Assembly: GCA_015501585.1 (NCBI GenBank)
Contig: JADNRY010000071.1
Coordinates: 62,001 to 126,000, forward strand
Direction of reading: 5' to 3'
Length of the DNA: 64,000 nt
Origin: Rhodocollybia butyracea
Lineage: Eukaryota > Basidiomycota > Agaricomycetes > Agaricales > Omphalotaceae
Positions 1 through 64,000 of this stretch are shown here, piece by piece. The position numbers were made by a program, and so were the translations under genes. Each line of letters begins with the position of its first letter. Within the stretch, counting starts at the first letter, position 1. The notes beneath the pieces were generated by a model. That model searched no databases and had not been told where the DNA came from. It saw nothing but the letters and a program-made list of their open reading frames with translations.

Positions 1-50
1 ACGTACGTGTGGCGACCTCAGCGCTGACTTGTATATTGATATCCTTCTAG

Positions 51-1140
51 GTTGCAGGATCGATAATGTGTATGTGGTGTCTCTACCATGGTTCAAGCTT
101 GCACTCGATGCCGAAGCCCACCGTGCAGCCCGCGATGGAAACAGTACCACTGCCGAAACAGGGCTCAAACCCAGGAACACCTTGGGGCTTGAAGAAGCGA
201 ATGACACCAATGATGAACGTCCGGTAACCGGACTTGGATTGAGCTTCGGACCCAACTCGAGCCTGCTTTCGCCACTATCCAAGTCTGATCCAGACTTGGA
301 TTTGTTGCCCCTCTCATCAGCCCCTACTCTACTGGAGACTCTGGATGATTTGGTTGGAGGCAGTACCTCTCTTCCAGAAACCCCCGTCAGTTCGCCCCAT
401 TTCACGTCGTGGGTCAGTATCGTCGTTTTTGCTAGCGCGTCTATCATCCTCGTCAGAGCCGCAATCACCACGGTCATCGGAGCCGCCGTCACCTCTGTCC
501 GAGTGTTCAAGCCTCCTGGTGTTCGCGTCGCCAAAGATCCCCAGGTCTTCTACCCCAATCATTGAATGCCAGCTCATGGACTCCCCCGTCCCCAGCTTTG
601 AACCTATCGCCAACCTGCAGGAATATGCTTGCGCAGCCCGTCGCAAGTATCTCCTCCTTCATACCAGATCAGAATCCCGCTTCGTCCGTCCTCAACCAAC
701 GGTAAGTTCTTTAATCTCTTCCCATCCACAGCACCTAATACTCAAGCTTGGAAATTCCAGGATGAAATTTCAAAAGAGAGTATTACATGCAGCGGACGCG
801 ATCCAACCACCACCAGCAGTCCATAAACCTGCCATCGCCGTCCCTGCAAGCCCCAGTCCGGTCATCCCCAAGCTGCGTCTGAATTCGGACATTCTCCAGG
901 CGTCGATTTTTCTTCCGCCAATCGAGACAGCTTCCACGTGCTCAGTCGTGATGACCGAGACCCCAGTCGTCTTCGTAAGCCAACAGGCTCTCGAAGACAG
1001 ATTCGCCAGCGCCGTCGGTCCACCAGACCGTGAAGAGACCGATGGTGCCGCTGCCAGAAGATTACAGTCCTACAAAGAAGAGGTGCGTACGACCGAAGAG
1101 AGACTGAAGAGTCCAGGTCCTCAGATCCAGTTCTCCCTAT
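51..1140 (+). CDS. Ser/Pro-rich hypothetical protein, 5'-partial, frame interrupted
   Basis: Not recognised. The window seems to open in an intron, since a pyrimidine-rich ...ttctag acceptor ends at 50. Open, low-complexity coding text follows: a basic/Pro stretch (51-223), an acidic Leu-rich stretch (284-410, containing DPDLDLLPLSSAPTLLETL) and a Ser/Pro-rich stretch (about 440-1140). The last two lie in different frames, so at least one intron or indel near 410-456 is needed. Candidate introns are 224-283 (60 bp) and 702-760 (gtaagt...tccag, 59 bp). The last codons of the long frame (1141-1238) lie in a duplicated unit, so the original C-terminus was probably lost. It could be a real spliced gene or a pseudogene; I cannot decide. 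Confidence 0.35.
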
Positions 1141-1692
1141 TTACTTCTTCGCCTTTTTCATCTTTTCCTTCCTGTTCCGCTTATCCCTGCTTTCCATGTT
1201 GCCTATGCTATCCCTGTTGTCTGTTCGTGTTTGTCTGATACTTAGTCTGAGTCCGCTTTGCTTGTTGCTCTGATAAACCTGTAAAAAACTGTGTTGCTCG
1301 AAATTATTTATCGTAGTCGATCGTTGAAACCTAAGAACTTGCCTAAGTTCCTTGTCAGAGGGCTGAGCGCAATATATCAAAGAGCTAGAACCGCAGGAAA
1401 GACAGAGAAAAGGAGGAAGAGAAAAAGTTGGGGAATGAGATGGATGAGATGAGATAAAAAGGCAAATCCGTGAGAACACGAAAAATTATTTCCTATTTTG
1501 GATGACAAAGTTTTCAACGTCCATTGTCTTTGGACAATCGAACGATGCATCCTTTGGATTCTTTTCACTCGGCTACTTGCCTCCGGGCTCTTTGCGCAGA
1601 CTCAGTAACTTCAAGCTTGGTCTCGCGCGCTTACTTTGAGCTGATAGACAATATGCTTACGGATGGCTTGACCTTGGATATCGGATGACGGG

Positions 1693-1737
1693 CCTCGCGA
1701 CGCGTTTTATGCGATAAAATCACAGAAAAAACGCGTC
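1693..1737 (+). promoter_or_regulatory. Paired ACGCGT box upstream of ISG12-like copy 1
   Basis: The text reads cctcgcgACGCGTtttat, then about 20 bases, then aaaaaACGCGTc. It lies about 315-360 bases before the start codon at 2050. The same arrangement recurs before the other family members and, in reduced form, before both F-box genes. ACGCGT is the Mlu cell-cycle box bound by MBF/APSES factors in other fungi; that role here is inference. Confidence 0.5.
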
Positions 1738-2049
1738 TAAAGCGCTCGAGCATATACACGCAACTCGACAGCAAAATCCGGCTGCGATGTACTTGTTTCT
1801 TTGCGCGCCTGCTCTGTTCAACCTCGTATTCGAAATGCATACAATAATGATACACGAATAGGCACTTACGGAGTTTGCATGGTTCCTTTAACTTATGTGT
1901 CTGCAGTAGCGCCGAACATTGCTTCAAATTTTTCTCCGATGGAAAGATAATTCTACATCATGATCTTAAGAACGAGGAAGGTGTAAAGTGAAGCTCACCG
2001 TTTATTTAAACTCGAACTCTTTTTTTCTTTCTTGCCAACACTACCCACT

Positions 2050-2874
2050 ATGAGCCTCACTAAACTCTCTATTACCGAGCTCTCCAAATACATAACCAAT
2101 ATGCAGGAGGAGCTTCACTAGCCCACATACAACGGTCGACCAGACGAAGACATCACCACCTTCATCGATTCAATTGAACGCAATAGTCAAAGACTCGATA
2201 TCCCTCGAGTCCAATGGGTCGATGTAGCGTTGTATTTCATGGATGGAATCGTTCGAAAAGTTATGCAAAAATACAAAGAAAATATTTTGGAATCTGACCA
2301 AACTAACGATGATAACCTTTGGGATGTGTTCAAATCAATTTTGAAAGGATTACACGGTAAGCCACTCAAGGTACTTAACTCATTTCAAGGTGCATCCGAC
2401 CGATCCTGCTATCGCGCAGACAACGCTGTACAGCAGTGTAAGTGCTGGATCCGTGCATTTTGCTCTCTGAACAAACGACTCAGCTATTCTTAGTCTCCAA
2501 TGGCGATGGGCGTCAGAACCCAAACCCTGATTTGTTTCTCCAAGTTGCTGCTAGAGGTGTAGCAGTATCAGGATACACCGTAGGACCTGCTGTAATTCTT
2601 GCGGCACTCAAAGTTGCTGAGTTCACAAGCTCTGGAATAGCGGCTAGTATGTTTGTTTTCCCTATATCCTCATGTGAACTGCACGTCGAATCGTTTTCTC
2701 AGGATCTGCAGCTGCCGGCGCGCAATCAGTTTTTTTAGGGAGGGAGTACCACCGGTGCTTTCTCTGTGATGCAGTCTATCGCCGCCAAAGGTGTAGTGGT
2801 ATCTGCTCCAGTCCTTGGATTGACCGCTGGGGTTGTGGGTCTTGTCGCTGCTGGGATTCACTACGTTCGAATTC
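2050..2874 (+). pseudogene. ISG12/IFI6-like family gene, copy 1 (decayed)
   Basis: Four exons can be followed: 2050-2356, 2420-2437 (an 18-bp micro-exon), 2494-2646 and 2703-2874, with 56-63-bp GT...AG introns. Exon 1 encodes an N-terminal domain with YNGRPDEDITTFIDSIERN and VQWVDVALYFMDG, similar in layout to a retroelement gag. Exons 3-4 encode the Gly/Ala-rich hydrophobic segment (VGPAVILAAL, FTSSGIAAS, QSIAAKGVVVSAPVLGL) typical of the Ifi-6-16/ISG12 domain. The copy is dead: codon 24 is TAG (2119-2121), where copy 3 has CAG; a run of seven T at 2730-2736 shifts exon 4 out of frame; and the tail after YVR is cut by the duplication junction. Confidence 0.7.
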
Positions 2875-3289
2875 TCTTCTTCGCTTTTTTTGAACTTTTC
2901 ATTTCTGTCTTGATACACCTGTTGTCGATGTTGCCCATAATATCCTTGCCATTTGTTGTTCGTTAGGATACCTAGTTTGAGTCCGCTTTACCTGTTGCTC
3001 TGATAACCGATAAACCTGTAACAAACCGGTAAAAACTATTGTTCCCGTAATTAATCGCTGAAAACTAGGAACTTGCCTAAGATTTCTTGCCAGAGAGCTG
3101 AGCGCGATATATCCAACGGCCAGAACCGCAGGAAAGAAAGAGCGAATAAACGGTGTGAGGTAGATAAAAAGGCAGTTCGTGAGAAAGCTTTCTTTGAATA
3201 ATCGAACAGTGCAGAATTCTTCCGCAAGCAAACCCGAGCCCTTGCGTAGACCCCAAGGTGCCCCACGTATTACTATTTGATCTTGGATA

Positions 3290-3325
3290 GGCTCGTGACG
3301 CGTCTTATTAGAGAAAAACGCGTCC
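3290..3325 (+). promoter_or_regulatory. Paired ACGCGT box upstream of ISG12-like copy 2
   Basis: ggctcgtgACGCGTcttatt is followed 11 bases later by aaaaACGCGTcc, about 225-260 bases before the start codon at 3551. It is preceded by gatcttggatag, the same lead-in seen at 27861 and 40043. The core and spacing match the box at 1693-1737. Confidence 0.5.
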
Positions 3326-3550
3326 CATGCATGACGATGATCCACGAAACTCAACTTTGATGTACCCAATTCGATCGATCGCCTGCTGTATTCAGCGTGC
3401 ATATAGGTGCACAGTCTCTGTTCTATCTCGCACTGTTCTTTATGTGTCTGCCGTAGTGCCGAATACCGCTTCAAGCTTTAAGGTTTCCTCCCAGGAACTT
3501 GGTATAAAGTGGAGTCAGGCGTTTGAACTCTAACTATTTCACCACTCACC

Positions 3551-4434
3551 ATGAGTCTCCCTAAACTCTCCCCAGCCGCGCTCTCCATACGCATAAGAAA
3601 TATTCGGCTGGTGCATCACCAAGCCATATACAACGGTCGACCAAACGAAGACATCACCGCCTTCATCGATTCGATCGAACGCAACAGTCAACTACTCAAT
3701 ATCCCTCGAGTCCAATGGGTAGACGTGGCATTGTATTTCATGGCTGAGAGCGTTCAAAAAGTTATGCAAAAATACAAGGAAAATATCTTAGAGTCAGATA
3801 AGACTAACGATGATAACCTTTGGGTGTGTTCAAATCAGTTCTAGAAGGATTGCACGGTACGTACGCACTTGGTGTATTTTCGGGGTGCATCTAACTGATC
3901 TCTTTCATCGCGCAGACAACGCTGCACAACAGTGTAAGTGTCGGAATCCATACACTTGGACTGTTACTCAGCGGCTCCGCCATTCTTAGTCTCCGATGGC
4001 GATGGGGAGGACCCAAATAGTGAATTATTTCTCAGAGCTGCCGCTGAAGGCGTAGCAGTCGCAGGGGTGACATATGCCGTAGGACCTGCTGTAGTTCTTG
4101 CGGCACTGAATGCCGTTGGATTCACAAGCTCTGGAGTACTTGCTGGTATGTTTGTTTTCTGTCATAGAGAGATAACAACCTCGTGTAAACTGCATGTCGA
4201 TTCGTTCTCCCAGGATCCGTAGCTGCTGGTGTGCAATCAATCGTCTATGGCGGGAGTACTGGTGGTCTTTTCTCTGTGATGCAGTGTATTGGCGCCACAG
4301 GTGTAGTGGCATCTGCTCCGGTCCTTGGATTAGCTGCTGGGGTTGCGGGTCTTGCCGCGCTGGTGTTTACCTTGTTCAAAATCGTTCACGTTGACCACCG
4401 AACATGTAAAGTCCCTATGAGGCAGAGTCCTTAA
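3551..4434 (+). pseudogene. ISG12/IFI6-like family gene, copy 2 (one frameshift)
   Basis: Exon 1 starts at 3551 (MSLPKLSPAALSIRIRNIRL) and carries the gag-like domain (YNGRPNEDITAFIDSIERN, VQWVDVALYFMAE, VMQKYKENILESD). Exon 2 is the 18-bp micro-exon 3916-3933, exon 3 is 3990-4145 (SDGDGEDPNSELFLRAAAEG, AVGPAVVLAAL, GFTSSGVLAG) and exon 4 is 4214-4434 (GVQSIVYGGSTGGLFSVMQ, IGATGVVASAPVLGLAAGV). The C-terminal half is a good Ifi-6-16/ISG12 match: two small-residue hydrophobic segments separated by the GGSTGG turn. Compared with copies 1 and 3, one base is missing at about 3825 (tttgggtgtg against tttgggatgtg or tttgggaggtg), which ends exon 1 early. Unless splicing avoids this, the copy is a pseudogene. 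Confidence 0.7.
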
Positions 4435-4790
4435 TTCACGCGATCAAATGAACGAGGCAAGGCTTTGAAAGGAACTATTATGTAGTAGATATCATTCTCA
4501 ATCATAGCTTGTATTCTGAGGCAACTGTTTGAAAGAGACTTGAGTTTGTGATGTTATAGAGTCGCTCAATGTAAGTAATAATTGGTGTTTCAGAAGTCGG
4601 GGCATCACTGCTCGATATAATTCGCTTTGACCTTCCCGTTTTGAAAAAGGGGCACTTTCCTTGTCGAAAGCATTGATAATGATGCTATAAGTTATTACAT
4701 CGCCAAGAGCAAACCCTTCTAGTTATGTTATAGAGATAGTTATGATATGTCCAAGTTCTGCGAGAACTCCGAAATCAGGCAAAACATACT

Positions 4791-5235
4791 ATGATGTATC
4801 ACACTACTACAGCCGACGTTGCAGCCTCGAAAGATTCTTCGCCGGCTCCTCGTGGATCCGTACCGCCGTCGACACCGACGAGAGTCCAAGAAATGTTGGG
4901 AGACACCTGGTCAAAATTCCGTCAGCTTTCTTCAAGCTCAGCAAGTTGATTCTGGTCAGTCTATTACTTAAAAAGGAATGGAAAAACGCGATCACTTCTG
5001 CTCAGTTTGATTACAATGACTCGAACTCACTCCGAGGGTGCTGGAGGACTTGGTGTCAGGATTCCTTAGTTCCGTACAGAGATTGCGAAGTGAAGGTGGG
5101 ATCAGTGTTTCATACCGTGACGGCGCTGAATTACTGGCTGCAAATGTGGCACCGCTTAGTTCTCTCTTGGAAGGGCATATGGTCTTGAGACCGCTACGAT
5201 TGAAAGAAGAGCTCGGAAATGAAATTGCAAGATGA
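4791..5235 (+). CDS. Possible small spliced hypothetical protein or relic
   Basis: Two plausible coding blocks in different frames: 4791-4944 (Ser/Thr/Pro-rich, with PRGSVPPSTPTRVQEMLGDT and WSKFRQLSSSS) and about 5020-5235 (VLEDLVSGFLSSVQRLRSEG, LLAANVAPLSSLLEGHMVLR). A 61-bp GT...AG stretch (4945-5005) lies between them, but removing it leaves stop codons, so the exact splice or an indel is unresolved. No family recognised. The 5240-5800 interval holds nothing I can support. Confidence 0.25.
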
Positions 5236-5805
5236 AGGAGAGAAACATGTTCGACGATGTATACTGTACTCGGAATCAGTACGGATAGTATTCAGCCCCA
5301 TGTACTTTCAATATTTGAGGTCCCAGACCAGGTGTGGTTAGTGTATCGGCATTGAGGAGTCTATTTGTCTTGTTGAAACTGCGATGATAATGAGAGATTC
5401 TCGCTAAATTGAGTAGTTGTTGCAGAGACGTTCGGGACATCAGCCAGGAGGCAATGGTCTCTACAGCGGAGTCAGACGATGGGGCAACATAACCTTTCAC
5501 CTAACAAGTATAGCTCAGCTACGGGCTCTCCGTAAGACTTGACGGAGATCTACCTGATCCCGGCTCGAGTAATTTCACGTATGACGGACTGTTTGGCGTA
5601 CTAGTCTCATACAGCTTCTGTTCCAGCCCTGTGTTATTTGCCGTTTTCAACCCAATACTGATGCTAATCGTAAAGGTCGTGAGCGAAGACCCAGAGGAAT
5701 AAGAAGGCAAGAGGCAAATACTTAGAAAAGAACAACTTGATGTGCTGAAAAGTGAAGCAAAGCAACGTTTTGAGGATGACCAGGATCTATATCCAGTGTA
5801 GCGGA

Positions 5806-5818
5806 CCTTGCGACGCGT
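5806..5818 (+). promoter_or_regulatory. ACGCGT box upstream of F-box gene 1
   Basis: ccttgcgACGCGT lies about 270 bases before the start codon at 6079. It keeps the lead-in caggatctatat, a relative of the gatcttggat found before the ISG12-like genes. Only the first half of the paired box is clear here. Confidence 0.4.
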
Positions 5819-6078
5819 AAATTCACACCGAAAGCTGACGACGGTGTAAAGCTTACGGGCCACGGGCGCTTAATTGCAACGTTCTTGTTTTTCTTCTCCC
5901 TTGTTCTCTCTTTGTTCTTTGAAAAACATTGCTGGCGTTCGCGACACGACTTCCGCTGGAACATTTTGTATTCAACACTTAAATCTCTAACACCACCGAC
6001 CAAAGTGAGCGACCAATTCTTTAGTTTCTGTATATCTATCTTATTCAACATTCTCAGCTCGCTTGATACTCGTTCTCC

Positions 6079-7608
6079 ATGAGCCACCACGTAATCCAAA
6101 CGTTTCCCAACGAAATTCTGGAAATAATACTTGATAATTGCTGCGACACCAACCTCTTCAGCGTGGATGACGATGAAGAGTCTGTGGGTTCTCTAAAGGA
6201 TATACCTGCAATGGCTGTTAGCAGTGTATGTTCACAATGGCGGAGGGTTGGCTTGTCGCTATCTAGGATCTGGTCTAGGATGTCGCTGGACCTCCTGGGC
6301 GACCTTAGTACTCCTGAAGAAGATAGGCTTTCTCCAATCTTAAGAATGTTCATCACTCGGTCACGGCAACAGCCAATCACTCTATCTATCTGTTTGGGTA
6401 GCCCGCTCAACCCGGATATCTGTCCATATGAACCCTTGGCTATCCTGTGCAGGGAGTACCATCGCTGGGCCAGCTTCACTTTGCGGTCTGAGGATTGGGA
6501 TGTAGATGATCTATTCAGCACTGCTGACTACTCACTGCCCCGTGAGGGTTTTACCAGACTTGTCCACCTTGAGCTTGGCTTTTCCCCAAGTGCAGATTTC
6601 TTTGTCACCTTTAAGGCCCCTAGCCTTCAAAAGTTGAAACTGAGCTCAGAAAATAAATCTTATGATGATTTTGAGATACAATTGCTAAGTCAATTGACTC
6701 ATCTTCAGCTGAACAAAGAAATATGGTCCCTAGCTGTACTGAAGGCGCTCCGCCAAATTACCTCTCTACAGTCGCTAGATGTTGATGATCATGTGGACTC
6801 TGACTGGGATATGGATTGGCCTGAGGACGGTGATGACGAGGCGTTCTCATTCCCAACTAGCTCCAGTATCGAAGTGCTTACTATTCGCCATTCTGAGAAT
6901 GACTCTCAGGCTGCTCATATAACTTCAATATTCCCATTGCTTGACCTCCCTTCATTGACAACTCTCCGTCTTGATTGTGGACAGGACTCTAGTGACCCAA
7001 GGAAGCATTTGTGGCCCAGCTTCGATCCTTTTATGGCATTTGTAAAGCGCTCATCCTTTACATTAACCACTCTTTACATCAAGTGTGTAGCTCTTTCCGA
7101 CTCCAAACTCATCTATCTCCTATACCACATTCCAACTCTACTGGATCTCACCGTCGTGGATCCCATAGTTGAAGATGGGGAAAACGGAGAAAGGTTGATT
7201 CCACTAACGGGGCAATTTCTCCAGAGCCTGCACGTTGGCACTGCCTCTCTACTACAACTGACTACCCCTCTCGTGCCAAAGTTACGCTGCCTCACTCTGA
7301 ATGTTGGGGGATGCTTCTTCGATGACAAAGCAGCACTAGACTTGGTTAAGTCTCGGTGGACACCACACGGCTCAAAACATGGCGTTGATTGTCTTCGATC
7401 TTTTACAATCATCTTCCGTGCACGAACGAACGTACCAGAAGCTTATGATACACTGAATGATTTTGCGAAGGCCGGCATGAAGATAGCCGTTTTTTGCTTC
7501 GACAGGTTTGGTTTTCATTCCTCGCTAGATAGTGGTATTTCTAATCCTGTCAACAGTGTCACCCGATCGCTTACTCCGAGTCCGAGGACTACGCCTGAAT
7601 ATGATTAA
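6079..7608 (+). CDS. F-box/LRR-type protein, gene 1
   Basis: Single open reading frame of 509 residues. The N-terminus fits an F-box: FPNEILEIILDNC at residues 9-21, then SSVCSQWRRVGLSLSRIWSR at about 48-67, the usual C..W+.v...+W pattern. The remainder is Leu-rich with LRR-like spacing (for example LTTLYIKCVALSDSKLIYLL), typical of fungal F-box proteins that bring substrates to SCF ubiquitin ligases; the substrate is unknown. The start was chosen because it opens the F-box and is conserved in gene 2. A 53-bp candidate 5'-UTR intron (6005-6057, gtgagc...ctcag) precedes it. No defect is visible. It is paralogous to 10245-11702 and to the relic at 39428-39670. Confidence 0.85.
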   Translation: MSHHVIQTFPNEILEIILDNCCDTNLFSVDDDEESVGSLKDIPAMAVSSVCSQWRRVGLSLSRIWSRMSLDLLGDLSTPEEDRLSPILRMFITRSRQQPITLSICLGSPLNPDICPYEPLAILCREYHRWASFTLRSEDWDVDDLFSTADYSLPREGFTRLVHLELGFSPSADFFVTFKAPSLQKLKLSSENKSYDDFEIQLLSQLTHLQLNKEIWSLAVLKALRQITSLQSLDVDDHVDSDWDMDWPEDGDDEAFSFPTSSSIEVLTIRHSENDSQAAHITSIFPLLDLPSLTTLRLDCGQDSSDPRKHLWPSFDPFMAFVKRSSFTLTTLYIKCVALSDSKLIYLLYHIPTLLDLTVVDPIVEDGENGERLIPLTGQFLQSLHVGTASLLQLTTPLVPKLRCLTLNVGGCFFDDKAALDLVKSRWTPHGSKHGVDCLRSFTIIFRARTNVPEAYDTLNDFAKAGMKIAVFCFDRFGFHSSLDSGISNPVNSVTRSLTPSPRTTPEYD

Positions 7609-7868
7609 ATGCACATACTCTATCTGTGATGCGGTCTCGACTCCAGTCTCGCTCAGAACCCTCGAAACTTACAGCCGAAGGTGTGTCAAAGTTTTGAGGT
7701 AGAAATAGGCCATACGCAGTGTTATCATCCAATGTACTTTGTTCATGATTCGAAATTCGGAGAATAGCACGTCTGCGATGGGAAGGGGTAACTAAGGAAG
7801 TCCGTACTGTGCAAAGTTAAAGAAAAAATTGAGCGATATAAGCGAGTGTTGCGGTTATTACCGTCGCA

Positions 7869-8369
7869 ATGTCAAAATCTTTCCACCGCATCCTCCCACC
7901 GCCTCTTCCCCCCTGGAACGTCCTTCCACCCTCCATGGAAGAGGTCTCTCAGCTTTTTTATGCTCCCTCCATGCGTCCGCGAGAATATGGCTTAGACTTT
8001 TACCCAGTGCGGAGGAGAATTGGTCCGGGAGTAGGCATCGAGGATGCAGGAGGCGCCCCCAACCCATGTGCATGGGCAGCGAACACAACCGCTGGCGGAA
8101 CCGTTATGCGGCCCACCTTGAAACACATCTGCGATATGACTGTATGGAGCGTGCTGCCGTCGAGCTCTTCCGAGGCGAGGAGTACAGCGGTTAGTTTGGC
8201 CATGTCGGTAGGACGTGCGGGTGTGTTGGAAATGGATACGCCGCTTGAGTGTATGGGAGCCTGGAAGAAGGATGTCGATGCAGAAGAGGTATCGATGTCT
8301 TTTTCCCCAGAGATTTGGTTTTGTTGTTTGTTGGGTTTTTCTTTGAATACGCATCGGAATACGATGTAG
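7869..8369 (+). CDS. Hypothetical ORF, 166 residues
   Basis: Open from MSKSFHRILPPPLPPWNVLP to the stop at 8367-8369, with no recognised domain. The opposite strand is also open over much of the interval (8000-8203 and 8191-8472, containing EVRITLEAWDEKWVCRCLV). I therefore cannot say which strand, if either, is coding. Nothing else is evident between the end of F-box gene 1 (7608) and 8700. Confidence 0.2.
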   Translation: MSKSFHRILPPPLPPWNVLPPSMEEVSQLFYAPSMRPREYGLDFYPVRRRIGPGVGIEDAGGAPNPCAWAANTTAGGTVMRPTLKHICDMTVWSVLPSSSSEARSTAVSLAMSVGRAGVLEMDTPLECMGAWKKDVDAEEVSMSFSPEIWFCCLLGFSLNTHRNTM

Positions 8370-8726
8370 ATCTGGCCAAGTCAAACGATGAACCCGAGAA
8401 AATCACAAGACAGCGACATACCCACTTTTCATCCCAAGCCTCCAGCGTAATCCTCACTTCGGACATAGCCATGATAGGGATTCGTGGAAAATGAAGATAT
8501 GTATCATCTGGATGAATGTGTACAAGACTCAGTCCCGGCCGTTATCAGATATTGATCATCGTCACGGTGGTGAGCGAGTGGCGAAAAAAGTCGAATATAT
8601 GAATTAGACCGACTGCAGACACTCTGTATTGTGGTAGTGATCGAGATTTTTGGTGCGAAAGTCCATGAGGTCCAGGGCCAGTGTGTTCAGTGTCATGGTA
8701 GAGGCCATGTGCATGAGTGCATGAGC

Positions 8727-9766
8727 CCCAGTGAAAACTCCGGATGTCCAGATTGGCTCCAGTGAAAACTCCGGATGTCCAGATTGGCTCAAAACGGGGC
8801 AAATCAAAATCTTGATCCGTCATTTCGGGCGAGAGAACTTGGACCCAACTCCTCCATCCGATATCGCATATTTTAGCTCGACTAACAAGCTCTAACTAGA
8901 TATAACTAGTTATCGAACTATTCTTTCGCCATCTAAAGCTATCTATGTTTGGTAACAAACGGCACTATCTGGTCAAATCGTTTGAGAAGCGTTGCCCCAT
9001 AATTTCGGCCCCAACGTAAAAGCAACTCGTGTTTTGGGAATTTCCCACAATCTGCTCTCTCCTTCGTACCACCACCATCCTCTTTCCGCCACTTTGGTGA
9101 GTTTCACTTATCGTTACTATCTCTCTCTGTACTCATTGTTATATCGCTTGTTCTCGCCGATCTTTTCACAGATGTTGACCCTCTCTCTTTTCCAATGACA
9201 AGTGCCACCAGCTATCCACTTTCCTACTCAATCCATATGTGGCTTACGGAGATGTCATAGGTGGCAGGCGGCAGGATGCTGTGATGGGTTTTGGTAGCAG
9301 AAGAGCATATACTGGTGAGTTCTCGATGTTTCTGCGTCCTGCACGCGTCCTAATACATCTTTTTCACAGGCCAGCACACTCATATCCCCAACGGATTCTC
9401 CCCAATGGATTATTTCATTGTACAATGCTCATTTTCTATATAATCGTACGATATGGCCGGTTTTTTAGGATATACTGGTCGATACGAGTATTTTGTATAC
9501 GTCATTGTATGCTACATACCTATAATACAATGTTTTGCTTGTTTACAACCATTCTGAACCGATCTGAAGGAACAAATGGATCCCTCAGAATAGCCTGAAT
9601 CGGGGTGGCCTGTTCCGAGCAGCCTGAGCCCATCTGCCCTGTTCTGGCCATATCAAACTTATCCAACACGCCAGATTATCGCTCCAGAATGGGTCAGGCC
9701 GGCTCAGAGGCCGTCAAATCATTTGAGCCATTCTGGACCGATCTGGGTGTCCGGAGTTTTCACTGG
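8727..9766. mobile_element. hAT-like non-autonomous DNA transposon (MITE), 8-bp TSD GCATGAGC
   Basis: Terminal inverted repeats start cccagtgaaaactccgga on the left and read tccggagttttcactgg on the right, extending imperfectly for about 40 bp. Flanks 8719-8726 and 9767-9774 are both GCATGAGC. An 8-bp duplication and a CAGTG-type end fit hAT elements. The left terminus is itself tandemly doubled with a 31-bp period (about 8730-8791). It inserted into the upstream region of F-box gene 2: the sequence after 9774 (gacgacccagaagaa...) lines up with 5684 onwards upstream of gene 1. No transposase ORF is present. Confidence 0.75.
9179..9443 (+). CDS. Possible spliced small ORF inside the hAT-like MITE
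   Basis: An open frame 9179-9314 (with YVAYGDVIGGRRQDAVMGFG) ends at a clean donor (gtgagt). A 55-bp intron (9315-9369, ...tttttcacag) joins it to 9370-9443, which continues in frame (QHTHIPNGFSPMDYFIVQ) to TAA. Another good intron-like stretch (gtgagt...tttcacag) precedes it at about 9107-9171. No family recognised. It may be a captured host gene fragment. Confidence 0.25.
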
Positions 9767-9890
9767 GCATGAGCGACGACCCAGAAGAAGCAAGTAGCGC
9801 TGCAAGATATGCTGATGTAATAGAAACTGAAGCAAAACAACGTATTGGCCCATTGGGGCGACCAGGAGATATATCGTTCATGTCTGTAAG

Positions 9891-9910
9891 CTTTGCGACT
9901 CGTCTTATCC
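9891..9910 (+). promoter_or_regulatory. Degenerate ACGCGT-type box upstream of F-box gene 2
   Basis: ctttgcgACTCGTcttatcc sits about 340 bases before the start at 10245, in the position of the box upstream of gene 1 (ccttgcgACGCGT). One base of the core differs. Confidence 0.35.
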
Positions 9911-10244
9911 GGTGAAATGGCAAGGAAAACACACCGAAATGCGGGACGAAATTCGACTCCAATGTCACGCATCAACGGTATTGCCAGGGCGCTTGATTTG
10001 AAGTCGTTTCGGCTACACCACCTTAACTAACGCGTTCTTGCTTTCTTTTCTTTTTTTCTTTGAAACGTTGCTTGGTTCTAGGCCTAAAACAGCCCCTCTA
10101 GGGGCTGACGTTGAAAATCAAGAAACTCGCGTTCAACCCTTAATCTCGAATAACACCATCGACCAAAATGGGCGACCAATTCTCTAATTTTTGTGAGATC
10201 TGTCTATTCAAAACATCCTCAGCTTGCCCTAATACTCATACTCC

Positions 10245-11702
10245 ATGACCCGCCGCGTAGTCCAAGCAGTTCCAAATGAGATTCTGGATATAATCTTTGA
10301 CAATTGCTGCGACACCAACCTCTTTAGCGTCGCGGATGCCAAACTTGTGGATTCGTTGGAAGAGATACCTGCACTGACGCTTAGCAGTGTCTGTTCGCAG
10401 TGGCGGAGGGTAGGCTTGTCGTCATCCAGGATCTGGTCTAGGATATCGCTGGACCTCGAGGGTGAATTTCCTCCCGGCGAAGATCAGCTTTCGATGATCT
10501 TGACAATATTCATCAGTCGATCACGGCAGCAGCCACTTGCTCTATCTATCTGTATCAGTGACTCACCTACCCCGGAATACTGGTGTCCGTACGAACCTTT
10601 GGCTATCCTGTGCAGGGAGTACCGGCGCTGGAGTAGCTTCACTTTCCAGTGCTGGAGTACTTTCACTTTTCATGATTGGACTGTAGATCATCTTTTTAGA
10701 TCTGCTGACTTGGATTCATCGCTACCTCTTGAGGCTTTCCCCGTACTTGTTGACCTTGACCTTGCGCTTGGTGACAGTTTAAGCTTTTTCACTGTTAGAG
10801 CACCTAGCCTCCAACAGTTGAATTTACACCAGTGCTCGCACCAGGTGTGGAAGAGTTCATTGTCTCCATTGGATCATGTAACCCATCTCCGACTGGATAA
10901 AATCTGGTCCCTGTTTATACAGGGGACAATCAGTGAACTTACCGGTCTACATTCGCTAGATGTTGATGATGGTATGGATGTTTGGGATCTAATCTGGCTC
11001 GATAGCCGTGGTGACGAAGCCACCCCAGCCGCTTGCCCCAGCATAGAAGTGCTGAATGTATCCCATTATGAGGATCGTACCTTCGATTCAATATTTCCAT
11101 ATATCAGCCTCCCATCGTTGAGGACTCTTTGTCTTGATTGTGCGCAGGACTTTGTCGAAACGGGGCATTTTTGGCCCAGCTTCAATCCTTTTATGGCGTT
11201 TGTGAAGCGCTCATCCTTTCTGTTAACCACTCTTTGCATCAAGTGCGTAGCTTTCTCCGACTCCGAACTCATCTATCTTCTATATCACATACCGACTCTA
11301 CTGGATCTCACTGTCATGGGTCCCAATATCAATTATGGGGAAGATGAAGCAATGTTAACTGGGCGGTTTCTTCAGAGCCTACATGTTGGTACTAGCTCTC
11401 TGCTACAACCAACTACTCCCCTTGTGCCACGGTTACGCTGCCTCACTATAAACGTCGGGGGATACTTCTTCGATGATAAAGCAGCGTTAGACTTAGTCGA
11501 GTCCCGGTGGGCACCCCACGGCTCGAAATATGGCATTGATTGTCTTCGGTCTTTTACAATCATTTTCCGCGCACGAATGAACGTTCCAAAAGCTTATGAT
11601 GCACTGAATAGCTTTAAGAAGGATGGTATGAAGATTACCGTTGCTTGCAAAAGATATGGTTTTCTATGGAAAGCAAGAAGGGCCTGCTCCCTCGGATCAT
11701 GA
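10245..11702 (+). CDS. F-box/LRR-type protein, gene 2, 3' end altered by a transposon
   Basis: A 485-residue paralogue of gene 1 with the same F-box start (VPNEILDIIFDNCCDTNLFS, then SSVCSQWRRVGLSSSRIWSR) and Leu-rich body. A 2.26-kb element begins at 11664, so the last residues (FLWKARRACSLGS) are read from its inverted repeat. Without the insert the frame would have stopped about three codons past the point of insertion, so the protein is nearly full length and may still work. The 5' leader lost the splice donor seen in gene 1 and gained an upstream ATG (10168) whose 26-codon frame overlaps the start codon. Likely role: substrate adaptor of an SCF ubiquitin ligase (family knowledge). Confidence 0.8.
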   Translation: MTRRVVQAVPNEILDIIFDNCCDTNLFSVADAKLVDSLEEIPALTLSSVCSQWRRVGLSSSRIWSRISLDLEGEFPPGEDQLSMILTIFISRSRQQPLALSICISDSPTPEYWCPYEPLAILCREYRRWSSFTFQCWSTFTFHDWTVDHLFRSADLDSSLPLEAFPVLVDLDLALGDSLSFFTVRAPSLQQLNLHQCSHQVWKSSLSPLDHVTHLRLDKIWSLFIQGTISELTGLHSLDVDDGMDVWDLIWLDSRGDEATPAACPSIEVLNVSHYEDRTFDSIFPYISLPSLRTLCLDCAQDFVETGHFWPSFNPFMAFVKRSSFLLTTLCIKCVAFSDSELIYLLYHIPTLLDLTVMGPNINYGEDEAMLTGRFLQSLHVGTSSLLQPTTPLVPRLRCLTINVGGYFFDDKAALDLVESRWAPHGSKYGIDCLRSFTIIFRARMNVPKAYDALNSFKKDGMKITVACKRYGFLWKARRACSLGS

Positions 11703-13920
11703 TTTTTGACGTCGCCGAACTGATGGAGCCGAATCGGGACACGGACCTTGGGCACTCGCTACAATTATGTAAATCTAAAACTATTTATAATTTATTCATT
11801 GGCGCTGTTCTCGTTGCGCTATTTGACAAACAAGAATCCTACTAATCATTCTTGCAAATTCGTAACCGTGGAAATAGCCAAGTTGCGGCACTGTGAACCC
11901 GAAAAATAGAGATGCAAAGAACAGGGTGCCTATAGTACATGGTAAGTCAAAGTAACATAGAAGGGTGGGTTTCGCTCAAATGGACTGATAAGGAGACAGA
12001 GAGAAGATTGAGTCCCTGATTCTGACCAAAGGGAAGAAGAGGGTCTTGTCGTGTGGGATCGGTGTGAGACACCAAGAAAAGCTCGTAAGTAGCGGGTAAT
12101 ATAATCTCACGGCTTAATTTTGAGTCGCATTTACGTCGTTCGGCAGACCGCTATAATAATGCTTTCCGAGTCCTTAGGCTAGTCATACAAGCTATTGATC
12201 CCCAGATTATTTGATTGCACCTACGCCAAACCTGTGCTGAGGGGCATTGTATTTCGAGCAATGGTATTTACTTACTTGTTCTACATACTAGTACCGGGGC
12301 ACGAGGTTTGTAAAGGTTTTGTGGCCTATGTTGAGGTGTGAACATAATGTGCTGGGAGTCCTGCTTCTCGGATCTGTTTCCGGATTCCAAAGGGGAGGTG
12401 TTCTCTGTTGACAAATACTCTTCTTCTCCTTTACTTATAGTGCCTGATTACTTGTGCAGCATGCTCCTTTTGTTTCATCTACAGAGTTAGCATTCACAGA
12501 TACTTACATTTATTGATAAGAGTTGTTGTACACTCATGTAGTAAGTACTACTGAGTAGTTAACTTACCAAGTTCACAGCCTAGAGGTAGCAGAAAAAGTC
12601 AAGTAATTTGTAAATAACCCAATATGAGGATGTTTCTGCCCACAAAGAACTGACAAGTGTACATCTCAAGTTAAGTTGAACATATAGAAATTGAACAAAG
12701 TTCAAACTGAAAATAAAATGATATCACTCACGGACTTGTCATTGTCTGAGCATCAGTACGGAGCTCTCCACTTCCTTGAAAGTCAGACAAAAAGGCAACT
12801 CCTTGTGTCTTGACATCAACTTGACATATTGCCAGTGCTGGCAAGCACCGGGCACCCATCATTATTATGTACATCTATTACTATTCATTCATATTCTCGT
12901 TTGTCAAGATAATACTAAGGGCATACAATAAGTAACCCACTAATCATTCTTGCAAGTTTGTAACTGTGGAAATAGTGAAGTAGCGGCACTATGGACCTGA
13001 AAGATAGAGATGCAAAGAACTACCATGCTTCTATTCCAGCTATCTCAAAGCCATCTTTTTTTGATTTTCTTTAAGATTCAGGTATCGAATCTTGACTCCA
13101 TGGCTCACTCTTAATACTATATGATCAGTATATGATTGCATGCAAGATCAATCCTCCACTGTTGAAGTACTTACTAGCACATATGCACAACCTGGGCTGA
13201 ACTTTAGGAGCTCTGAGGTGCTCTGCAGCGCTCCAGTATGGTAGTGAGGACTGCCCTTCAGAATTCCTGGATAATTTTGATATTTGAGGCTTCTAGTGTT
13301 GTATAAACTGGGATGTGACTGTGATCCTACTCTCAGCTACAGTATCAATATTGTGAAGTCTTATTTTACCGCTACCCCGCATGTCTGGCAGTGACATATT
13401 GAAAATTATATATGGGGACACTGAAGAGGGCAAGAGGCAGATAGTATTTGGACAAGGTAATATTGATAGCTGTTCCTGAAACCTCCTGGCAGAGCACCAG
13501 TGTAACAAGTTCTGTAGTTGGATTGGATGGACTTGAAGGGATCTGATGAATCCGAGGATCTGTAGTACTTTCTATTTCCCATTGTATGCTTGTGTAACAC
13601 GTAACAGAGGGTTCCAGCCATGGTTTCCTCAAAGCTTGAAACGGGGCTACTAGGTGGCGAGCTTTAAGCCATCAAGATTGACGCGCAATGCGTGATATCC
13701 AGCGAGCATGTGTTTGTAATGATACAGGATTGCATGATAATTGTGATAAGCTACTTCTTGTTTGTCAAATAGCGCAACGAGAACAGCGCCAATGAATAAA
13801 TAGTATTAGATCTACATAATTGTAGCGAGTGCCCGAGGTCCGTGTCCCGATTCGGCTCCATCAGTTTGGCGACGTCAAAAATCATGATCCGAGGGAGCAG
13901 GCCCTTCTTGCTTTCCATAG
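11664..13920. mobile_element. 2.26-kb DNA element with ~165-bp terminal inverted repeats, TSD TTTT
   Basis: The left end (ctatggaaagcaag...) and right end (...cttgctttccatag) are near-identical inverted repeats over about 165 bp (11664-11836 and about 13757-13920). TTTT flanks both sides (11660-11663, 13921-13924), and F-box gene 2 continues across the empty site. There is no transposase ORF, so it is non-autonomous. Inside, a block of about 90 bp is directly repeated (11831-11922 and 12931-13022) and a Copia solo LTR is inserted. Superfamily unknown. Confidence 0.75.
12329..12577 (+). mobile_element. Degenerate Copia solo LTR, TSD GCCTA
   Basis: It starts tgttgagg and ends aagttcaca, like the 413-bp LTRs at 15977 and 24380, and shares internal blocks (gcttctcgg, aaggggaggt, gttgtacactc, tactgag). 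GCCTA occurs immediately before (12324-12328) and after (12578-12582). It is shorter (249 bp) and diverged, so it is an older member with internal deletions. Confidence 0.7.
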
Positions 13921-14022
13921 TTTTCCATCCTCGCCATAGTGTGCCATTACTCGATTTAAGTGTTATGACCAAATATCGATGAAATGCAATTTGTTAATAT
14001 ATCCTTTCAATATCGTTGGTGG

Positions 14023-14120
14023 TGGTGGTGGTGTAACCGACGTGGTCCCATTGAGGAACAGTCGGGGCCCCAGCTACATGTATAGCGCCACATACATGCC
14101 TGAGATGTATAATCCCAACA
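14023..14120 (-). repeat. SINE-like repeat with (GGT)n edge, copy 1
   Basis: A run of GGT triplets leads into gtaaccgacgtggtccca and ggggccccagctacatgta. The same text recurs at 15541-15640 behind an (AGGT)n run. Read on the minus strand, each copy ends in a simple-repeat tail, as SINEs often do. No clear RNA polymerase III boxes were identified, so the class is tentative. Confidence 0.35.
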
Positions 14121-14534
14121 ATGCTGTGATCAATACCGAAGTACTGTCGCACAAACGTTGAGATTACACATGAGTACATAAATGGCGCCAAAATTCGCGT
14201 ACTACACCCGCATCAAAAACTACATCGTTACGCTACGCAATAGAAAGCAGGATCTGGAATATTTGATAGTGCTACCAATACATCCATCTCCATGAAATAT
14301 TGAAGCCTGAGATAGACGAGGTCGGGATTCACCGCACAATCGAGCAGTGCGTGTACCTCATCTTCTGCTGCAATCTAGCGCTACACGCGGAAGTAAACAG
14401 AGAGTTGCATGTCTGATAACACATAATAGCAAATGTGCATTGCAGAGTATTACATTCAAGAGCACAAGGACATGGACGAGAAAAATATTTTTAGGCGCCC
14501 GCTGGATAATACAGGAGCAATTGCAGCATGGTCA

Positions 14535-14735
14535 AGCACACAAAGACAAGCGCACAAGGACAAGCGCACAAAGACAAGCGCACAAGGACAAGCGCACAAA
14601 GACAAGCGCACAAGGACAAGCGCACAAAGACAAGCGCACAAGGACAAGCGCACAAGGACAAGAGCACAAAGACAAGCGCACAAGGACTATCACATTCAAG
14701 AACACAAGGACAAGCGCACAAGGACAATCGCATTT
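14535..14735. repeat. 14-bp minisatellite (CACAARGACAAGCG)n
   Basis: About a dozen tandem copies of a 14-bp unit alternate cacaaagacaagcg and cacaaggacaagcg, and the array decays at its 3' end. Because 14 is not a multiple of three, every frame on both strands stays open here; those Lys/Asp/Arg-rich or Cys/Leu-rich frames are artefacts of the repeat. Confidence 0.85.
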
Positions 14736-15540
14736 GGATAACAAGAACAACCGCATAAGGAATACGAGAATGCTCACATTCATCAGAACAGCAAGTGTTG
14801 TATAATGCATTATCATGAATCTTGAAGACAGAATAGGCTCTTTATAAAGGAGCGGGCCACCGAGAGTAGCAGATGATCAAAGAAATGGGAGATTGCAATG
14901 TCCCAAGGACAAGCCGGCCTCTGTCAATAGTAATAGGAAGGATACAGAGGCTGTAACCAGGTAGAAGGGCGTAAATCTCAAACCCGGAGTGTCCATGTGA
15001 TGAAGAGTCCATATTAATGCCAGAGGCGGCGAAAGCAACGAATACTATATACAGGTTCATTAGCATATATAGATCTATATGGCATACCTTGGACATTCAT
15101 AAGTCATTTGCGAGACAATGTACTGGCAGTAACAGCTTGAGCGACGATGTCTCAGAATGTCTTGAGATACATTTCCTGTGAGGCGACCCAGCTGTTGTTC
15201 TGAGACCTAGAAACTGGCAAGAAGAAGAGGAATCAAGGAGTAGAGTAGAGCTGCAGAGTTAGATGGGTGAAAAATTCGATCCAAAAACATAGATGGTGGT
15301 CGATAATACGTTGGATGGTATATGTTCAGTTTAGTTGTTGTCCACGGTGCACATTTGGCAATATAGAGACTGACAGTTGCGTTATCCCGAACACGCTTTT
15401 TCCAAGGCACCTCAAAACTTGATGGACATCTTGGTATGCTTTTATTCGTGATGCAGTCTTAGACTCGGACCCGGCAGCCGTAGTGAGACTTGCGATTTGC
15501 ATTCCTTATTTTGACACAGTAGTCTGAGGAAACCGCTCTC

Positions 15541-15640
15541 CAAGGTAGGTAGGTAGGTAGTAGTAACCGACGTGGTCCCATTTAGGAACTGCCGGGGCCC
15601 CAGCCACATGTATCACGCCAAATACATGCCTGGGATGCAT
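15541..15640 (-). repeat. SINE-like repeat with (AGGT)n edge, copy 2
   Basis: aggtaggtaggtaggtag leads into gtaaccgacgtggtccca and ggggccccagccacatgta, about 85 percent similar by eye to 14023-14120 and in the same orientation. The different simple-repeat edge (AGGT against GGT) fits an independently inserted SINE-like element. Confidence 0.35.
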
Positions 15641-15976
15641 AGCGGGAGGGTGATTTTTGCGAGCAGCGGGTGCGAGAGTGTGCAGGTGCGGGATCTGCGA
15701 GCCTCTATTATTATAACTATAATTATTAAGTGCAAGTCAAGTGCAAGTATTTATCATTCACTGAATATAGGAGATTAGGTATCTGACTATATGTTACATA
15801 TGTAGTTTACTAGTAGTTGACAGTCTAATTGACAATCCACTATGAAACTACCAGGATATTGCACCTAAGTACACACAGTGTACATTCCTATAAGGAACCG
15901 CAATATCTTCAACACCTTTGGCTTTAATAGACTCAACTTTGACTTGTAGTTGGCATATATGCTCACAGATGATACT

Positions 15977-16389
15977 TGTTGAGGCTAGAACCGCCCCCAT
16001 TACTATTAGGAGTCCCGCTTCTCGGGCCCGTTGCCGGTATAAGGGGAGGTATTTCTCCGCTCATGATTGTTTTTCCTTTCTTTACCTTATAGGCATATCC
16101 TTTATCTTTGTCGCCTAATCTTTACTTACTCGCTTCATTAAAAGACCGCCTCGGGAGGCGGCATCGATACATTATTTATATTTCGTTACTTTCCTTTATT
16201 TTCCCTCAGTCGTTGTACACTCGTGTACTACTGAGGGTAAGCTTATTTGTATATTTACTTGTGTTCCTCGTACTGATATTCACTTATAGTTTAGATTACT
16301 TACTAAGTTCACAGGTACTTATATTTCACAATACAGAGTCGTTGTACACTCGTGTACTACTGAGGTTTAGATTACTTACTAAGTTCACA
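15977..16389 (+). repeat. Copia 5' LTR
   Basis: 413 bp, TG...CA ended. It contains two copies of the palindromic block gttgtacactcgtgtactac and a GC-rich inverted pair (gaccgcctcgggaggcgg). Its only difference from the 3' LTR is T for C near the 3' end (gaggttt against gaggctt). Confidence 0.9.
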
Positions 16390-16401
16390 GGTTATGGGCC
16401 C
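16390..16401 (+). other. Primer binding site, half-tRNA initiator Met type
   Basis: ggttatgggccc directly follows the LTR. Its complement gggcccataacc is the anticodon stem-loop of eukaryotic initiator tRNA-Met, the primer used by Drosophila copia (established). The nested element at 20288-22052 has the same motif beside its own LTR. Confidence 0.7.
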
Positions 16402-16479
16402 CGCCTTCCACTGAACTTACAGAAAACACGAACTGCTAGAAACTTATCAACTCAATTAAAATTACTACCGAACCCAGAT

Positions 16480-19233
16480 ATGGCGAGTAACGGAGCGATT
16501 CCACCTCCTATACCAGAGATCCCCGAAGACCAGAAGTTCGACGGGGGAGTATGACTTGCATGGGCACCAATAGAACGAAAAATAAAAAATGCCCTAAAGG
16601 GACAAGGTCTAATTGGATATGTAGACGGTACTATTCCACGACCCCCTATAATCCCTGCTCCGAACCCTCCTGATCCTACTGCGCCCGCGCTCCTTCCTAC
16701 TCCCGTATACTCGTTGATTCCATCTCGCGAGGAATGGACATTCCGAAATGACCGCACAAAAGGGCTTGTGGAAGCGTATGTCTCAGACCTTCCATCTCTT
16801 GTCCCTACTGTCGACAAGATGAACGCGTTTGAAGTTCTGGAAGCCCTTACCAGAGAATTTGGACAGACCGACAAGATGAAAAAGGTTCACTCCATGCGCC
16901 GACTTCGAACTCATACTTTCCGTGATAATGAGGATATTGATGCCTTCTTCAAAACCTTCCGCGAGTTGAGGAAGGAAGCGATTGATGCGGGAAATGATGT
17001 ACCAGATGACGTCTTCAAGGACTTGGTTGTTGCTGCTTTCCCTACCGCGACGTTCGACACCATACTCCAAAATATCACTGCAAACCCCACTGCCTTCGCA
17101 AGTTCTTCCTCGGTTATCCAGCAGATCTCCTACCAGTATTCCCGGGTGAAGAACCGACCAGACAGTGCAGTGTCTGGTGACAGACTACCTCAGGCAAACC
17201 TCATTACTGCCCTTCAGACTCGTATCGAGCAGCTTGAGCGTGAGCGATATTTGGGTATTTACGTGTAGGTATGCGAAAGGTGCTATAAAACAACCTAACA
17301 AAAACACTACCGCACCTAACCAGACTATCGATATGTAAGGGAGCGAGGGCGGGTTGTCAGAGATTCCCCGAGGGAAAGCTTTGTAATATCGGATGTACGC
17401 GCGCGACTGCTCCAGGTTCAAGACTGTAGCGCTAACGTAGGTAACTAAGCTTAGACAACTCTTAGAACTAAGTCGAGAGAAGCCTAGTTGGGGTGTACGA
17501 GTGTACGAGGGAAACCAGATGTGTATGTCCAAATCAATTAACCAAAACCAAAACCAATACAACGAAACTAAGATTCTCCTAGGCAAACTCTGGCGCTAGC
17601 TAGAATAGTAATCTCGAGGTTTGTCAACAACCCTAGGCAAACTCTGGCACTAGCTGCTGTGACGCCGTAAAGTCCTCGACCAAACTCTGGGCCAAGCTAC
17701 GATATTGTGAGTGAACTTAATCACTAGGAACTCGTACCACAATCTTAGCGGCTCGTCTAACTTTGTGAAGAAGTCAACTAAGGAACCCTCACTCTGGAGC
17801 CAAATAATCCCTTACTAGAAGCCGTCCCCTCTAAGGAAGCAACTAGATTTGAGTTGATCTGGAGTTCGAGAGAACTCTACACACTTAAATTCGATCAAGA
17901 TATAAATGGGCTTTGCGAAGCGCGTGAAGTTTATTACTTTCTTAAGATAACCAAGTCAGGAGGCGTCACGCTACTGATCCCGTGGGGACGTTCTACGGAG
18001 CACTGGTCTTAGCAGTCAAGTCGAGGGCAAGAAACTTGTCTTATTGAATAAATATATCTGGCTTATATACTGAGTAGAGAGAGTTTAATACGAAAAATAG
18101 ACGAAACAGATACGGAGAGAGACGGAAAGAGAGTGGAACAGAGGAATCTGGCTCGGAAAGGAAACTCCAGCCTATATATGGTACACACGATAAAGAAATA
18201 GTCCATTCTTGGGTATATATCAGAGGTAAAATATGATTTCGTGAGGATTAACATAGTTTTAGAGTGTTTTGATCCGAGCGAGGTTTCTCCGATTACTCCA
18301 CAATTCTCCGGGGTCAGGAGTACCTTTGCGCTTCATGATCACTCGCCGCCCGGTTTCCCTTGGGTGAGTTTCATTCTATTCCTCGGATAGTTCTGTCCAT
18401 CCTGAGTGTGATTAACATTCTCTCGAGAAGGCCTGTTATCTAGCTTTCCAACAACACCACTTATGATAATCTCGAGCAACTGCGCTGAGTATGTACAAGT
18501 GATTCCCGATAGTCGGCTTTAACGGATAAGACCTCCCGTGTATGATTTCTAAGATCAAATGTTTCGATTTGCCAAGGCTATTCCGGCGCGTAGCTTTCCG
18601 TAGGACCGCTAAGTATGTTTCTACCGTCCTCACGGTTACGACCGGTGCCGCGAATAGACCTCTACGGTTTCCCTCGGGATTGTTCTGGTCCACTGTTACG
18701 GACTGTAAAGTCCACATCTTAACATAGCTCGTTGGGGGTCTTAGTGCGAGGGATGCCTTCCCTCGAGTAACGCGTTGGCTTAGTACTTATCCCGCTTCGA
18801 GATGTCCTGTAGTTTAGAGAGTCTACACTCTTTGGGTATAACTAGATTGACAATCTAGCGTTACATCTCCGGGCAGCCCAGGTATCCTCGCTAGCTTGGC
18901 TCTAGGCTACGCTTGTGGGCGTACCTTCACGGCTCGCTGAGTATTATTGTTAAGTTCTTTGCCTCGGCAACAGCTATCACGCTCGGGCTCCGTATAACTC
19001 TCTTATTGCATTGTATAACACGTACAAAGCGTCAAAATGTACGGTTACACGCCTTAGGCCGATTTTAGGCCTAATAGCGAGGTGGAAGCAGTGTGCCGAG
19101 ATTGAATGGAAAGAAGTGCACTAATCCAAATTGTCTACGAACTGGTCACCTTGCCGAGGAGTGTTTCCGAAGGGGAGGAGGAAAAGAAGGCCAGTCCCGT
19201 CATGGTGGAAAGGGAAGAAGGATACCGATACAC
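16480..19233 (+). pseudogene. Copia gag (interrupted by stop and by a nested element)
   Basis: The frame starts MASNGAIPPPIPEIPEDQKF at 16480 and meets TGA at 16552-16554. It then reads on as a gag with WAPIERKIKNALKGQG, EEWTFRNDRTKGLVEAYVSD and VDKMNAFEVLEALTREFGQT up to 17247. The nested element (17248-19076 plus a 4-bp duplication) splits it. The frame resumes exactly at 19081 with the zinc knuckle CTNPNCLRTGHLAEEC (from 19117), the CX4CX4HX4C form. It runs out of frame with the protease near 19215: a -1 shift is needed. Gag packages the element RNA. Confidence 0.8.
17248..19076 (+). mobile_element. Non-coding TATTTGGG/TATTAGG element, complete copy A, TSD GCGA
   Basis: 1829 bp, starting tatttgggtatttacg and ending ttaggcctaata, with GCGA on both sides (17244-17247, 19077-19080). 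The gag frame of Copia is continuous once the insert and one GCGA are ignored, which fixes the boundaries. Termini are weakly inverted (TATTtGG/TATTaGG), and a 7-bp palindrome (ttaggcc...ggcctaa) lies at the right end. It has no ORF of note. Related copies lie at 49-59 kb. Confidence 0.8.
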
Positions 19234-20287
19234 CTCTAGCGATCTCGAGTTTGAGTCCTGCTCCGGCTGCAAACTCAGCGGTGGTTGTTGGGGAGCTGAC
19301 CCAGCACTACACCCAGGCCTTGTTAGCATCTGAGAGCGGAATAGAAGGGGAAACTTACGCTGATTCAGGCGCGAGTGATCACTTCTTTTGTCACCGCTCG
19401 GACTTCCTCACCTATACGCCTTGCTCACGGTTAGGTGGATCGTCAGAGAAGTCGACTAGCCTTGCTATTGTAGGGACAGGAAAAGCTCAGAAAACTTTCT
19501 TGCACAAAGGAAATATGGTCACCATTACCTTCGAGGAAGCACTCCATACTCCGACAGTTTCCTCCAACCTTGTATCCATCTCCAAGCTCGATGCTAAAGG
19601 TGTAACAATTATCTTCGGGAATGGGGTAGCCAAATTTTACTCACCTCAGGGCGTTCACTTCTTGACTGGTCTTGGGGCTGGAGGACTGTACCACTTGCCA
19701 GAGCGAGTTAGTTCTGCTTTGGTCGTTCGATCCCAGACTCTGAATAAACCCGTGGATCTACAAGGATGGCACAAGTGTTTTGGCCATGCCGGCATCATGA
19801 GAATCCAGTTGGTGATAGCAAAAGGGCTACTTGATGGTCTTAATGTGGTTGGAAGTTGGAGAGATGAACAACCTGAATGTGACCCGTGCCATATTGGTCA
19901 AGCTAAGCGTCGCCCATTCGATGGCAGTAACGATGGAGAACGAAGACTGCTGGAGCGGGTTCATATCGACCTGACTGGACCGATGAGGACGAGAGCGATG
20001 GGAGGGTTCTATTACTCTATGCCCATTGTTGATGGGTGGTCCGCGATGGCAAGAGACTTCTACTTGGCCAATAAGGAATCAACCACGACCCTTGCTGCTT
20101 TGGTGAAATACAAGGCTTTAGCAGAGAAAGAAACTGGGGAGAAGTTGCTGTATGTGAGAGTTGATGGAGGAAAAGAATTTGGAAGTGATTTGTGGCGGAG
20201 CTGGGCCGATGAAAATGGCGTTAAGCTGGAAGTCATTCCTGCGTACTTGTCAGCCGCGAATGGCCTTGTCGAAAGGAAGCACGGTAT
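19131..20287 (+). pseudogene. Copia pol part 1: protease and integrase N-terminal part
   Basis: The frame contains the protease motif YADSGASDHFF (about 19363), the pre-integrase HHCC finger (WHKCFGHAG ... CDPCHIGQAKRRPF, about 19770-19920), and integrase core residues in ERVHIDLTGP, YVRVDGGKEFGSDLWRSW and ANGLVERKHG. It is cut at 20287 by a nested element. It continues at 22053 in the same frame after removal of the insert and its 5-bp duplication (GGTAT). The upstream gag lies in another frame. Confidence 0.85.
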
Positions 20288-22052
20288 TGTTGAACTTTAG
20301 ACCCGGGATATCCACAAAAGGACGCGAACAATAAACGACGACATGGTATTAAGACAAGCAAGTGATGTATCATGTGACTACGGACTGTAAACTATGTACG
20401 GCGTCTCGGCTCATACCAACACACCCCCAGAAACTATATTCATGAAGAGGGTAAAATGTCCAATGAGTTGAATCATATGATGACCGAAAACAGGAAAAAT
20501 GAAAAAGAATAATCAACTAAAAACCTTCGTACTCATCTGCTTCAATCTCACTTAATGTAGCGGCATCCACAGCATCCACAAAATTCAAGTCCTCAAGTGA
20601 ATGTGTGACACTGGAAATCCCCAACAATGACTTCCCTTTCTTCTTCTTCTTCTTCTTTTTAGCGCTACCTTGAGTAAAACCCATTGCCGCATGAGTGGGA
20701 GATGAAGGCGCAGATGAATCAGGAGTGAGGGTTGCAACATGGGCTTCTGATACAGTAACAGTGCTGAGCCATGCTTCACGCACCTCAGAAGACATGGTGT
20801 CCGGATAGATGGTGGATGGTAGATCCATAACCGCAAGAGCTTCGTGCTGATCTAAGGAGGCAGGTTCAGCCAAAAGCGCAACTTGCTTCAAATGATTACG
20901 GATAATGCCTTGGCGAACATCATCAGGCATTACTGATATGCAGTATTGAGCAAAGTGACCAGAGTGACCGCACCGATAGCAGACATCAGTCCGTCGCTTG
21001 GTGTTAGTCCAATCAAATTCCTGTGAGGGCCGAGTCGATGAGTTGGATGGAGAGTTGAACCGTGATGACTGTCAAGGACGGGATTGAGAAGTATAGTGCG
21101 CTTTGTCACTCTCACCCCCATGATTGGGAGAAGGCGGAGCGGGCACCCAATCACCCCCAGAACGCACAACCTTGATCAAGGAGTCTCGTTTCTGGAGGTC
21201 ACTAAGTTCCCAGGCGTTAATTGCAGTAATCATATCGGCGACCGATTTCTGAGGTGACTCATTCTGTAAAACCGTGATAATGGGACTGTAAGTAGCAGAG
21301 AGACCGCCCAAGACCTTATCCTGGACAAAGGACGCAGGAAGGGAGACAGCAATAGCATAAAGCTGACGTTCAATACTGAGCACCTGCTGGAGGAAGGCAT
21401 CGGCTGGCTTCATGATGTCATGAGTGATGGATTGGAATTGGGCCATGAGTGAAGAACGGGTAGCAGGATCAGACTGTGTATAGAAGGCGTCGAGCTGTGC
21501 CCAAAGGAGACGACCGCTGTTCGAAACACCTACATTGTCCACCTTGATACAGACATCAGGGCTTAACATGAGGTATAGTAGCCCATAAGCCTTCAGATTG
21601 TCACCTGTCCAAGCTCTAGCTTGTACAACACCTGTTGGAACCGGTACTGATGGGTCAATAGCGTTCCAGTACCCTCCTGCAAGCAATAAAGCTTGGGCCT
21701 GGCTCTTCCAAGTCCAGTAATTAGTGCCCGTGAGTTTAACAATGTCAGATGGTTTGACCATGATGGAATGAGAATATGGATGAGAGAGGATTGAGATAGA
21801 TGTAGCTGATCGTGGCAGCAGGCAATAGAAAGAGGATGCTGATTGTGACAGCAGGCAATAGGAAAAGACCTAGGTAATAATTGAGCAGCAAGGCAGTGGC
21901 TAACACTTGCCCATAACCTGTTGAACTTTAGACCCAGGATATCCACAAAAGGACGCGAACGATAAACGACGACGTGGTATTAAGACAAGCAAGTGATGTA
22001 TCATGTGACTACGGACTGTAAACTATGTACGGCGTCTCGGCTCATACCAACA
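20288..22052 (-). mobile_element. Gag-only LTR element (TR-GAG-like), TSD GGTAT, antisense in Copia integrase
   Basis: Two 134-bp repeats (20288-20421, 21919-22052) differ at three sites by eye and have TG...CA ends on both strands. GGTAT flanks both sides (20283-20287, 22053-22057). The internal gag is on the minus strand, so the element is reversed; next to its 5' LTR (minus strand, 21918 downwards) stands ggttatgggc, the same half-tRNA primer site as the host Copia. A polypurine tract (ctgggggtg on the minus strand) adjoins 20421. There is no pol. This matches the TR-GAG class, non-autonomous elements with only gag. Confidence 0.85.
20517..21761 (-). pseudogene. Gag of the TR-GAG-like element (one in-frame stop)
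   Basis: Reads from 21761 (MVKPSDIVKLTGTNYWTWKS, the usual start of Copia-type UBN2 gag) through LWAQLDAFYTQSDP and VLGGLSATYSPIITVLQNES. TGA at 21072-21074 interrupts it. The frame then continues with a CX2CX4HX4C knuckle (CYRCGHSGHFAQYC) and a tail with a run of eight Lys, ending at 20517. Zinc knuckle and UBN2 region both point to an RNA-packaging gag. One stop suggests recent decay, or mobilisation in trans. Confidence 0.8.
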
Positions 22053-24374
22053 GGTATTACCTTTGCCCACGTCCGCACTATCCTTTACGAATCAGGTCTC
22101 CCGCCATATCTATGGACATACGCCTGCGTGTACATTGTCTATACCGAAAATCTTCTTCCTACTGCGCGTACAGGACAGAAAATTCCTGCTGAGATGTGGT
22201 ACAGAAAGAGGATGGATGTGGCACACCTTAGACCATGGGGTGCCGTAGCTTGGGCGACTATTGTGGATGGTACTCCGGGCAAGTTAGATGCTCGAGGCTT
22301 CTCGGGAAGGATGGTTGGTTACGGCGAAAGGGGTGTTTATCTCCTCTACTTGCCGACGGGTCGAGTTGTAGCGAGCAGGGATGTGAGTTTTGACGAGAGA
22401 TTGCAGAGGTTATTGCCACCAGTTGGGGGAGAGGAAGAAGGCGACGGCGAGGTTGAGAATGAAACAGGAACTCAACATCTCGACAACAGCTTATCAACTG
22501 ATGCCAACAAACTCTTAACCCCTGATGCCAATACTGTGATCTCCGAGGACCCTGCCAATACTCAAATTGTCACGCAGCCACCTGCCCATCTTTGCCGCTC
22601 ATCTCGAAACAGAACTCCATCCGCTATGGCCAAGGCAAGCAAAGAATTTGAGCAAAGGGAGAAGACCGGGACCTCTCAGTGACTCGAATGGGCAACTAAC
22701 ACGAGAAGACCCAGGGCGAACTTTGCGGCACTCACAGAGAACTTACCAACAGACATTGACATGACATTCAATGTTGCACTTACAGCAATAGGCCTTCCCA
22801 CTGTCCCGAAATCTTACTCGAAAGCTATGGAAGACCCCGATAGGTGGAACCCAGCGATCCGAAAAGAGATACAGCGTATGGTGGAATTCGACGTCTTCGG
22901 TCCTCTTCAGGATGCACCACCAGGGGCAACTATCCTTAACCCGCTGTGGGTCTTCACACACAAGCTCAATGGTTCAGGGGAGATTGTCAATGAAAAGGCT
23001 CGCCTTGTGGTAAACGGAGGAACTCAAGTAGAAGGTGTTGACTTCTTTGAAGTATTTGCGGCAGTTCTCCGTTTCAAGTCTCTTCGGATCCTTATTGCGG
23101 TATGGATCTCATTGGGATATTTTATTTGGCAGATTGACTTCGCTTCCGCCTACCTGAACGCTGATATGAAGGAGGAAATGTATGTCCGACCTCCTGAAGG
23201 ATACAAGGGTTGAGGAAGTGGAAAGGTGATGAGATTGAAGAAGTTGCTCTATGGAAGTATGCAGGCAGGAAGGAACTGGTGGAAGATGTTGGATGCATCG
23301 TACAGGGATCTCGGGTATTACCGCTCACAGGCCGACCAGTGCGTGAGGACTCGGAAGTCGGACAAGGGCGAGACCATGACTGGGACCTATACCGACAATA
23401 CACTTGGAGGATTGTCCTCAAAAGAGGAGATGGAACTGGCAAAAGGGGAGATTGGGGAGAAGTATCGGATTAAGGAGACTGACACTGTTCATTTTGCACT
23501 CGGAATGAAACTCGTGCACGACAGGGATGCAGGAACGGCCACTCTTTCAATGCCGGGCTACTGGATTCAGCTTCTAACGAGATATGGCCTCCACGAACTC
23601 AAACCAAAATCGACGCCCTACCCTCCGGGACTCGTACTTTCGCTAGACCAGTGCCCGCAGAATGATGAAGAACACTTCTTCATGAAGGACAAGCCATTCC
23701 GGGAAATCTTGGGGGGAATTCAGTTTGGTCAAGGAGCTTGTAGAATGGATTTGGCTTTTGAGACAAATGACTTATCTAGGTTCTCGCAAAATCCGGGTCC
23801 TCCCCATTGGAACGCACTCGTCCATGTTTGCCGCTACATTGTAGGTACACTTGAACTCGGCTCCATCTACAAAAGGATGCCAGATGGACTTAAACCAAAG
23901 ACCTACTGCGATGCTAACCTCGCAGCCTGTACTGATACTCGTCGTTCAGTCACCGGAATAGTCACGACTTTGGCAGGTGGACCTGTATTCTGGATGTCAA
24001 AGAGGCAGGATGTTGTGGCGCTCTCTACTACAGAATTGGAGTATATCGCTTACGGGAAGGGTGCTCAGCAGGCGAAGTGGGTGCATAATTTCCTCTCTGA
24101 AATCGGACATGCTCCATCCCTTCCTTCTGACCTCTTTGCTGATAACAAAAGTGCAATCGCCATCTCAGAAAATCCAAAATTTCATCAGCGAGTGAAGCAC
24201 ATCGATATCCGCTTTCACTTCTTAAGGGACTTGGTCGAGTCAGGGGAGATTAAAATTCATTATGTGCCGTCGGAGGACAACTTGGCGGACATTCTTACGA
24301 AGCCGTTGGGAGCGACTCTTCACAGGAGGTTAGTTGAATTGCTAGGGATGAGCAACGGCAATGCGCGCGACTAG
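22053..24374 (+). pseudogene. Copia pol part 2: integrase C-terminus, reverse transcriptase, RNase H
   Basis: A single frame with two TGA stops (22680-22682, 23211-23213). Integrase C-terminal part: TILYESGLPPYLWTYACVYI, HLRPWGAVAWATI. RT: IWQIDFASAYLNADMKEEMY (first catalytic Asp), LKKLLYGSMQAGRNWWKMLD, and GTYTDNTLGG in place of the xxDD catalytic pair, where Asn replaces the second Asp. RNase H: YCDANLA, VALSTTELEYIA, DNKSAIAI, VPSEDNLADILTKPL. It ends at 24374, six bases before the 3' LTR. The YTDN change should abolish RT activity. Confidence 0.88.
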
Positions 24375-24379
24375 GGGAG

Positions 24380-24792
24380 TGTTGAGGCTAGAACCGCCCC
24401 CATTACTATTAGGAGTCCCGCTTCTCGGGCCCGTTGCCGGTATAAGGGGAGGTATTTCTCCGCTCATGATTGTTTTTCCTTTCTTTACCTTATAGGCATA
24501 TCCTTTATCTTTGTCGCCTAATCTTTACTTACTCGCTTCATTAAAAGACCGCCTCGGGAGGCGGCATCGATACATTATTTATATTTCGTTACTTTCCTTT
24601 ATTTTCCCTCAGTCGTTGTACACTCGTGTACTACTGAGGGTAAGCTTATTTGTATATTTACTTGTGTTCCTCGTACTGATATTCACTTATAGTTTAGATT
24701 ACTTACTAAGTTCACAGGTACTTATATTTCACAATACAGAGTCGTTGTACACTCGTGTACTACTGAGGCTTAGATTACTTACTAAGTTCACA
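24380..24792 (+). repeat. Copia 3' LTR
   Basis: 413 bp, one mismatch to the 5' LTR by eye; preceded by the polypurine tract aggggag (24373-24379) and followed by the duplicated target ATACT (24793-24797). Confidence 0.9.
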
Positions 24793-24814
24793 ATACTTGC
24801 ACTTACTTTTAGCG

Positions 24815-24985
24815 ACCCGCACTTGCTCGTAATCACCCGCACCTTGACCCGCACACTCGCAGATTGTCTTGCACTGTCTCGCACGCCCGTAATATTGGCT
24901 CGCACTGTCCCGCACGCCCGCAATATTGGCTCGCACTTGCCCGCAGACCCGCAATATTGTCTCGCACCTTGTATATGGCACGCAC
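24815..24985. repeat. GC-rich imperfect tandem repeat flanking Copia
   Basis: Repeated cgcactgtc(c/t)cgcacgccc and gcaatattggctcgcac units. The 5' flank of Copia (about 15655-15705) carries gagcagcgggtgcgag and gtgcaggtgcggg, which resemble the same units in inverted orientation. The Copia element may therefore sit inside an older inverted-repeat element. Confidence 0.4.
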
Positions 24986-25099
24986 GTGTCCCAAGTGACA
25001 CTATTATACTCATTGTAAGCAGCATAAGTAACTTCAGTCTTGAGCTTCATTCATCAAGCAATAAATATATACACTCTGGTATTACATGAAGTTGGTTCT

Positions 25100-27850
25100 G
25101 TTTTTCACATCGCTGACCATGATATGTGGTGCACAATGTAGGTTTTTATGGCTGTCTTCACTAGCCATTGACTAGCTATATCTTTTCACTTTCAATAGTG
25201 GCACGTTCCAGTACTATGTAGTAGCTACCTTGTAGGAGTAGCGGTGAAATAGCATTATTATTACCATTTGGAAGTATCGGGGCTGTCAGAATAAGAGTCG
25301 GGAAAGAATTGGAACAGAAAATACCACCCATTGCAGTAGCATTATTTAAATACCCCCAGTACCTGTTGTGGAGATTATGATAATAAACCCAGTAAGCTAC
25401 TGTACAGTAAGAGTGTAGGGGCATTTTAATCCCTCTGTGTTCGCATTTGATGAGGTCATGTGACTCATTCGTTGCAGCTTTTGGGTGGCTGGACGAAAAT
25501 AGGTTATTTACGGGTCTAATTGGGTAATGCCATCAAAACAGTAAAAGCGGCCTAAAAAGCCTGCTTCTACATGGATATTCCGCCCTATAAGAGTGTAGAT
25601 AGTATTTCTACATATATAATAGGTCCCTGAAGCGAAATTACAACGATAGCTGCGGTCAAAGCTGTTTTATTACCATATTTAGAATGCCAGCAAAGCGGCC
25701 TAAAAGCTCGTTTATGCATGGGTAATCTACCTAATAGCAGTCTATACAGTGTTTACAGATGTACAGTAGGCACCTAAAGCGAAATTAAAGCAGGTATATG
25801 GTGTAATAGTAGCACTGTTTCGATGTTTGGGTCTGTGGCTGTGTTGTAAAAAATCGAAATAAAAGTAGGGATGTTTAATATACTAGTGGTACAGGCATGG
25901 TCTCTGCATAATATATATATATATGCCTGAAGCGAAATCAGAGCACTCTATGGAGAGAATAGGCTGTAATTGCCCGCTCTAGGCCGGAGGAGGTCAAAGC
26001 TGTATGACCAAATAGGGAAATATATGATTACATACAGGTGGTGTTGAGTCGAAGTTGGGCTCAGTAATGGCATGGCCTCTCAAGGTCTGAGGTCAGGAAT
26101 ACATATCTGAGTGCTGTAGTATACTAGATATGCCCTCCAGGTGTTATATTTGGCAATATGTGGGCAGGAGGATGTACATGGAGTGATCAATGGTGAGTAA
26201 CCATCAAAATTCGCTTTTTTGAGGAATTAAATACTAATAATGAGTGTCTAAGCGCAGGTAGGACCTCAAACCTCGGTAGGTATACTCTCCAACATAGTAT
26301 ACACTCGATCCGTGTCCAAGAACCATTTATATGGCACCAGATGCGATGGTATACACTGATCTTTATTGATTTTCCCTCAAAACTCGATTTTTTGAGGAAT
26401 TATCATAGAATATTGGGGCCTTAAGAGTAGCCAGGGGGCTAAGACGTCGTATATAGACTGTACTATATAGTAGTAGTCTTTGCCATATGCAAGGACGATT
26501 TATGCAGCACCTGAAGCGATGGTATTCCCTGATCTGTATGGATTCCGCCAAAAAATGCGATTTTCAGGAAATAAAACAGGCATAGAGCATGCTATACACC
26601 TCAGACTATGCTCAAACATGGGTAATCATGTATTCGAATTATATAGAGGCCCTCCAGACCAAAAGGTTTGAGTATGTACATCTCAATGTCACGATCTGAA
26701 CTTTGAGCCAAGTAGAGATATCCTAGTGTGCACTTACAACAGTATCGTTCCATGGAGGTACCCAGATGTGGATATAACACCTGGTAGTTGTTGAATACAA
26801 TTCGAAGACATCTTCCCCAAGTTTTTAGTATGATCTGAGAGTTGTAGCACACCCATAAGTGGCCATCAGACCGTCATCTTATCTGACCGACCTTTATTCA
26901 TATATGCCCTTATCAATACCGTATCTATAATGGTCATTATATTGAGATATCGGGCCTTATCGCCGGTTCTTAAAAGTTCCAACATACACGACCTAAAAAA
27001 AGGTGCTCTAGAAAACATATTCGTTACGGATATGAAAGATAACCACAACATGAAGAATACCATTATGTGTTTGCATACAAATGAGGTTCAGGAATGAATA
27101 TACAGCTCCCAATTTACAAATACTGCGAAAACTGATACTATCCGTCATCATAGACTCACTCCGCAAGTCTCAGTACAGTAAGCACATAGGTCATAGATGT
27201 GGATAGAGGGAAGATATCGGCGACAGGCAGGAAGATTTCGATTTCGGCGCGAGTAGAACGAAGCATCTAGCACTAAACATCTGTTAGCACTCAGTATCCC
27301 AAAACAAATGCGAGGTAACCAGAATGCTGGTTGCACAGAACTGATAGTCGTACAGTGATCATATCACGGCTCCTGTTTTCCCAAAAGACAACACAAGCGA
27401 AAGGCTTGACAAAAGTTACACAACGAACATCTTCGGGATCTCGAGTATACTTAGACTATTATTTAACGTTGCTCGTAGTAAACACAGTAAAGGAACCGAG
27501 TGTGCAACAATGAACAACCTTGGCCTTTGCAGAACAATCATGAAAACTGATAACCAAGTGTCCAACAATGAACAACCTTGGCCCTTCATGGAGTACAGAG
27601 ATATTCAAAGACATTGATGTCTACCAGGAATTTTGAGTAGTATGTCTATCATATTAAGACCGCTATCGTGGATGTATCGCTGTATGTACCACATAATAGC
27701 GCAAGGCTCAATCAACCATCTGAGGCGGCTCGGGTCAGTGAGAAGGGCTCAATTAGACATCTTGGTCTTACTACTCACTTGGTACGCTTATTGATCCACA
27801 CTTTCAAACTAGGAGAGATATGCAAGGTCATGTGGGGGCTTTATTCCCTT
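25100..27850. other. Non-coding interval with diverged repeats
   Basis: No convincing gene. From about 25480 to 26700 several loosely repeated blocks can be aligned by eye: a (c/t)ctgaagcgaaat tag at about 25627, 25770 and 25926, and gcgatggtat(a/t)c...ctgatct at about 26343 and 26516. Spacings are mostly 140-180 bp. caacaatgaacaaccttggc occurs at about 27506 and 27569. This could be an old, decayed satellite or part of an unknown element. Confidence 0.4.
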
Positions 27851-27860
27851 AGCAGCTCAG

Positions 27861-27907
27861 GATCTTGGATGGCTAGCCGCACGACTCGTAGTAAGAAAAA
27901 CGCGTTC
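27861..27907 (+). promoter_or_regulatory. Paired ACGCGT-type box of the deleted ISG12-like copy 4
   Basis: gatcttggat, then gcacgACTCGTagtaag, then aaaaACGCGTtcc. It is followed by a leader (ctcgtatatat, ttagatccatgaaattggac) almost the same as that upstream of copy 3 (40082-40160). One core base differs in the first half. Confidence 0.45.
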
Positions 27908-28097
27908 CATCCACTCAAGCTCGTATATATGGGAGGAACGTGGTGATTAGATCCATGAAATTGGACTCCGATGTACTGTACTCAAGGGCACTCAATCGAT
28001 TTCCTACAGTTTCCTGCATACAGGTGCATAGGTGAATGAGTATAGTGCTACTTCATTGGCCCTTATGCTAAGTGCTAAGTAGTACTGAATACGCACC

Positions 28098-28415
28098 TGT
28101 TCCGGTCCTTGGATTGGCCGCTGGGGTTATAGGCCTTGCCGCTGCTGGAGTTTACTTTGTCCGAAATTGTTCACATTGATCACCAAGCCTTCAATAGTCC
28201 GGGGGAAGTTGATGAAGATCCCGAGCATGGATTTTATTCCTGCATAAATATTTAGCAAAAGCTTAGATCTGCGTGTTATAGAGCTACTCAAAGTAATTTG
28301 TGTTTCAGGATTCAAAACCTAGTTCCTAAGTTTTAAGTCGATAAAGCTGAAGCGTCGCTAACTTGATATAACTTGCTTTGACCTTCTTGTTTTGCTAAAG
28401 GGATGTTTTCTTGGA
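28098..28415 (+). pseudogene. ISG12/IFI6-like copy 4: C-terminal tail and 3' flank only
   Basis: 28098-28170 encodes the last membrane segment (PVLGLAAGVIGLAAAGVYF), followed by the tail region (gaagttgatgaagatcccgagcatg, conserved with copy 3 at 41990-42014) and the family 3' flank. Exons 1-3 and most of exon 4 are missing: the leader sequence from copy 3's upstream region runs directly into the tail at about 28095. It is a relic of an internal deletion. Confidence 0.65.
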
Positions 28416-28536
28416 TATGTTGTATATTGCCGATGTGGCAACTCCATCGCTAAATTGGCGGAAATCTCCCGAGTGATTATACATCCTTGTGATGCATACA
28501 ATCAATATAAGGTATTGGCAATATTGTGAAGATATC

Positions 28537-31500
28537 TGTCATGCCCTAGGCATATACAGACTGCCGACGTTTCCCGCTTACTGTTACATAACCCGCTTCC
28601 GCCGCATTTCCGGTTCCGATACACTTCCACTTTGCTTCCGTTTTACCTTTTCCTTCACTGTACACTTTCTATGATCCTGTCGATCCATTCTCCATCATTC
28701 TTACAATCATACATATGCTTTATGCTCATCCCGCTGCTTCCGCTTATGTTCATTGTTGTCTTTCATCCCTTATACTTCTTTTGGCTATTCTTGTCTTTTC
28801 TACTCTCAGATTATTACCTATCGCTACTCCGGTCCTCGAGTACCCTTTAAATAGTTCTGTACCATGTCAAGTACAGTAGATTGGAAATATTGCTTAACCC
28901 CTTGACTCGTGTGCTCTTGTGTGTTCCGGTTTCTCGCTTTATCTGTTTCTTTAACTCTGTTTCTTCACTCCATCGTTTTCACAACCTCTGCAATTTACTA
29001 TCATCTATTTGGTTCCGCTCTGTTTGCGCCGCATCAGGTCAGCTACCGCTTGACCTTCCGCTTCCGCTCATATCGCTATCAAAGCCGCTTGCACTTAGTG
29101 GGTCCTACCCTTCGAGTCGGAAACTCATCTACTCTTAGGCTTACTTGCCAAGTTCATTCTATCGCCTGTACGGACCTGCCATCCCTACATTAGTCCCTTG
29201 GACGATCCCAACTCGAGTCTTACATCCCATAGGCACTTCAGAACCATTCTACACTCACATCCTTTCACATCTCAAACCAACTTTCCCAGTTCGGCTGAAC
29301 AACAGAAGTACGGAGTGTATCCACACTTTGGTTTCCAGGTTCGTAACCCGCGCTTGAAGGATTCCGCCTAGATCCTTACATTATTTCCAATCTAACCCCC
29401 GACTACGGATTGTTGGGAGCAAGATAGGATACGTGAAAGGATGAGGAGTGTCATGGTTTACTATGACGATGAACCCATCGACAGTAGGTTGCTTCCGCAG
29501 TCCCGCCCGACTTCGCGGATTCCGCCATCACCAGCTACAACTATGGATTTATGGTTACAGGGCCCGCCACGCATCCCTTATGAGTCGAAACCTAGGAGGT
29601 TGATACCACCTGCTTTGGGTCTTGACAGCGCAGCAAACAATTCACAGAGTGTGCCCATGCACTCCGTCTATTCTGGTTCCATGGGTAATACACATGGAAA
29701 CTCTTGGGAGACCTCGCCTCTTAGTGCTGGTAGGCTCCCAGGTACAGTCACTTCACTCCCTTCACCTCAGATGTCCGCCTTCAGCTTGGGGAATAGTCCT
29801 CCAATGATGTCATCACAATCCAAACCTGTTTTTGATCCCGACTTGGATGATGCCAAATACATCCAGCCACCTCAGGAAGCCGCCTGGGTACCCATTCCAT
29901 CCTTTACATGTCGCATAATACCGCTCAGCCATCCCAGATACCCGCTGTACATTTTGAAGATGGTAAAGTAGGTATGGGGGGAAACGGTATGCACCGACAT
30001 TGGGACTCAATTCGGGACTCCAGGGACCCGCTTGGACGCCCATATCGGTCGCTTATGCATCAGGTAGTGTCACCTGGACTCCGCAGGGTTCCGCTCCAAA
30101 TTTGGGGAAGGATCAACTTGGTACAGGGGGGAGACGTGACTACTCAACCTATGGATATGACCCTGGACCTCCCGGATCCGCCAGAACGTCCAAATCATCT
30201 CTGTATGTGCCGCATTATATTGCGCAAACTCCCCAGTCATTTGCCGCAGGTTCAGGAAATAGTGAAGTGGTATGGGGAGATACACAATGCATTATTTCTG
30301 ACTCAACCCGTCACCTCAGGGACCCGCTATAGGGCCAAACCCATTCGCCTATGCACCAGGTAGCGTCGTAGGGCCTCCCCAGGAACCCGCCGGAAGTATT
30401 AGGAATAACGGTATTGGTACTAGGGGGATACAGGAATATTTTGCATCCCAATACAACCAGGGATCTCAGGAACCCGCCAGGGCGTCCAATCTAGCTCCTT
30501 ATGTGCCGCATTATGTCGCGCAAACTCCCCAGACTTTTGCTGCAGGTTCTGGGAATACTGAAGTGGGTATGGGGGAGATCCAGGATACATTTACCTCTGG
30601 GCTTACCCCGGGACTTCTGGGATCCGCTGTGGGGCCCAAACAATTCGCTTATGCATCGGGTAACGTCGTAAGGCCTCCCCAGCAACCCGCTGGTAGTATT
30701 GGGAATATTGGAACAGGTAGGGGGCAGGTACTGGTACACCCAGGGACGGAAATTTTTGCAACACCTCCGGGACTCGCGGGAGCTCAAATAAACCTCCTTA
30801 CGCTTCGAACAACGTCTCTCGACCATCCCGACGTTCCGCATTGAGCTCAAGGGATTATGGACCCAGTAGGGGGCAGATACAGGCAGAATTAGAGACGGAA
30901 AGGATCTGGGGACCTCAGGCCACCACTAATGGCCCCAAGCGAGCCCATTTCACTCCAAAGGATAATAGTATAAGCCGCATTGATTCCGCTTCAAAGGTGA
31001 CCCCCAATCGACCCACTACTGTACCACCCACCCATCCCCCTACCCCATATCCAACTTCTTTGCCCAGGGAAACTCCGAATTTGTGTCCGAACCCAATCAG
31101 ACATACTACCCAACGTATTCGGCGACAGGACGCATGTGGTAGCACTCCTGTAGGAGCTCCCAGGAGACCCAGCGGGATAGCAGGGGGACAAAATACTGGT
31201 TTGGCTATGGAAACTTCCGGGCCATTGACGGATGACTTAGGTGATGGAAATGGCTTCGGAAATGCAGGATCTCGACGCGACGGGTATCCCGACCCACCAG
31301 GACCATCCCATCCCCATCCAACTTTTGCACCACCACTTGGCCAACCTGGAGCGGCATATATATTCTACCCACCAAATGACTGGATTCCCTTTGCGATTCA
31401 GCAGCGGAACTTAATGGGAGGTAATTGGAACTCAATTAACACAGATACCTCAGCTGCAGATGACCGCCGATTCCGACTTTTATTGGAGTCAAAACTCGAC

Positions 31501-33219
31501 ACGGCGGAACCAGAGTACTTTACGGGGGAGTCTAAAGATGCTTGGCTGCCATGGATCTCATCCTTGAAAAGGATCTTCAAGGCAAAGCCAACAATCTACG
31601 AGGTTCCGCAGAGTCGTGTTGCATATGCTTGCTCCTTTGTACAAGGTAGCGCCAGTTCTCATTATGACAATCTGGTACAGATGGAGCAATCCCGAGGAGA
31701 GGATGTTTCCGCACTACACGAGTGGAATTCATTCATACAGGAGTTCCAGGTTCGGTTTGGAATATTTAATCCGACTATAGATGCTCAGTCACGGTTGGAT
31801 GACATCCACCAGGAGGAGGGAGAAGATTTCGCAGCATTTATAATTCGGTTTGAGGAACTTGCATTCCGAACTGAATATAATGAACCTGCACTGATCAATC
31901 GACTTCGGAAGACGGTAGTACCATGGTTAGATCTTAATATTTCAGCGCAACCCGGCCGCCCTCAGACACTCTCGGAATGGACATACCGCTACCAGGACTT
32001 GGATGCGGCATGGAATCAGCAGATTAGGAGTCGGATGAATGTATCCAATGACTTGGAGCCACCCTTAGATTCCGAAAATAACTTCCAACTTGACTATGTC
32101 AATCCGCCAATATCATCAATGGATGATTTTGCTAACGGAGAACTTGATCTCACACCACAGGATGATGTGCAAATTTCCTGGGACCCGGGATAACACCCGC
32201 CGTTGAGTACTTCATCTATTTGTCTATTTTTTCTGTTCAACTTTTGGTTCCGACAAATTTTATCTTTTCCGTTGGCGCCTGCCATCTATGTTCTTAAATG
32301 TTTTATTTATGTTTTCAACTACTTACATGCTGGGCCTAGCGTCTCCTTGCGGGCTCGGAGCTTGAAGGGGGGTAATGTCATGCCCTAGGCATATACAGAC
32401 TGCCGACGTTTCCCGCTTACTGTTACATAACCCGCTTCCGCCGCATTTCCGGTTCCGATACACTTCCACTTTGCTTCCGTTTTACCTTTTCCTTCACTGT
32501 ACACTTTCTATGATCCTGTCGATCCATTCTCCATCATTCTTACAATCATACATATGCTTTATGCTCATCCCGCTGCTTCCGCTTATGTTCATTGTTGTCT
32601 TTCATCCCTTATACTTCTTTTGGCTATTCTTGTCTTTTCTACTCTCAGATTATTACCTATCGCTACTCCGGTCCTCGAGTACCCTTTAAATAGTTCTGTA
32701 CCATGTCAAGTACAGTAGATTGGAAATATTGCTTAACCCCTTGACTCGTGTGCTCTTGTGTGTTCCGGTTTCTCGCTTTATCTGTTTCTTTAACTCTGTT
32801 TCTTCACTCCATCGTTTTCACAACCTCTGCAATTTACTATCATCTATTTGGTTCCGCTCTGTTTGCGCCGCATCAGGTCAGCTACCGCTTGACCTTCCGC
32901 TTCCACTCATATCGCTATCAAAGCCGCTTGCACTTAGTGGGTCCTACCCTTCGAGTCGGAAACTCATCTACTCTTAGGCTTACTCGCCGAGTTCATTCTA
33001 TCGCCTGTACGGACCTGCCATCCCTACATTAGTCCCTTGGACGATCCCAACTCGAGTCTTACATCCCATAGGCACTTCAGAACCGTTCTACACTCACATC
33101 CTTTCACATCTCAAACCAACTTTCCCAGTTCGGCTGAACAACAGAAGTACGGAGTGTATCCACACTTTGGTTTCCAGGTTCGTAACCCGCGCTCGAAGGA
33201 TTCCGCCTAGATCCTTACA
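28537..33219 (+). mobile_element. Gag-only Gypsy-type LTR element, TSD ATATC
   Basis: LTRs of 844 bp (28537-29380, 32376-33219; TGTCATGCC...CCTTACA) differ at about five sites, all transitions, by eye. ATATC flanks both sides (28532-28536, 33220-33224). A purine tract (gaaggggggtaa) precedes the 3' LTR. The interior has only gag-type coding and no protease, RT or integrase, so the element needs help in trans. Confidence 0.88.
29441..32193 (+). pseudogene. Gypsy gag with long repetitive N-terminal region, frames broken
   Basis: The 3' part (30841-32193, 450 residues) is the clear gag: EYFTGESKDAWLPWISSLKR, EWNSFIQEFQVRFGIFNP, EEGEDFAAFIIRFEELAFRT, the usual F.G....W...l and W..F...l..rF pattern. 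The 5' part (29441-30844) is Pro/Gly/Ser-rich and spread over three frames. It is built from at least three imperfect repeats of about 300 bp (VPHYIAQTPQSFAAGSGN and relatives at about 29905, 30205 and 30500). Frameshifts between repeats indicate decay. No zinc knuckle was seen. Confidence 0.7.
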
Positions 33220-33730
33220 ATATCACCCGCACAAACCGAGCGCACACAATCCACCACCACTTTTGACAATCACATGGTCATCTCACAAGGTCATCGCAAG
33301 GTTATATACATCCTGTATCTAGATGTGATCCTTCTGTACTCTCCCATTATTACTGTGATTCAGTAATAACCTTGCCTAAGTATTGTGATTTAAGTGCGAT
33401 ATAATCTTACTACCCTATAAGCTTAGTAGACCATAATTGTAGGAGTAGTAGGGAATCGGATTCACACAATAAAAGAGTAAAACGAATAGCATGTTCATTC
33501 GAATACAATATATACAGTACGGTTATGGTGAGGCAGAGCTAGATGTACAAGCGCTCCTGACTACAGTTCCCCTACGCGACATCTGAGTTGTTCCACTGCG
33601 GTTGGCGGCAGATCACGTACCAGCGAATGTGCGACTGCATAAAAATGTTATTGAACAAATGTTACAAAAGAAAATGTAATACAATGTACTCATATTTTGT
33701 AGCCATTCGTACAAAGGCACTGCGGTGCAC

Positions 33731-34059
33731 CTAAGAGAGCAAATGCAGCTGAAAAGAGCACATGAGCCACAAACCGGTAAAATAGACAATCGCGCCTACT
33801 AGTAACAGCCATTGAACGGCCGCATATGCGATGGCATGAGCCTCAATGGGGGGTAACTTTGAGAATTTCATGGGCCTGCGAGAGGATGACTTGATCGTTG
33901 TACAATAAATCTGTTTGCGCAATGATCAGCAAAGAAAGCTTTGAGGGGAAAGTATACGCACCTTGAATTCAGCATTGTGCGGACAGCGGAACTAGTGGCG
34001 TCAAAGTTGAATGTGAATCCTATCAAAATGGTCAATAAGGTAACGCGTTGAATTACCAA
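33731..34059 (-). CDS. Possible two-exon small membrane protein
   Basis: On the minus strand, 34059-33962 encodes MVIQRVTLLTILIGFTFNFD and a short hydrophilic stretch. An 86-bp GT...AG intron (33961-33876, gtgcgt...ctctcgcag) joins it in frame to 33875-33731, which contains the transmembrane stretch VQWLLLVGAIVYFTGLWLMC. The product is about 80 residues with a hydrophobic N-terminus and one further membrane segment. No family recognised. It lies inside the 2.2-kb LTR-like element, so it could be a captured or element-encoded gene. The rest of 33225-35300 holds nothing clear. Confidence 0.3.
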
Positions 34060-34884
34060 GCAAGGAATGTGATATGTTGTCCGCTGCGGTCATCTTCAAA
34101 CCTTGGAAGCATTTGGGTTCTGGACTTGGGGGAAGTTCAACGACTCGATGGTGGTGGTGTACGGGAAACAAGAGATTGGTTGATTTCTCCCTTATGTATG
34201 ATTTTTACGATCAACAAAGATTTTGTAGGGGCAGGTGATCGCGTCCCGTACTCCACATGTGTGGGTGCCGGAGGCACTGTATTTCCTTGCATAAAACAGT
34301 CTGAAACTCACAGGTAGTGCCAGGTAGTGCCATGTACCAGTGTGAATATATTCACGAAGACAGCGGTCTTTGTAGAGAAAAATATCCAAACAGTTGTGTG
34401 TTGTGTAGACGGTAGAGCTCTGAACCTCTCTGGACGCGCGGACAGGATGCGACCAACCGGAGGTACCGCATCACCGGCTCGCATTTAATTTCACTCGCAG
34501 TGGGACCTGGGTTGAGAAGCCCTTGTGACTCAGGCCCCCGCGCAAGTTGCAGGCGCGGGAGACTGAGATGTACAAGTGCCCCAGAACTTATAGGGCATGC
34601 ATCTCCCTCCATCCAAACAAGTTGGGATATCTCGTCACCATCAATGTAACTACATGCTTCCGCTGCTATCGTATGACTATCCAAACCCATCCTTCAGTGT
34701 GCAGCTAAACCGAAGACTCAGATGGATGGTGACTCGTGAGTCAGTAGAACTCGGCCAAGTAATGCTATGGTATACCACAGCGGTGGGGCATGTTCATTCA
34801 GCTACCTTAGTCTCCGAGTAGACACTTCTGTCTTGTTGCATTTCACGATTAATGCGATAGCTTTATGTACCTATATAAGGGTTG

Positions 34885-34980
34885 ACAAGTATTGTACTTA
34901 TGATCTAATACCATACAAGGGCCTGACAAGTTAGGTACCTATAATCTAAGACCATACAAGGACCTAACAAGCCTTGCGCT
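34885..34980. repeat. Short tandem repeat (about 44-bp units)
   Basis: Two to three units built on atctaataccatacaagg and cctgacaagttaggtac; imperfect. Nothing else is visible around it. Confidence 0.4.
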
Positions 34981-35814
34981 GACGTTCCAAGTCATTGCAA
35001 GGATATGCGAGATTGCGGAAGGGTTATCATAACTTGTGACATGATGTAAAGGCCAGTAAGAATTGCGTGGGAAATATAATTGATGCAAGCCCATTTAAGA
35101 TTTCCGCCAATTTAGCGATGTCCGGAGATTAGGTAGCCGGATCGGTATGTTCATATGTCCGTATCCTTACTCATTGTATTAGCAATATTATACAGTATGT
35201 ACAGTATATAAGGCTCTCTCCAAAGCCAGTATCCATAGTAGTTATCCAGTTCTCTTCTATCTCTCAAGCCTCACGGCTTATTCAGTTCCCTGCGCCGAGT
35301 ATTTACAACAGGATATGAAGCAAACGTACTACTTTAATAACTATACTATACTATTATTTACTATACCTCATCTCTATTCCCTGTTCTGGACTCTTACACA
35401 TGAGGCGGATTTGTATACATCTTCGCCTGCAGCGAACGATATGTAAGTATTCTTGTATATCAGTGATGAATATATCGTCGCACTCGTCCATTCTCTCAAT
35501 CTGACTATAAGGAATGCATAATCACTACTAATAGCCAAGTCCAACCATTTCCTGTAAATCTCACTGGGCCACTGAGAGCACTTGAAGCGCTCTGGAATAT
35601 TCACTATCAGTACAAAAACTTCCTAAATCCATAATGCTCCACGAAGTATCCAGTTACGTTCGAAACCTCATAGACTTAATGGGAGAACTCTTCAGCCTTC
35701 TTCTTCATTCCCCGCTGCCCGAACTAATGTGCTATGCATCTGGGAGCGAGGCTTGAAGGAGCATTTAAATGGCGCAGGGACACTGGTAGATATGCAAAAC
35801 CATTAGGAACCTAC

Positions 35815-38201
35815 TTAATGAAAACCAAACACAACGTACTTGTTTACCCCTGAAAGATATTCCGCCCTTGGTGTGATCAAATTTCCATTATCATCAATCG
35901 CATTGGATATGTTGAAGGAGTGAAGGATGCAAGCAATATTTATCCAGAGCGTTGAGAGGGCCATATGTTTACCTGGACAGACTCTATTTTCTGGGTTCAA
36001 CCTTGCGTAAGTGAGGAGAATAAGAGGATTCTACTGACCGTCCACCAAATCCAAAACTTATGCTGGTTGGGTCTAGCATCTCACTGTTCAATCTCCATCC
36101 TTCCCCAGGAATATCAATAAGCCATCGTGTTGGATCAAAAATATGAGTATTGGGCCCATAAATCTTTTCATCCTGGAAAATTGCCCTGTAACAAATATTA
36201 GTAAACTTTACTGATTGTGACCAGAGTAGAACAAGGACAAACCAGACATTGGGAAAGATTATTGAATCCTTGGGTATACGATATCCTCGGTAGTTGTCTT
36301 CCACATCAACCACATGAGGGAATGCTAAAGTCGTACGATATTGCAACGTGAGGCACCTCATATCATCAGCACTATAACACATTCAAATTGCTCACCTAAA
36401 GGGACAATGGTCTGCCACCTAAGCGTGTCAAATGAGTAATCGCTTACGGGGCAAACTCAAACATTCTTCGGGATTACCTGAGGCTTTCGTACAGGACAGC
36501 AATCACATAGGGCAAGGACATTTGATCGTCATGGTCTGGTAACCGCTCTGTTCCAATGACACGGTCTAGCTCCTCTTGTGCTTGTTTTTTGAGTTTGAGG
36601 GTAGCACAACATGGCAAGAACAAAGGTGCGGAGGGCAATTACTCCTGTATCATTCCCTCCTAAGGATTTGGTGTGATATCAAACGATCAAAACTCTGAGT
36701 CAATAGTAAATGGGCGGTCCACCGAACCTTCATACATTGTGCCAGCAGTTTCTTTAATGATCTCCTCTTCTAGTGAGAGGTGATCAACTCGAGGATCTGG
36801 GTGCTCTACATTTCGCAAACAGCGCGCGCAGAAGCTATCCTCTACAACTGAACTGCTATTCTGATAGTATGTACATCGGCTTAATGGTAAGCAGAAACGC
36901 ACGGTAGAATGAAACCACGCACCATAGCCTTCTTCACTTCCATGAATGGGGGAGTAATGGTTGCGGCCTGAATTCCATTCCATGCTTTTGCCTTTCGTTT
37001 GAAAGAGGCACCCGGAAACCAGGATGGAACATACTTGAGTAAAGGAAAAAGGTCCTAGTATGTATGGCAAAAAATACTTATCAGTGGGAAAATTACTAGA
37101 GGAAATTTTGGTTTAATTACGACAAGGAATGCACCAGGGAGTCCTGCAGTAGCTAAGACAGAAACCATGGCCTCTGCAGCTTTGATATTGGGATCATCCT
37201 TGGATTGGACCTGAATACCATATGCTACACTCAGAATTATCGAGCCTGTCATACTGGAAGAGGAAAAATTCAGGGAAATGAGTTCACTATTGGCAGGACT
37301 ATCTTACTGTCTCATATGCCCTTCCCACTCCTCAGGTGTGTCAAGAAGCTTGTTGAGGAAAACTCGAAGTGCTTTCTTCTCATGAGGTCTGTGCAATGAG
37401 AATTGGCTTGGATGAAAGTCTAAAAGGGCAATCGGTCACTAATCGGTCATGAAGTGTTGAGTACGAGGTTTAGAACTCACGTTGCTGAAACAACTTCCGA
37501 TGAGCTTTCCAGTCCTCCCATATGACATGAGAAGAACATCACGTTTCCATCTATATTGTCGAAGTTCAAAAATTGCCGACGCATGGACTAGAGGACATAC
37601 CCTACACTATGGGAATGATAACAAATTAGTGTAGTACCAAGTGGAAGAGACATGGATACTTTACAGTTCACATAACATGACCGGCTGAGGCCTAGTAGTG
37701 CTCAGAGATAAAGCTTAATCATTACAAGGGACACGTTCACAGCAAAGTACCTGCTTGAATAGACTCTTGATCGTTTATTTAGTAGGTCTGTAACTGCCTC
37801 ATATGAGTTCAGCACAATATAGTTTTTTCCTACCACTTCAAAATGAAGGATATCGGAATCTATGCCGCGTCCATTACCTGGTGAGTTCCAGGCAATGAAA
37901 CATGATGATACTTCTCACCGAACTGTTTCGCCCAGTCGGAAAACTTTATCCATTGGAAACTCGATGGCATGTCCTGTTACAAGTATAGTAACCGTAAGGG
38001 TTGTTAAACAGTATGGCATGCACTAAGCAAGAAAAAGAACACGAACGAATATATTTCCAAGGAGGGGAAGTTTCCGAGGCCTGGAGGAAGAGGCAAGTTC
38101 CGAAATGAATCGCTCCTGAGCCACCGCCATGCTACAAGAAAGCCTAGAGTCAGCACCAAAAGGCTCGAAACTATTATCAAAGGCGAGCTTGTCTTTTCCA
38201 T
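35815..38201 (-). pseudogene. Cytochrome P450 monooxygenase, multi-exon, frameshifted
   Basis: Reads from 38201 downwards: membrane anchor (SSPLIIVSSLLVLTLGFLVA) and Pro-rich hinge (NLPLPPGLGNFP); FSDWAKQFGEKYHHVSLPGT; LNSYEAVTDLLNKRS; LKYVPSWFPGASFKRKAKAW; LEEEIIKETAGTMYE; AQEELDRVIGTERLPDHDDQ; YRGYRIPKDSIIFPNVW; GPNTHIFDPTRW. The heme loop is split by an intron: SFGFGGR, then VCPGKHMA with the Cys ligand, ending NKYVVFGFH at 35815. Introns are about 50-60 bp. Two single-base indels break it: a missing G near 37513 (in SYGR-WKAHRKLFQQ) and an extra A near 36588. Family-level call only; substrate unknown. Confidence 0.8.
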
Positions 38202-38937
38202 GAGATTGAGTGGGGTGTATGTGAAAGAGACTAGGCTACTATATAGTATGCAGATTGCGACAGCGCCTGAGGCCTAAGCGCTGGGCCTCGGAGTCCTTGG
38301 ACCACCAATGGACCACATATGTTCGAAGCAAAAATTGTGAGATAATTATGATCTATACTTAGACTTCAGCAAAACCCTTCAAAGTAATGGTCCCTCGCCA
38401 ACGTTCCGTGAGAAAAGTTTCATAATTGATGTAGATAGAGGCACGATATTATATATTAGAAGCCAGACAAAGTGGCGGCGCTTGCGGTAAGTATTGATGG
38501 TGGGAGAGAGAATGAATGAACAGAAGGCTGAGAGTGAAGGTGGGGGAACAGAGGAGAAGAAAAAGGGATGAAGATATACAGTCAAAAGGGTAGTCTTGAG
38601 ACAAAAGTTACGAGCATAGTTTATCCTTGACCCATCGTGCGGTGGTTCATGCACATGAATTATCTCGGGACTTTACCAGGTGCATTGCGGTGGGGACAGT
38701 TTTCCATTTTCTAGCGTACCTGTTCTGGAGGTATGCACCTTAAGTAATTAATCCATGTTCATAACCCTGGCGCAATCGATATGGCACTAAAATTGGGTGT
38801 CCCGAACCCAGTTGCGGAATCCTACGTGATTTGAAAAGAAGAGCCTGAGAGATGTACATCCTTCTACGGCGGACCAACCTACAGAACCAGCGCCTGTGAA
38901 ATCAAGGAAGGTAGGATGAGATTCAAAGCGATGCGGG

Positions 38938-39327
38938 GTGCTCATATTCAGCCGGAACTATCTCCGGAGTACTTCCATCAACAACATCGAAGAAAGCTTG
39001 ATGGTTGGTGTATATACTGGAAGAGCCATTCAATACTCCAATATTGTATCCTCATGTCTACATTTCAATACACTCACAAAAGGATTCAAAACCCCAATTC
39101 AAAACCCCAGCACCGGTTTTCCCTCTTCCACAAGCCTATCGTTAATCAAACTAATCACACTCGCGAAAATCGGGCTTGAAGCACTAGTTCCCAACTCCAA
39201 GGCAGAATTTCTATTTACACATAATGGGGAATATTCTGCGCTTGAGCAGCGACGTCCGGAACAGCACGCCCGGAGGCGTTATACAAGCCTGAATTGGTCA
39301 AGAATTGGTCGGTCTAATGAAGGATAG
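38938..39327 (+). CDS. Hypothetical ORF, 129 residues, doubtful
   Basis: Open frame with FTHNGEYSALEQRRPEQHAR near its end and no recognised domain. It overlaps another short frame (38916-39179). The interval 38202-38900 upstream shows no supportable gene; its minus-strand ORF (38379-38654) looks like leader sequence of the P450. Confidence 0.15.
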   Translation: MLIFSRNYLRSTSINNIEESLMVGVYTGRAIQYSNIVSSCLHFNTLTKGFKTPIQNPSTGFPSSTSLSLIKLITLAKIGLEALVPNSKAEFLFTHNGEYSALEQRRPEQHARRRYTSLNWSRIGRSNEG

Positions 39328-39427
39328 GTAACCTGGGATACGACGGTTGAGGGAAGTAGTTGGAAAAACTACCTAGAGGGGTGTTAAGGCTTCAGGATTT
39401 CCGCTAGACGATGAAGTAGTCGTTCGC

Positions 39428-39670
39428 GTGATGTTGTCTAGATCTCGGTGGGCACCTCACGGCTCAAAATACGGTGTTGACTGTCTTCGATCTTTAACGA
39501 TCATTTTCCATGCACGAACAAATGTTCCAAAAGCCTATGATACACTGAAAAGTATCAAGAACGATGGTATGAAGATTTCCATTCTTTGCTTGAACAGGTA
39601 TGGTTTTCAATCCTCGTTAGATATCGATTTTTCAATCTTGCCAACAGTGCTACTCCAATCCTGTGCCTGA
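39428..39670 (+). pseudogene. F-box family gene, 3' relic
   Basis: SRWAPHGSKYGVDCLRSLTI, then HARTNVPKAYDTLKS and DGMKISILCLNRYGFQSS, align with the last 75 residues of the F-box proteins at 6079-7608 and 10245-11702. The rest of the gene is missing upstream of about 39420. Its 3' flank (39680-39880) matches that of gene 1 (7604-7830), so this is a truncated segmental copy sitting immediately upstream of ISG12-like copy 3. Confidence 0.8.
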
Positions 39671-40043
39671 ATATTGGTGAAATGCAATTTTTACATATGC
39701 TTTCAATCGCTGGTATGCTTCTATATGTGAACTCCAGTCTCACTGAGAACCACTGAAGCTTTCAGGCTCAGCTGAAAGTGTGTCGAATATCCAAATTTTG
39801 AAGCATCTGAGAACATACCAGTGCCAGGGTAACTGAGGAAGTTTGTACTGCGCGAAGTTAAAGATTAAGTTATAGGAAGATTAAGTAATGTAACGGAAAC
39901 CCGAAACGCCGGCAGTACTGTCAGTACACACCGATGAACGACAGGTCGATTACCCACAGACAGTAAGTAGATAGAGCACGCGTTGTCAAAGACTGTGGCA
40001 CTGGAGAAGTGTATTGCATTCCTTGTGATATAGCAGGAGTCAG

Positions 40044-40092
40044 GATCTTGGATAGCTAACCTCGCGACGCGTCGTATCAAACAAAAACGCGT
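40044..40092 (+). promoter_or_regulatory. Paired ACGCGT box upstream of ISG12-like copy 3
   Basis: gatcttggatagctaacc, then tcgcgACGCGTcgtat, then acaaaaACGCGTccc, about 330-375 bases before the start codon at 40421. This is the cleanest version of the box shared by this family and the F-box genes. Confidence 0.5.
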
Positions 40093-40420
40093 CCCATCCA
40101 CCCAAGCTCGTATATATACAAGCAACGTGGCAATTAGATCCATGAAATTGGACTCCGACTCTCAAGGGCATTCAATCGATTTTCCTGCAGTTTCCTGCTG
40201 TGTGAGTCAGCGTGCTTACAGGTGCATACATGAATGAGTATAGTGCTCTTCCGCTATACCTCATTCTGACCTCATTCTCCTTATGCTAGGTAGTGCTGGG
40301 TGCCGCTTCAAGGCTTCTTCCGGCGGAAACTTAAACTCTAAATCACGAGAGCCAGGAAACAGGAGCTAAACGTGTAAATTTTAAACCCTTACTCGTTTTT
40401 TCACGCCACTACCACCAACC

Positions 40421-42086
40421 ATGCTTCTCCCTGCACTCTCCCCAGGCGAGCTCTCCAAACGCATAGTCGATATCCAACTGGAGCTTCACCAGCCCACATA
40501 CACTGGTCGACCAAACGAAAACATCACCACCTTCCTCGACTCGATCGAACACAACAGTCGAAGACTTAATATTCCTCCAGTCCAATGGGTAGATGTGGCG
40601 TTGTACTTCATGGTTGAGATCGTTCGAAAAGTTATGCAAAAATACAAGGAAAATATTCTACGTTCAAAGAAGACCAACGATAACCTTTGGGAGGTGTTCA
40701 AATCGGTTTTGAAAGGATTGCACGGTATGTACGCCACTCGAGGTACTTTGAGTCGCATCTGACTGTACTTCTTCATCGTACAGACAACGCTGTACAGCAG
40801 TGTAAGCGTTGTATTTCATACACATTGAACTCTTACTCAACGACCCAGCCATTCTTAGTCTCACTGATACCTTGTCAGTGGTCCAAAACCTTCGAGCTTG
40901 CTGTCGAACGACTTGGAGTCCAGTCGCGAGACTGTCAGACATCATGTTGCGTCGAATCTCAATACCTTGTCAGTGGTCCAAAACCTTCGAGCTTGCTGTC
41001 GAACGACTTGGAGTCCAGTCGCGAGACTGTCAGACATCATGTTGCGTCGAATCTCAATGCACGCAATGTACAGTTGCTTTGAACTTTGAAGTACATACCA
41101 TGATCTTAATACTGTCCTATTTGTTGTGCTAGTACTTAAGAGTACTGCTTAGTAGGGAGCTCGTAAGTGCATGCAAGTTAAACAGATCAGTATTGGGATT
41201 AGGATATTTGATAGTTGTCTGATCATCCTAGATAATTACCTACAGTTAAAACTTTGAGAAAATGATCTTTGCGGGTTCAGAACTGATTGCAGGTTGACCA
41301 TAATTATTCTTGTGGGTCATATTGAGATGCGAGTAAAGAGAATTATCAACCGTAGATTTTATTCATGAAAAATCTCGTGTAATGATTTGATGTGGATGAA
41401 ATCTGGTAAAATCATTCCCAAGAGCTCATTTACAAATGTAATTTCAACCAATAATTTTTCTTAGGTTGTAAACGGTTATTATGCTGTGCAAGCACAGGTA
41501 ATTATCTCTTGATCTTGCGATTCGTGAAATCTCAAATGACGTTTCCCCTGATTTAGTGATGCAATTGGCGATGGGCGTCAGGACCCAAACTGTGATTTAT
41601 TTCTTGAAGCTGCTGCTAAAGGTGTAGCTGTCGCAGGGGTGACATATGCCGTAGGACCTGTTGTAGTTCTTGCAGCACTGAATACTGTTGGATTCACAAG
41701 CTCTGGAGTACTTGCTGGTATGAAGTTTGTTTGCTCTATAACGAAATAACAGCCTCATGTAAGCTGCATGTCGATTCGTTTTCTCAGGATCCGCAGCTGC
41801 CAGTGTGCAATCGCTCATCTATGGCGGGAGTACCGGTGGTCTTTTCTCTGTGATGCAATCTATCGGTGCCACAGGTGTAGTGGCATCTGTTCCGGTTCTT
41901 GGATTGGCTGCTGGGGTTGTAGGCCTTGCTGCTGCTGGAGCTTACTTTATTCGAAATCGCTCACGTCGATCACCGAGCTCTAGTCTGGAAGAAGTTGATG
42001 AAGATCCCGAGCATGAAATCTACCTTGATGACGGCGGACTTTTGGATCATGGAAAGGCCGCTCAAGGACGTCGAGACTCGTTCTAA
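40421..42086 (+). CDS. ISG12/IFI6-like protein, copy 3 (exons intact, one intron enlarged)
   Basis: Exon 1 (40421-40724) opens MLLPALSPGELSKRIVDIQL and carries the gag-like domain (YTGRPNENITTFLDSIEHN, VQWVDVALYFMVE). Exon 2 is the micro-exon 40784-40801. About 700 bp of foreign sequence then splits the start of exon 3. Exon 3 resumes at about 41567-41717 (LEAAAKGVAVAGVTYAVGP, GFTSSGVLAG) and exon 4 is 41788-42086 (GGSTGGLFSVMQSIGATG, PVLGLAAGVVGLAAAGAYFI), ending with a basic then acidic tail (RNRSRRSPSSSLEEVDEDPE). The ISG12 domain has two membrane-embedded small-residue segments. The only acceptor I see next to the resumed exon (41556) gives the wrong frame, so this copy may also be non-functional. 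Confidence 0.6.
40861..41560. repeat. Insertion inside copy 3 with a 95-bp direct tandem repeat
   Basis: Sequence absent from copies 1 and 2. It starts with two apparently identical 95-bp units (40867-40961, 40962-41056; each begins ataccttgtcagtggtcc), followed by about 500 bp of AT-rich unique sequence. No clear target duplication was found. Confidence 0.7.
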
Positions 42087-42819
42087 ATCATGGCTTTTAT
42101 AAACGTTTAGCAGAAACTTAGATCTATGGTGTTTTAAAGCTACTCAATGTAGTAATTTGTGTTTCAGAACTCGAAAGCTAGCTGGTAGGTTTCAAGTTGA
42201 TAAAGTTGGAGCGTCGCTACTCGATATAACTTGCTTTGACCTTCCTGTTTTGGAAGAGGGACATTTTCTTGGATGAGGCAGTCGTACTTTGATAATTATA
42301 CTATAGTTGATCGAATCTCCCATACCTCTCACACATGAGGTAAATTTGTTTACATCTTTGGCTGCAGCAAAGATATATCAACCCTTGTATCTACCCCGAG
42401 TTGCATATGCAGATTAGATACTGTCACACTCATCCTTTCTCTCAATCTGACAATCTGACTATAAGGATAAGGAATGCACAATCACTGTTAATTGATGGAA
42501 GTGTCCTCGAATCTGGGAATCTGAGGTATCGTGAGGGTATCATAAAGGTATCACAGGGATGAAGAACGGTGATAGGTGGTAGTGGTGGGAGTAGATACGT
42601 AGCAGCCACCTTCGTTCGAACAGAGAAAGAAAAAAAAAGAACAAAATCCACATCCACGATATAACACGCACAAGCTTCATGGAGCGTTCCGAAAGCATTA
42701 CTCTAAGTAACGAACCTCGTCAGCGTATCACCAACCAAAAGCAAATAGTACTCATCTGTGGCAACCGTAATCTCAAACAGTCTCCGTCGCGCGCGTAGTC
42801 GCCCAGACATTCATACTTC

Positions 42820-43107
42820 TCAGCTGGAGTTGCCGGCAGACTTGGATGCCGAAAGAGCTTTCCTTTGCGCCAAGGTAGTAGTAGTACATGATGTCGAGGA
42901 CGAAGGTTTGGGTTGAGCGGCGTTGACGTGGATGGAGGAGCCGTCGGCGTGGGTAGGAACGGTGAGGGAAGGTGTGTGTGAGGTCAAGGTGGCTGGGGGA
43001 AGGATAACGAGGAAGAACATGTAGCGTATGACGGGAAAGACTGGAAAGACTGGAGCGGCCGTTGAGGCTATCGGCCAGTGTTGTGGATGCGAGCGATTTG
43101 AAGCCAT
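42820..43107 (-). CDS. Hypothetical small protein, 95 residues
   Basis: Reads MASNRSHPQHWPIAST, then a hydrophobic stretch (VIRYMFFLVILPPATL) and a Ser/Thr/Ala-rich tail (PSSSTSCTTTTLAQRKALSA). This could be a one-pass membrane or secreted peptide. No family recognised; single exon, start codon not otherwise supported. Plus-strand frames over 43028-43552 look like shadows. Confidence 0.3.
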   Translation of the reverse strand: MASNRSHPQHWPIASTAAPVFPVFPVIRYMFFLVILPPATLTSHTPSLTVPTHADGSSIHVNAAQPKPSSSTSCTTTTLAQRKALSASKSAGNSS

Positions 43108-43730
43108 TCGAATTTCGAGGTCCTATACCACAGTAGATGTAGCTGTGGATAGAATAAGTGATCGTACTAGTGAGAGTATCAAGTATTTGTACCTTTTCCT
43201 TTGTGTAATGCTATTGCCATGTTATATCCCAAAATGTCGTCGTATCCCAAAATGTCGTCGTTCCCAAAATGTCCCGTATCGCACTTGTCAAGACTCGTTC
43301 GCCACATTTTCTACTCGAAGCGCTGGCTCAAAAGGCATCCTCTTTTTTTCGTCGTTGTCATCGCGAATTGGCCATGGCATTGTGTTTGTATTCAGGCTTT
43401 CGAGTTGTTGTTGTTTTGGGGTTTGTTCAGGCAGGGAGGCAGGAAGTTTGAAGTTCAAGTTGATGAGAGTAAGAAAAGAATTAGCGCCGCCGCACGGAAC
43501 GTCAGCGTCAGCTTTGGCAGTTAAAGTTACTAAAGTTGAGAGAAAGAAGTAACTAGTTTGAGTGGCCATGGCCAAAAAACAATTTTAGCTGGACGCAAAC
43601 TGGACGCAAGCTGGACGACATCAAGATAAGTATCAAGTAGCGCGCGCTAATGTTCGGTATGCTAGTACAGCCGGTACAGCCGGTACACACGGACCTTTCA
43701 AAAGCTGTTCGCTCTTTACTTCTTACCAGC

Positions 43731-46700
43731 ATGTCTGAATCTAATCCTAGGTAAGGTTTTAGCAATCGTCATTTCGCAGTCACTACTCTAATGCTAATTA
43801 TCTTGATTAGAGAGCAGCAAGGTCAACTTTTTGCCAGAGATCGCAGAGATCGCAGGTAAGGCTTTGATATTGTCTCGCAGTCACTATTCCAGCGCTAACC
43901 ATCGTGAATAGAGAGCAACAAGACAACCCCAGGCCGGCCCAGATAGGGAGGCAGGTAAGTGTAACTCGCAGAGTCGCACTGTTTCCTAAATCCAGCTTAC
44001 ACTTTAATAGCATATTTGCAAATTCTTCCGACTTAAAATTCATAAACTCGCAATTTTTTGCAGCAAACAGCATTCACTACCATACCTGGAGTAAGTCCTT
44101 GCTGTCTGTAGTATGTACTTTCCTTTTTTTCCCTTTGACACTTGCATTGTAGATATCAATGATGCATTGGATATCCAGAATTGGTTAAAAGCACCCAGAC
44201 CCTCTGAAAATTATGTGGCAGCATGTGATAAGAGAACACCTGGAACTGGAGATTGGATACTCTCTCATCCACAATTTACTCAATGGTGCCAGGGTAAGCC
44301 TGGAATGTTATGGATACAGGGCAAAGGTAACAATTTCTCTCTACTACAATTGGACAGTAATCTGAGCAAATTATCTAGTTGGATCTGGAAAAACAGTGCT
44401 CTCGTAAGTCTGAAGGAGTCCTTATACCTGCTACATGTAATTTTCTTGGTTCCATTTAGTGCTGCTATCATTGAAAAATTGGAAAATAATCCAGCAGTAA
44501 TGTGTTGCTATTACTATTTTGACAACCGGGATAGGTTGAAGACAGATGCTCGAGGCCTCCTGCAATCACTTTTGTTGCAGATGGCCACAAGGACTGAAGG
44601 GGTGCATCCTGCCTTGCATGAGCTGTATACAAAGTGCAAACAAGGTGTCAAGGATCCTACAACAAAGGATTTGAGTGCAACTCTTGTAGCAGTTGCTAAG
44701 GATTTGAGACCTGTTTTCCTTGTCCTGGATGCAATGGATGAATGTAGTGAGGTAACTGGTGTGTTCAAACATCTTGCTCTTCTTAAGAGGAACCTCTGCA
44801 TAGCTGTAACCAGCCGATATTTGGCTGAGACTGGTTATGGTGTCTCCTGGTATATTTACCTTGATGACACACCATTTTTTCGTCAGGATGTTGCAAATAC
44901 CTGCAGGAAAAATTCAGCAATCGAAAACTGAAACCAGAACTATCCACAGAAATAGTGGATTATTTGACTGAGGGTGCTCAGGGGCAGTAAGTGATACAGA
45001 ATCATTGCATGATTGGACTGATAACTAATTGGACATGAACAAAGGTTTCGTTGGATTGACTGCCAAGTAACTGTGTTGCAGCGACTTAAAACACCTAAAG
45101 CCATCCGGGATGCACTGAAGAAATTGCCCAATTCCTTAGAGGAAACATACACTCAGGCCTTTGAAAGAATGAGAGAAAGTGAACATGTGCATGATGCAGG
45201 CAGACTTCTTATGTGGTTGGCCTATGGGTTTGAACCACTCTCAATTGGACAGGTTACAGATATTCTTGCTGTAGACCTAGAAGCTCAAAAATTTGACCTT
45301 GAATTGCGGTCATTGGAGCTTGAGAATGGGACCTATGATATCTTAGACTCCACATTGATTACCATCAGTATGTCTGAAAGCCTTTTGGGAGCATTCTTGG
45401 GTGACAACAAAATTGTTCAGCTGGCACACAATTCTGTCAAGGAGTTCCTCACTCAGAGTCACAGCCAAAATCAATTTAGTGAGCTAATTGAAATCAATGA
45501 GCACCTGGCCCATTCTATAATATGTCAAACATGCCTTGTGTATCTATTGTATTTTGACTCACCAATCAAGTCATCAATAATATATATATATAGGGATTAT
45601 CCTTTAGCACAATATGCTGCAAAGCATTGGCCACTGCATATGGAAAGGCTAGAAAACAGAGTGTCTGAATACAAACCTGCTAAGGTCCTAGCAATAATGC
45701 TCTTGAAAGAGGGAAGTCAGCAGCCATATGTGAACTGGATCAAAATCCATCAGCCAGATATGAACTGGATTCAAATTCATTGGCCAGAGAGTGATTATCT
45801 CAGCCACAATAATCCACTGTTGGAACCAAGCAAAATATCAACTCCGCTGTATTATATGGCTTTTGTGGGTTTGTCATCTGTTGTTGAGTATTTACTAGTG
45901 GAAAACAAGGTAGATGTAGATGCCCAAAAGGGTATACATGGGGGTGCACTCCAGGCAGCTGCCTGTAAGGGAAACAAGGAGATTGTCCAGCTTCTTCTGG
46001 ATCACAATGCAGATGTAAATGTTCAAGGGGGATTTTTGGGAATGCACTCCAGGCATCTGCCTGGATAGGAAGGAGAGATATTGTCCAGCTTCTTTTGGAC
46101 TACAAAGCAGATGTAAATGCTCAAGGGGGAGAGTATGGGAATGCACTCCAGGCAGCTGTCTACAGAGATAAAAAGGACATTGTCCAGCTTCTTCTGGATC
46201 ACAAAGCAGATGTAAATGCCCAAGGGGGAAATTATGGAAATGCACTCCAAGCAGCTGCCTTCAAGGGAAGGAAAGATACTGTCCAGCTTCTTCTGGATTG
46301 CAAAGCAGATGTAAATGCTCAAGGGGGAGAATATGGGAATGCACTCCAGGCAGCTGCCTACAAGGGAAGAAAACATATTGTCCAGCTTCTTCTGGAGCAC
46401 AAAGCAGATGTAAATGCCCAAGGGGAAGATATGGGAATGTACTTCAGGCAGCTGTCCATAGAGAAAACATCTGGCATCATATGAAGCATTATACTCAACA
46501 GGTAGAGTATGGCCATTCACTCAAGGCAGCTGTCTACAGAGAACACAAGGCCATTGTCCGGATTCTCCTGGAGCACAAAGCAGATGTAAATGCCCAAGGG
46601 GAGAATATGGGAATGCACTCCAAGCAGCTGCCTACATAGGAAGGAAAGATATTGTCCAGCTTCTTCTGGATCACAAAGCAGATGTAAATGCCCAAGGGGA

Positions 46701-47956
46701 GAGCATGGGCATGTACTCCAGGCAGCAGTCCACAGTAAAAACCAGGACATTGTCCAGCTTCTTCTGGATCACAAGGCAGATGTAAATGCCCAAGGGGGAA
46801 AATATGGAAATGCTCTCCAGGCAGCTGTCCACAGTGAAAACAAGGACATCATCCAGCTTCTTCTTGATCATAAAGCAGATGTGAATGCCCAAGGGGGAGA
46901 GTATGGGAATGCACTTCAGGCAGCTACCCACAAGGAAAGGAAAGATATTGTCCAGCTTCTTCTGGAGCACAAAGTAGATGTAGCTGCCCAAGGAGAAAAA
47001 TATGCACTCCTGGCAGCTGTCTACAGAGAAAACAAGGATATTGTGAAGCTTCTTCTGAAGAACAAAGCAGATGCAAATACCCAAGGAGGAAAATATGGGA
47101 ATGCACTCCTAGCAGCTGTCCACAGAGGAAACAAGGATATTGTCCAGCTTCTTCTGGAGCACAAAGCAGATGCAAATGACCAAGGTGGGTATCATGGGAA
47201 TACAGCAGTCCACAGAGAAGACAAGGATATTGTCCAACTTCTTCTGGCTGACAAAACAGATGTGAGTGCACAAGGGGAGAAGTATGGGAATGCACTACAG
47301 GTAGCCGCCTACAAGGGAAGGAAAGATATTGTTCAGCTTCTTCTGGAGCACAAAGCAGATGTAAATGCTCAAGGGGGAGAGCATGGGCATGCAATCCAGG
47401 CAGCTGTCTACAGAGACAACAAGGACATTGTCCAGCTTCTTCTGGATAACAAAGCAGATGTAAATGCCCAAGGGGGAAAATATGGGAATGCACTCCAGGC
47501 AGCAGCTGTCCATAGTGAAAACAAGGACATTATACAGCTTCTTCTGGAGCATAAAGCAGATGTAAATTATCAAGGGGGAAAATATGGGAATGCACTCCAG
47601 GCAGCTGCCTACAAGGGAAGGAAAGGTATTGTCCAGCTTCTTCTGGAGCATAAAGCAAATGTAAATGCCCAAGGGGGAATATATGGGAGTGCACTCCTGG
47701 CAGCTGTCCATAGAGAAGACATCTGGCCTCATATGAAGCATGATACTCAACAAGCAGAGTATGGCCATTCACTCCAGGCAGCTGTCCAGAGAGAAAACAA
47801 GGCCATTGTTCAGATTCTGCTTGAGCACAAAGCAGATGTAAATGCCAATGGGGCTGAGTATGGAACTGCACTCCAAGCAGCTGCCTACAAGGGAGGAAAG
47901 ATATTGTCCAACTTCTTCTGGATCACAAAGCAGAGGTAAATGCTCAAGAGGGAGAG
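43731..47956 (+). pseudogene. NACHT-ankyrin (NLR-like) protein, frameshifted and truncated
   Basis: Small exons (43731-43750, 43811-43855, 43912-43954) encode a charged N-terminus (REQQGQLFARDRRDRR, EQQDNPRPAQIGRQ); splicing to 44153 is unresolved. ALDIQNWLKAPRPSENYVAA then leads to the NTPase. The Walker A loop GKVGSGKT forms only after removing introns 44327-44378 and 44404-44459. Walker B is FLVLDAMDEC (about 44720). A winged-helix-like region follows (LKKLPNSLEETYTQAFERM, LLMWLAYGFEPLSIGQVTDI). From about 45840 come around 20 ankyrin repeats of 33 residues, nearly identical at DNA level. A missing base near 44902, several shifts at 46036-46700 and a solo LTR at 47957 break it. Role of the family: non-self sensing and cell death in fungi. 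Confidence 0.8.
45840..47956 (+). repeat. Ankyrin-encoding ~99-bp tandem repeats
   Basis: Around 20 units share gacattgtccagcttcttct, gcagatgtaaatgcccaag and gggaatgcactccaggcag. The similarity between units is high, implying recent expansion or homogenisation. Each unit carries a G4-G5 run (caaggggga) where single-base losses occur. Confidence 0.85.
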
Positions 47957-48149
47957 TGTTATGACTCGATCAATAGTCTTGTCCAAACCTTCACAGTACG
48001 TAACTCGGTGGTAACAATGATAAGAGAAATTAATGGAGATTATAGAGCAAGCCTTTCCGTTTGATGAAACCGCTAGGCAAAAAATATATACTCAAACAAC
48101 TAGGCTCAAGTAAAGTTAGTAACTAGTTTGTAATACGAAACTCACAGAA

Positions 48150-48464
48150 GTTATTATTTGGAGATAGCTCGACAAATAATAATAAGATTACCCTCGGAGA
48201 TGGCTCAACAAGCAGTAATATGAATCAGAACTAATACTCGGAGATGGCTCAACAAGTAGTAGTGAGTGTGGTGTCTAATACTCGGAGATAGCTCAACAAG
48301 TAATAGGAAGTTGCAACTCGGAGATAGCTCAACAAGTGGCAATTGAAGAAGTATTCACTAGGAGATAGCTCAACAGGTGAATGTTAGTGGATACAACTTG
48401 GAGTTAGCTCAACAAGATGTATAAATGTGTATTGTAGCTTGGAGATAGCTCAACAAGATACAAT
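48150..48464. repeat. Array of eight 34-nt hairpins with conserved loop and variable stems
   Basis: Each unit is a 9-base arm, a 16-base loop close to YGGAGATAGCTCAACA, and a 9-base complementary arm. Units start at 48150, 48186, 48230, 48274, 48310, 48351, 48390 and 48431, with 2-10-base spacers. Arms differ from unit to unit but remain largely complementary (for example gttattatt/aataataat, gtattcact/ggtgaatgt, attgtagct/agatacaat). Unit 2 is the least regular and needs a bulge. Confidence 0.85.
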
Positions 48465-48607
48465 GAGTTGGTCTGGTGATTCACACAAGTGATAACAGCA
48501 AACAAGTGGGGGTTTGGATTTAAGAAAAATAATACGTCTACCGTACATTGGTAAATCTGGCTTCCTTATATACTGTTTAATATGTACTAGTTAGGAAATG
48601 CTGCAGA

Positions 48608-48798
48608 ATGACTAGATTTGAGTCATAACTGCGGAAATGCTGCGGATCAGTCAGCATGACTGTGGAATGGTGTGCAATGACTGTTACTGAGTCATTTAAG
48701 CGGAACTGCGGATGACTGATGTTGAGTCATTCAGTAGAGTCATGGATGACTGATATTGAGTCATTTAGTGGAACCGGAGTTGACTAATAATGAGTCAA
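48608..48798. repeat. Second hairpin array, ATGACT-N7-AGTCAT, five units
   Basis: Units at 48608-48626, 48676-48696, 48712-48730, 48746-48764 and 48780-48798. Four have ATGACT/AGTCAT arms; the last has TTGACT/AGTCAA, a compensating pair of changes. All contain TGAGTCA, the Gcn4/AP-1 type site, so protein binding is an alternative to RNA folding. Confidence 0.7.
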
Positions 48799-48987
48799 TA
48801 CTGTGTGGAAGGGTCTTTGCAGCTTCCATGGTAATGTGCAGCATTATCCGAAGTTGTGTTGAGAAGATAAGTAATGAATGTATGTGATAGTGTTAAGTGG
48901 TAAAATATTAATGATAGTAGTGGTTGTTAATAAATGAAAAAAGAGTGTGTATATGCCTATAGTGTAGAATCGGGTCATAACAGAGAG

Positions 48988-49250
48988 TATGGGGATGCAC
49001 TGTTGTGATAACAGTCACAAGTATGACAAGTTTGTGAGCTCATGTTGTTTACTTTTATTGATGTACTATATATATGTAGTTGAGACTTGGGAAGCCATGC
49101 ACTTTTGACTCAAGGTATCCTACCTATCAAAGTTTATTTGCTCTTACTCTTGCTTCTTACAATGTTTAAACTCAACACAAAAGTAGTATAACTTTATCAT
49201 CCTGCTGCCACTCAGGATCCACTACTAGAACATTACTTGATCTAGTTTGT
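48988..49250. other. Interval without recognised features
   Basis: Ankyrin-like coding ends within about 15 bases of the solo LTR. The remainder up to about 49250 is AT-rich and shows no gene or repeat that I recognise. Confidence 0.5.
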
Positions 49251-50273
49251 ACTGGTCTTTGAAATTCATTACAAAACAATTGTAACAGCTAATGAACGAT
49301 ACCGCACTAAAACAGACTATCAAATTTTGGAGGAAGGTTGAGTTGTCAGAGATTCCTCTGGGATAACAATAAGATTGGATTAAGCTAGCTAACACAAACT
49401 CCAGAACTGAGTATAAGGCTAGTGTTGTGACTATATCAAATTAAGCTCTGTGGACAGAGCTAGCTCAACTACTAGAGTCAAAGTGTGAACAATGTGTGTG
49501 TGTGAAGTGGGTATGCAAACAAACGAAGTAAGAATACTCCCAGGCAAACTCTGGCTCTGGCTAGTCATCAAACTATGATGCTTTGAAACACTCCTGGGCA
49601 AACTCTGGCTCCAGCTAGCGAATCGCCATAAAGTCCCTAATCAAACTCTCGGTTAAGCTATTAAACTGAAGATAATACCAAATTACCAGGAACTTGTACC
49701 ACACTCTTAGTGGCTTGCTAACTTTTCAGCTAGTTAAGGAACCCTCACTCTGGAAACAAATAATCCCTTACTAGAAACTTTCCCCTCTAAGGAAGCAACT
49801 AGATTTAACTTGGTTATAATTACACATTTAAAGTCCTAACCAATGTTGGATATTTGTCCTGGGCTGCTCAATCAAGGCTGTGGACAAACACATATATACA
49901 AATGATGTGTAACTACAACCCTTGATAATGATCTAACAGTAGTCTTGAACTGCCATCTCAGAGCCATCTCAGAGCCATCTCAGAGTCTAAGAGTCTTTAT
50001 TAACCAACAACCAAAAACCCAAGTGGGCACAAGGTTCAGTGGCAAAGTATTCATCCTTATTAAAGTGGCTAGATGTCATGAGTCGGCAAAGCCAGCACTT
50101 CCTAACTTATAACACAGGGCAAATAACTTCTAATTGAAGAAACAACTACCAATCTTGTACTTTGGAGGTGGCAGGTAACTTGTATTTCTAGGTAAATACC
50201 CTAAGCTTATATAGAGAGGAAGGGGATTTTAATACAAAAAGATACAAAACACACAGACTTTAAGGGCCTGTTC

Positions 50274-50786
50274 AGCAACACGAATCTCAGATTTTGTTGG
50301 GATTTGCCAGGTATTGCCACCATATAAAAAAGCCATCAAGCATTTGTAAGTATTGATCAGATCAGCCAGTTGAGCACTCCGTGTAAACGCGCGTGCTGTC
50401 AGACATTTCTTCCGTGTTGAGGTCAACACCCCGCTCAATGCTCAGACATGCCCGCCGCTCTCAAATGTAGTTTTTACTTTAGGTTTAACTTGCTTAGACA
50501 ATATAGAGAAATAAAATTGCTTTAACAATAATATACAATTACATTAAACTTGAAAGATGATGACCAGAACATGTTGGTCACTGGGTGGCATTGTTGAGAG
50601 TGGTCGGGACGAGTTGCGGGACAGTGAGAGGAACGTCCGACATGTCAGGGCAGGAGTTATGTCATGTTATGTCATTTCCAGAGTCATGGCGACCGGCCAG
50701 CTGATCCGAACATTTTATATAAGTCTTCAAAATCTTGCCTCTGGCAAAATCACACAAAATCCGGATTCATGTTGCCGAACAGGCCC
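50274..50786. mobile_element. PIF/Harbinger-like MITE, TSD TAA
   Basis: 513 bp with inverted ends gggcctgttcagcaaca and tgttgccgaacaggccc. TAA flanks both sides (50271-50273, 50787-50789), and the host element continues across the site (cagact ... agagagaaactgag matches A near 18110). Three-base TWA duplications and GGG ends suit PIF/Harbinger. No transposase. Confidence 0.7.
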
Positions 50787-51187
50787 TAAGAGAGAAACTG
50801 AGAGAGAGAGACAGAGGAGGGCTAGGAAAGGAAGCTTATTGCCATAAAGGGTATATAAGATATGGTAAAACTGTCCAAACTACTATGTATGTCCAAATTG
50901 GGTAGTAACTTGTATATATTAAAATGGTTAAAGTCCTTTGGTCCTAGACTGTAATCTGCCCTGCAGTCCTCAGGTTCATCTTTCAGGCAGTGGTGCTTGT
51001 ACCTTGCATACTTGCTATCCTCCGTCTTCCTTATGATATTATAATGGTATTGGCTAGCTCATTGTACTCCTCTGGTTAGAAGCAGTATTCCAAATGACTA
51101 TCCCTGTGCATTAGCTTTCTAGTGACACTGCAATTATGGTAACTGAGTGAGCTAGCCCGGTGTCTATGAGTATTATACTTCCTAGAG

Positions 51188-51883
51188 TAAAGATGTCCAC
51201 AAGTCCAAGTGCCACGCAAGTACCTGCAGGTAGGAGCAGTGGGAATACTTGCAGGTATCACTACCCGCGGATCCAGGTATCCGTTTCCCACAGATCACAG
51301 CAGGTCACGGGTATCACTTCAAAAAAATTAAGCTACTTGCAGGTACTTGCAGGTACTTGCAAGAAGCCAAAAGCAGCTTGTGGGAGGGCAAGAATATTTT
51401 TTTGCACAAATAAAGGCTGAAATATGCTCTCCTCTATGCAATAGACCTTGTTTGAGCAGCTCATATGTCCACCTAGCATGTAGCAAGGTATAAGTGGCTA
51501 TATGCACTATAGTACACTATGATGAATATAGTCTCTCTTTAGCTTCTAGACTTGTATCAGTCAAGGACTACTGTTCTCTACCTACATCATGCTCTATTCT
51601 ATGCACAGGCACCTACTGAGTATCTCACACTCATACCTTGCATGTAGTAACCATTTTATTACTATTGTAAGTACTAAATACTTGCAGATACTGACAAGTA
51701 TCTTGTGAGTACCTGTGTTGGCTGGGATCCGCAAGTACCTGCAAGTACTTGTGTTAAACTACCTGCGGATCTGGGTATCTATTTCTCACAGATATATACA
51801 GGTCACAGGTAGCCCCTTGAGGCCCACAAGTACCTGTGCAATGGATCTGGGTACTACTTGACCTGGACTTGTGGACATCTTTA
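51188..51883. mobile_element. hAT-like MITE 1, TSD TCCTAGAG
   Basis: 696 bp; ends taaagatgtccacaagtcc and ggacttgtggacatcttta are perfect inverted repeats. The 8-bp duplication TCCTAGAG is at 51180-51187 and 51884-51891. The interior is rich in gtacttgcaggtac-like motifs. Confidence 0.85.
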
Positions 51884-51895
51884 TCCTAGAGACAC

Positions 51896-52561
51896 TAGAG
51901 ATGTCCACGAGTCCAAGTCTTCACAAGTACTTGCAGGTAAGATCCGTGGGAAAACCCGCAAGTATGTGATTCACGGATCCCAGGATCCGTTTCCCACGGG
52001 TCAGGCGCGGGTCACAAGTCAGACATTTGCAATTTTCGGTTGACTTGCAAGTACTTGTGTGACTTGTGCAAGCAATATGAACTTATATATTTGTTTTGGT
52101 GATCAAAACTTACAGTAATTAATAGTATCATATTTATTATAGTACTTATCAAGTACTGCCACACATGTTTGAGGTTGTAGACAGCTCACAGCGACTGAGC
52201 GCTTATTTTAGCGCCCAATCGCCGTAGGCTGTCTACAATCCAAAGCCTAACTGTCAGTACATTTTTACTTCATACCATAGTATGAAATTAGTGTAACAAG
52301 TAAAGTACAGGTTTTTAATAGCATTATACACTGTACAATCACTGTATGCAAGTAAATAATGGTAAATACTTGTGAATATAGCTGTAACTACTTGATTAGT
52401 GTGCGGATCCACAAGTACTTGTGAGACCCGCAAGTAATACTTGCAAGTCAGTGATCCGTTTCCCACGAGTCAGCCGCGGGTCATGAGTCAGGCCTTTTAG
52501 GCCACAAGTACTTGCGCTCCGGATCCAAGTATACTTGGATCCGGACTCGTGGACATCTCTA
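51896..52561. mobile_element. hAT-like MITE 2, TSD AGAGACAC
   Basis: 666 bp; ends tagagatgtccacgagtcc and ggactcgtggacatctcta. The 8-bp duplication AGAGACAC is at 51888-51895 and 52562-52569. Same family as MITE 1. Its left duplication overlaps the right duplication of MITE 1, so it inserted at that edge. Confidence 0.85.
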
Positions 52562-53025
52562 AGAGACACCATTGGCCAAAGTTCTATAGTTCTTTAAGAT
52601 GTGGTGGGCCTCCGCATACCAGAGTACCACCTTACTGTCCGTGCTAGTCTTGGCACATGATTTATAATATTTGAGTTATCTTCAGTGAGATGGTACTGAG
52701 TCTTAGTCAAATTTGCTAGTCAACTCCATCAGACAGTATCTCCACTTTGTTCCGGACCATGACTTTGGAATATCTTGATTCCCTTGTAGATCATAAGATC
52801 TGTAGTATTTGTGAACTAGCCATTTCTAAAGTACAAGGTTTGCCTTCCCTCTTTTGAATATATCCCTGGGTGGTGGGTCCACTAGCTCTTATCCCACTTT
52901 GAGATGTCCCTTTTATTAGAGTGATAAGTTCCTGAGTAGAAACTAGGTTGACTTGCCTAGCATTAATGTCTCTGGGCACCTCAAGTATCCCCACTAGCTT
53001 GGCTTCCAACTATGCTTGTAGGCTT

Positions 53026-53885
53026 TATTTGGGTATTTACATGTAGGTGTGTGAAAGGTGCTATGAAACAACCTAACAAAAACACTACCACACCTAACCA
53101 GACTATCAATATGTAAGGGAGTGAGGGGGGGTTGTCAGAGATTCCCTGAGGGAAAGTCTTATAGTATCGGATGTACGTGTGCGACTGCTCCAGGTTCAAG
53201 ACTGTAGCACTAACATGGGTAACTAAGCTTAGACAACTCTTGAAACAGAAGCCTAGTTGGGTGTACAAGTGTACAAGGGAACCATATGTGTGCATCCAAA
53301 TCAAATAACCAAAACCAAAACCAATACAACAAAACTAAGATTCTCCTAGGCAAACTCTGACTCTAGCTAGAATAGTAATCTTGAGGTTTGTCAACAACCC
53401 TAGGCAAACTCTGGCACTAGCTGCTGTGACGCTGTAAAGTCCTTGACCAAACTCTGGGCCAAGCTACAATATTGTGAGTAAACTTAATCACTAGGACTTT
53501 GTACCACAATCTAAGTGGCTCATCTAACTTTGTGAAGAAGTCAACTAAGGAACCCTCACTCTGGAGCCAAATAATTCCTTACTAGAAACCATCCCCTCTA
53601 AGGAAGTAACTAGGTTTGAGTTGATCAGGAGTTCAAGGGAACTCTACACACTTAAATTTGATCAAGATATAAATGGGCTTTGCAAAGCGCGTGAAGTTTA
53701 TTACTTTCTTAAGATAGCTAAGTCAGGAGGTGTCATGCTACTAATCCCAAGAGGATGTTCTATGGAGCACTGGTCTTAGCAGTCAAGTTGAGGGCAAGAA
53801 ACTTGTCTTATTGAATAATATGTCTGGCTTATATACTGAGTAGAGAGAGTTTTATACAAAAAATAGATGAAACAGATACAAAATT
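53026..53885 (+). mobile_element. TATTTGGG-family element copy C (5' part)
   Basis: Starts tatttgggtatttacatg and follows copy A in order (ggttgtcagagattccc, cctaggcaaactctg, actctggagccaaataat, gagtagagagagtttta) until gaaacagatac at about 53880, then stops matching. GCTT (53022-53025) precedes it; the right end is lost. It is inserted into the 3' part of the diverged element. Confidence 0.7.
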
Positions 53886-54061
53886 TAAAAGTACCAAGTC
53901 AATCAAACACCGTAACTTCTGGGCGTTTGTTTAGGGTGTGTATGGAGTCTGGCTTTCTCTTTGAAGTTAATGTTATATTCTATCTTATAGAGTTTGGATT
54001 GGTGTAATAAAAGCTTCATAACAGCTTTTGTGCCTGCATAATATTGAGTTAGATCTTTTGC

Positions 54062-54777
54062 ATGAATCTAGTTGCTTCCTTAGAGGGGATGGCTTCTAGT
54101 AAGGAATTATTTGGCTCCAGAGTGAGGGTTCCTTAGCTAGCTCTTAACAAGTATTAGCAAGCCACTAACACCGGGGGCATTGACCAAAGCATCTGAAAGT
54201 TAGATGCTTTAATATCATCTCGATTGGCTTTCAATGGGCACCTTGAATGGCATCTGAGGATTTTACATTAAGCTTGTCACACTTTTGTATAGAGATCTAT
54301 ATTAATGGGCATTTGTTCCTTCAGTAAGTCACAAAGGCCTTTGAAGGAGAAACAAAATTCTGTATTTAATCCCTTTGTCTCTACCTCAAAGACCTTGAGA
54401 CTTCTTAAAGAAATGACTAGCCATTGATTCAGGTTCTCTATATAAAAGTGTGACAAGGCAAAGCAGGGCCAATGTGTGATTTTGAGATGCCGTTCAAGGT
54501 GCCTATTGGGATGCTATTAAAGCATCTGATTTTCAGGTGCCTTGGTCAATGCCCCTGTGTAAGATTGTGGTATGAGTTCCTAGTGATTAAGTTCACTCAC
54601 AGTTTCATAGCTTGACTTAGAGTTTGGTCAGGGACGTTATGGTGTTATGCTAGCTGGAGCCAGAGTTTGCCCAGGAGTGTTTCACAACCTTGTTTCTATT
54701 GTGCTAGCTGGAGCCAGAGCTTGCCCAGGAGTGTCCTAGTTGCGTTGTATTGGTTTTGGTTGGTTTTGGTTATCATT

Positions 54778-54810
<33 letters not shown>

Positions 54811-55083
54811 GTTATTTGGTATTGGTTTTGGTTGGACATACACACATACTTAGACAATAGTCTACACTAGTTCAGTTCATTGAACTCACCAGACCTTGTC
54901 ACACTATGCTACAGTTGTTTCACTACACTGGCAGGTATATCATCTTACACTCAATATCTTAACTTTCTTTGGGGAATCTTTGACAACCCAGCCTCGCTCC
55001 CTTTAAACAAATTGATAGTCTGGTTAGGCGCAGTCTTGTATTTGTTAGGTTGTGTTATAGTGCCTTTCACATACCAGTACAAA
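54062..55083 (-). mobile_element. TATTTGGG-family element copy E (inverted 5' part)
   Basis: Reverse complement of the first kilobase of the family (ctagttgcttccttagaggg ... ggcagtct, gtgcctttcacatacc). It contains a MITE (54169-54559) and a dinucleotide (CA)n run at about 54780-54808. 55084-55296 is a 3' piece in the forward direction, ending where copy D begins. Confidence 0.65.
54169..54559. mobile_element. MITE with ~90-bp inverted repeats, TSD TAA
   Basis: 391 bp; starts caccgggggcattgacc, ends ggtcaatgcccctgtg, and the arms match imperfectly over about 90 bp. TAA lies at 54166-54168 and 54560-54562; the host (gccactaa|gattgtgg) is rejoined as in copy B (58837-58850). The 3-bp duplication suits PIF/Harbinger or CACTA types. 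Confidence 0.7.
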
Positions 55084-55296
55084 CCAAGCCAATTAGCAAG
55101 CAGACCTCTACAGTTTCCTTGGGATTGTTCTGGTCCAATGTTATGGACTGTAAAGTCCTCATCTTAACATAGCTCATTGGGGTCTTAGGGTGAGGGATGC
55201 CTTCCCTCAAGTAATGCATTGGCTTAGTACTTATTCTGCTTCGAGATGTCCTGTAGTTTAGAAAGTATACACTCTTGGGTATAACTAGATTGATGA

Positions 55297-56176
55297 TGTT
55301 TGGGTATTTGCATGTAGGTATGCAAAAGGTGCTATAAAACAACCTAACAAAAACACTACCACACCTAACCAGACTATCAATATGTAAGGGAGCGAGGGCA
55401 GGTTGTCAGAGATTCCCAAGGGAAAGTCTTGTAATATCGGATGTACGCGCACAACGGCTTCAGGTTCAAGACTGTAGCGCTAACGTGGGTAACTAAGCTT
55501 AGACAACTCTTAGAACTAAGTCGAGAGAAGCCTAGTTGGGGTGTACGAGTGTATGAGGGAACCAGATGTGTATGTCCAAATCAATTAACCAAAACCAAAA
55601 CCAATACAACAAGACTAAGATTCTCCTAGGCAAACTCTGGCTCTAGCTAGAATAGTAATCTTGAGGTTTGTCAACAACCCTAGGCAAACTCTGGCACTAG
55701 CTGCTGTGACGCTGTAAAGTCCTTGACCAAACTCTGGGCCAAGCTACAATATTGTGAGTAAACTTAATCACTAGGAACTTGTACCACAATCTTAGTGGCT
55801 TGTCTAACTTTGTGAAGAAGTCAACTAAGGAACCCTCACTCTGGAGCCAAATAATCCCTTACTAGAAGCCGTCCCCTCTAAGGAAGCAACTAGATTTGAG
55901 TTGATCTGGAGTTCGAGAGAACTCTACACACTTAAATTTGATCAAGATATAAATGGGCTTTGTGAAGCGCGTGAAGTTTATTACTTTCTTAAGATAACCA
56001 AGTCAGGAGGCGTCATGCTACTGATCCTGTGGGGACGTTCTACAGAGCACTGGTCTTAGCAGTCAAGTTGAGGGCAAGAAACTTGTCTTATTGAATAAAT
56101 ATGTCTGGCTTATATACTGAGTAGAGAGAGTTTAATATGAAAAATAGATGAAACAGATACAGAGAGAGACAGAAAG
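55297..56176 (+). mobile_element. TATTTGGG-family element copy D (5' part)
   Basis: Starts tgtttgggtatttgcatg inside an older 3' piece and runs parallel to copy A up to gaaacagatacagagagaga and gacagaaag (about 56176), where unrelated sequence begins. Copy C ends close to the same point, so a deletion hotspot or a shorter subfamily is possible. Confidence 0.7.
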
Positions 56177-56545
56177 CACCTCAACATCACAACATCTACT
56201 TAATATAGACATGCCAAAAGGGGAGGGGTGTGGCATTGATGTAGCAATGAATTAGCCCATTTCCCTCACACTGCCAATATCTCGGTCAATATTGTGAGAT
56301 AAATATGAAACAAGAAGGAGTCCAGCCCAGCCCAAAAGGCCATCATAAATGACACAGCCTGACACAGTTTGTAAGATTTCTAGCACTTTGCCGCTCCCAA
56401 CAGCAAGCCACATCACACCTGAATCCCGCCCTGCGCTTTGAATTAACGGTGGGAAATCTTTGCTTGCTGCTGATCACAATGCTTGGATAAGCCTCTTACA
56501 GCCTGGTGACTCACAACACGCCAACTACGCCATGGGATCTAATTG

Positions 56546-57151
56546 ACAAAAAAGAGTGCAGTCGTATCTTGGTCATGGTAGATTTGAAGGCCCGGTAACT
56601 TATTCGAGGGTTGGGCCTAAGGCGTTGGCTGCCAAACGAGAGGCAATACAACAGCAGTTTTCTCATGCGGCACAAGGTATATCTCTCAGTTTCTGACAGA
56701 TTTGTCATTTAAATAAGGTTTTAGGACTTGGCCCCGACTCTCTTCAGCTTCTACGCAATCTTTCTGGCAATACAAGTGGCATGCAAGATGACTTTTTGCA
56801 GGGAACCTCTGGTGACTTTAACTTCGAAGCACCCACCGCCGGAGATAGTGACAACAAAGCCAATGAAACCTGTGGACAAGGTGCCCAGCAGGCTCTGGAC
56901 ATTCAATTTGACATGGCTGCTTTTGTAGCCAACTGGTAAGTGGTCTGCTGCTACTATTTGTCTCAAAGTATCTCAAAGGTCCACTTCATGTTTGCAGAAA
57001 TTTTTATCAATACCAAACAGGCAGATATTGCAAGGCGCAAGACAGATGTACTTGGGCCAACCGTATCCATTGACTCAATGCATCTTGGGAGCCACTTATC
57101 CCGGCTTTGACAGATGCCTATGTTGACTGGAAGTACAGAAGCTCAGATTGC
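56546..57151 (+). pseudogene. KDZ transposase, 5' portion
   Basis: The frame opens at about 56546: GRFEGPVTYSRVGPKALAAK and EAIQQQFSHAAQ. Intron 56677-56724. Then LGPDSLQLLRNLSGNTSG and DNKANETCGQGAQQALDIQF; intron 56936-56997. Then INTKQADIARRKTDVLGPTV, a frame change, and ALTDAYVDWKYRSSDC. The last segment is the usual lead of the Cys-cluster region associated with KDZ transposases. At 57151 the gene is cut by copy B, and it resumes at 59376. Upstream, 56177-56540 holds nothing else recognisable. Confidence 0.7.
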
Positions 57152-59371
57152 TATTAGGCCTAAAATCGGCCTAAGGCGTGTAACCATACATTTTGACACT
57201 TTGTACGTGTTATACAATGCAATAAGAGAGTTATATGGAGCCGAGCGTGATAGCTGTTGCCGAGGCAAAGAACTTAACAATAATACTCAGCGAGCCATGA
57301 AGGTATGCCCACAAGCGTAGCCTAGAGCCAAGCTAGCGAGGATACCTGGACTGCCCGGAGATGTAACGCTAGATTGTCAATCTAGTTATACCCAAGAGTG
57401 TAGACTCTCTAAACTACAGGACATCTCGAAGCGGGATAAGTACTAAGCCAACGCGTTACTCGAGGGAAGGAATTATGAGGGAAGGCATCCCTTGCACTAA
57501 GACCCCCAACAAGCTATGTTAAGATGTGGACTTTACAGTCCGTAACAATGGACCAGAGCGATCCCGAGGAAACCGTAGAGATCTATTCGCGGCACCGGTC
57601 GCAACCGTGAGGACGGTAGAAACATGCTTAGCGGTCCTACGGAAAGCTACGCGCCGGGATAGCCTTGGCAAATCGAAACATTTGATCTTAGAAATCATAC
57701 ACGGAAGGTCTTATCCGTTAAAGCCGACTATCGGGAATCACTTGTACATACTCAGCGCAGTTGCTCGAGATTATCATAAGTGGTGTCGTTGGAAAGCTAG
57801 ATAACAGGCCTTCTCGAGAGAATGTTAAACACACTCAGGATGGACAGAACTATCCGAGGAATAGAATGAAACTCACCCAAGGGAAACCGGGCGGCGAGTG
57901 ATCATGAAGCGTAAAGGTACTCCTGACCCGGAGAATTGTGGAGTAATCGGAGAAACCTCGCTCGGATCAAAACACTCTAGAACTATGTTAATCCTCACGA
58001 AATCATATTTTACCTCTGATATATACCCAAGAATGGACTATTTCTTTATTGTGTGTACCATATATAGGCTGGAGTTTCCTTTCCGAGCCAGATTCCTCTG
58101 TTCCACTCTCTTTCCGTCTCTCTCCGTATCTGTTTCATCTATTTTTTGTATTAAACTCTCTCTACTCAGTATATAAGCCAGATATATTTATTCAATAAGA
58201 CAAGTTTCTTGCCCTCGACTTGACTGCTAAGACCAGTGCTCCGTAGAACGTCCCCTCGGGACTAGTAGCATGATGCCTCCTGACTTGGTTATCTTTAGAA
58301 AGTAATAAACTTCACAAAGTTACTTGCCACCTCCCCTGTACAAGATTGGTTGTGTTCCTTCACCTCAGAGGATCTTTCCCTCGATTTGTATGTTAGGAAG
58401 TGAGCTCCGTAGAACGTCCTCGGGACTAGTAGCGTGACGCTTCTCTACTTAACTACGAGTTGGTTGTTAGTTTCTTCACCTAGTAAGTAGCTGGTCACCT
58501 CTCTACGTGTTCCCGCGGAGAAGTGTTAGTTACTTCACAAAGTTGTTAGCCAGTCTCAACGCTTTACCGCGGAGTGACTGATAGTTTCTTCAAGGAGTTT
58601 GATTTACTGTCATATTACTTGCTCGGCGGAATTTGGCCTGTAATAGAATTTCACAAACTTCCTTTGGCCCACTTGAGAATCTGATCGAGTCTTGAGCGTG
58701 TGAGTTCCCTCGAACTCCAGATCAACCTTAAATCTAGTTGCTTCCTTAGAGGGGACGGTTTCTAGTAAGGAATTATTTGGCTCCAGAGTGAGGGTTCCTT
58801 AGTCGACTTCCCTGTGAAGTTAGGCGAGCCACTAAGATTGTGGTACGAGTTCCTAGTGATTAAGTTCACTCACAATATCGTAGCTTGGCCCAGAGTTTGG
58901 TCGAGGACTTTACGGCGTCACAGCAGCTAGTGCCAGAGTTTGCCTAGGGTTGTTGACAAACCTCAAGATTACTATTCTAGCTAGATTCAGAGTTTGCCTA
59001 GGAGAATCTTAGTTTCGTTGTATTGGTTTTGGTTTTGATTATTTGGTTTTGGACACATACGCATTATTGGTTTTGGTTTGGTTATATTGATTCGGACATC
59101 CTGACGTTCCCTCATACATATGTACACCCAGCTGGGCTTCCCTCGACTCAGTTCTAAGAGTTGTCCAAGCTTAGTTACCCACGTTAGCGCTACAGTCTTG
59201 AACCTGGAGCAGTCGCGCGCATACATCCGATATTACAAGACTTTCCCTCGGGGAATCTCTGACAACCCGCCCTCACTCCCTTACATATTGATAGTCTGGT
59301 TAGGTGCGGTAGTGTTTTTGTTAGGTTGTTTTATAGCACCTTTCGCATACCTACACGTAAATACCCAAATA
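57152..59371 (-). mobile_element. TATTTGGG-family element, complete copy B, TSD TTGC
   Basis: 2220 bp, inverted relative to copy A: starts tattaggcctaaaatcgg, ends cgtaaatacccaaata. TTGC flanks both sides (57148-57151, 59372-59375). The transposase frame reads straight across once the insert is ignored (...SSDC|PQAFTYADANV). It is about 390 bp longer than copy A because of extra repeated text around 58290-58690. No coding capacity. Confidence 0.8.
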
Positions 59372-59375
59372 TTGC

Positions 59376-62115
59376 CCTCAAGCTTTCACTTATGCTGATG
59401 CCAATGTTACCCCTGTTGTAGATGGGTATGACTTTGACATAGATGTTATTGACATTCACAACTTGGCTTGAGTTGCCATTGATCCTTGTGAATCAACGAT
59501 GGAGGGCTCAGTTGCTCTTGTCAAAGCTGGTTTTCTTGGAGCTATGCCCCAGACCCCTTCTCTTGCCATCTCCTTACGCACTTTGGAGCTTCTCTACACT
59601 ATTCATCTATTCAGACCATCTTTTAGTGTTGAAGCCTTCACAAAGGTGGTCTGCAGCTTACTTTTGGTACCAACTCTGCTGCCTCCAACGCTTTTACTTG
59701 AATTAAGAAAATAGAAACAGATGCCATACTGCCGAGGCTATTGAACCACCATATCTGACATGTTTGATATATACATTATTTTTTGACGCAACGTTGATTG
59801 CCTTGTCTCTCGTGAGCTGGGACAGGATATAGAGAATTATCGAGTGCTGCACAGCTGTCCGCCCTGCAGCAACCAGGTGAGCTATGTCTCTTATAGTTAA
59901 TTATTATGAGCAGCTCATCTTTGGGAATAGCTTAAAGACAAACCGCCACTGGAGTTCCCGTGTATGTTTGTGGTTGATGGCAACAACTCCCTGAAGCAAA
60001 TGGTAGCTACTGGTGGACGCCAAACAGCTGATGCACAAATCTTTGGGGAGAGTGACTACTTTCTCAGCAAAGAGTTTGTTGATCAGTATGTGGACGAAGT
60101 TCCTAGCCGACATGAAGAAAAACCTGGGACCATCAGCAATATGGATAGCAAAACTGGTGACTTTCCACCAGACAGCAGCGGAGGAGATCCAACAGATGGG
60201 CAAGACCTAGAATCTGTGCTTTGTCAATGCACCAATAACTGGAAGGCTGCGGATAAAGAATCAGTGAAAAAAATAATGTGGGATGGGTTTCATGAGTGTG
60301 GAATTTTTACAGGTGCATGCCGCCATGGGTTCATCCTCTGGATTGCAGATATAATTCATAGCGGAGAGCTGTGGGTAAATTTTCTTCCACTAAGCCAATG
60401 TTAACACCCTGAACTCCTATAGCGCCAAGTACCCCCTTGCTCTTGTTGCCAAAGCACTTCAAGTCTTTGACGAGGGGTTCATGCTTGGCTATGATATTGG
60501 CTCCAGTTTCTCTGAAACGATTGCAAGCACCTCGCTTAACAACGTGTTTCAAGAAAAGCGGTGCCGTTGCTGTGTCAATGCATTTCATGGCTACAGCCAC
60601 AATGTTTTCACCACACCCACATCAAAGGCATGGGCCTCGAGGACCTCGAAACTATGGAACATATCTTTTCTCTGTTGAATCAGCTAGCCTCTGTCACCCG
60701 CTACATGTCGCCATACTGCCGCCGGGTTTTTATTGATCTATATTTCCAACAATGGGATCGCGATAAGTACACCAACCTTGCTACTATGTTGTACAACAAT
60801 TATTGCCAGGCGCTTGGCATCCTTGAAAACAACGCTGTGCAACTCGCCAATGACCTGAAACAGATGAACCTCACCAAGGCCAAACTTGAGCAATTATGGG
60901 AAGACCAGCATCGTTGTTTTCAACAATTAGGGGAAGAAAGCATTGAGGATGTGAGGGGCGTCGAATACATTGAGCTACTTCAAAAGTTAAGGGACCTTGA
61001 GTGAGCCAACCTCATTATTCCTTTGTCAAACCTCAACCTGTTTTTTATTTACAGAGCCTCGCTTGAACGTTCACACTCCTCATTCACTATCCAGGCACCT
61101 GAAGATTTTAGTCTGTTGCTGCCTGGAGCCTCTTACAACATTAACCTCTTGCAGACACGCAAGGTCAAATCTTGACGTTGATATCTTAAAGAGCAGCACA
61201 GCAAGGTCTATGGGAAGTCACACAGATGGAAGCTGCCTTGGACATCTCCCGGCACTGGAATCCTCTTGACGCAGAGTACAAAGCAGCACTCCAGTATATG
61301 ACGGAGCATAAATATTGTCAAGCGCTGGAGAATCTACATCTGCTCATTGTGAAGCACCTTTTCGAGATGCATAAGTTAAACATCTCTGGCACCGGTGCGT
61401 CCTTATGTGTATTCTACTCCCCAATAAACTTACAGCTTACGCAGGTTACAAAATGAGAACTCATATTGCTTCAGGCCTTCAGTGCTGCGCCAAGGCCATT
61501 CGAAATGCAGTAAAAGAGTGCAACAAGTACGCTATTGCTTTAGACCCACCTTGTGACATGCTGGACTGGACAAAGGTTACTCACTTCTCCTTCATTGATC
61601 AATTTGACATTTTACGAGACACCCGCCACAATGTGTTGGAGGAACATTGGGCACAGCCAGTATATCGTGAACTGATGAACCAACTTCACAAGGTGACAAG
61701 GGCACGTGAGGAAATACAGTGCTGCAATGTTGAAATTCACCGCCTGCATACATCAATTGTTGATGAAGAAAAGGTTTTCAAAGCTACACTTGTGCGACTA
61801 ACGGGCACCAAGGCGTACGGCCCTGTCCTTGACTATATCTCATCCCACCGCCAAGTCAACAAGCTGCTCTGTGCATGCATCCAGGTCACGTATGAGCTTC
61901 CCGAGTTTACAGGGACACCATCTCCTGGAGAAACTGTGAAGCCAATGTACATAGTCACTGATGCTCCAAGCTTCACACCCTCTCCTTCTGCTGGCACATG
62001 TCCGCCGCAGTTTTCCGATGACCAGTCAGACAAAGAGGGACCTGTTGAAGATGATGACAAGTTTGTAGATACAATGGAGCGCGTTGTTGACTTTGTCGTA
62101 AATCTTTCGTTGTAG
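59376..62115 (+). pseudogene. KDZ transposase, main portion
   Basis: YDFDIDVIDIHNLA, then TGA at 59469; GSVALVKAGFLGAMPQTPSL and FSVEAFTKVVCSLL; LGQDIENYRVLHSCPPC; catalytic-type VDGNNSLKQM (about 59966); CGIFTGACRHGFILWIADII; intron 60371-60422; KYPLALVAKALQVFDEGFML and GYDIGSSF; FHGYSHN, a frame change, then GMGLEDLETMEHIFSLLNQL. The C-terminal part has LNISGTG, YKMRTHIASGLQCCAKAIRN, REEIQCCNVEIHRLHT and an acidic tail ending at 62115. Order and motifs are those of Kyakuja-Dileera-Zisupton transposases of basidiomycetes. At least one stop and two or three frameshifts make it inactive. Confidence 0.8.
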
Positions 62116-62307
62116 TTTCCGTCGTATTTCCTTGTAGTTTTGTTGTATTTCCTTAGCATTTACTTCCTATTTGCTTCTGACTTTTGGTATGCATCCAATT
62201 TGAAATGGTGATATGCATCAATCAACCCAAATCACTGATTGCGCAGATAAGAACTTCTCTACACTTATTAAGGAGCACTGAGGCACTGAGTGCCACAATC
62301 CAACTCT

Positions 62308-62928
62308 ATGTCTGCACCGTCAAAAGAAAAGGAGCTTATGGAGTGGAAGGATGTCCTGGATGAGTACTTTTGGGGCCAAAGTGAAGGTGATAAGGAAGAA
62401 ATGTGAGCTACCTATCTTGTTAGCCAGTTTCTCTCTCTGGAACAGGTTGCTGCAGAGAAGACCAAAGGCTATACCTCCAGTACCTCAATAAACAAGATGA
62501 AGAGGAACAGATAAAAAAGGAGGAGGAGGCCAAACGGTATGCATTTCCTTTCAAGTTTATACTTGTATTGATCTAAAGTATCACCTCATAGAAAGCAAGA
62601 TGCAGTAGCAGCAAGAGCTGTCAAAAGGGCACAGGCTAGTTCAAAGGAGCTGGACCCAGCTGATGCCTGGCAATGGGATGGCAAAGCAAATATGGCCAGG
62701 CAGCTTGATAAGTGTCTGGTTTCTGGGGAATACATCTGGAAAGGCCGGTACAAGAAGCTTGGATCTGAAGGAAAGTGGGTAGCGGGCATGCTTGACCAGT
62801 GCAAAGCGACAGGCAAATATGTCTGGGCTGAAAAAGGGTCTGAAATACTGCTTGGGCCGCAGCCTCGGTGGTATCGAAACGGACCTGCGGAAGAGCCTCA
62901 CATCTGCCTGCCCCCCTGTACTACTTAG
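62308..62928 (+). CDS. Intact three-exon gene next to the KDZ transposase (companion protein)
   Basis: Exons 62308-62402, 62456-62536 and 62592-62928, with introns of 53 and 55 bp (gtgagc...tgcag, gtatgc...catag), give an unbroken 170-residue frame. It starts MSAPSKEKELMEWKDVLDEY. A charged helix follows (KQDEEEQIKKEEEAKR, probable coiled coil). Then come two similar segments, MARQLDKCLVSGEYIWKGRY and WVAGMLDQCKATGKYVWAEK, each with a Leu-Asp-x-Cys motif and an aromatic/Trp, and a C-terminus with two Cys (CLPPCTT). No family recognised; nucleic-acid or metal binding is possible. It follows the transposase by about 190 bases in the same direction, so it may belong to the same mobile element. 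Confidence 0.6.
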
Positions 62929-64000
62929 GTTCATGCTCCTCATGTAGACACTGGCATTTCAGACGCTCACAAATCTAAGCTTTTATGCTCATGTTGAACA
63001 TTGAGTTCTTAAGCTTCAAAAGGTTACTTCAAAACTAGTAAATGCAACATAAACGATAGGTACGGCGGACAGTTTGTAGATTGAACGCTGTGGGAGACTT
63101 AATCAGAGTGCCCACCCAGCCCCATTGGCATGCATACTTCACCCGCCTTCAAGCTTGCTGAGGTATATCAGTCATAGGATGCAGGTGCATTGCTCCTAAT
63201 AGCTTTGCAGATATACCTCCAACTCACCTTAGGAAGAAATTCCATTCAATCTTCAGATAGAACTTTGCTGCATCTCAAAAGGTTGAATAACTGTATGTAC
63301 TATGGAACTGCTCATTCAATGTAGGTTTGACTACACAAATAGCATGATATGCACTCTACTTCTACTCTACTGCTAAATCCAACTCTAATAAGTCCCATAT
63401 GAAGAGAATAAATGACTAAAGGTCTTGACATTTTGCAGAAATTGGGGTTTCGGGGGCATTCTCCAGTGAACAAATGAACATATCGCACATATTCCAGCGT
63501 GAGACGCACTAGCTAAAGTATCTCTAAAATGTAATACCTATTTCTTTTGTGGTCAAATTTTTTGACTGGAAAGTGAGGCGTAGATACCTGTAGTTTGTAG
63601 CTGGAGTTTGTCTCAAACATCGAACCAAGCTGTAACTCACTAACACATAGTTCAATGCTTGTTAAATTACATATTCCAGCTCTTTACACTACTTAGAGCA
63701 TACTTACAACAAAAAAACTAAGAAAATGCTCATAGATCAGCTGCGCTCAACGTCACAAGCAATGAGCTTGAGCTTCAGGATCATGGGCCGGGTCTGGTTT
63801 GCAATACTCTAAGTACCGAATTCAACGATAAGTTCGCTTTTTCTGGCAGAAATGCTATATAATATATTGTTTGTAGTGAAACATAGCTATGTATGTAATG
63901 ATAGTTTGTCAAGAGTAGAAAGAAGACTCAGCCCCATCTCCCAGCAGCCAAATTTACAAATTTCCTCCTCCTCCACCTCCTGAGCAGTTCTCATAGCTTC
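62929..64000. other. Terminal interval without supportable genes
   Basis: Only short open frames with no recognisable features. It may contain the right end of the KDZ element, but no inverted terminus could be paired within the window. Confidence 0.4.

What the first reader, a model, noticed from the sequence alone, without database searches (positions are those of the whole stretch)
48150..48464. Eight tandem hairpins with a conserved loop and covarying stems
Within 315 bp there are eight units of 9-base arm, 16-base loop and 9-base arm. The loop (YGGAGATAGCTCAACA) is nearly constant, but the arms differ between units and still pair: gttattatt/aataataat (8 pairs plus G-U), actaatact/agtagtagt (8 of 9), gtattcact/ggtgaatgt (6 plus 3 G-U), attgtagct/agatacaat (8 of 9). 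Maintained pairing with changing sequence is the signature of selection on structure, or of hairpin-templated correction. I know of no LTR element or RNA family with this design. It could be an RNA packaging or processing array, a protein-binding structured repeat, or a replication feature.
Basis: seen in the sequence. Interest (0 to 1): 0.88.

Follow-up and report, generated by a model that had tools for sequence, protein, structure and literature searches.

The report
Hairpin array in a retrotransposon leader
The eight hairpins are real and lie near the start of the RNA made by a fungal jumping gene that seems to prime its own copying, so they probably serve as a row of docking sites for packaging or copying that RNA.

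Summary
The array is real and exactly where reported: eight 34-nt units whose arms differ between units yet pair. Pairing of own arms is the best of all 40,320 re-pairings; 13 both-sided pair changes against 5.0 in shuffles. It lies in a 1,026-bp solo LTR (window 47957-48982, 5-bp target duplication) of a high-copy Ty3/gypsy chromovirus, whose RNA sense is the window's MINUS strand, opposite to the strand read. In that sense the LTR has a TATA box, then 12 nt complementary to the bases just after the 5' LTR (a Tf1-type self-priming site), then the array, and no AUG in 583 nt; gag starts about 30 nt after the LTR. Folding predicts that the self-primer helix encloses the array. Between one autonomous and two gag-only elements the leader is 97-98% identical, U3 63-72%, early gag 80-91%. 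Against tight selection on each hairpin: covariation is between units of an array, with only one double change seen between copies, and non-pairing chimeric units are propagated. Best reading: a modular multivalent cis-acting RNA element recognised by Gag or reverse transcriptase. The element's identity is well supported; the function is inferred.

The parts
47957..48982 (-). Solo LTR of the Ty3/gypsy chromovirus; sense position 1 = window 48982
   Evidence: Repeat boundaries 47957 to about 48983 shared by copies; TG...CA ends and flanks; sense from gag-pol of the C481 element
47952..47956 (.). Target site duplication GAGAG, left copy
   Evidence: Read from sequence
48983..48987 (.). Target site duplication GAGAG, right copy
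   Evidence: Read from sequence
48540..48982 (-). U3 (promoter part), sense 1-443
   Evidence: Bounded by the inferred RNA start
48608..48797 (-). Five TGACTCA sites with inverted AGTCA partners (Gcn4/AP-1-like; name recalled)
   Evidence: 5 observed, 0.11 expected in shuffles
48566..48572 (-). TATA box TATATAA, sense 411
48528..48539 (-). Inferred RNA start and self-primer AGACGTATTATT, sense 444-455
   Evidence: Perfect 12-nt complement of the bases at the 5' LTR border in full elements
48511..48518 (-). Helix P2, 5' strand TCCAAACC
   Evidence: Pair probability 0.95-0.98 in the 9 elements folded
48431..48464 (-). Hairpin unit 8 (first in the RNA)
48390..48423 (-). Hairpin unit 7
48351..48384 (-). 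Hairpin unit 6
48310..48343 (-). Hairpin unit 5
48274..48307 (-). Hairpin unit 4
48230..48263 (-). Hairpin unit 3
48186..48219 (-). Hairpin unit 2 (pairs with a bulge)
48150..48183 (-). Hairpin unit 1 (last in the RNA)
47982..47989 (-). Helix P2, 3' strand GGTTTGGA
47957..48539 (-). RNA leader part of the LTR (R-U5, 583 nt), no ATG
   Evidence: 0 ATG, shuffles mean 9.0, 0 of 2000 shuffles without ATG

Best explanation
SHOWN: the array is part of the LTR of a Ty3/gypsy chromovirus, between the inferred RNA start and the LTR end, sense on the minus strand of the window. INFERRED WITH GOOD SUPPORT: the element self-primes like Tf1; the first 12 nt of its RNA pair with a binding site roughly 580-700 nt downstream, and the hairpins (mostly 8-12 per copy) lie inside the loop so closed. 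INFERRED, the mechanism I think most likely: the constant loop, UGUUGAGCYAUCUCC, is a recognition motif shown many times over on stems whose own sequence matters little. Gag (it has a CCHC zinc knuckle) or Gag-Pol binds the array as a multivalent signal that selects this RNA for particles, and the compacted leader helps bring the 5' self-primer to its binding site. Redundancy lets units be gained, lost and scrambled, probably by template switching. The leader behaves as a cassette shared by autonomous and gag-only elements with different U3, probably through co-packaging and strand transfer at the RNA 5' end.
For: Family and sense: gag with zinc knuckle, RT, RNase H, integrase, chromodomain and Tf2-1-like SH3 lie on the strand opposite to the array as read. 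Start site: TATA begins 33 nt before the self-primer; 0 ATG in the 583-nt leader, 9.0 expected, 0 of 2000 shuffles; 43 of 45 rows of copies have none (about 36 distinct LTRs; only copies with exact end motifs were counted); first ATG 31 nt after the LTR end in 11 of 13 distinct elements, 26 nt in 2 (14 rows, L020 and L056 being the same). Self-priming: 12-nt complement at the 5' LTR border in the three full elements looked at without preselection (L048, L056, L058) and exact in 39 of 46 LTR rows. Structure: own-arm pairing best of 40,320; covariation score 0.337 against 0.146, 0 of 500 shuffles; the loop-closing U-R pair holds in 7 of 8 units and only in the sense strand; array MFE z -3.14 sense, -1.83 antisense; in 9 of the 13 elements, all that I folded, P1 0.95-0.96, P2 0.95-0.98, and 6-8 of 8-10 hairpins above 0.5. 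Cis role: leader 97-98% identical between an autonomous and two gag-only elements with U3 63-72% and early gag 80-91%.
Against: Within the 9-bp arms G-U pairs favour the other strand (7 against 1), the other strand also passes the permutation test, and its total MFE is lower (-75.9 against -70.0). Between copies one double change only; 3 of 8 widely shared arm changes break a sense pair. A chimeric unit that pairs only 2-3 bp next to the loop is carried in many copies (16 of 645 units; 33 chimeras in all). Leader identity can come from recombination rather than selection. Not every hairpin forms in the full fold (6 of 10 in L034). 7 of 46 LTR rows have a changed self-primer, among them the 5' LTR of the C481 element. 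Six cousin 3' regions show no trace of the array. No transcript, binding or packaging data.
Confidence: 0.6

Rival explanations
1. RNA architecture only: the hairpins compact the long leader so that the 5' self-primer meets its binding site; the loop is conserved by recent spread or recombination, not because a protein reads it.
For: P1 and P2 close around the array in the 9 elements folded; unit number varies freely, 8-12 in most complete arrays.
Against: 13 of 16 loop columns 10-25 are invariant over 8 units whose arms have diverged; cousin C506 has a short leader and needs no array (LTR ends judged by eye).
Confidence: 0.17
2. Translational or RNA-fate element of the 5' UTR bound by a host protein (scanning control, localisation, stability).
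For: The leader is free of ATG and gag starts just after it, so ribosomes appear to scan through the hairpins; single hairpins are weak, -6.4 to -10.0 kcal/mol.
Against: Does not explain why it lies inside the self-primer helix; no specific support.
Confidence: 0.12
3. DNA-level array: binding sites or cruciforms in the LTR, or hairpin-templated correction of DNA.
For: G-U counts in the arms do not favour the sense RNA (7 against 1); complementarity itself is strand-neutral.
Against: Array lies downstream of TATA in an ATG-free leader; U-R closing pair works only in sense RNA; mid-stem mismatches and chimeric units stay uncorrected in many copies.
Confidence: 0.07
4. Neutral minisatellite whose pairing is left over from how units arose, with no present function.
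For: Chimeric, non-pairing units propagate; between-copy compensation is nearly absent.
Against: Units with unlike arms all pair best with their own partner; 5 of 8 widely shared arm changes fall on positions already unpaired (tally made after seeing the data).
Confidence: 0.04

Closest known systems
Tf1/sushi self-priming LTR retrotransposons (Tf1, Tf2, Tj1)
   Same: Ty3/gypsy with chromodomain; RNA 5' end complementary to a binding site at the 5' LTR border; at least one further helix beside it. Tj1 and the 'pretzel' structure were seen as passages of PMC4600332 and PMC10085805.
   Different: Leader of about 580-750 nt holding tandem hairpins with a constant loop; the passages I saw mention no such array. 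The third pretzel duplex was not found here.
Multiple dispersed packaging signals of RNA viruses (MS2 and others)
   Same: Many stem-loops sharing one recognition motif with variable surroundings (passages of PMC6281560).
   Different: Here clustered head to tail in a leader, not dispersed; protein binding not shown.
Ty1/Ty3 leader and packaging elements
   Same: Cis-acting 5' leader in the RNA of an LTR retrotransposon, Gag recognition presumed (passages of PMC4974528).
   Different: Ty1 and Ty3 use a tRNA primer; packaging sequences are said there not to be precisely defined; no tandem array in the passages seen.

Membership tests
Ty3/gypsy chromovirus | gag, then RT-RNase H-integrase, chromodomain at the integrase end | tested here: met
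   Pfam on L056 ORFs: Retrotrans_gag, zf-CCHC, RVT_1, RT_RNaseH, Integrase_H2C2, rve, SH3_Tf2-1, Chromo. The window copy itself is a solo LTR without genes
Tf1/sushi self-priming group | Primer binding site complementary to the 5' end of the RNA instead of a tRNA | tested here: met
   12-nt perfect complement at the 5' LTR border, beginning 33 nt below TATA; the RNA 5' end is inferred, not mapped
Tf1/sushi self-priming group | Three-duplex 'pretzel' structure | tested here: inconclusive
   Self-primer helix and one flanking helix in the 9 elements folded; no third helix with 60 nt downstream, and nested folding cannot show a pseudoknot
Tf1/sushi self-priming group | Phylogenetic place inside the clade | not tested
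   No tree built; among the 120 of 7934 relatives listed, agaricomycete names occur
Tf1/sushi self-priming group | RNase H cleavage of the RNA 5' end to make the primer | not testable with these tools
   Needs RNA from particles
Multivalent RNA packaging signals | Several stem-loops with a common motif and free stems | tested here: met
Multivalent RNA packaging signals | Binding by Gag/coat protein and need for packaging | not testable with these tools
   Only a CCHC knuckle in gag is seen
Described RNA families (Rfam 15) | Match above a family's gathering score | tested here: not met
   0 matches in the window

The most novel reading that the evidence does not exclude
A self-priming retrotransposon has evolved a tandem, expandable cassette of packaging/priming hairpins with one read-out loop; gag-only elements exploit the autonomous ones by carrying the same leader, and the cassette is traded between families as a unit when co-packaged RNAs exchange strong-stop DNA at the RNA 5' end.
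Probability: 0.35. Interest if true: 0.75.

Novelty: new variant of a known kind. Interest (0 to 1): 0.6.

Why it matters
How LTR retrotransposons mark their RNA for packaging is poorly defined (PMC4974528, passages). Here the candidate signal would be visible by eye, repeated 8-12 times, with a constant loop and free stems, so it can be synthesised, probed and deleted. It would also show how a leader can travel as a module between autonomous and gag-only elements, and how a self-primer works across several hundred nucleotides.

Tried and rejected
Rfam: no match. tRNA genes: none in the window; a tRNA fully complementary to the loop: pattern with up to 2 mismatches gave 21 places, the best with 1 mismatch, none perfect, so tRNA binding by the loop was dropped. 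Loop motif elsewhere: exact 20-mer absent from viral contigs; one hit in a Vibrio contig in genome contigs, taken as chance. Metagenomes and other fungal genomes could not be searched. Cousin elements: of the relatives listed, six 3' regions were fetched; none matches the LTR or loop. LTR starts were picked by eye in L059, L063 and L064, not found in L060-L062, so absence is weak for those three. Other arrays of this design: in 319,243 bases (79 sequences: window and loci, 8 unneeded or overlapping loci left out) 71 sequences carry the known family and one other (L061) has an ordinary repeat with like arms. Gag N-terminal 760-800 residues: no Pfam match, no homolog at E 1e-3, so no reader domain was identified. 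One search, and the line on the C481 leader, are void: the script did not find the changed self-primer of that copy. One search left out L001-L008, L016, L020 (duplicates), L031 (without need) and L085. Papers: searches listed nothing whose title or abstract describes such an array; only openly licensed PMC papers are covered, and the original Tf1 papers were not held.

Full report
What is there. The eight units are exactly as located. Arms of one unit fit each other better than arms of other units: 54 of 72 Watson-Crick pairs is the maximum over all 40,320 permutations, and summed hairpin energies lie at the extreme on both strands (sense -67.0 against -38.0, fraction 5e-5; other strand -57.4 against -33.7, fraction 2.5e-5). 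On the alignment of the eight units 83.9% of cells pair (shuffles 72.7%, slid structures 36-47%), 13 cells have changes on both sides (5.0 in shuffles) and the covariation score is 0.337 (0.146); 0 of 500 shuffles reach any of these three; pairs with both-sided change (6 against 3.6, 18 of 500) are less extreme and further pair types (11 against 10.0, 187 of 500) do not differ.

What carries it. A search of the window's own genome (95.6 Mb, 1,381 contigs) gives a repeat with sharp ends at window 47957 and about 48983; 40 of 467 candidates were scored. The ends are TG...CA with a 5-bp duplication GAGAG, inside a gene with NACHT-like and ankyrin domains. So this is the LTR of a Ty3/gypsy chromovirus, and the window copy is a solo LTR. 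Protein relatives include agaricomycete fungi (Lentinula 72%, Termitomyces 64%; 120 of 7,934 listed); that the host is an agaricomycete is an inference.

Anatomy in RNA sense (minus strand). U3 holds five TGACTCA sites (0.11 expected). TATATAA begins at 411; AGACGTATTATT at 444 is the perfect complement of the bases just inside the 5' LTR border. That border was seen without preselection in three elements (L048, L056, L058); the 20 junction rows were found with a pattern that already demands part of the motif. The self-primer is exact in 39 of 46 LTR rows, rows overlapping. From 444 to the LTR end there is no ATG (9.0 expected, 0 of 2000 shuffles), and the first ATG comes 31 nt after the LTR in 11 of 13 distinct elements, 26 nt in two. 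In C481 this ATG opens the 1,148-aa gag frame; in several other copies the frame is broken. This fixes the sense and the likely RNA start, and makes the array part of the RNA leader.

Structure of the leader. In the 9 elements that I folded, of 13, the 12-nt self-primer helix (P1, mean pair probability 0.95-0.96) and a second helix (P2, 0.95-0.98) close around the array, and 6-8 of 8-10 hairpins have a pair above 0.5. The array is more stable than dinucleotide shuffles in sense (z -3.14) than in antisense (z -1.83), though the antisense MFE itself is lower. In sense the stem extends through a U-R and a G-C pair into the loop; R is A in three and G in four of eight units, both pairing with U, which the other strand cannot do. 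Against this, the 9-bp arms hold 7 G-U pairs on the other strand and 1 in sense. Five units (3, 4, 5, 7, 8) have a mid-stem pyrimidine-pyrimidine mismatch in sense and unit 2 a bulge.

Evolution. Of 645 units in 71 loci, 545 are native, 33 chimeric (left arm of one, right arm of another) and 67 unclassified, stray matches included. Sixteen of the chimeras are one type, carried by many copies of a subfamily. Of eight arm changes shared by three or more copies, five fall on positions already unpaired and three break a sense pair (tally made after the fact). Unit number is 8-12 in most complete arrays, fewer in some subfamilies, and one copy (L046) has the binding site followed by a jump into the array, as template switching would give.

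The leader as a module. Between the autonomous C481 element and two gag-only elements the leader is 97.1% and 98.4% identical, U3 62.9% and 72.2%, the first 1,050 nt of gag 90.7% and 80.2%. One gag-only protein (L048) is 53% identical to gag at its N-terminal part and 41% at its zinc-knuckle end, with the capsid domain not detected. The break at the RNA 5' end is what strand transfer between co-packaged RNAs would produce. This fits a leader that must be recognised in trans, but recombination alone could also make it uniform.

Mechanism. I think the loop is read by Gag or Gag-Pol, many times over, to pick this RNA for particles and help the self-primer meet its site. Shown: position, sense, pairing, shared leader. 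Inferred: RNA start, self-priming, protein reader, packaging. Rivals are a pure scaffold, a 5' UTR control element, a DNA element and a neutral minisatellite.

Comparison. Self-priming in Tf1 and Tj1 and the three-duplex 'pretzel' are known (passages of PMC4600332 and PMC10085805). Two of the three duplexes are predicted here. Many stem-loops sharing one motif are known as packaging signals in RNA viruses (passages of PMC6281560). I saw no description of a tandem hairpin array in such a leader in searches, which cover openly licensed papers only. Hence: new variant of a known kind.

Noticed in passing
window 48608-48797 (minus strand): Second repeat in the same LTR: five TGACTCA sites about 34 nt apart (one gap of 69), each followed by an inverted AGTCA, upstream of TATA; looks like a Gcn4/AP-1-type activator array (name recalled).
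   Followed up: partly
window 44113-47939: Gene with NPHP3/NACHT-like and many near-identical 99-bp ankyrin repeats; the LTR is inserted at its 3' part in opposite sense.
   Followed up: no
L046, around 1414 (strand +): LTR end and self-priming site followed directly by a jump into the hairpin array: looks like a reverse-transcription template-switch product.
   Followed up: no
L048:3436-5685 (strand -): Gag-only element whose 749-aa protein keeps the gag N-terminus and zinc knuckle but has no detected capsid domain.
   Followed up: partly
L056:1924-4323 (strand +): Gag carries about 780 residues before the capsid domain with no Pfam match and no homolog found at E 1e-3.
   Followed up: partly
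window 40867-41058: Perfect 95-bp tandem duplication.
   Followed up: no
window 19131-24374 and 30841-32193: Fragments of a copia-like element (integrase, RVT_2) and of another gag (Retrotrans_gag).
   Followed up: no
L061:1854-2300: Tandem repeat with hairpin-forming units of like arms near a cousin element.
   Followed up: no
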